Virus record (IMG/VR): IMGVR_UViG_3300033148_001478
Span: 1 to 25,824 of that record
DNA from: a virus
Direction: 5' to 3' (one strand)
Length of the DNA stretch: 25,824 nt
Shown: positions 1 through 25,824 of the stretch, one piece after another
Numbering within the stretch: the stretch's first letter is position 1
Layout: the number at the start of each line of letters is the position of its first letter
Position numbers and translations under genes: made by a program
Notes under the pieces: model-generated
What the model was told of the DNA's origin: nothing
What the model saw: only the letters and a program-made list of their open reading frames with translations
Database searches by the model: none

Positions 1-1007
1 CCTTTACTTACAGCCTTAAACGGTGCATCTGCTATCTTCTCTGCTGTTACAGCACCTTTAGCAATAACATTACTAGCACCTTGTGGCATTATTTTATGTT
101 GTGCTGCGAACTCCTGTACTGCGTTACCTCCACGCTTTGCTACATCTTTGAGTACTTGCGGTGTTATCTTGCCTACAACCTTACCTACACCATTTATAAG
201 CGGTTTACCTATAAGCCCTGCGAGCTTTGCACCTCCTGCACCAAGCACCGCATCGAACGCTGTTTGTGTACTTAATAGATCGTTACCTTCTTCAAGTGAC
301 ATACCTACACCAAACGCTGCACCTCCTGATGCAAGTCCGGGCATACCAAGAGCTACTGTTTGTATACCTCTCCCTACATCTTTCTTAACATCACCTAAGT
401 TCCTTGGAACAGGTGCTACAAAACCACCAAGTTGTTCTTCTGAAAACTTGTCTACATCCTCTGCACTAGCTCCTGCGAGTTGTGCTACTGCCTGAAAAGG
501 TCTAGCTACCATTGTTGTTACAGGTTTTACCAGACTCTTTAACAGTCCATCTTGTTCTGGTTGTGGTGTAGCTGTAGGTTGTTGAGGTGGTGCTTGTTGT
601 TGTACATCACTTTGTTTAAACTGTTGGTACGCCTTTGCTACCTTCTCTGCATACGCTGGTGTGTCATACGCTACACCAAACTTATTAACACCACGCCAAT
701 TTTCTCTATATGCATTTGGTCTACCTTCCCCAGCGTTCCACATAGATGCTATTTGACCTACGTTACTACCTGTATCTTTCCATTCTTTGATACGTTTATA
801 CGTAACTTCATTTTGCTGTTGAGGTGTTGCACTTTCAAGTGTTGCATTAACCCCATATTTCTTTGATGCAGCACTCCATGTTTCCGGTGTGTATTGATAC
901 CCTCCAAACTCTTGACTTCCTCCACGCGCAGAAAAATTACCACCAGACTCCGTCTTTCTTATTGCTTTTGTTAAGTTTACAACTGATTGATCGAGTTGGT
1001 TTGGCAT
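1..1007 (-). CDS. Virion-associated lytic transglycosylase (C-terminus cut by window edge)
   Basis: The reading frame starts with ATG at 1007 and runs open to the left edge (335 residues visible). Residues about 12-105 look like a lysozyme-like transglycosylase domain that cuts peptidoglycan. The likely catalytic Glu is E20 in IRKTESGGNF, followed by GGYQYTPETW (the equivalent of the GLMQ-P-T motif) and MWNAGEGRPNAY (the equivalent of the YNAG motif). A Gln/Pro-rich linker follows near residues 125-150, then an Ala/Gly-rich helical region. The gene is last in the visible virion operon, after a putative internal virion protein. This placement fits a tail or internal protein that opens the cell wall during DNA entry, as T7 gp16 does, rather than a free endolysin. 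No Shine-Dalgarno sequence precedes the start. The domain call is strong; the virion role is inferred from position and length. Confidence 0.8.
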   Translation of the reverse strand, partial: MPNQLDQSVVNLTKAIRKTESGGNFSARGGSQEFGGYQYTPETWSAASKKYGVNATLESATPQQQNEVTYKRIKEWKDTGSNVGQIASMWNAGEGRPNAYRENWRGVNKFGVAYDTPAYAEKVAKAYQQFKQSDVQQQAPPQQPTATPQPEQDGLLKSLVKPVTTMVARPFQAVAQLAGASAEDVDKFSEEQLGGFVAPVPRNLGDVKKDVGRGIQTVALGMPGLASGGAAFGVGMSLEEGNDLLSTQTAFDAVLGAGGAKLAGLIGKPLINGVGKVVGKITPQVLKDVAKRGGNAVQEFAAQHKIMPQGASNVIAKGAVTAEKIADAPFKAVSK

Positions 1008-1017
1008 AATCTATATA

Positions 1018-2418
1018 TTAGAAATCGTATAATCCTCCTTCTTCTTCTTCTTGTTCTTGCCCTTGACCACCACTTTGTTCCATAAGTCCTAGTTCCTCCA
1101 AGAAGGGTTGCAGACCACCCTTTATTATTTGTAAGTTCTTTTTAAATTGCTCTGGACTTTGACCTGTATCTAATGCTCCAAGTACGTTTGTCAAAAGTCT
1201 TATTTCAGTATCCGAAACCTGACCTAGTGCGCCACCTGTTTTAGAAGCATCACGCATAGCAGTAAGTTCTTGAAAACCAATATTTGCTTTCAAAGTATTT
1301 AATTCCGCTTTCATATTTCTTGCATCTGACCCCGGTATAACATCCAACCAACTACCAAAACCTGTTGTCCAACCACTAACCGCTCCTATAATAGAATCAA
1401 TAGTTGTGTCCATTCTATTTATAGCTTGTGCCCTGTATGGCGATATTTGTGTATTTGCAGTATTTTCCCCAAGTGCTGTTAGTTGAGCTACTGCACCACG
1501 AGCTTCTGCTGGTACATTTTCAATTTTCATTCTTCCGCTGTTTATAAGGTCTGCATACGCTACTGCTGAGGCTTGTTCTCCTTCACTTATTCCATTTACA
1601 CTTCCACCTCCAATACCACCACCTACCTGCTTATATCCTCCTGTTTCTGTGTCATACTCATACCGTATTTGATCCTTACCAAGACTAAAGCCTGACGGTG
1701 TTTCACCACGTTCTGATGCTATACGGTCTTGTTCTGACTGGTATGCGCCCTGTGCTACCTGTGCTGTCCTACCTGCTGCGCTTTCTTGCAGTGCAATATC
1801 CGCAAGCTCTTGATTGCTTCTTCGTCTATCCTGTGTTGCACCTTGTACCGCACCTGCTCTTGTACCACCAGAACGGTCTAGTATTTCTTCATACCTTCGC
1901 CTAGCTTCAAGGTCTGCTTCTTCTCTCTTACTCTGGATATCCGCAAGTCCTTGTAACGCAGTATCTCTTTCTTTCTGTATATTAGATGCTTCTGTAGGAT
2001 TTTCTAAAGAGCGTAAGTACCTTAGATATGCTGGGTCTGATGTTCCTTTACTCTGTGTTTCCTCTCTCCCTTGATTTGCTTTCAGGTCTGCAAAACCACT
2101 ATTTATAGTAGCTAGTTTAGCCTGTGCATCTTGCACACCACTAGCAAAATCCTGTCCTGCTGGTGAAAGTGTTGGTGCTGTTGGTGTTACGCTAGATTGT
2201 ACAGGAGTATCTTTTTTAGTTTGTAAATAAGAACCATCTGGTGACAATTTCTTTGTAGCTCCAAAATCTTTCCACGGTTGAGAAGGTTGTTGAATCGAAG
2301 AAACAAAATTACTTTTTGGTGTTGGTGTCACTTTCTTAGGTGTAAAAGCAGTACTAGAACTCCCAAGCGATGCTCCTGTTCTGTATTTATCTATATAGTT
2401 TTTTCTTGCTGTTGCCAT
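1018..2418 (-). CDS. Putative internal virion protein, coiled-coil
   Basis: This 466-residue protein has no catalytic motif that I recognise. Residues 1-100 are Ser/Thr/Pro/Lys-rich and probably disordered. Residues about 100-230 are Gln/Glu/Ala/Arg-rich and probably a coiled coil. A Gly-rich stretch (GGGIGGGSVNG) follows, then a helical C-terminal domain containing LTAMRDASKTGGALGQVSD and LGALDTGQSPEQF, and finally a very acidic Glu/Gln tail. From memory, the GGALGQVS-type segment recurs in environmental phage structural proteins near the tail genes. It lies between the adaptor candidate and the transglycosylase, where podoviruses encode internal or ejection proteins. Function is inferred from position only. 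The start at 2418 is six bases after the preceding gene's stop. Confidence 0.6.
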   Translation of the reverse strand: MATARKNYIDKYRTGASLGSSSTAFTPKKVTPTPKSNFVSSIQQPSQPWKDFGATKKLSPDGSYLQTKKDTPVQSSVTPTAPTLSPAGQDFASGVQDAQAKLATINSGFADLKANQGREETQSKGTSDPAYLRYLRSLENPTEASNIQKERDTALQGLADIQSKREEADLEARRRYEEILDRSGGTRAGAVQGATQDRRRSNQELADIALQESAAGRTAQVAQGAYQSEQDRIASERGETPSGFSLGKDQIRYEYDTETGGYKQVGGGIGGGSVNGISEGEQASAVAYADLINSGRMKIENVPAEARGAVAQLTALGENTANTQISPYRAQAINRMDTTIDSIIGAVSGWTTGFGSWLDVIPGSDARNMKAELNTLKANIGFQELTAMRDASKTGGALGQVSDTEIRLLTNVLGALDTGQSPEQFKKNLQIIKGGLQPFLEELGLMEQSGGQGQEQEEEEGGLYDF

Positions 2419-2423
2419 GATAA

Positions 2424-3410
2424 TTATGTTAAACCGCTTGCATTTTGGTCTGGGTAATAATAATTGTTCGTTCCGATACTTCCCACCTGCGATGGTGAAA
2501 TGTATGCACCTTCTTCTGTCTCGCCTTCATTAATAATCATCTGACTCATAAGACCACCAATATCAGGGTTAATCCCTGCTTCGTTACCTCCATCATATAG
2601 CATCCAGTAGTCTTTTGCTCTCGCTCTATCGTTCTGATTCTGCCAATACAAAGCAATAGCTCTGTATGGAATAGCTGGCTGGTATGCTTCCGGTATCGGT
2701 GAAACTTGACCAATAGTGTACGTTGCAGAACCTGCGGATATTGCAGTACCTTCATACGGTTTTGTAAGAGTAATATGTGTTGCATCTGTAAACGCACCTA
2801 CTTCATACCAAAAACCATCACCTCCACCTGCTGCGGTTGTATCAGTAATCTTTATATATCTGCCTACCATGTCTGCTGTCCATGTTGTGCTATCTCCAAC
2901 AATAGCAGTACCCTCATTTGCTACAGATACAATAGTTCCTGTTGTGTAATCTGCTATAGATAAGTCACGCACTCGCACTCGACCACGTAGTGTTATCTTG
3001 TTTGATGATGTAGATGGTATTGGTTGTATGTAATATTTTGTATTCTCCACGTATGTAAACACTGGTACGTTAGACTCTCCCATGTTCATTTGTTTTACTG
3101 TTTTCCACTTCGTAGGATCAAATATCATTTCTGGTGAATATATTGTATCTCCTGCTGAACCAGTACCACTATAAATGTACATATCTATAAGTTTCCTAAA
3201 CTTATTTGGTATCTCGTACCCTTCTTGACTTGCTACCGTCACCATATCTTTTGTAGTTTCAAGAAAGCGCAACTTACCACTATGCAAGTTACATATAGTA
3301 CGTACAGTGTCATTCATGTAGCCGTCTAGAGTTGTCATTTTCGTAGTATCTGAGGTATCAACATTACAACCCTGTGCTATATCTGTTCTTAAATTTGTAT
3401 ATGTTTTCAT
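2424..3410 (-). CDS. Head-tail adaptor / tail tube-type protein candidate
   Basis: The protein has 328 residues. The N-terminal third is helical (start MKTYTNLRTDIAQGCN, then helices around residues 28-80). The middle has beta strands, with a small inserted beta module at about residues 157-235 beginning TGTIVSVANEGTAIVGDSTT and ending GSATYTIGQ. The C-terminal third returns to helix with IPEAYQPAIPYRAIALYWQN and an Asn/Tyr-rich tail. The arrangement of N- and C-terminal helices around a beta insert resembles podovirus head-to-tail adaptor proteins (T7 gp11/P22 gp4-like roles). It sits next to the large beta-rich hub candidate, as those proteins do. The family match is from pattern memory, so the exact role is uncertain. 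Confidence 0.55.
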   Translation of the reverse strand: MKTYTNLRTDIAQGCNVDTSDTTKMTTLDGYMNDTVRTICNLHSGKLRFLETTKDMVTVASQEGYEIPNKFRKLIDMYIYSGTGSAGDTIYSPEMIFDPTKWKTVKQMNMGESNVPVFTYVENTKYYIQPIPSTSSNKITLRGRVRVRDLSIADYTTGTIVSVANEGTAIVGDSTTWTADMVGRYIKITDTTAAGGGDGFWYEVGAFTDATHITLTKPYEGTAISAGSATYTIGQVSPIPEAYQPAIPYRAIALYWQNQNDRARAKDYWMLYDGGNEAGINPDIGGLMSQMIINEGETEEGAYISPSQVGSIGTNNYYYPDQNASGLT

Positions 3411-3412
3411 GA

Positions 3413-5215
3413 TTATTTTGTTATTTGAATATCCTCATTACTGACGAGTGCCATCTTAATAAATTCATCATCTCCAAGGAATGTCAAACACCCTTTTATC
3501 TGAATACGTGTATTGTTCTCACCTATAGCCATACTATCATACGACTTAATCTGCCCTGATATTGTAGGATTAAGTTTAATCCACTTTTGGAAACGTGCTT
3601 TTGCTGTCGTTGTGGTAGCTCCTGTTACTGCTGTATCTATTGTAACAGTATACGTTCCACCTGCTTCTGAGATGTTAGTAATATGTACACATGCACCACT
3701 TCCCACTCCTTGTGTAAATTCAACTTCACCACCTACTGTACCGTTAAAGCCTGTAGATGACGGATCATAGGATGTCTGTACATCTGTAGTGGTAGTAAAT
3801 GATGTAGTATTTACCCATGTAATATCAGCGTATACAGGTTCTTCTTCATAAAGACGATATTTGAATACTATAGAATCACCACTGTCAAGCAGTCTCTTGT
3901 GGATAGCCCACAATCTTTCCCATTTATCCTCTATCTGTATAGAATCAAACCAGTTAGTTACAAAATACCCTTTCTTCTGTGTAGTATTTGTTGAATCATC
4001 ATAAAAAATACCAAAATGAGACGGTGTAGATGTTGTGCTGTCTAGTGCGTACTCCGCACCTACAAGTAGGTTACCATTCCGAGATGATGAATCATCTCCT
4101 ATGTCTACATTAGCAAGACCTCCTACCGCCCATACCCTATTCTGACCATAGTCTGTGATTGTGGTAGTTCCTCTGGGCGTATATGAAAGTGAATATTTAT
4201 GTACAAAACCAAACTCTTGTGACCATTCCCACAAACCAGACGGACAATTTTCTGGGATTGTATCGTTTGCATCTTCATAAATGTTACGTATAAGTACAAG
4301 AATAGTATTATTCTTTTTATCTACCACCATTCCATGTGCTGACATATATCGTGCGTTGCTTGTTCCGGTTGCTGTACCTTTTGCAAAGATATTACCAAAA
4401 GGTAATCTCCCTACTTCCTCAAATGTTGAACCAGTAAATTGACTCAGTACTCCGTTAGAATCCATAGCAAACGGTACATCATCTTTTACCACTAATGAAA
4501 GTACCTCATTTGCATCACTGTAAAATATATCTGTTGCTTGCGCCACTACACCATCCCACCTATAAATAGCAGCTCGACCATTCTCTTGAATGGTATTTAT
4601 TGTACCTATCCATATAGAATCTGTTGTTTCTGCCATAGATGTTAAAAACACATCTGATCCTAAATCTATAGTGTAATCTCCTGATGAAGAATATGCACCT
4701 GCGTTACTTATAGACTCCACACCACTCCCTTGTATTATATAAAGTCTATCTGTTTTTCTAAAATATTGTAAAATCCCTGCTGTTGGTGTTGCAGTTGTTT
4801 GTGTCCAGCTTCCTCCTGCTGTTGTTTTTGTATAGAGTCCTGCATCATTTGATACCCATAATTTACCATCAAACGTAGCTATGTCTGAATCACTCGTATA
4901 CGTTGTCACATATCCTGTATCTGTGTTCTCTGAAAAGGCTGCACTCGGGTATGGTGAGGAACTATTAAATACTCTTGTACCTGCTACTGTCCATATCTCA
5001 TTTTTAAACGCTACAAAGTTTACAGGAAGTCCTAAGTTAGAATCTGTTACCTCTGTTGAGTTTGTTATAAGCCGTGGTGATACACGCATTATACCTACAT
5101 TAGATTGTAGGTCTAAGTTCATAGAAGACCATATATTTCCACTCGCTTTAGAGTTACCTCTGTTACGTTGGTAATATGTGTAGTTGCCGTCTTGTGAGGG
5201 GAAATTATTTATCAT
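3413..5215 (-). CDS. Tail hub/nozzle candidate, beta-propeller-like
   Basis: This 600-residue protein is almost entirely predicted beta strand. It has repeated blade-like segments with Trp or Phe followed by Gly and Asp, for example NEIWTVAGTRVF, DGKLWVSNDAGLYT, DSIWIGTINTI and NRVWAVGGLANV. These are spaced roughly 50-90 residues apart over residues 65-400. A second beta-sandwich-like half follows (residues 420-600) and contains DSIQIEDKWERLW. Phage tail hub/nozzle proteins such as P22 gp10 and T7 gp12 are large beta-propellers encoded beside the adaptor, and this gene lies directly upstream of the adaptor candidate. It overlaps the preceding gene by four bases (ATGA-type). A receptor-binding appendage is an alternative. 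Confidence 0.5.
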   Translation of the reverse strand: MINNFPSQDGNYTYYQRNRGNSKASGNIWSSMNLDLQSNVGIMRVSPRLITNSTEVTDSNLGLPVNFVAFKNEIWTVAGTRVFNSSSPYPSAAFSENTDTGYVTTYTSDSDIATFDGKLWVSNDAGLYTKTTAGGSWTQTTATPTAGILQYFRKTDRLYIIQGSGVESISNAGAYSSSGDYTIDLGSDVFLTSMAETTDSIWIGTINTIQENGRAAIYRWDGVVAQATDIFYSDANEVLSLVVKDDVPFAMDSNGVLSQFTGSTFEEVGRLPFGNIFAKGTATGTSNARYMSAHGMVVDKKNNTILVLIRNIYEDANDTIPENCPSGLWEWSQEFGFVHKYSLSYTPRGTTTITDYGQNRVWAVGGLANVDIGDDSSSRNGNLLVGAEYALDSTTSTPSHFGIFYDDSTNTTQKKGYFVTNWFDSIQIEDKWERLWAIHKRLLDSGDSIVFKYRLYEEEPVYADITWVNTTSFTTTTDVQTSYDPSSTGFNGTVGGEVEFTQGVGSGACVHITNISEAGGTYTVTIDTAVTGATTTTAKARFQKWIKLNPTISGQIKSYDSMAIGENNTRIQIKGCLTFLGDDEFIKMALVSNEDIQITK

Positions 5216-5730
5216 GTTGTTATTTTTATAACTGCAAAGTTAATATCTACAGCATCACTATCTGCAGAACCAGAATTATTTGTAATAGTAATATCAAACG
5301 CTCCGTTGGTTACATCTGTAACACTCACCGTATAATTACCTGATGCACCGCCAAGTTGCACATTCACAATAATTACATCTGTACTAGATACTTTTGTATT
5401 ATTGACAGTAAATGTTTCAAATGCTCCTGCTCCTAGACTTGCATTATGTGTTGTGATTGTTCCTACACTACTATCAATAGTTACATCTGTAGCTTTACTT
5501 GTAGCTTGCGTTACTGTCGTACGACCAGTTATGGTTAGTTGAGCAACATTAAGATTTGTGACATTAAAAATAACAAACTCGGTAGACCTAAACGCTTCCC
5601 CAAGTACTTTCACACTTGTGTAATCAAGTGGAAGTTTAAGCTGTCTACTTTCCCTCTCTTTCTTCCACTTTAAAAGCTCCGCAACGTGCGTTTTAAGTGT
5701 CCGTATTTCTCTGTTATTTTCAGTTGCCAT
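5212..5730 (-). CDS. Small virion appendage protein: coiled coil plus beta domain
   Basis: The 172-residue protein begins with a short charged helix (residues 1-35, REIRTLKTHVAELLKWKKER) that could trimerise. A Thr/Val-rich beta region follows. The last 70 residues form a beta domain with TVNNTKVSSTDVIIVNVQ, GNYTVSVTDV and VDINFAVIKI. Domains of this type are frequent at the C-termini of environmental phage fibre proteins, usually ending in a similar inFaVi strand. The coiled coil plus beta head suggests a trimeric fibre or whisker on the virion. A weak AGGA lies ten bases before the ATG, one of the few SD-like sites in the window. The role is inferred. Confidence 0.5.
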   Translation of the reverse strand: MATENNREIRTLKTHVAELLKWKKERESRQLKLPLDYTSVKVLGEAFRSTEFVIFNVTNLNVAQLTITGRTTVTQATSKATDVTIDSSVGTITTHNASLGAGAFETFTVNNTKVSSTDVIIVNVQLGGASGNYTVSVTDVTNGAFDITITNNSGSADSDAVDINFAVIKITT

Positions 5731-5731
5731 A

Positions 5732-6025
5732 TTATTTAATTCCTAAGAACAACTTTATCCATGTCTGTAGATACCCTGTGACGATACCTGTAGCGACCAT
5801 TGACGCTGCGACCCACTTCATGTACCCACTTCCTTTTGCTACGTCTGCTTTGACTATGTCATATGCCTTATCACGATCTATCTCTCCTTTAATATGTGGG
5901 TATATCTCTGACAGCATTTCTTTTATATCTTTTACTTTATCATTTAACTCTTCACGCAATCCATTCATAGCAGTGATTGTCGACCTACCTTCCATCTTTT
6001 GTAATTGTTCATTAGTCACACACAT
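5732..6025 (-). CDS. Putative holin-like membrane protein (XhlA-like layout)
   Basis: This is a 97-residue protein. Residues 1-65 are charged and helical (LREELNDKVKDIKEMLSEIY, probable coiled coil). One hydrophobic segment follows at about residues 68-93 (MKWVAASMVATGIVTGYLQ), and the protein ends in a short basic tail. A soluble coiled coil followed by one C-terminal membrane helix is the layout of XhlA-type haemolysin/holin accessory proteins. No signal peptide is visible. It lies among appendage genes rather than beside an endolysin, although the transglycosylase is in the same operon. A membrane-anchored virion or spanin-like protein is an alternative. Confidence 0.45.
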   Translation of the reverse strand: MCVTNEQLQKMEGRSTITAMNGLREELNDKVKDIKEMLSEIYPHIKGEIDRDKAYDIVKADVAKGSGYMKWVAASMVATGIVTGYLQTWIKLFLGIK

Positions 6026-6027
6026 GA

Positions 6028-6657
6028 TTAGAACATCATTACTTTGGGTGTGAAGGTGGGTGCTGGTGGATCTACCTCATTCAAATCAATATTTTGAATA
6101 TACCCTGTGTTATTAGCTCCGTCTGACCCCGTGTGCATAAGTAAGCCGTACATATACTGCCATTTTGTACTTGTTCCAAAACCTGATACAGAAAGTGTGT
6201 CTATTAGACTTGTTCTACCTGAATCACTGTATATTTTCAGAGTCACAGTATCACTACTTGCCGTTCGTGTATATGTACAATAATAAGTAGTATTAGCGGA
6301 CAAACTCTGGTATGAATCATTTGCAACAAACGCACCCCTAATAAGATATATTCTAACTGTTCCAGAAACATAGATAACATTCCAGCAGTCCGTAGTTGCA
6401 AGATTTGCCCTTGTTTCTGTGGCTGGCGTGGCTGTGTTTACAAAACCTGGACCGAACTGTGCGTTAGATGTAGATGAACTTGATAGGTATGTTTCAAAAT
6501 CTACATCTAACGCATTAAAGTGATCGGTTCCTTTATCTTTGTACACGTTGTAAGTTTGAGAGTCATCAAAATTAATACAGTCAATCTTTGTCGATGTGAC
6601 AGTTATATCTGAACCAGGGTCTGTCTCAGTATATGTTGTAAAATCTTCTACTGCCAT
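6028..6657 (-). CDS. Concanavalin A/LamG-like beta-sandwich protein
   Basis: This 209-residue all-beta protein begins AVEDFTTYTETDPGSDITVT. It continues with a jelly-roll pattern (YKDKGTDHFNALDVDFETYL, YYCTYTRTASSDTVTLKIYS, DTLSVSGFGTSTKWQYMYGL). The opening DFTTYTETDP and the YKDKG-x-DHF segment are, in my memory, typical of lectin-like carbohydrate-binding domains found alone in environmental phage structural operons. It probably binds glycans on the host or on debris as a capsid or tail appendage. It overlaps the preceding gene by ten bases, which suggests translational coupling. The fold is moderately supported; the ligand is unknown. Confidence 0.5.
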   Translation of the reverse strand: MAVEDFTTYTETDPGSDITVTSTKIDCINFDDSQTYNVYKDKGTDHFNALDVDFETYLSSSSTSNAQFGPGFVNTATPATETRANLATTDCWNVIYVSGTVRIYLIRGAFVANDSYQSLSANTTYYCTYTRTASSDTVTLKIYSDSGRTSLIDTLSVSGFGTSTKWQYMYGLLMHTGSDGANNTGYIQNIDLNEVDPPAPTFTPKVMMF

Positions 6658-7025
6658 ATTGTTTTTATATCAGACTGATAAGTAGTAGCGTTTTTAAGGG
6701 CTTCTTTTTTTTCAGCCCATACATCTTGTCTTAAAGTATCTTTCTCATCTGTGGGAACTGTAAGACTATAATCTTCGGTAAAGACCTGCACTCTAAGAGT
6801 TGAGATTCTCTCTGCCACTATTTGATTGACAGAGTTCCATTTGTTCTTAAAGTCTAGCCATTCACCTTTTGTTATTTCACCATCTGTAAACAACAGCCCT
6901 TTTTCGTTATGCTTTATTCGTAGTCGCTCCTGTACCTCATACAGAAATTCTACTTTCTCCTTTTGAGAACCAAGACTCTTATACTTAGTTACTACCCTTT
7001 CTTTGATTTGTGAAAAAGTTGCCAT
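6648..7025 (-). CDS. Hypothetical helical protein
   Basis: I do not recognise this 125-residue protein. It is highly charged and mostly helical. The first 85 residues read like a long helical hairpin (IKERVVTKYKSLGSQKEKVE, FLYEVQERLRIKHNEKG). A short Thr/Asp-rich segment follows, then a C-terminal helix. It has no Cys, no membrane segment and no signal peptide. It lies immediately downstream of the tail-fibre-like gene and overlaps the lectin-like gene by ten bases. This position would suit a fibre chaperone or assembly factor, but nothing in the sequence proves that. Confidence 0.55.
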   Translation of the reverse strand: MATFSQIKERVVTKYKSLGSQKEKVEFLYEVQERLRIKHNEKGLLFTDGEITKGEWLDFKNKWNSVNQIVAERISTLRVQVFTEDYSLTVPTDEKDTLRQDVWAEKKEALKNATTYQSDIKTIWQ

Positions 7026-7026
7026 A

Positions 7027-8355
7027 TTACGATTCCAATACAGCTAAATATACCGTCAACCCTTTAGCTGCGGTTGTATGAACAGCATCTATATCAATCG
7101 TTATTATATCACCTACTGCAAGTGCTGTAGTAGTAAGGTCTGGTGGAGTTGCTGCTGTAGTTGTAGTCTTTTCTGTGGTATCGAAATCTAACTTATTAGT
7201 TGTCATTATTGATGTACCGCCAATACTAATATCTACAACCATAGTTCCTGTAGTTCCTGCTGTACTGTTAGTAGCGTATAGATAGAAAGGTGTTGTATCA
7301 CTTTGTTGAATTACACCTGCTATTGGTGAGACAAAATCACCTGCAATATTCGTAGCTGTCGCACAGTCTGTTGCTGCTTCTACTAGGTTAAATGAAAGCC
7401 ATCGTAAGTTTCTCTTTGAGCCTTGTAGTCCATCTGGTGTTACAAACGCTGTTGTACTTGTACCTGTGTCTGTATCTGCAATAGACGCATCTGACAACGC
7501 CTTTACTGCTGCTATGTCTGTAAGCTCTGAGTCCATCAATGCTCCTGCACTGGTTACGTTTGCTGTGTCTGTTACGTCTGCGTTAGTCTCAACGCTGTCT
7601 GCTTTTGTCTGTAGTGCTGAACCTGCAAGTGACGCTGGTGTAACGTGACGTACTGCATCTGTACCTGTATCTGTTTCTGCTACCGTTGCTGATTCTGATA
7701 TACCAGAAACAGTAATACTCGCTGTTGCTTCATCACCTGTATTAGTGTTGGAAGTATTTCCAATCACAACAGCTTCTGCATCAGTCACATAATTCTTATC
7801 AGTACTTTCAGTTACATCATCAGTAACAATATTTGTTGGACTATTTATCACTGGAGATGTCAGTGTCTTATTCGTCAACGTATCTGTAGTTGCCTTCCCA
7901 ACAAGAGTGTCAGTAGCTGCTGGAAGTGTGAGTACTGTTGTTCCTGCAATTGCTGTTGCTTTGACTACGGTTGTCCCTGATGTTGACCCTGCGTGAATAA
8001 GTTTATCTGCATTAAATGTCTTAGCTCCTGTGATTGTCTGGACATCTGCAAGTACCATGTCCCCTGTCCCTGCCACAGTTTCAAATGTGGGTGCTGAAGT
8101 AGCACCGTTTGACTGCAACACTTGACCAGAAGTACCAAAAGCAAGTTCTACTACATCCCCATCAGTATTTGAATAAAACAATCTCCACGCTGTTTGATCT
8201 ACAAACTCTGTGAGGTTTGTATATCCACCTGCCGCATCGACCAAAAGACGCCCTGTTGCTGGGTCAACCTTGAAAGGTGTTGGTGTTGTACTATCAGTAC
8301 TCGATACTCCTATCGCTACTGTTACATGATTGTTGTCTCTGATTGCATCAGTCAT
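7027..8355 (-). CDS. Tail-fibre/head-fibre-like protein with repeats
   Basis: This 442-residue protein is rich in Thr, Ala, Asp and Val. Residues 1-40 form an anchor-like module (DAIRDNNHV, then KVDPATGRLLVD) shared with the next two genes upstream. Residues about 75-185 carry fibre-type segments (GTSGQVLQSNGATSAPTFET, TLTNKTLTSPVIN). Two copies of a DTGT-x-VTP repeat follow: ETDTGTDAVRHVTPASLAGS and DTDTGTSTTAFVTPDGLQGS. The last 125 residues form a beta domain starting LRWLSFNLVEAATDCA that could bind a receptor or trimerise. LTNKTLTSP and TGT-VTP segments are common in phage tail fibres. Attachment to head or tail is not decided by the sequence. Confidence 0.65.
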   Translation of the reverse strand: MTDAIRDNNHVTVAIGVSSTDSTTPTPFKVDPATGRLLVDAAGGYTNLTEFVDQTAWRLFYSNTDGDVVELAFGTSGQVLQSNGATSAPTFETVAGTGDMVLADVQTITGAKTFNADKLIHAGSTSGTTVVKATAIAGTTVLTLPAATDTLVGKATTDTLTNKTLTSPVINSPTNIVTDDVTESTDKNYVTDAEAVVIGNTSNTNTGDEATASITVSGISESATVAETDTGTDAVRHVTPASLAGSALQTKADSVETNADVTDTANVTSAGALMDSELTDIAAVKALSDASIADTDTGTSTTAFVTPDGLQGSKRNLRWLSFNLVEAATDCATATNIAGDFVSPIAGVIQQSDTTPFYLYATNSTAGTTGTMVVDISIGGTSIMTTNKLDFDTTEKTTTTAATPPDLTTTALAVGDIITIDIDAVHTTAAKGLTVYLAVLES

Positions 8356-8364
8356 ACTAATAAT

Positions 8365-8628
8365 TTAATCTATTAAAACTTCACCATCTGAATTTACATA
8401 CACCGGACAAGGCGTACCGTCTACAGAATTTACCGCCATGAGTACATTCTCAAAATTCTCATCACGTATAGCATCTGTATCTGGTGTAAAACCAATAGTA
8501 TTTACAATATCAGTCTTCATCCCTCCATTTACAGGATTTACTGCAATAGGTACCAGCGTAACTCCATCAGAGTAAAGTACCCCTAATTTTGTGGCTACGT
8601 GATTATTGTCTCTTATTGCGTTTGTCAT
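8365..8628 (-). CDS. Small virion protein made of two anchor-module repeats
   Basis: The whole 87-residue protein is two copies of one module. Copy 1 covers residues about 2-40 (NAIRDNNHVATKLGVLYSDG, then IAVNPVNGG). Copy 2 covers residues 51-87 (DAIRDENFENVLMAVNSVDG, then VYVNSDGEVLID). The same module opens the adjacent fibre-like protein, and a shortened version opens the 340-residue protein upstream. Short proteins of this type look like capsid- or tail-surface decorations, or adaptors that hold fibres. I know no named family. The gene is close-packed on both sides. Confidence 0.6.
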   Translation of the reverse strand: MTNAIRDNNHVATKLGVLYSDGVTLVPIAVNPVNGGMKTDIVNTIGFTPDTDAIRDENFENVLMAVNSVDGTPCPVYVNSDGEVLID

Positions 8629-8629
8629 G

Positions 8630-9652
8630 TTACTCGTTTTTAACTAGAATTAAATCAAACCCTGCTGATATATCTGGTGTTGTCCCTGCTACTGCTGGTG
8701 CTGCTAACCAAACATCTGCAAATTCACTAACAAATTTATATGGATTGTAAGTTTTTAGTGTCCCTGAACTTTGAGGTGTTACACCCCAATATCCATGTAA
8801 AAACTTCCCATCTCCTACACTTGTTGTGTTTCCAGCCCATAAATGCTCCCATAGCACAATATCTGCTGAGGGTGTTGTACCACTCACCTTGTTAATAGTT
8901 GCATATACATTAGTTATGTATGCTTTATAGTTTCTAGGGATTGTGTAGTGGGCCATCAATGTTTGTCCAAAACCTGTTGGTATTTCTGCTGTTACTGTTG
9001 CATCTGTTTGTGCTGTTACTGATATAACACCGGCATTTACTCCACCACTACCTGCACCATGAATATGAAATCTATTTATACGAAGATATGATTTTGTTGT
9101 TTCCACATCTGTTTGACCATTTAATACTACAAATTCTGACTGTTGGTCAAAGTTACTGTCTAATCCACTTTTAATATGTGCCACTACTGCTCCTGTACTA
9201 CCTGCTGTGACAACCCTATAACTGTCCCCTACTGAATTAAAAGTACCGTGGTGCATCTTTACTACAGAAAGCTCTGTTTCACTCACAACTGCTGTAACTA
9301 TTGAATGGTCTTGTGTTGTATCATTTAAAACTATATCCCCTACAGCTACAGTATCAGTAGAAAATGTTGCTGTTGAGTCAATTAAACTCACAGCACTTTT
9401 AGTTGTGGGTGTTCCTGATGAAAGTACTGTACCTGTATCTGCTGTACTTGTAGATACCACATCATGCAATCTTGCTTGTGTTGGTGGCACATATACACCT
9501 CCAGCGCTCCATATATCATCCCCTGCTGCGGTACTAGGGTTCCTACCAAACTTCAACACTGGTGAATGTCCGTTTGCTGTACCTTCTGCTATTTCTAGTG
9601 CTGGATCAACAATGGGTACATGATTTCCGTCTCTGGGTACTATATTACTCAT
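8630..9652 (-). CDS. Virion structural protein with inserted beta module
   Basis: This 340-residue beta-rich protein starts NIVPRDGNHVPIVDPALEIA, a variant of the RD-x-NHV opening of its two neighbours. It has KFGRNPSTAAGDDIWSAGG near residue 35, which is (from memory) a recurrent signature of an environmental phage structural family (FGxNP...DIW). Residues about 65-150 contain a small beta module (LIDSTATFSTDTVAVGDIVL). Then come EFVVLNGQTDVETTKSYLRI, SGGVNAGVISVTAQ and MAHYTIPRNYKAYITNVYA. The last third is a beta domain ending in ISAGFDLILVKNE. It probably lies on the virion surface or forms part of the tail. It overlaps the gene upstream by four bases. Confidence 0.55.
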   Translation of the reverse strand: MSNIVPRDGNHVPIVDPALEIAEGTANGHSPVLKFGRNPSTAAGDDIWSAGGVYVPPTQARLHDVVSTSTADTGTVLSSGTPTTKSAVSLIDSTATFSTDTVAVGDIVLNDTTQDHSIVTAVVSETELSVVKMHHGTFNSVGDSYRVVTAGSTGAVVAHIKSGLDSNFDQQSEFVVLNGQTDVETTKSYLRINRFHIHGAGSGGVNAGVISVTAQTDATVTAEIPTGFGQTLMAHYTIPRNYKAYITNVYATINKVSGTTPSADIVLWEHLWAGNTTSVGDGKFLHGYWGVTPQSSGTLKTYNPYKFVSEFADVWLAAPAVAGTTPDISAGFDLILVKNE

Positions 9653-10200
9653 ATTACATTTTCTTTAAGCCTTATAATCGCTCGTTCTAAAGTTCCTCGT
9701 TCATCTTTCAACACCTTACGTTCTAGTTTCAATTCTGCCTTTCTGCTCTCTATAGAGTCATAACCATTTTCAATAAGAACTCTATCCACATTTATTTGCT
9801 TTTTCATGTCTGCAAAACCGTTTTCAACACTTTTTACACGTTCATTCCACGCTTCTGTTTGTTTTGTGAACGTATTTTGCAACAATTTAAACTCATCATG
9901 TACCTCTGTTAGAAATGTAGCAAATTCAGATGATGCTTTTGATAAGTCCTGTATTTCCTTGTAATTCTCTTGCGCTTCCCACAATACTTTCTCACTTTCC
10001 TTAATGACTTCCTGTATTTTAGCAAGTGCCATTACTTCTCGCTCCTTTAAATACACAGTTTCACTATCTTTAAGCTCCAATAGAGTAGCTTTCACCTTTC
10101 CCACAGCAACATTTGTATCTGCAAGTGTTTGTAGTGACTCCATCTTCTGTTTTTCGATTGTGTGAATATCCATATAACTGATGGTGGTGCTTGCAACCAC
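9649..10200 (-). CDS. Coiled-coil protein, unknown role
   Basis: This 183-residue protein is almost entirely long charged helix with heptad-like spacing from about residue 12 to the end (VYLKEREVMALAKIQEVIKE, ESRKAELKLERKVLKDERGT). It has no Cys and no membrane segment. The longest frame starts with GTG at 10200; an in-frame ATG at 10173 (MDIHTIEKQK) is an equally possible start, and neither has a clear Shine-Dalgarno sequence. It lies between the capsid cluster and the surface-protein cluster. An assembly helper, or a stalk connecting fibres to the virion, is possible. I do not recognise a family. Confidence 0.55.
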   Translation of the reverse strand: MVASTTISYMDIHTIEKQKMESLQTLADTNVAVGKVKATLLELKDSETVYLKEREVMALAKIQEVIKESEKVLWEAQENYKEIQDLSKASSEFATFLTEVHDEFKLLQNTFTKQTEAWNERVKSVENGFADMKKQINVDRVLIENGYDSIESRKAELKLERKVLKDERGTLERAIIRLKENVI

Positions 10201-10230
10201 TTAATGTCTCTGCACACCAGCTTTCGCTAG

Positions 10231-10761
10231 TTATGCGAGTAGTTCTTCTAGTTTATCTTTTCCTAAACGTGCATTGAACTTAATACCACGTGTTTCTAAT
10301 TCTTTAATTACGTCTGATTTATCTGAAAACTTACTTTCTACTACTTCCGTTTCAGTCTTTTCTTTAATATCTGGTACTAATACTTCTACCGCTGCATTGT
10401 ACTGCTCTATTTTAGCCATCATTATTTCAGTTTCAGATAATGTCTTTTCTTTCGCTTCTGTGTACATTTCAGTCAAGAAAGATGCTTTTACCTTTTCAAG
10501 ACTTTCTTCACTCCATACAGGCTCACCTGTTGGTATACCAGCTTTATCTACCTTTGCACCTTTGTTTAAAACAGTCTTTGCAAGGTTTTTAGCCATTAAA
10601 TGACCTATTGCCCATGGTAATACGATACTTTCACCTGCTTGTAATGGTTGTCCTGAACCTCCAAAGATAGGCTGACTATCGTACATAGCGCCAAGTTCAG
10701 GTGTAAATTCAAAATCAGTATCGTTTTTGAATGTTACTACTTTATTTGTATTGTTGTTCAT
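10231..10761 (-). CDS. Structural/assembly protein with C-terminal HeH/SAP-like motif
   Basis: The 176-residue protein has two parts. Residues 1-65 form a small beta domain (VVTFKNDTDFEFTPELGAMY, QAGESIVLPWAIGHLMAKNL) similar to short phage proteins encoded near capsid genes. After a Lys/Glu-rich helical linker, the last 30 residues (DVIKELETRGIKFNARLGKD, then KLEELLA) fit the helix-extended loop-helix (HeH/SAP) pattern. That motif often binds nucleic acid and is common at the C-termini of small phage head proteins. The leader carries three stem-loops (see separate entry). Function is unproven; a minor head or head-completion protein is my best guess. Confidence 0.5.
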   Translation of the reverse strand: MNNNTNKVVTFKNDTDFEFTPELGAMYDSQPIFGGSGQPLQAGESIVLPWAIGHLMAKNLAKTVLNKGAKVDKAGIPTGEPVWSEESLEKVKASFLTEMYTEAKEKTLSETEIMMAKIEQYNAAVEVLVPDIKEKTETEVVESKFSDKSDVIKELETRGIKFNARLGKDKLEELLA

Positions 10762-10783
10762 TTGTATAAAGTTATTTTATAAG

Positions 10784-10843
10784 TAAGGGCTTTGTAATTC
10801 CCTTAGCGATACCGTATCGCACTCACCCTCTCACTAATGAGAG
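10784..10843 (-). promoter_or_regulatory. Three consecutive stem-loops in intergenic leader
   Basis: The 96-base gap upstream of the HeH-type gene holds three perfect short inverted repeats in a row. These are CTCTCA-4-TGAGAG (10828-10843), GCGATA-3-TATCGC (10806-10820) and TAAGGG-10-CCCTTA (10784-10805). None is followed by a U tract in the direction of transcription, so they are not simple terminators. They could stabilise or process the mRNA at the 3' end of the capsid-decoration message, or structure the leader of the next gene. Confidence 0.45.
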
Positions 10844-10857
10844 AGTTAAGCGATAAA

Positions 10858-11553
10858 CTATCGAATGTTTGCCATAACAAGATGACCTCCATCAACTGCT
10901 CCTGCTACAACTGCGTAACCAAGAGTTTGTTCGTCAAATGCTCCTTTAGCTGTAGTACCTTTTACAACTTGTCCTACGGTATCATCACCTGTTACGAATG
11001 ATTTACCAACTACAAGTGCTTCTCCAGAAAGTACACGCCCTGTACCGTTTGTAAGAATCCATCCGTAATCTGCTGCTGCAAATGTTGCTTGTGCGATACC
11101 CTGCGCCATCTGTACTTTAGAAGTGATAGCTGCTGGGTCTACATAGTTCATTGAGATATAAGTAAGATCTGAATCTGAAACTGCAAGTGCTGTACCAAGT
11201 GCGCTCTCTGGGTAGAGAGTGAAAGTGGTTGCGCTGTTAGTTCGGATCTTGAAAATCTGTCCTATACCTGTTCCTGCATCTACTACACCAACACCATCTT
11301 CATATGCTCCCACTGTAAGAGTGTTTGCTGCTCGTGTTGCGTATACGATACGACCTTGACCATCTGTTGAAGATGAATAGAGGTCTGAACTACCTACTGC
11401 ATCTGGTACTGCTACAAGACTTGTAGCGAGTGCTGACTGCGCTCGTACATAAGTCCATTCACGACCATCTGGTGTAGATGCTCTTTGTCCAAGTTTAAAA
11501 CTACCTCGTGCTGTAGTTGTGTCTGTTACGTCTTGAAATGTTACTGAGTTCAT
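10858..11553 (-). CDS. Capsid decoration/stabilisation-type protein
   Basis: This 231-residue protein contains FKLGQRASTPDGREWTYVRA near residue 18. In my experience, LGxR-x-x-xDGRexxYV segments mark a family of beta-rich proteins encoded next to major capsid genes in environmental phages. The rest alternates beta strands with Ala/Gly/Thr-rich loops (TRAANTLTVGAYEDGVGVVD, GTGIGQIFKIRT) and ends GAVDGGHLVMANIR. The position two genes after the major capsid gene fits a decoration or minor head protein that covers the capsid surface. No Shine-Dalgarno sequence is seen. The exact fold is not shown by the sequence alone. Confidence 0.55.
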   Translation of the reverse strand: MNSVTFQDVTDTTTARGSFKLGQRASTPDGREWTYVRAQSALATSLVAVPDAVGSSDLYSSSTDGQGRIVYATRAANTLTVGAYEDGVGVVDAGTGIGQIFKIRTNSATTFTLYPESALGTALAVSDSDLTYISMNYVDPAAITSKVQMAQGIAQATFAAADYGWILTNGTGRVLSGEALVVGKSFVTGDDTVGQVVKGTTAKGAFDEQTLGYAVVAGAVDGGHLVMANIR

Positions 11554-11618
11554 ATTTATTTTCAGGTTTAGGCTCTTAACCCTCCCCTATTTGAATTAGC
11601 AATTCTTATAAGTTTGTT

Positions 11619-12122
11619 CTACTGACTTGCCCACACACCAGATTGAGCAACTGTGTACCATGTATCTACACCATCTGACACAAGTGTTAGATAATCGTTT
11701 AATACATTAGTAGCTGCTGTATTTTTGATGCCTGTACCTCCTGCTGGTGCTACAGATGCTCCAGCATTGTTAGCAGCTTTTGTAAGAATATTCTCACTTC
11801 CTGCTGGGTCAATAAGGATTTCTCCTGATGCTGAACCACAAATAAATGTGAATACCAAACCTGCTGTTGCTGCTGATGGTAGTACAAATGTTTGTGTTGC
11901 TGATGCCTTTGTAGCAATCATAATCGTTCCTGATTCTGATGTTGTCAAAGTGTCACCTGTACCTGTTAGTTGAATTTCTGATGTACCTCGTACACCTGTT
12001 GTAGCACCTGTAAAAGTAACTGCACCGCTTAATGCAACTGTACTTGTAAAAGCTACTGCCTGATCTGTATTAAGACCATGAAATTTTACAACTGGGACGA
12101 AACTTTCTAATTTTGTACTCAT
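11619..12122 (-). CDS. Putative head fibre/decoration protein
   Basis: The 167-residue protein begins with a short linker (STKLESFVPVVKFHGLNTDQ) and a Val/Thr-rich strand region. A beta domain of about 100 residues follows: TLTTSESGTIMIATKASATQ, TFVLPSAATAGLVFTF, EILIDPAGSENI, YLTLVSDGVDTWYTVAQSG. This LTxxxSGtixxxx...tfvLPsaxxGlxftf pattern is typical of small beta-rich domains on phage heads and fibres. It is encoded directly after the major capsid gene, so capsid decoration is likely. It has no enzymatic motif. Confidence 0.55.
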   Translation of the reverse strand: MSTKLESFVPVVKFHGLNTDQAVAFTSTVALSGAVTFTGATTGVRGTSEIQLTGTGDTLTTSESGTIMIATKASATQTFVLPSAATAGLVFTFICGSASGEILIDPAGSENILTKAANNAGASVAPAGGTGIKNTAATNVLNDYLTLVSDGVDTWYTVAQSGVWASQ

Positions 12123-12176
12123 AATTTGTGTTACCCTCTCTCACCTTAATGAGGTAAAAGGCTTATGTTAAATCTA

Positions 12177-13235
12177 TTAAGTAGTTCCTGCCATTGTTCC
12201 ACATAATCGTGGGTTTGTTCCTACAAAGTTACCTGCGTAAATTAGGTATCCTACTTTTGTAAGTTGATCTACAGGACTCATCATTTGTCGGAACTGGAAG
12301 CCACGTGTTGACTTTACATTTCCCGGTACTCCAGAAGGTGTTGCATCGCTAGTCTTCTTGAAGTTAGCCTTTACAATAGTCTCATCTTTGTAATCAAATC
12401 CTACAAAACCAAAACCTTTCTTGTTCACCATGAAGAACTTACCTGATGGTACTTGTTCATCTTTTGCAATCGGTGTACCTCGGAAAGATAGATATATAAA
12501 TCCTTGATCTGCACCATTACCTGCGTTTCCTGTTACACCTCCCCATGCGTTCATCTTAGGATAACCAGTAGTTGAGAAGTTCGCTCGTACTGATGGTGTT
12601 AAAAGACTTTCGTATGTTGACCAAATTGACTTAGTAGTGAAAGCGCAATCTGGTGAATCTACACCAATAGTTACTGCATCGTCTGCGGTAGCTAGTTTAG
12701 CAAGTGTTAAAGCACCTGTTGAAGCTAGGTAGTAACCCTCGAATGAAGAGTAAGTTGATCGTGCAAGTGAACCATACGTAGCAAAAAGAGTTGAATCAGA
12801 TGCACAGTTTGCAAGTGAATCCCAATCATTACCAGTACCGTTACCTGTGTAAAGGTTTTCACCCATTACATTCATAAGTGATTGTGCTTGTGAATCAAAC
12901 TCTGTTGAGAGTAGGTCTACAATCTGTTCATCACCCATGTTTGCTGTAGCTTCTGCGATTGCAACTACTACAGGCTTGTTTGTTCCTTTAAGGTTAAATT
13001 CTGCTTGTGTTCGTACATTCTCTCGGCTTGAATCAAGTTTATCTGCAATACCCATGTTCCCACCATTTGTAGTATCTTGGTATTTAATTCCAAACTTGTA
13101 AGATGTACCAGTTTTCCATTCTTTAGGCTGTGACAAAAATGTCATAAGTCCCGGTGTTCCTGTTGTTACAGTATCGTGTATCTGTGGAAGGATATATTCA
13201 CGAGTTGTTGTTGTAACTGCTTCGTTGAAGATCAT
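12177..13235 (-). CDS. Major capsid protein (HK97-fold type)
   Basis: This 352-residue protein follows portal and scaffold genes, which is the usual place for the major capsid protein. It starts MIFNEAVTTTTREYILPQIH and has a long N-terminal arm. NKPVVVAIAEATANMGDEQI and EFDSQAQSLMNVMGENLYTG look like the spine helix of the HK97 fold. A loop follows with SLARSTYSSFEGYYLAS. The P/A-domain strands include GFIYLSFRGTPIAKDEQVPS, then KFFMVNKKGFGFVGF, and the protein ends in GYLIYAGNFVGTNPRLCGTM. It carries no separate protease domain, and scaffold is encoded as its own gene. The phage chaperonin may fold this protein, but that is inference. Confidence 0.85.
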   Translation of the reverse strand: MIFNEAVTTTTREYILPQIHDTVTTGTPGLMTFLSQPKEWKTGTSYKFGIKYQDTTNGGNMGIADKLDSSRENVRTQAEFNLKGTNKPVVVAIAEATANMGDEQIVDLLSTEFDSQAQSLMNVMGENLYTGNGTGNDWDSLANCASDSTLFATYGSLARSTYSSFEGYYLASTGALTLAKLATADDAVTIGVDSPDCAFTTKSIWSTYESLLTPSVRANFSTTGYPKMNAWGGVTGNAGNGADQGFIYLSFRGTPIAKDEQVPSGKFFMVNKKGFGFVGFDYKDETIVKANFKKTSDATPSGVPGNVKSTRGFQFRQMMSPVDQLTKVGYLIYAGNFVGTNPRLCGTMAGTT

Positions 13236-13243
13236 AGTTAATT

Positions 13244-13930
13244 TTAATTATTGAGACTCCTTAGATAATCAGACGCATTTTCAAAGTTTGAAGGGTCAAG
13301 TTGACTGCCTTTAGCACCTACACCTTGTGTAGCAGAAACAGGATCATTACGTTTTGCAATATTCTCTGCTGTCGTTTTCTGCACATTCTTAGTGAGTGCT
13401 TCCATGGCTTTCATGTTCGTATGAGCCATTTTTAGGTCTTGAAATCCATACTTTGTCGCATGGAGAAACAATTTGTTTTCATCAAGTGCTGAATCTTCTT
13501 TTTTAAGACTATCCAACTGTTCAACAACTGCATTTTCAGCATTTTGTCTACTCTCGACTACTTGTTGTTTCTCCGCTTCCATTTCTGCACGTAATTCAGT
13601 TTTTGCAACATTTATAGTCTCTCTATAATTCTGCGGTACATATTCTGGATTAGCGTATACATCTTCTTTAGGCTTCTCTTCTGGTAAATTGTCTCGCTTT
13701 AAATCTGCAAGTTCTTGCGACTTTCTTGTATATTCAGGTGAAAAGTTATCTTTCCATTCTGTTGCAAGTGTCGCCCCGTCTACTTTTCGACCATCTGGTA
13801 ACTCAAATAGTTCTTCTTCCGGTGTCTCTGTAGACGGTTCAGGAGTTTCTTCTGCTGGTACTTCGCTTGGTGCTTCTTCACTGCTAGGTACTACAGTTTC
13901 TTCTTCTGGTGTTGTTGTTTCTTCTGGCAT
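13244..13930 (-). CDS. Capsid scaffolding protein
   Basis: The 228-residue protein has a highly acidic, Pro/Glu/Thr-rich N-terminus (residues 1-45). A small segment follows, LFELPDGRKVDGATLATEWK. The centre is a long coiled coil (residues about 105-155, ELRAEMEAEKQQVVESRQNA), and the tail includes KGSQLDPSNFENASDYLRSL. This acidic, helical composition and a position between portal and major capsid are typical of scaffold proteins, which shape the procapsid and leave before DNA fills it. It is nine bases from the capsid gene, so the two are probably co-translated. Confidence 0.8.
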   Translation of the reverse strand: MPEETTTPEEETVVPSSEEAPSEVPAEETPEPSTETPEEELFELPDGRKVDGATLATEWKDNFSPEYTRKSQELADLKRDNLPEEKPKEDVYANPEYVPQNYRETINVAKTELRAEMEAEKQQVVESRQNAENAVVEQLDSLKKEDSALDENKLFLHATKYGFQDLKMAHTNMKAMEALTKNVQKTTAENIAKRNDPVSATQGVGAKGSQLDPSNFENASDYLRSLNN

Positions 13931-14034
13931 AATTATTACGACTGCCGTTATATAACTTGGTCAAAATGACTGCTATACACCGCTTGGTCAAAGATTATGT
14001 TTGTAATGTAGTTTAATGACATTACGGTCAGTGT
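13931..14034 (-). promoter_or_regulatory. Gap upstream of scaffold/capsid with 10-bp direct repeat
   Basis: This 104-base gap between portal and scaffold is one of the longer ones in the operon. On the minus strand TTTGACCAAG occurs twice (13983-13992 and 13956-13965), 27 bases apart. Each copy contains TTGACC, a near -35 hexamer. No convincing -10 hexamer lies at 16-18 bases from either copy. A late promoter or activator site for capsid genes is possible but not shown. Confidence 0.35.
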
Positions 14035-15801
14035 TTATGCTTGTGGTTCCGACTGTACAACCTGTTCTGGTGTCAAAGATCCGGGGGAAAATGGTGCTGG
14101 CATCTGTTCTTGCTCTATACCTACAGCTTCCATGGGGTTTTGTTGGTATAACACCGCATTTTTGGATAATTCCTTTGCATTGTCATACTTTGCAATCTCT
14201 AGGTAGTCTGCTGGTGAAATATAACCTTGTGCAACGTCATTTTGTGCCTGTTCAAACTTAAATTCATCATCTACAGGCAATGTTTTACCTGCAATGATAG
14301 TAAGCTCTGATCCTGTCTCGAAATCGTCTTGTATAAGCTCAATAACCTCTCTAGCACCCTCTTTCCCCATCCATTTAGCATAATGAAACTCTGTATATCG
14401 AGTTTTAGCCATTTGCATACTCCATGAAAACATTTCATGTGCTACAAAGTCCACAACCTGCACAAGTTCATTCAATCGTAAGAAAGATTGTTGTATAAGT
14501 GCCAATCTACCTGCTTTTGTCTCCTGTCCTTCTCGTTCACCTCTGAAAGCACTTGTTGCAGCCATAATATTGTCAATCTCCTGTCGTGAATCCTTCATAT
14601 CATCAAATACCATCTGTGGAAGTGGCGAACCTGTTTCACGTTGTACACCTGCAACAACACCTTTACCCCAAATAATACCTCTTGTTTCAAAACGTATACG
14701 TTGTGCATCTGCCTTCTCCATCACTTCTGCATCAACTTTAATAACACCATTAGCAAGCTCTGCGTTCTCTCCAATGTCCATTTTCCGCTTGTCAATACTA
14801 GCTTGTAGGCTTAGTGAGAGCGTTATCATGTCTGTACGTCCAATGGGTGTATTATCATTATTAAATATGGTAGCGAAAATGTATGGTTTCCGTGGTACAT
14901 CAAAGTAATTGAAGAAATATGGCTTATACATGCCCTCTTCGCCCTCTTGTGCCTTCCTTTGCTCTTGATCTTGCTTAATTTCCTGTAGCTTGTTCCTTCT
15001 GTGTGTTGTATTAAGTCCTTTTTCCTCATCTGTGCTATCAAGCTCCTCTCTTTCTTCTTCTGTGACGAGTACACCGTCCCAATCCCAATATGGGTTTTTG
15101 ATAGTATCGAGAATGATATTATCTAACTTAAAGATAACGTGAGTCTGAATCCATGCTTCTTGGTATATTACATCAGGATTACGTATGTATAAATCCTCAT
15201 CAGTAGCAAGACTATACTTTTTCATCAAAGCCTCTCTTTTTTCAGGGAAACGCTCAATAACTGATGCGAGGTTGTCTTCTATTTCCTCAATAGCAAATTC
15301 ACTATCAAGTTCTTTCCGTGAGTTCTTGCTAAACCGTACTTTACGTGGATCTATAGCCTTGAAGTCAAAATCATTCGTTGCTGGGTTCCAGTAAGGTTTG
15401 ATTACAAGTAATCTACTGAAATACAGGTTCCTCAATGCCATTCGTACCACTTCCTTTGAATTAAGGTCTGTATATTTCTTTCTAAAGAAACTCTCTAGCT
15501 TTCGTGCAAAGTCTTGTGCCTCTTCACCATCTCTTGACGGTAATATATTTATTCCCGGAGGATTAGCAATTAAAGAGTTAATTACTGCTTCCATGTTCAC
15601 AAAGATACGATTTGCTTGTGTTATGTGCTTTTTCTGTTGGTGAGGTACACCTTTAAGCCATTCTGCGTTATTTGCGTATACATTTGTATTAGTTCTGTAT
15701 GTTTTCTTTATTGTTTCCCATACAACCTCCGAAGATGCCCACCTGTTGTTGATGAGTTTTACTTTTTGGTTATCATCTAATGAAGTAATATCAATTTTCA
15801 T
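14035..15801 (-). CDS. Portal protein
   Basis: The protein has 588 residues from the ATG at 15801. A TTG 27 bases upstream would put translation inside a terminator hairpin, so I reject it. The protein is large and mainly helical. It includes HITQANRIFVNMEAVINSLI and INILPSRDGEEAQDFARKLE (clip/stem start region), DFDFKAIDPRKVRFSKNSRK, DVIYQEAWIQTHVIFKLDNI (wing strands), PIGRTDMITLSLSLQASIDK and EIDNIMAATSAFRGEREGQE. The last segment is the usual C-terminal pattern of environmental phage portals. A Gln/Pro-rich tail follows. Portals form the ring at one capsid vertex through which DNA is pumped by the terminase. The gene lies upstream of scaffold and capsid as expected. No Shine-Dalgarno sequence is visible. 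Confidence 0.85.
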   Translation of the reverse strand: MKIDITSLDDNQKVKLINNRWASSEVVWETIKKTYRTNTNVYANNAEWLKGVPHQQKKHITQANRIFVNMEAVINSLIANPPGINILPSRDGEEAQDFARKLESFFRKKYTDLNSKEVVRMALRNLYFSRLLVIKPYWNPATNDFDFKAIDPRKVRFSKNSRKELDSEFAIEEIEDNLASVIERFPEKREALMKKYSLATDEDLYIRNPDVIYQEAWIQTHVIFKLDNIILDTIKNPYWDWDGVLVTEEEREELDSTDEEKGLNTTHRRNKLQEIKQDQEQRKAQEGEEGMYKPYFFNYFDVPRKPYIFATIFNNDNTPIGRTDMITLSLSLQASIDKRKMDIGENAELANGVIKVDAEVMEKADAQRIRFETRGIIWGKGVVAGVQRETGSPLPQMVFDDMKDSRQEIDNIMAATSAFRGEREGQETKAGRLALIQQSFLRLNELVQVVDFVAHEMFSWSMQMAKTRYTEFHYAKWMGKEGAREVIELIQDDFETGSELTIIAGKTLPVDDEFKFEQAQNDVAQGYISPADYLEIAKYDNAKELSKNAVLYQQNPMEAVGIEQEQMPAPFSPGSLTPEQVVQSEPQA

Positions 15802-15808
15802 AAGTAAC

Positions 15809-15847
15809 AAAAAAAGACGAATACTCAAAAAAGAGTACTCGCCTTTT
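15809..15847 (-). terminator. Rho-independent terminator between terminase and portal genes
   Basis: In the minus-strand transcript a 15-bp stem (arms 15833-15847 and 15812-15826, two G-U pairs) closes a six-U loop. The second arm runs into a UCUUUUUUU tract. On the plus strand the two G-U pairs become A-C mismatches, so the element favours the minus strand. It ends only about eight bases before the portal ATG, so transcription from the terminase genes would be cut or attenuated exactly before portal. Confidence 0.75.
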
Positions 15848-15892
15848 GTTTAAGGGTTGTCGAGGGTATTGCATTAATCGTACCACATGTAT

Positions 15893-16102
15893 CTATTTAG
15901 TGTCAAACCTTGCAGAGTACAATGTATCTGCTCTGTTGATTTGTTTTATATCTCCGTTCTTATCAAAGTGCAATGTAGCACTCCCATTACGAATGTAAAA
16001 CACTTCACTGTCTATAAGAGTATTAAACACATCAAAGTACTCTTGAAATAAAAGAAACTTTGACGCTTCCTCATCAGCTATGTATACAGGTATTTTATTC
16101 AT
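15893..16102 (-). CDS. Small conserved-looking protein after terminase
   Basis: The protein has 69 residues from the ATG at 16102; a longer start at 16123 lies deeper in the terminase gene. The start overlaps the end of the large terminase gene by eight bases, and AGAGAA lies about four bases before the ATG. It reads IPVYIADEEASKFLLFQEYF, VFNTLIDSEVFYIRNGSATL and HFDKNGDIKQINRADTLYSA. Short proteins of this form (an acidic helix, then VFxIRNGSxTLHFDxxGxIxxI) commonly follow large terminase genes in environmental phages, but I know no proven function. The segment to the terminator (15848-15892) holds no gene. Confidence 0.55.
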   Translation of the reverse strand: MNKIPVYIADEEASKFLLFQEYFDVFNTLIDSEVFYIRNGSATLHFDKNGDIKQINRADTLYSARFDTK

Positions 16103-18524
16103 TATTTTCTCTAAACATCGCACTCACATCATATACATTGTCAGCATTTATGACAGACTTCTTATTTGTCATTTCATCATCACTTACAAACACCCCCGCC
16201 CCACGGCTTAATACTGCAAGTCTGTAGTACAGTGAAGCGAAACAGAAGTGATCTTCTCCCGTAGTTGAACCCCAACAGTTATGTACTAGCACCCCATTTG
16301 CAAAGTATTCTGGTGTATCTTCAACAGTCAGATTATAAACTCTTTCTTTTTTTCCAAGACTGTCGATTATAGTATTTGTCTCCACATTTCTTACTACAGT
16401 ATTTTCCCCCTCTCTTATGTCTGGTAGTACATTCTTTCTTACATTCCAAGCAAGAGAACTTCTTAAAGTCTTTAGTAAAAAAGTTTTCTCTACCATGTTT
16501 CTTAAAAAAGGTTTTAGCTTTTGCTGTTTTTTTCCATTCATCAAATCCAGTAAACCACTTCTCTTTCGTATTTTTGGTAAATCTTCTTTTTGCCCATGAT
16601 GGGTCTGCGTAGTAGATTTTAAAGTGGTGTTTATAGTGTTCTTTTCTAGATAACGCTTCCAAGTTATCTGGCGAATTATTAGACGGATTATGGTCTTTGT
16701 GATGTACAATAAAACCTTTTGGAATATCACCAAAGTTATCTTTATAAACTTCTTGGTGTAACCTCTGAATACCGAGTTTCCTATATTTCTCTGACGGTCT
16801 AAAGTAATTACGGTCTGTATAACTTTTAGAGTTAGAGTATCTACTAAATGCAATATCTTTATATATAATTGTTTCTGTTGCCATATATAAACATTACCAT
16901 CTAATGGTATAGAGCGCAACTGTTGCAAACCATTACTAGTAAAGACTGGATGGTCACCAGTTCCACACAATCCACCTCTAGTAATCACGCTATCAAGTCT
17001 ATTCATTGTTAAAGAAACTTTTTTAAATCCATCTCTTGTTAAAACTCTATCCCCTTCTTTTATATCTTCAATATTTCTATCTCCAAACTCTGTTATTACT
17101 TTTGTACCAGCAATAAAACAATACCGCTCAATCCCTTTATTGTTTACAACTTTCTCTCTCCGTAAAGTCTCAAAGTGCTTTATGAACATATTGAAATCTT
17201 TATCAGGTTGTACCCCAATCAGCCACTTCGCTTCAATCATATCAGTAAGCATACTGTCCAATATTCTATCTCTATGAGAATAAACAATATTATTCTTCTC
17301 ACCCTCACCCCACCATACGATTGTCTGTGGATTGTTTTGATTTTCCATGAAGTACGACATCCTCATCCAGCTATACTTTTCTGTGTAGTATTTGGATGCT
17401 GTACTATCCGGCATAGCATCAATCACTCCAGCTGTAGGTTTCCAAAACTTAATAATATCATCAAGATCACTCCATTCACTGAATCTACCCACTTTCAGTA
17501 TTCCTAGTTCACTACCAATCACATAATGTTTAATATTTCCTACATCAATACCAATGTATATATTTCCAGTAGTAGCAAGGTCTTTTGGTGTCCATAAATC
17601 AAGTATCGTGGTTTTCGATACAGATAAATCACCCGGACTGTATGATAATCCTAATACAAAGTTATTAAAGTACGCTGGGTCACCTTCGCTATCTTCTATA
17701 ATCTCCCCTGCACTAATCCAACAACACATTAAATGAGATATGTGGTAACCGTTCCATCCTTGTGGATTTTCTTCTGAATACCCTTTACTTGGCTGTTGTG
17801 CTACCCACTCCCCATTACGTATCACATCCTTTTCTATCTTACCTTTACATTCTCGACACTGGAACTCTTTAGTTTCTATGTTGATAGAGTCAGGGAATAT
17901 AAGGAACTGTGAGTGATTACAATGAGGACACACAATAGTCCATTCTTTCTGGTCACTCTTTTGGAAGGCTAAGTCTAATTCATCGCGTTCAGTTCCAGGG
18001 TTTGAGAATAGCCAACGCCCTTTATACTCACTCGCTTTAATACGTGACTTGTATGTTTCAATAGCTCCTTGATCTGATCGTGAAATCTCATCATGTATCA
18101 ATAGGTCTGCTGTCGTTGAGATAGCTGCGGTCTTTGAGTTTGTACCTTTAAAAAATATGAAGCGGTCATTCAACTCTTTACGTTCAATGTTATCTGTAGC
18201 CATTCCTTGAAACTCATGCACGTTTGTCTGTACAATCTTATTAAACTTAGATGATACAAACTCACTCACATCAGAGTCAGAACTCATAGTGTAAATGATG
18301 TTGAAATGTAGATATTTAACAGCAAACAATGCTTTTACAGAGAAGGAAACTGATTTTCCCACCTGCGCACAGGCTGTCACCACAATATTAGGTGAAAAGT
18401 CTGTAAGTATATCTAATAGAAAAGGTCTATCACTGAAATCAAAAGCATCACCTTTTTCATTGACTATCCCCTCCTGCACAATCCACTCTAGGATTGAGAA
18501 ATATTGTTTATCCTGTTTCTTCAT
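16095..18524 (-). CDS. terL: Large terminase subunit (GpA-like) interrupted by an intein
   Basis: The precursor has 809 residues; removing the intein (469-749) leaves a 528-residue terminase. The ATPase domain has Walker A at 51-59 (GKS 56-58, in TACAQVGKSVS) and Walker B LLIHDE at 141-146. Four Cys (199, 202, 223, 226; CPHC and CREC) form a zinc site as in lambda gpA-type terminases. The nuclease domain has D327 in YIGIDVG, D369 in GVIDAMPD and D758 in GEDHF after the intein. The protein pumps phage DNA into the capsid and cuts it. The start overlaps the groEL end by 17 bases, and the stop overlaps the next gene. The intein sits eight residues before the last catalytic Asp, so unspliced protein should lack nuclease activity. 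Confidence 0.92.
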   Translation of the reverse strand: MKKQDKQYFSILEWIVQEGIVNEKGDAFDFSDRPFLLDILTDFSPNIVVTACAQVGKSVSFSVKALFAVKYLHFNIIYTMSSDSDVSEFVSSKFNKIVQTNVHEFQGMATDNIERKELNDRFIFFKGTNSKTAAISTTADLLIHDEISRSDQGAIETYKSRIKASEYKGRWLFSNPGTERDELDLAFQKSDQKEWTIVCPHCNHSQFLIFPDSINIETKEFQCRECKGKIEKDVIRNGEWVAQQPSKGYSEENPQGWNGYHISHLMCCWISAGEIIEDSEGDPAYFNNFVLGLSYSPGDLSVSKTTILDLWTPKDLATTGNIYIGIDVGNIKHYVIGSELGILKVGRFSEWSDLDDIIKFWKPTAGVIDAMPDSTASKYYTEKYSWMRMSYFMENQNNPQTIVWWGEGEKNNIVYSHRDRILDSMLTDMIEAKWLIGVQPDKDFNMFIKHFETLRREKVVNNKGIERYCFIAGTKVITEFGDRNIEDIKEGDRVLTRDGFKKVSLTMNRLDSVITRGGLCGTGDHPVFTSNGLQQLRSIPLDGNVYIWQQKQLYIKILHLVDTLTLKVIQTVITLDRQRNIGNSVFRGYTKKFIKITLVIFQKVLLYITKTIIRLIIRQITWKRYLEKNTINTTLKSTTQTHHGQKEDLPKIRKRSGLLDLMNGKKQQKLKPFLRNMVEKTFLLKTLRSSLAWNVRKNVLPDIREGENTVVRNVETNTIIDSLGKKERVYNLTVEDTPEYFANGVLVHNCWGSTTGEDHFCFASLYYRLAVLSRGAGVFVSDDEMTNKKSVINADNVYDVSAMFRENNE
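16278..17120 (-). mobile_element. Class 1 intein in terL, 281 residues
   Basis: The intein begins at Cys469 of the precursor (CFIAGTKVIT, block A; TGT at 17118-17120). Block B is GLCGTGDHPVFTSNG with its His at intein residue 57. The end is ERVYNLTVEDTPEYFANG, then VLVHN (blocks F and G), followed by Cys as first residue of the C-extein. Cys1, block B His, penultimate His, final Asn and +1 Cys are all present, so splicing should work. Clear splicing-domain sequence covers only about 78 N-terminal and 35 C-terminal residues. The middle, about 165 residues, has no in-frame endonuclease and looks like the out-of-frame reading of the HNH gene that occupies the same DNA. Confidence 0.92.
16333..16884 (-). 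CDS. HNH homing endonuclease nested out of frame inside the intein
   Basis: This complete 183-residue ORF has its own ATG and TAA, in the -1 frame relative to terL. It contains RLHQEVYKDNFGDIPKGFIV, then HHKDHNPSNNSPDNLEALSR and KEHYKHH, a full HNH motif with H61-H62, N74 and H83. A C-terminal Cys cluster follows (CLECKKEC and KYCSKKCGDK; Cys145, 148, 152, 163, 167), likely a zinc ribbon for DNA binding. The N-terminus (FSRYSNSKSYTDRNYFRP) matches the lead-in of free-standing phage HNH nucleases. Its last 15 or so codons overlap real intein C-domain sequence in the other frame. No good ribosome site precedes the ATG. It presumably cuts intein-less terL alleles to spread the intein. Confidence 0.85.
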   Translation of the reverse strand: MATETIIYKDIAFSRYSNSKSYTDRNYFRPSEKYRKLGIQRLHQEVYKDNFGDIPKGFIVHHKDHNPSNNSPDNLEALSRKEHYKHHFKIYYADPSWAKRRFTKNTKEKWFTGFDEWKKTAKAKTFFKKHGRENFFTKDFKKFSCLECKKECTTRHKRGGKYCSKKCGDKYYNRQSWKKRKSL

Positions 18525-20034
18525 CCTTATTTACAATTACAGTTTCAGTACCAACAAGTGAGATCGTTACTGCCGTAGCGCTCTCTAGTGCAAGACGTAA
18601 TACTTTATATGGGTCTACTATTCCATCGTCGAACATGTTTACTACTTTCTTTGTTTTAAAATCTATCCCCATTTCCCCTTTGATAGTCTGCGGATATCCT
18701 ATAGAATCCATACCTGCATTTTTCATCATCTGAATCTGAGGTGTATGTAAAATACTCTTAAACATAGGCTCTTTCACATTACATACAGACAACGCAGTCC
18801 CACCTCCTGCAACAATCCCCTCCTGCAACGCTGCTTGTGTTGCATTGACAGCATTTTGAAACTTGTATTTCTTAGCATTAAACTCTGTATCTGTGTATGT
18901 TCCTACTCGAATAACTCCAATACCTCCAGTGAGTTGTGCTAGACGATCCTGTAATTGCATCTTTTCATACTCACTTGTGGTTGACTCTATCTGTCCCTCA
19001 ATATCTTTAATTCTAGTATCAAGTGTTTCTGTAGACTTACCACCGATAATAGTTGTTGTATCTTTCGTTACAATAACCTTTTCAGCCCTACCACATAACT
19101 CAACTCCTGCTTCATGCAGTTTCATTCCCATTTCTTCACTGATAACCTTTGCACCTGTAAGTGCTGCCATATCGAATAAGAAATCCCTAGCTGGTGTTGC
19201 GGTAAATGGGTTCCGAACACAAGCTATTCCTGCAACTCTATTCTGTGCATTTTGTGCAAGTGTTCCAAGTGCTACAGAGTCAACATCTGTGGCAATGAAA
19301 AGAATGTTTTTACCTGTACCAATGGAGTTAAGCAATGAAATAACCTGCTCATTCATACTAATTTTACGGTCAACAAGCACTATATAAGCGTCTTCTAGTA
19401 CTGTTTGCATGTTCTCATGGTCATTCACAAAGAATGGTGATATAAGCCCACTATCAAACCTTGCACCCTTTACCACTTCTTTTGAATACCCAAGTTGTGC
19501 ACCCTTTTCAACAGTCACCACACCATTAATACCTATTTCCTTAATCACTTCTGCTATAAGTTTAGCCACATCTGCATCAAGACTGGAAATAGTAGCAATC
19601 TTTTCAATATCATCTTCTGTTACATCTCGTTTATTCTTCTTTAGTTCAGTCAATACTTCTTTCAATCCTGTTTGTAGACGTTCCTTAACTTCTCGTATTT
19701 TTGAGCTATCACTCTCTATTTCTTCAAATGCTTCTTTGACCAACGCTTGTGTGAGAACTGTAGTTGTCGCAGTACCATCACCACCTTCCTCACTAGTGCG
19801 AACAGCAGCCTTCCTGAGCGTCTGGACACCAATTTGCTCATATCTATCATGTAATTCAATATTCTTTAGAATGGTAACACCATCATCTACTTCAATAGGA
19901 TCAAGTCCTTGAAACTCAATCATTGCAGTCATTCCTACAGCTCCAAGAGTGGGTTTGACAGCATCCGCAGCAATATCAATACCTCTTTTAATCTTTGATC
20001 GTGCTTCTGCTCCTTGTGTTATTTCTTTACTCAT
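18508..20034 (-). CDS. groEL: GroEL-type chaperonin with altered ATPase residue
   Basis: The protein has 508 residues; cellular GroELs are near 545, and the GGM-repeat tail is absent. Hallmarks are DDGVTILKNIEL (D51, equal to E. coli D52), GGDGTATTTVLTQ (D86, equal to D87), VAGGGTAL (410-412) and GIVDPYKVLRLAL (equal to the D495 region). At the position of catalytic D398 the protein has Asn394 (KFQNAVNATQAA against E. coli RVEDALHATRAA; codon AAT). TLGPKG of the nucleotide loop is TLGAVG. It should form a GroEL ring working with the GroES just upstream, most likely folding phage proteins such as the capsid. ATP hydrolysis may be slow. It overlaps groES by four bases and terL by 17. Confidence 0.93.
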   Translation of the reverse strand: MSKEITQGAEARSKIKRGIDIAADAVKPTLGAVGMTAMIEFQGLDPIEVDDGVTILKNIELHDRYEQIGVQTLRKAAVRTSEEGGDGTATTTVLTQALVKEAFEEIESDSSKIREVKERLQTGLKEVLTELKKNKRDVTEDDIEKIATISSLDADVAKLIAEVIKEIGINGVVTVEKGAQLGYSKEVVKGARFDSGLISPFFVNDHENMQTVLEDAYIVLVDRKISMNEQVISLLNSIGTGKNILFIATDVDSVALGTLAQNAQNRVAGIACVRNPFTATPARDFLFDMAALTGAKVISEEMGMKLHEAGVELCGRAEKVIVTKDTTTIIGGKSTETLDTRIKDIEGQIESTTSEYEKMQLQDRLAQLTGGIGVIRVGTYTDTEFNAKKYKFQNAVNATQAALQEGIVAGGGTALSVCNVKEPMFKSILHTPQIQMMKNAGMDSIGYPQTIKGEMGIDFKTKKVVNMFDDGIVDPYKVLRLALESATAVTISLVGTETVIVNKDEETG

Positions 20035-20303
20035 ACAACTGCAATAATATCTTCTAATCTCAATACCTTCATTCCCTCAATTTCATGCGTATGCGGTGAA
20101 TACTTTGCAAAGTACACAATATCACCTACTTTAAGTATAGGGTCTTCTATGTTCGTTCCTGTCCACACTACCCCCATATCTCCTCCTATCTGCTCAATCT
20201 TTCCTTTATAAAAAAAACTATCCTGCACCTCAACGGTTTGAAAACCGTCTTGTTTATCTTCTTCTACTTGTGATACAAGCACTCGATTTCCTAATATTCT
20301 CAT
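20031..20303 (-). CDS. groES: GroES-type co-chaperonin
   Basis: This 90-residue protein has the GroES layout. The N-terminal strand MRILGNRVLVSQVEEDKQDG is followed by a likely mobile loop around residues 15-28 (FQTVEVQDSF). Then come YKGKIEQIGGDMG, LKVGDIVYFAKYSP and the C-terminal MKVLRLEDIIAVV. The loop lacks the classic Ile-Val-Leu triplet that GroES uses to bind GroEL. A phage-specific pairing with the adjacent chaperonin is therefore likely, as with T4 gp31. It would cap the GroEL ring to close the folding chamber. Its stop overlaps the groEL start (ATGA-type). Confidence 0.9.
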   Translation of the reverse strand: MRILGNRVLVSQVEEDKQDGFQTVEVQDSFFYKGKIEQIGGDMGVVWTGTNIEDPILKVGDIVYFAKYSPHTHEIEGMKVLRLEDIIAVV

Positions 20304-20305
20304 TG

Positions 20306-20749
20306 TTATGTGTTTTTACGTCCATATAATAATTGATATCCCGACTCAAAAGGCTGAATGAGGTCATTGTGATGCTTCCCTCTATCATTAGCCACCTGCA
20401 ACGATTCCGACCAATACGGATCATTAAACTTATCTGTAATGTGTTTAATACACCAATTCCCACACTCATGCTTGCTCTTATAAAAAGCTATCCTCTGCGC
20501 TGTATTACTCCAATCAGTCTCAACTTGCTTCCATGCCAACTCTGCAAAGTCTTCACTACAAACATCGCACCAAAACTCTGTTACCTCCAACCGTTTAGCC
20601 ATTTGTATATCTTTGTCACGTTCAGCTTGCTCTTTTACTCTATTCTGGTGGATGATCTTATCCTTAGAGCGTACTTCTTGCCGTTCAATGAGGTTACGAA
20701 TATGGTGATGATGCTCAATGTCTGGGCGAGGGATATGCTCGTACTTCAT
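20306..20749 (-). CDS. Hypothetical zinc-binding protein in packaging operon
   Basis: The 147-residue protein opens MKYEHIPRPDIEHHHHIRNL with a natural four-His run. A Lys/Arg/Glu helix follows. A probable zinc site is made of FWCDVCSEDF (about residues 60-69) and KHECGNWCIKHITDK (about 93-107). The end is DPYWSESLQV, then DLIQPFESGYQLLYGRK. From memory this pattern (WCDVC...ITDK...DPYxxxS...DLIQPxExG) recurs near terminase genes of environmental phages. The function is unknown; DNA or terminase contact is possible. It overlaps the upstream gene by four bases. Confidence 0.5.
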   Translation of the reverse strand: MKYEHIPRPDIEHHHHIRNLIERQEVRSKDKIIHQNRVKEQAERDKDIQMAKRLEVTEFWCDVCSEDFAELAWKQVETDWSNTAQRIAFYKSKHECGNWCIKHITDKFNDPYWSESLQVANDRGKHHNDLIQPFESGYQLLYGRKNT

Positions 20750-20955
20750 AAACCTCTTATTCTTTTATACCAACCACTCATTCCACTATCTTCTTTCTGT
20801 AGCTCGTCATATTCTTCTTCTGTACCTTCACCAAAAAACACCGCCTTGCCATTTGGTGCGTCTGGTATCTCCTCTATCTGTTCCGGTGTAAGTTTTTCAA
20901 GAACCTTCATATCTTTCTTGCTCAACTTCCACAATCGTTTAAATCTATTCAACAT
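20746..20955 (-). CDS. Small hypothetical protein
   Basis: This 69-residue, highly charged protein starts MLNRFKRLWKLSKKDMKVLE. An acidic middle (EQIEEIPDAPNGKAVFFGEG, then TEEEYDELQKED) and GMSGWYKRIRGL follow. The segment PDAPNGKAVFFGEGTEEEYD is distinctive, but I do not recognise a family. It is tightly packed between small terminase (11-base overlap) and the zinc-binding gene (four-base overlap), so it is very probably translated. Confidence 0.5.
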   Translation of the reverse strand: MLNRFKRLWKLSKKDMKVLEKLTPEQIEEIPDAPNGKAVFFGEGTEEEYDELQKEDSGMSGWYKRIRGL

Positions 20956-21421
20956 CTTTAGGCTGTCTTAATAGTTTTTTAATATCTTCATTTATTACAT
21001 GCACTTTTTGCTGTACCTGTTTAGAGAAAATAAAATTATATGTGTTGTTTGTTTGTTTCTTCGTATCATCAACAATTCCATAAATAGCTGTAGCGTGTTT
21101 CAGTCCTTTATCAATAGCGGTGTAATCATCATCTTCGCCTTTTGTAGCGTTAAGCAGCACATCAATCTTACTTGCAATTCTTTTAGGATTGATGCCTTGT
21201 TTCTTTAAAGCATCAAGTAAACCTGTCTCCGCTAGAGCTTCTTGAAAACCCTCAGATTCTATTATTCTCTTAGGATCTTGAATGATTGTGCCATATCCAA
21301 CATTTGCCAACACTTTTCCAGTATGTAAAGGCTTATCACTCAATTGGTTCTCAATAATAGCTCTCGCAGCATTTCTTTGTCTAGGTGTTGGAGTCTTCCT
21401 GTTTTGCTTCTCCTGCATCAT
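20945..21421 (-). CDS. terS: Small terminase subunit
   Basis: The 158-residue protein has an N-terminal helix-turn-helix-like region (TPRQRNAARAIIENQLSDKP, GKVLANVGYGTIIQDP). The segment RIIESEGFQEALAETGLLDA follows, then a helical oligomerisation region (IASKIDVLLNATKG, DYTAIDKGLKHATAIYGIVD). A GYGxxxxxxPxxIxxSxGFxEAL pattern followed by an ATxIYG segment is typical of small terminases in environmental phages. These bind pac/cos DNA and recruit the large subunit. It is the second gene of the operon, but is unusually separated from terL by four genes including the chaperonins. Confidence 0.75.
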   Translation of the reverse strand: MMQEKQNRKTPTPRQRNAARAIIENQLSDKPLHTGKVLANVGYGTIIQDPKRIIESEGFQEALAETGLLDALKKQGINPKRIASKIDVLLNATKGEDDDYTAIDKGLKHATAIYGIVDDTKKQTNNTYNFIFSKQVQQKVHVINEDIKKLLRQPKDVE

Positions 21422-21566
21422 CTTTAGTTACAACCTTCATTAAATTAATAGTAGTTGATGTTCCCATTTGTGCGTTGTGCTTTTCAAGTACCGCTTCAAG
21501 ATCAGTAGTGAGTGCTTTTAGTTCTTCCTCTGTGAGATTAGTTACCTCCTTCTTTAATTCCTCCAT
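21381..21566 (-). CDS. Small acidic protein, first gene of packaging operon
   Basis: The 61-residue protein is acidic with one predicted helix (EELKKEVTNLTEEELKALTT, then DLEAVLEKHNAQ) and a polar tail. The 3' end overlaps small terminase by 41 bases. It directly follows an extended -10 promoter and a 16-base A-rich leader repeat that ends four bases before its ATG. I do not recognise a family. Its place at the head of the operon and good leader make it a likely real gene, perhaps a small regulator or a terminase partner. Confidence 0.5.
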   Translation of the reverse strand: MEELKKEVTNLTEEELKALTTDLEAVLEKHNAQMGTSTTINLMKVVTKDDAGEAKQEDSNT

Positions 21567-21570
21567 GTGA

Positions 21571-21586
21571 TTATTTGTTATTTGTT
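21571..21586 (-). repeat. A-rich leader repeat, left copy (inverted)
   Basis: On the minus strand AACAAATAACAAATAA lies four bases before the ATG at 21566. An identical 16-mer lies in front of the plus-strand gene at 21734, so the divergent region is bounded by perfect inverted copies. Neither gene has a usual Shine-Dalgarno site at the right distance. The repeat may be an A-rich, unstructured ribosome entry leader. Confidence 0.6.
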
Positions 21587-21603
21587 AATCAATAATACTC
21601 AAT

Positions 21604-21612
21604 ATTATACCA
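21604..21612 (-). promoter_or_regulatory. Extended -10 promoter for the packaging operon
   Basis: On the minus strand TGGTATAAT is a perfect extended -10 element (TGnTATAAT). The -35 region 17 bases upstream (ATAACT) is poor, as often with extended -10 promoters, and falls on the DnaA box at 21629-21637. Transcription would start near 21597 and give a leader of about 30 bases that includes the A-rich repeat. Confidence 0.6.
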
Positions 21613-21616
21613 TAAC

Positions 21617-21645
21617 TTGACAGAGTAGTTATCCACATTCATAAC
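21617..21645 (+). promoter_or_regulatory. Plus-strand promoter candidate with DnaA box in spacer
   Basis: A perfect TTGACA (21617-21622) is followed after 17 bases by CATAAC (21640-21645), which matches four of six positions of TATAAT. The DnaA box lies inside the spacer. A second candidate downstream is TTGTGT (21656-21661), 16 bases, TATACT (21678-21683). Either could drive the gene at 21734. Confidence 0.4.
21629..21637 (+). promoter_or_regulatory. Perfect DnaA box
   Basis: TTATCCACA is the exact consensus DnaA box. It lies between two divergent promoters, inside the spacer of the plus-strand candidate and over the -35 region of the minus-strand promoter. A second perfect copy is at 24035-24043, in the other divergent region. 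Host DnaA could regulate these promoters or help start replication. Confidence 0.6.
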
Positions 21646-21671
21646 TGTATACACCTTGTGTATATATACAG
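21645..21671. promoter_or_regulatory. Operator-like inverted repeat
   Basis: CTGTATA and TATACAG form 7-base arms of a 27-base imperfect palindrome, with an inner CAC-3-GTG dyad. It covers the -35 hexamer of the second plus-strand promoter candidate. A repressor site is plausible. No repressor gene is identified here apart from the small HTH protein at 24086. Confidence 0.4.
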
Positions 21672-21707
21672 ATAGTGTATACTATAGATAGGTCAAGAGG
21701 AGCATTA

Positions 21708-21723
21708 AACAAATAACAAATAA
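21708..21723 (+). repeat. A-rich leader repeat, right copy
   Basis: AACAAATAACAAATAA is identical to the minus-strand copy at 21571-21586 and ends ten bases before the ATG at 21734. It consists of 7-base AACAAAT units and a third, near copy follows. An AGAGGAG sequence at about 21696-21702 is too far upstream of the ATG to act as its ribosome site. Confidence 0.6.
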
Positions 21724-21733
21724 CAAAAATACT

Positions 21734-21982
21734 ATGACAACAAAAAATGCAATCAAGAAGTTAGAAAAATTAGGATATAAAGTTGAAAAAGCAAGTTCAA
21801 GAACATACAGAGCCACACTAAGAGGAGGAGTACTGGAGTTTAGCCAAAACGGAGAAGACCAAGATGCAAGTATCGTATGTATAGGAGTACGAAACCACAA
21901 TGACGAGAGCGACCCAATGACAGATTACTGTGCATTTACTTTTTATAACAACCTTACTCAAGCACTAAAATATAATATTTAA
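21734..21982 (+). CDS. Small hypothetical early protein
   Basis: The 82-residue protein reads TTKNAIKKLEKLGYKVEKAS, YRATLRGGVLEFSQNGEDQD and DPMTDYCAFTFYNNLTQALK. It fits an alpha/beta mini-domain (a helix, three or four strands, a helix). The form 'knaikkLekxGykv...tDYxaxtFyxNLxqAl' is known to me from small uncharacterised phage and bacterial proteins, without a function. It is the first gene rightward from the divergent control region and is probably co-transcribed with the zinc-ribbon gene after it. There is no Shine-Dalgarno site, only the A-rich leader. Confidence 0.65.
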   Translation: MTTKNAIKKLEKLGYKVEKASSRTYRATLRGGVLEFSQNGEDQDASIVCIGVRNHNDESDPMTDYCAFTFYNNLTQALKYNI

Positions 21983-21983
21983 T

Positions 21984-22124
21984 ATGACAAAGACATCAAT
22001 CCAAACAGAACTTATGCGTAAGCTCCACAAATGCCTTCGATGCAAACATCAATGGCTCGGAAAAGAGAACCCACAAACATGCTCAAAGTGTCGATCTCCG
22101 TACTGGAATAAGCCTAAAAAATAA
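21984..22124 (+). CDS. 46-residue zinc-ribbon protein
   Basis: The ATG at 21984 follows the previous stop directly. The protein has KLHKCLRCKHQWLGKENPQT, then CSKCRSPYWNKPKK. This gives two CxxC pairs 16 residues apart, the pattern of small rubredoxin/zinc-ribbon proteins (CxxCxxxW...PxxCxxCxSxxWxxP). Such micro-proteins are frequent in phages and small-genome bacteria and may bind DNA, RNA or polymerase. It ends just before a strong terminator, which supports it as the last gene of a two-gene unit. Confidence 0.65.
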   Translation: MTKTSIQTELMRKLHKCLRCKHQWLGKENPQTCSKCRSPYWNKPKK

Positions 22125-22130
22125 CACCTC

Positions 22131-22159
22131 AAAACCACCTACTTTCGCAGGTGGTTTTT
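22131..22159 (+). terminator. Rho-independent terminator
   Basis: A perfect 10-bp stem (AAAACCACCT at 22131-22140 and AGGTGGTTTT at 22149-22158) closes an 8-base loop and ends in a T tract. It closes the two-gene rightward unit. The A run before the stem would also let it work on the minus strand. Confidence 0.85.
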
Positions 22160-22221
22160 AGCACACCCAAATGCCTACAAATGACAAGGTGAATAGTGAA
22201 TAGCACTCTCAACTCCCCCCC

Positions 22222-22260
22222 ATATATACATACTTTATATATATATATATATATCTATTA
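22222..22260. other. A/T-only tract, possible DNA unwinding element
   Basis: Apart from three C bases, these 39 bases are all A or T, with a long alternating TA run. An easily melted tract beside repeated protein sites is the usual build of a replication origin. It could also be a simple microsatellite with no function. Confidence 0.4.
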
Positions 22261-22318
22261 AGTAAGAATTACTATTCACCTATTCACCTTTAGGGATTAA
22301 ACGGCTTAAAACAACAAT

Positions 22319-22360
22319 AAAAAAGGTGAATAGTACTATTCACCACTGTTCACCTTTTTT
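22319..22360. terminator. Large hairpin, probable bidirectional terminator
   Basis: AAAAAAGGTGAA (22319-22330) and TTCACCTTTTTT (22349-22360) are perfect 12-base arms. Both strands end in six T bases, so it can stop transcripts from either side. It lies between converging genes (plus-strand zinc ribbon, minus-strand helicase). The first arm also pairs within the 20-base palindrome, so two exclusive folds are possible. Confidence 0.6.
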
Positions 22361-22396
22361 CGTCTTACTATTCACCTTTTTAGCATTTCATAATAA

Positions 22397-22428
22397 AAAT
22401 ACAACCTGTCAAATGACAAGTTGTATTT
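22397..22428. repeat. 15-base inverted repeat with 2-base loop
   Basis: The arms 22397-22411 and 22414-22428 (AAATACAACCTGTCA and TGACAAGTTGTATTT) differ at one position. The outer A/T ends allow weak termination in both directions. It may also extrude as a cruciform near the candidate origin. The sequence is unrelated to the GGTGAATAGT repeats around it. Confidence 0.6.
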
Positions 22429-22480
22429 AATGTGGTCTTATGGGTGAATAACCTTTTTAAAAGGTGAGTAGTGTTCACCT

Positions 22481-23989
22481 TTAGAAATCATCTTTTTCTC
22501 GGATAAATCCAGCTGTATTTACCTCATAATATTTCTGTAATTTAAGCCCACACCACACATTTCCATTTTTGGTATGCTTAGTAAAAATGTTACTAAATTT
22601 ATTCAATCCATGCTGCTTCAACATCACTCCAAATCTTTGTGGAGTGAGTGAATTAGAATATTTATCAGGGTTAAATTGTTTGTATGCTTCCAGTAACATT
22701 TTAGTCTTAACAGGTGTTGATTCTTCATCAAATACAAAGTATTCATCAAGAAACTCTGCAACTGTATTGCTACTGGTTTTATAATCCTCAATCATATCCT
22801 CATGACCTTCAATCATAGTAAACCCATTGTTCTTATTCAGGTCTGCAAGTCCTCTCAACATACGATTCAATACACCAGATGCTTCATTCTTCAATATAGT
22901 ACGTATATTCTGATTCACTGTCATGCTGTCATAAAAAGAATACTCCAAGTAAATAAGTATCATACGTCTATATATACCCATTTCAGCACTTCTAGGTAGT
23001 GTGTTGGCAGTGAGTATACATTTGAGCTTGTTATCAGCTTCTATAATCCCATTGATACCTTTACGCTCTACATTTATATGTTGACCTGTTACAAGGTTAA
23101 TCAATGAGTTACCCATATTAGATCGTGTTACCTCCACTTCATCAAACCAACATAAGTGTTTCCCTACTAGAGATGATCCACGAAATCGAAACGAATCGCT
23201 AGATATATCCTGTAATCCTATCTGTGTCGAACATTCACCAAGTACATCACTCCAACAATCAAGCAACGTACTCTTACCACTTCCGGGCTTTCCTATCAGT
23301 ACCAGCATCTTTTGTTTGGTAATATCAGGTGTAAGTAATAAACCACTAAACTGATCTATTGCACGCACTTGGTCTTTCTTCAATTTAATCTGTTCATCTA
23401 GGAACTTATCATAAACAGGACACTCAGCTGTAGCGTCATACATAACAGCACTTACTCTCCTACTTCTAAAGGAAGGTGTATGTGGTGTGAACTTGAGTGT
23501 ATGTATCTGCACCCATCCATTATGAGCATGGAACCAATCGTTGTCTGTATCGAAATCATCATAGTGTACACCTCTATCAATATGTTCAGCTCTATACTTT
23601 GCCATTATAATTTTAGCAGTACCCTCAGTAGCGTTTAGTTCAAATGATTCCTTTATCAACATGCTAATAACGTACCCACGTACTATAGAGAAGTTCACCT
23701 CATCATATACACCTGTTTGCTTGTTGTAGTTCCAGTACACCTTGTCTTCACCTAGTTCAAAGAGTAAGTGTGGGTATGCAATAGCTACGTTCTTATGGAA
23801 GTTAGCAACATATGCTTCCTTTAATATCTTCTTAACTGCGTTCCAGTTCTTCTCTTGCTGGTCTGCTGGTATCGCTATGTGCTTATAGTATGCACTTCGT
23901 TCAGGAGTATCATCGACATCTTTAATAGGGTCTAAACCCATATCTGATAATTGTTTGTTCAATTCATCAAGACTTTTTATATCTGACAT
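22481..23989 (-). CDS. Superfamily 3 replicative helicase, D5-like
   Basis: The protein has 502 residues from ATG 23989. I chose this start because an extended -10 box lies seven bases before it; longer frames begin upstream of that promoter. Residues 1-200 form a D5_N-like region. The SF3 core has Walker A GKPGSGKST (233-241), Walker B LCWFDE (279-284), motif C KCILTANTLPR (323-333) and a likely arginine finger in YRRM (340-343). The C-terminal 130 residues are a winged-helix-type DNA-binding region. Such enzymes form hexameric rings that unwind DNA for phage replication, often with a primase. Here a CHC2 zinc domain is encoded across the divergent promoter. No polymerase-type primase domain is visible in this protein. 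Confidence 0.88.
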   Translation of the reverse strand: MSDIKSLDELNKQLSDMGLDPIKDVDDTPERSAYYKHIAIPADQQEKNWNAVKKILKEAYVANFHKNVAIAYPHLLFELGEDKVYWNYNKQTGVYDEVNFSIVRGYVISMLIKESFELNATEGTAKIIMAKYRAEHIDRGVHYDDFDTDNDWFHAHNGWVQIHTLKFTPHTPSFRSRRVSAVMYDATAECPVYDKFLDEQIKLKKDQVRAIDQFSGLLLTPDITKQKMLVLIGKPGSGKSTLLDCWSDVLGECSTQIGLQDISSDSFRFRGSSLVGKHLCWFDEVEVTRSNMGNSLINLVTGQHINVERKGINGIIEADNKLKCILTANTLPRSAEMGIYRRMILIYLEYSFYDSMTVNQNIRTILKNEASGVLNRMLRGLADLNKNNGFTMIEGHEDMIEDYKTSSNTVAEFLDEYFVFDEESTPVKTKMLLEAYKQFNPDKYSNSLTPQRFGVMLKQHGLNKFSNIFTKHTKNGNVWCGLKLQKYYEVNTAGFIREKDDF

Positions 23990-23996
23990 GTGTCTT

Positions 23997-24005
23997 ATTG
24001 TACCA
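23997..24005 (-). promoter_or_regulatory. Extended -10 promoter of the helicase gene, leaderless
   Basis: TGGTACAAT on the minus strand is followed by exactly seven bases and the helicase ATG. Transcription should start at or within a base or two of the ATG, so the mRNA would be leaderless. The divergent gene has the same arrangement. Confidence 0.6.
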
Positions 24006-24034
24006 CAAGGGTGCATATCTATATTGCGTGTAAC

Positions 24035-24043
24035 TGTGGATAA
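24035..24043 (-). promoter_or_regulatory. Perfect DnaA box
   Basis: TTATCCACA (minus strand) lies midway between two divergent leaderless promoters, 30 bases upstream of one -10 and about 30 of the other. It is the second exact DnaA consensus in the window, in the opposite orientation to that at 21629. Confidence 0.6.
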
Positions 24044-24053
24044 GTGCAAGTTT

Positions 24054-24067
24054 TTTATTGCAATAAA
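24054..24067. promoter_or_regulatory. 14-base perfect palindrome, operator candidate
   Basis: TTTATTGCAATAAA lies just upstream of the -10 box for the HTH gene at 24086, in the -35/spacer region. A dimeric repressor bound here would block that promoter. The small HTH protein encoded directly downstream is an obvious candidate for autoregulation, but this is inference. Confidence 0.5.
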
Positions 24068-24069
24068 TA

Positions 24070-24078
24070 TGTTACAAT
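24070..24078 (+). promoter_or_regulatory. Extended -10 promoter of the early operon, leaderless
   Basis: TGTTACAAT is followed by seven bases and the ATG at 24086, the same TGnTACAAT-N7-ATG layout as on the other strand. The -35 region is T-rich and weak. Confidence 0.6.
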
Positions 24079-24085
24079 ATTAAAC

Positions 24086-24280
24086 ATGGATGAAAAAGAA
24101 AAATTAATCAGAGGATTATTAGATAATAAACGTACAGAATTAATCTGGGCGTTATCTTTACAAAAATACACACAGTCTGACATAGCATATATGCTACGTG
24201 ATGCTGATGTTTCTACTATAAGTAGAACCATTAATAAACGTCCACCTACATGGAAGCCTAAGTGGGTTAAACAAAAATAA
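24086..24280 (+). CDS. Small helix-turn-helix protein
   Basis: The protein has 64 residues from the ATG at 24086; an upstream in-frame GTG lies before the promoter, so I rejected it. Residues about 15-50 (ELIWALSLQKYTQSDIAYML, then DADVSTISRTINKRP) form a clear helix-turn-helix of the sigma region 4/replication-regulator type, with recognition helix VSTISRTINK. The tail is basic and Trp-rich (PPTWKPKWVKQK). It probably binds DNA in the adjoining control region and may regulate its own promoter at the 14-base palindrome. A sigma-like or anti-host regulator is an alternative. Confidence 0.7.
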   Translation: MDEKEKLIRGLLDNKRTELIWALSLQKYTQSDIAYMLRDADVSTISRTINKRPPTWKPKWVKQK

Positions 24281-24281
24281 C

Positions 24282-24494
24282 ATGATAAAAAACATACTAA
24301 GACTATTCACACAGATAGTAGGGTTCGTTACACTGTTCTTAGCAGTAATGATACTCTTCATCAACTTCGTAGCATGGGATAACTTATTCTCTATAATAGA
24401 CTTATTCCAATTAGCGAGGATTATAATCGTTTCATCTGCATCAGCCACAGCAATGGCTGTAGCACTAGACTATGAAAGTTTTAAATCTATCTGA
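24282..24494 (+). CDS. Small membrane protein, two helices
   Basis: The 70-residue protein has two hydrophobic stretches: IVGFVTLFLAVMILFINFVA (residues about 12-31) and IIIVSSASATAMAVALDY (about 47-64). A short polar loop separates them and the N-terminus is basic. This is the layout of a small two-helix inner-membrane protein. A role in superinfection exclusion, or as a holin, is possible, though an early operon is an unusual place for a holin. The gene begins one base after the HTH stop and overlaps the primase gene by 23 bases. Confidence 0.55.
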   Translation: MIKNILRLFTQIVGFVTLFLAVMILFINFVAWDNLFSIIDLFQLARIIIVSSASATAMAVALDYESFKSI

Positions 24495-24951
24495 AGCCCT
24501 AACCATCTTCAACCCTCACCTATCAGATATCAAGGAAGCACTGATTGAGAACATGAACTATGCTATATCACAGCTACATACACCGACAAACTGGATACAG
24601 GAGGAAGTAAGAAAGATAGAGGTACAGAACATCATAGAGAAACCGTCACGTGTAGTGAAGCGTATCGTGGCACTACAACAACCACGTACAGTGAGTCAAG
24701 CGTTCAACTCTATCACCGATGCAGATATAGAACGTGCAAAGGAGTTTCCTATTGAAGAGTTGTACGATGGAACGTTGCAAGGTGGTATGGGTAAATGTCC
24801 ATTCCACGAAGACAAAACAGCATCTCTATCTTTCAGAAGATATAACAGATTCAGGTGTTTCGGTTGTGATGCGAGAGGTAGCGTTATTGATTACTACATG
24901 AAGAAGCACAACGTGGACTTTATTAGGGCTGTGCAACAGCTACAAGGTTAG
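24472..24951 (+). CDS. Stand-alone CHC2 zinc-finger primase domain protein
   Basis: The protein has 159 residues. The C-terminal 55 residues are a CHC2 domain: KCPFHEDKTASLSF (Cys109, His112), then RFRCFGCDARGSVIDYYMKK (Cys129, Cys132) and VDFIRAVQQL. This zinc domain lets DnaG-type primases read the template. The first 100 residues are helical, with no known motif. There is no TOPRIM catalytic domain in the protein or in the rest of the window, so catalysis must come from another protein, perhaps host primase or a gene beyond the right edge. The gene lies opposite the SF3 helicase, supporting a replication role. Confidence 0.8.
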   Translation: MKVLNLSEALTIFNPHLSDIKEALIENMNYAISQLHTPTNWIQEEVRKIEVQNIIEKPSRVVKRIVALQQPRTVSQAFNSITDADIERAKEFPIEELYDGTLQGGMGKCPFHEDKTASLSFRRYNRFRCFGCDARGSVIDYYMKKHNVDFIRAVQQLQG

Positions 24952-24955
24952 AGAT

Positions 24956-25144
24956 ATGAATAGAAATTATCTTGGTGAAGTATATGGATGTTTAACTGTT
25001 ATAGAGAAATATACACATTCTGATCGTAAAATTTTAACAAAATGTGTATGTAATAAATTTGTGAGAATACCTCCATTGCATATGAAAAAAGCTAAAAACC
25101 CATCTTGTGGGTGTATGAGTAGCCAAAAAATTAAAGGAATATGA
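24956..25144 (+). CDS. Small Cys-rich DNA-binding-like domain protein
   Basis: The 62-residue protein reads YLGEVYGCLTVIEKYTHSDR, KILTKCVCNKFVRIPPLHMK and KNPSCGCMSSQKIKG. The pattern 'GxxyGxLtVie...CxCxxxxxvxxxxLxxxxxxSCGCxxxxxxxx' is the zinc-binding lead domain found in front of AP2 or HNH domains in many phage homing endonucleases. Here it stands alone: the stop follows immediately and no HNH or AP2 part is encoded after it. It may be a remnant of a homing endonuclease or a small DNA-binding protein. Its stop overlaps the next ATG. Confidence 0.5.
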   Translation: MNRNYLGEVYGCLTVIEKYTHSDRKILTKCVCNKFVRIPPLHMKKAKNPSCGCMSSQKIKGI

Positions 25145-25350
25145 TCTGCACTAAATGCACAAAAGACAAACACTACAGTGAGTTCACTGTAAATAAACAC
25201 AATGTAAGTGGGTACTCCTATAACTGCAGATCTTGTGTTAAAGAGAAGTATGGATTCTCCAAGAAAGAAGACATCTTCACATCTAAAGTGAAGAACTACA
25301 AAGACTATTTAAAAGCAGATGAAGAGAGGAGAGGTAAGAATAAAATATGA
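25141..25350 (+). CDS. Small zinc-ribbon protein
   Basis: The 69-residue protein has MICTKCTKDKHYSEFTVNKH and GYSYNCRSCVKEKYG, two CxxC pairs 23 residues apart. It ends with a basic helical tail. The 'CxkCxxxkxxseFxxxxxxxxGxxxxCrxC' pattern is common in phage proteins linked with HNH or recombination endonucleases, usually of unknown role. It overlaps both neighbours by four bases (ATGA-type), so translation is probably coupled with the nuclease gene after it. Confidence 0.55.
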   Translation: MICTKCTKDKHYSEFTVNKHNVSGYSYNCRSCVKEKYGFSKKEDIFTSKVKNYKDYLKADEERRGKNKI

Positions 25351-25824
25351 AACTCAAATCATTCAACGAGAACATAACACTAGACTTCGATGTAGCAAGT
25401 CACGAGTACCACTACAACGGCAAGAAGTTACTGTCTGCGTCTACTTTTGTAAAGAAGTATGAGAAGGAGTTTGACAAGGAACGTATCAGTGCATCATTCA
25501 GTGCTGATTGCAACGTATCGCAAGCAGATGTATTACAGATGTGGGAAGATAATGGTAAGTCAGCGTCTACCTTCGGAACTGCTATACATCTTGTGTTGGA
25601 GAACTACTTCAAGAACGAAAAAACAGGATGTAGGGTACGTGTAGCAAAAGGCAAGGAGCACAACGCAGCGATGCCTAATCACCCATTTTTACGGAACCTT
25701 ATACTTTCATTGAAACCGTTACTAACTAAAGGTGATTCTGTTCAAGAAGCATGTCTATCACTCCACAAACAAGGTATTTGTGGACAGTTGGACAGGCTCT
25801 TGATACTGGATAGTGAGAAGAAGA
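25347..25824 (+). CDS. PD-(D/E)XK nuclease (Cas4/RecB-like), cut by window edge
   Basis: The first 159 residues are visible. Motif I is FGTAIHLVLENYFKN (GxxxHxxlE). The acidic core appears later as VQEACLSLHKQGICGQLDRL, where GxxDRL gives the metal-binding Asp. The expected DxK strand lies past the right edge. Residues 1-40 include HEYHYNGKKLLSASTFVKKY, the S-x-T-x-h opening typical of this family. Such phage nucleases act in replication-linked recombination or end processing. It is the last visible gene of the early operon with helicase-linked functions nearby. Family assignment is good; the exact role is inferred. Confidence 0.75.
   Translation, partial: MKLKSFNENITLDFDVASHEYHYNGKKLLSASTFVKKYEKEFDKERISASFSADCNVSQADVLQMWEDNGKSASTFGTAIHLVLENYFKNEKTGCRVRVAKGKEHNAAMPNHPFLRNLILSLKPLLTKGDSVQEACLSLHKQGICGQLDRLLILDSEKK

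Follow-up and report, generated by a model that had tools for sequence, protein, structure and literature searches.

The viral DNA analyzed here, a stretch of 25,824 nt that we call the window, carries a perfect DnaA box, TTATCCACA, between the divergent promoters of a D5-type helicase and a replication operon headed by a small HTH protein. Judged from sequence, this box is real, conserved, and functional-looking, and we consider it likely that host DnaA, whose binding is predicted here, controls the helicase and the divergent operon through it. The features discussed below are as follows.

24035 to 24043, minus strand: perfect DnaA box TTATCCACA, R1/R4 type; exact match, central to the divergent helicase/HTH promoters and a conserved element of the phage family
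21629 to 21637, plus strand: second perfect DnaA box; exact match, in the region separating the leftward structural operon from a small rightward gene
22481 to 23989, minus strand: replicative helicase of the D5/P4-alpha kind, 502 aa; D5_N, DUF5906, and a Pox_D5 C terminus
23997 to 24005, minus strand: extended -10 of the helicase promoter, TGG-TACAAT, hexamer 24002 to 23997; 32 nt from the box and 7 nt before the ATG, with no -35
24070 to 24078, plus strand: extended -10 of the divergent operon, TGT-TACAAT, hexamer 24073 to 24078; 29 nt from the box and 7 nt before the ATG at 24086
24086 to 24280, plus strand: small HTH protein of 64 aa that opens the divergent operon; every one of the ten lineages has a member of its family in this operon
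24472 to 24951, plus strand: CHC2 zinc-finger primase-like protein of the divergent operon, by profile matches
25347 to 25824, plus strand, running off the window: exonuclease-like gene of the divergent operon (phrog_298)
22170 to 22482, no strand assigned: probable replication origin, with iterons GGTGAATAGT/ACTATTCACC around a TATATATA island at 22226 to 22264, directly 3' of the helicase
21604 to 21612, minus strand: perfect extended -10 of the leftward operon, TGG-TATAAT, hexamer 21609 to 21604; 19 nt from the 21629 box, which stands in reverse orientation

An earlier note on this DNA had reported that TTATCCACA occurs exactly twice, at 21629 on the plus strand and at 24035 on the minus strand, and an exact scan of the 25,824 bases found these two copies and none elsewhere. 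Both are exact R1/R4-type boxes and match the high-affinity consensus by sequence. The gene starts on either side bear out their placement in small divergent control regions: the 21629 box lies between 21566 (minus) and 21734 (plus), and the 24035 box lies between the helicase ATG at 23989 (minus) and the start of the small HTH ORF at 24086 (plus). The coordinates likewise agree with the description of the two boxes as oppositely oriented and flanking the helicase and the repeat cluster. Well under one copy had been anticipated by chance; the expectation is indeed 0.30 copies in the window, though at least two copies arose in 2 of 100 dinucleotide shuffles. Matches with one mismatch numbered 8, compared to 9.0 expected, so that only the perfect word is in excess; the looser consensus TTWTNCACA gave 4 matches, compared to 4.9 expected. 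From the window alone, the case for two copies is weak and suggestive.

Conservation was assessed in relatives of the helicase (about 48 to 69% identity), comprising about sixteen viral contigs, the phage record MW202577, and one MAG contig, which were grouped into ten independent lineages with a readable promoter, the window being counted among the ten; individual relatives are cited by L numbers. A box within one mismatch of TTATCCACA is present upstream of the helicase in all ten, in one orientation throughout, and begins 42 to 85 nt upstream of the helicase start. When all 262,144 9-mers were scanned on the sense strand over the 110 nt upstream of the helicase, allowing at most one mismatch, TTATCCACA was the single best conserved word (10 of 10 lineages). 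In 300 dinucleotide-preserving shuffles, the best of any 9-mer reached 6 lineages at most (average, 4.8), and TTATCCACA itself no more than 2 (average, 0.33). In pairwise comparisons anchored on the box, identity was 93% inside the box but 29% in the 60 flanking bases, indicating that its conservation does not merely reflect common descent of the region. No such box was found upstream of distant D5-type helicases (0 of 13).

These data bear on the possibility that a common 9-mer occurs here by chance. The 2 of 100 shuffles of the window that contained two copies, and a 21629 copy that is not regularly conserved, would be in line with it, but recovery in ten of ten lineages of a word that reached at most two in 300 shuffles makes it extremely unlikely, and for the 24035 box it is refuted. 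For the 21629 box, a chance origin is perhaps unlikely, though far from negligible. Conservation in relatives, which the earlier note had put forward as a check on both boxes, is thus what makes a convincing case of the 24035 box and a weaker one of the 21629 box.

The box architecture was also searched for in 2.9 million viral contigs with two pattern scans, which returned 35 and 24 places; the helicase family accounted for 5 and 7 of these, respectively. Wider use of the architecture in other phages was considered and set aside, since the remaining places look like coding or chance matches. L104, L105, and L106 have another exact box each, two of them intergenic and that of L106 apparently inside a small ORF; no common gene was found behind these additional boxes.

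In the relatives as in the window, the 24035-type box is central between two back-to-back extended -10 elements (TGn-TATAAT-like) with no -35; on the helicase side, the -35 position averages 2.1 of 6 matches against a background of 2.6 and falls below background in most lineages. The gap from the box to the helicase -10 is 21 to 22 nt in L004, L007, and L010, and 32 to 34 nt in the window, L003, L006, L012, L015, and L017. On the other side, the gap to the divergent -10 is 19 to 20 nt in L003, L004, L006, L007, L010, and L015, and 29 to 31 nt in the window, L012, and L017. On either side of the box, the two classes differ by one helical turn. This phasing gave P values of 0.02 and 0.002 with automatic -10 calls that included L055, whose promoter spacing does not fit, and of 3e-5 and 1e-5 with curated -10 calls from which L055 was left out. 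A fixed position relative to promoter elements, together with conservation in relatives, was found for the 24035 box only. The helicase -10 ends 6 to 8 nt before the ATG in 7 of 10 lineages, and the helicase message is therefore probably leaderless, with the start site in the window at or beside the helicase ATG. Both the helicase and the HTH mRNAs look leaderless in the window (23987 to 24005 and 24070 to 24088) and in most relatives.

We infer that DnaA is the binder from properties that are observed directly, namely, the word, which is conserved in sequence and orientation and is phased to both promoters, and the lack of a -35. Host DnaA would bind a single high-affinity box between two extended -10 promoters that lack a -35, and the bound protein, contacting RNA polymerase, would set the output of the helicase and of the divergent replication operon. 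The earlier suggestion that host DnaA times early and late transcription divides: control is well supported for the 24035 box by its presence in 10 of 10 lineages, fixed orientation, and phased spacing, and the "early and late" part is supported only partially, in that the 21629 box has the same architecture (19 nt to TGG-TATAAT) but a box in its region was found in only two relatives. A phage-encoded DnaA was considered as the binder and rejected, as none was found in the nine phage records searched.

The departures from TTATCCACA in the relatives fall at positions 3, 5, and 7. The L017 box, TTATACACA, differs at position 5 only, as do secondary inverted boxes in L003/L005 (TTATGCACA) and in L006/L014 (TTATTCACA). 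All three change a base that DnaA tolerates, position 5 of the consensus TTWTNCACA being any base (PMC5835720). On the other hand, the box is TTGTCCACA in L003/L005 and TTATCCCCA in L008 and L012, variants that are weaker by the consensus of E. coli; these variants, the L055 spacing, and the tentative host assignment count against DnaA as the binder.

The small HTH protein of the phage offers a different candidate. Its gene is first or second in the divergent operon in every one of the ten lineages, and TTATCCACA could be the operator through which it regulates itself and controls the helicase, its likeness to a DnaA box being due to chance or mimicry. We regard this as rather improbable. The recognition helix varies widely (STISRTI, SRIHVIV, STAHDII, TAIHKII), and the protein is only 30 to 43% identical to its distant members, whereas the word hardly changes; conversely, the HTH proteins of L008 and L013 are identical, but their boxes differ (TTATCCCCA versus TTATCCACA). 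The three independent changes at position 5 also argue for DnaA rather than an HTH operator. Better operator candidates, identified by eye, are lineage-specific palindromes between the box and the -10, such as CCAGAACA..TGTTCTGG in L008. The protein resembles sigma-70 region 4/HTH_23 and lacks homology to DnaA domain IV; the idea that it mimics this domain was discarded at an hhalign probability of 1.8%.

If host DnaA binds the 24035 box, the sign of its effect has to be considered. DnaA could act as a repressor or brake, keeping the helicase and early operon low until it is titrated or its nucleotide state changes. This variant of DnaA control would fit the six lineages in which the box overlaps the -35 position on the divergent side (gap of 19 to 20 nt), as in repressed DnaA promoters, and DnaA is known to repress dnaA and mioC (PMC5835720, PMC8203912). 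However, spacing is phased on both sides, as for regulators that contact the polymerase, and as neither promoter has a -35, a bound protein would have little to obstruct on the helicase side. We therefore infer that activation is probably the likelier sign at this box and that repression is unlikely. With a mostly activating DnaA, phage replication would be coupled to hosts in which DnaA is active.

The earlier note had also raised origin melting near the iteron-like cluster. The cluster 3' of the helicase is likely the replication origin: in almost all lineages, an AT-rich island immediately 3' of the helicase is surrounded by iterons whose word is particular to that lineage and nearly absent elsewhere in the locus. 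The lineage-specific iterons GGTGAATAGT, ATGACGGATA, ACTGACACT, CTATCCACC, AATGTCACC, GGTGACATA, and ACGGTACCC surround a TATATA island at the same place, at 22170 to 22482 in the window and 3' of the helicase in L003 to L007, L010, L012, L017, L055, and L016; as sequences, they read as fast coevolution of the origin with the helicase. D5-type helicases such as P4 alpha recognize iterons themselves, and the helicase would probably recognize this origin without DnaA.

That the boxes flank the helicase and the iteron/AT-rich cluster could be taken to mean that they serve initiation of phage replication, with DnaA helping to melt the origin or to load the helicase, as in P1, pSC101, and other iteron replicons. 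This is very unlikely. TTATCCACA is absent from the 440 nt around the iterons in all 12 phages analyzed, so that boxes inside or next to the origin, the hallmark of DnaA-dependent iteron origins of the P1/pSC101 type, were not found. Moreover, the iterons are ~1.5 kb away from the conserved box, which invariably stands at the 5' end of the helicase and whose position is linked to promoter spacing; self-recognition of iterons by P4 alpha-like helicases also speaks against such a role. Origin melting was therefore rejected as the main role of the boxes. The only DnaA-type word in these 440-nt regions was TTTTCCACA, found in three relatives; this mioC-type DnaA box lies at the helicase stop codon, on the border of the iterons (L005, 13435; L006, 3535; L014, 6850).

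For the 21629 box, the geometry relative to the -10 of the leftward operon matches what most relatives show on the divergent side of the helicase promoter. In the corresponding region, a box was found only in L003 (TTGTCCACA) and L004 (TTATCCCCA), the latter 22 nt from TGG-TATGCT; the other relatives have no box there. This box is probably functional in the window phage, judging from its promoter context, though no fixed trait of the family, and through it DnaA would probably control the leftward structural operon in the window phage and some relatives. At 21630 to 21700, GTATACAC/GTGTATAC palindromes and an AGTTAT-N8-ATAACT inverted repeat overlap the 21629 box and form a possible operator for a phage repressor.

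The helicase matched Pfam D5_N, DUF5906, and Pox_D5 above cutoffs, as well as phrog primase/helicase families, and has the domains of the D5/P4-alpha kind. It is followed on its 3' side by the iteron cluster, two small genes, and the leftward structural operon, which comprises terminase, portal, head protein, and GroEL-like genes. The terminase large subunit (16095 to 18524) probably contains an intein, given Hint/splicing profile matches at residues ~469 to 749, and is adjoined by the phage GroEL-like chaperonin (18508 to 20034; phrog_5725). The helicases of L017 and L016 carry a longer fused N-terminal part (L017, 794 aa); the long L017 helicase still has its upstream box, TTATACACA, and the L016 contig is cut off upstream.

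As to the host, the 3-kb contig that carries one relative, L015 (JANLIJ010000158.1), was assigned to a Candidatus Kaiserbacteria MAG, which hints at Patescibacteria hosts, misbinning being possible. The assembly of this MAG gave no dnaA match, and the other 383 of 384 genomes of the same class contained no close match. In Patescibacteria genomes of that class, related to the MAG, DnaA keeps the RDHTTV recognition motif, and TTATCCACA was found 16 times near dnaA genes, compared to 4 times for the reversed word, which speaks for DnaA as the binder of the phage box.

The closest parallels come from a few systems. In lambda, the DnaA sites are consensus-like, are located downstream of the promoter, and function together with O/P-DnaB. 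In E. coli, nrdAB is either activated or repressed by DnaA, which also stimulates transcription of lambda replication genes (PMC8203912); this stimulation is at pR/pO (PMC3985674, PMC8203912). In both lambda and the phages described here, where the case is predicted from sequence, host DnaA near a phage promoter regulates phage replication proteins; unlike in lambda, the box is single and perfect, lies upstream between divergent promoters, precedes a D5-type helicase, and has been kept throughout a phage clade. The E. coli dnaA, mioC, and nrdAB promoters similarly have TTATCCACA-type boxes near or upstream, at which DnaA represses or activates depending on nucleotide and level, but these are chromosomal and have several boxes, whereas the bidirectional phage promoter here has a single box. 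P4 alpha and pRN1-type replicons likewise combine a D5-like helicase with an origin-like region immediately downstream and a small DNA-binding regulator in the vicinity, but most members here have a helicase without a fused primase, and their iterons vary between lineages. We know of no control by DnaA boxes described for P4 alpha or pRN1-type replicons. The regulator of pRN1 is an HTH protein (PMC4234260). Phages of Alphaproteobacteria have CtrA-controlled promoters that confer "lytic deferment" (PMC9437464); there too, phage promoters carry sites of a host cell cycle master regulator, although the regulator and the hosts are different. The same study also looked for DnaA sites in 499 phage genomes, and their distribution was not skewed (PMC9437464). 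In our literature search, which covered mostly papers outside subscription journals, we came across no description of a DnaA box conserved in the promoter of a phage helicase.

Known cases of phages that sense host physiology are few, with lambda acting via DnaA and phages of Alphaproteobacteria via CtrA. It is quite possible, although we advance the idea tentatively, that a phage clade, perhaps of ultrasmall Patescibacteria, has put its master pair of replication promoters under the control of the host initiator via one phased DnaA box, so that infection would proceed (fully) only in the right DnaA state, a DnaA counterpart of CtrA-dependent lytic deferment. The promoter pair may serve as a natural reporter for a single DnaA box acting on RNA polymerase at two helical distances. 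If this idea is true, the strictly conserved single box would show in clean and minimal form how a virus reads the most universal of bacterial replication proteins, and the phages concerned would be those of uncultured, possibly host-dependent bacteria.
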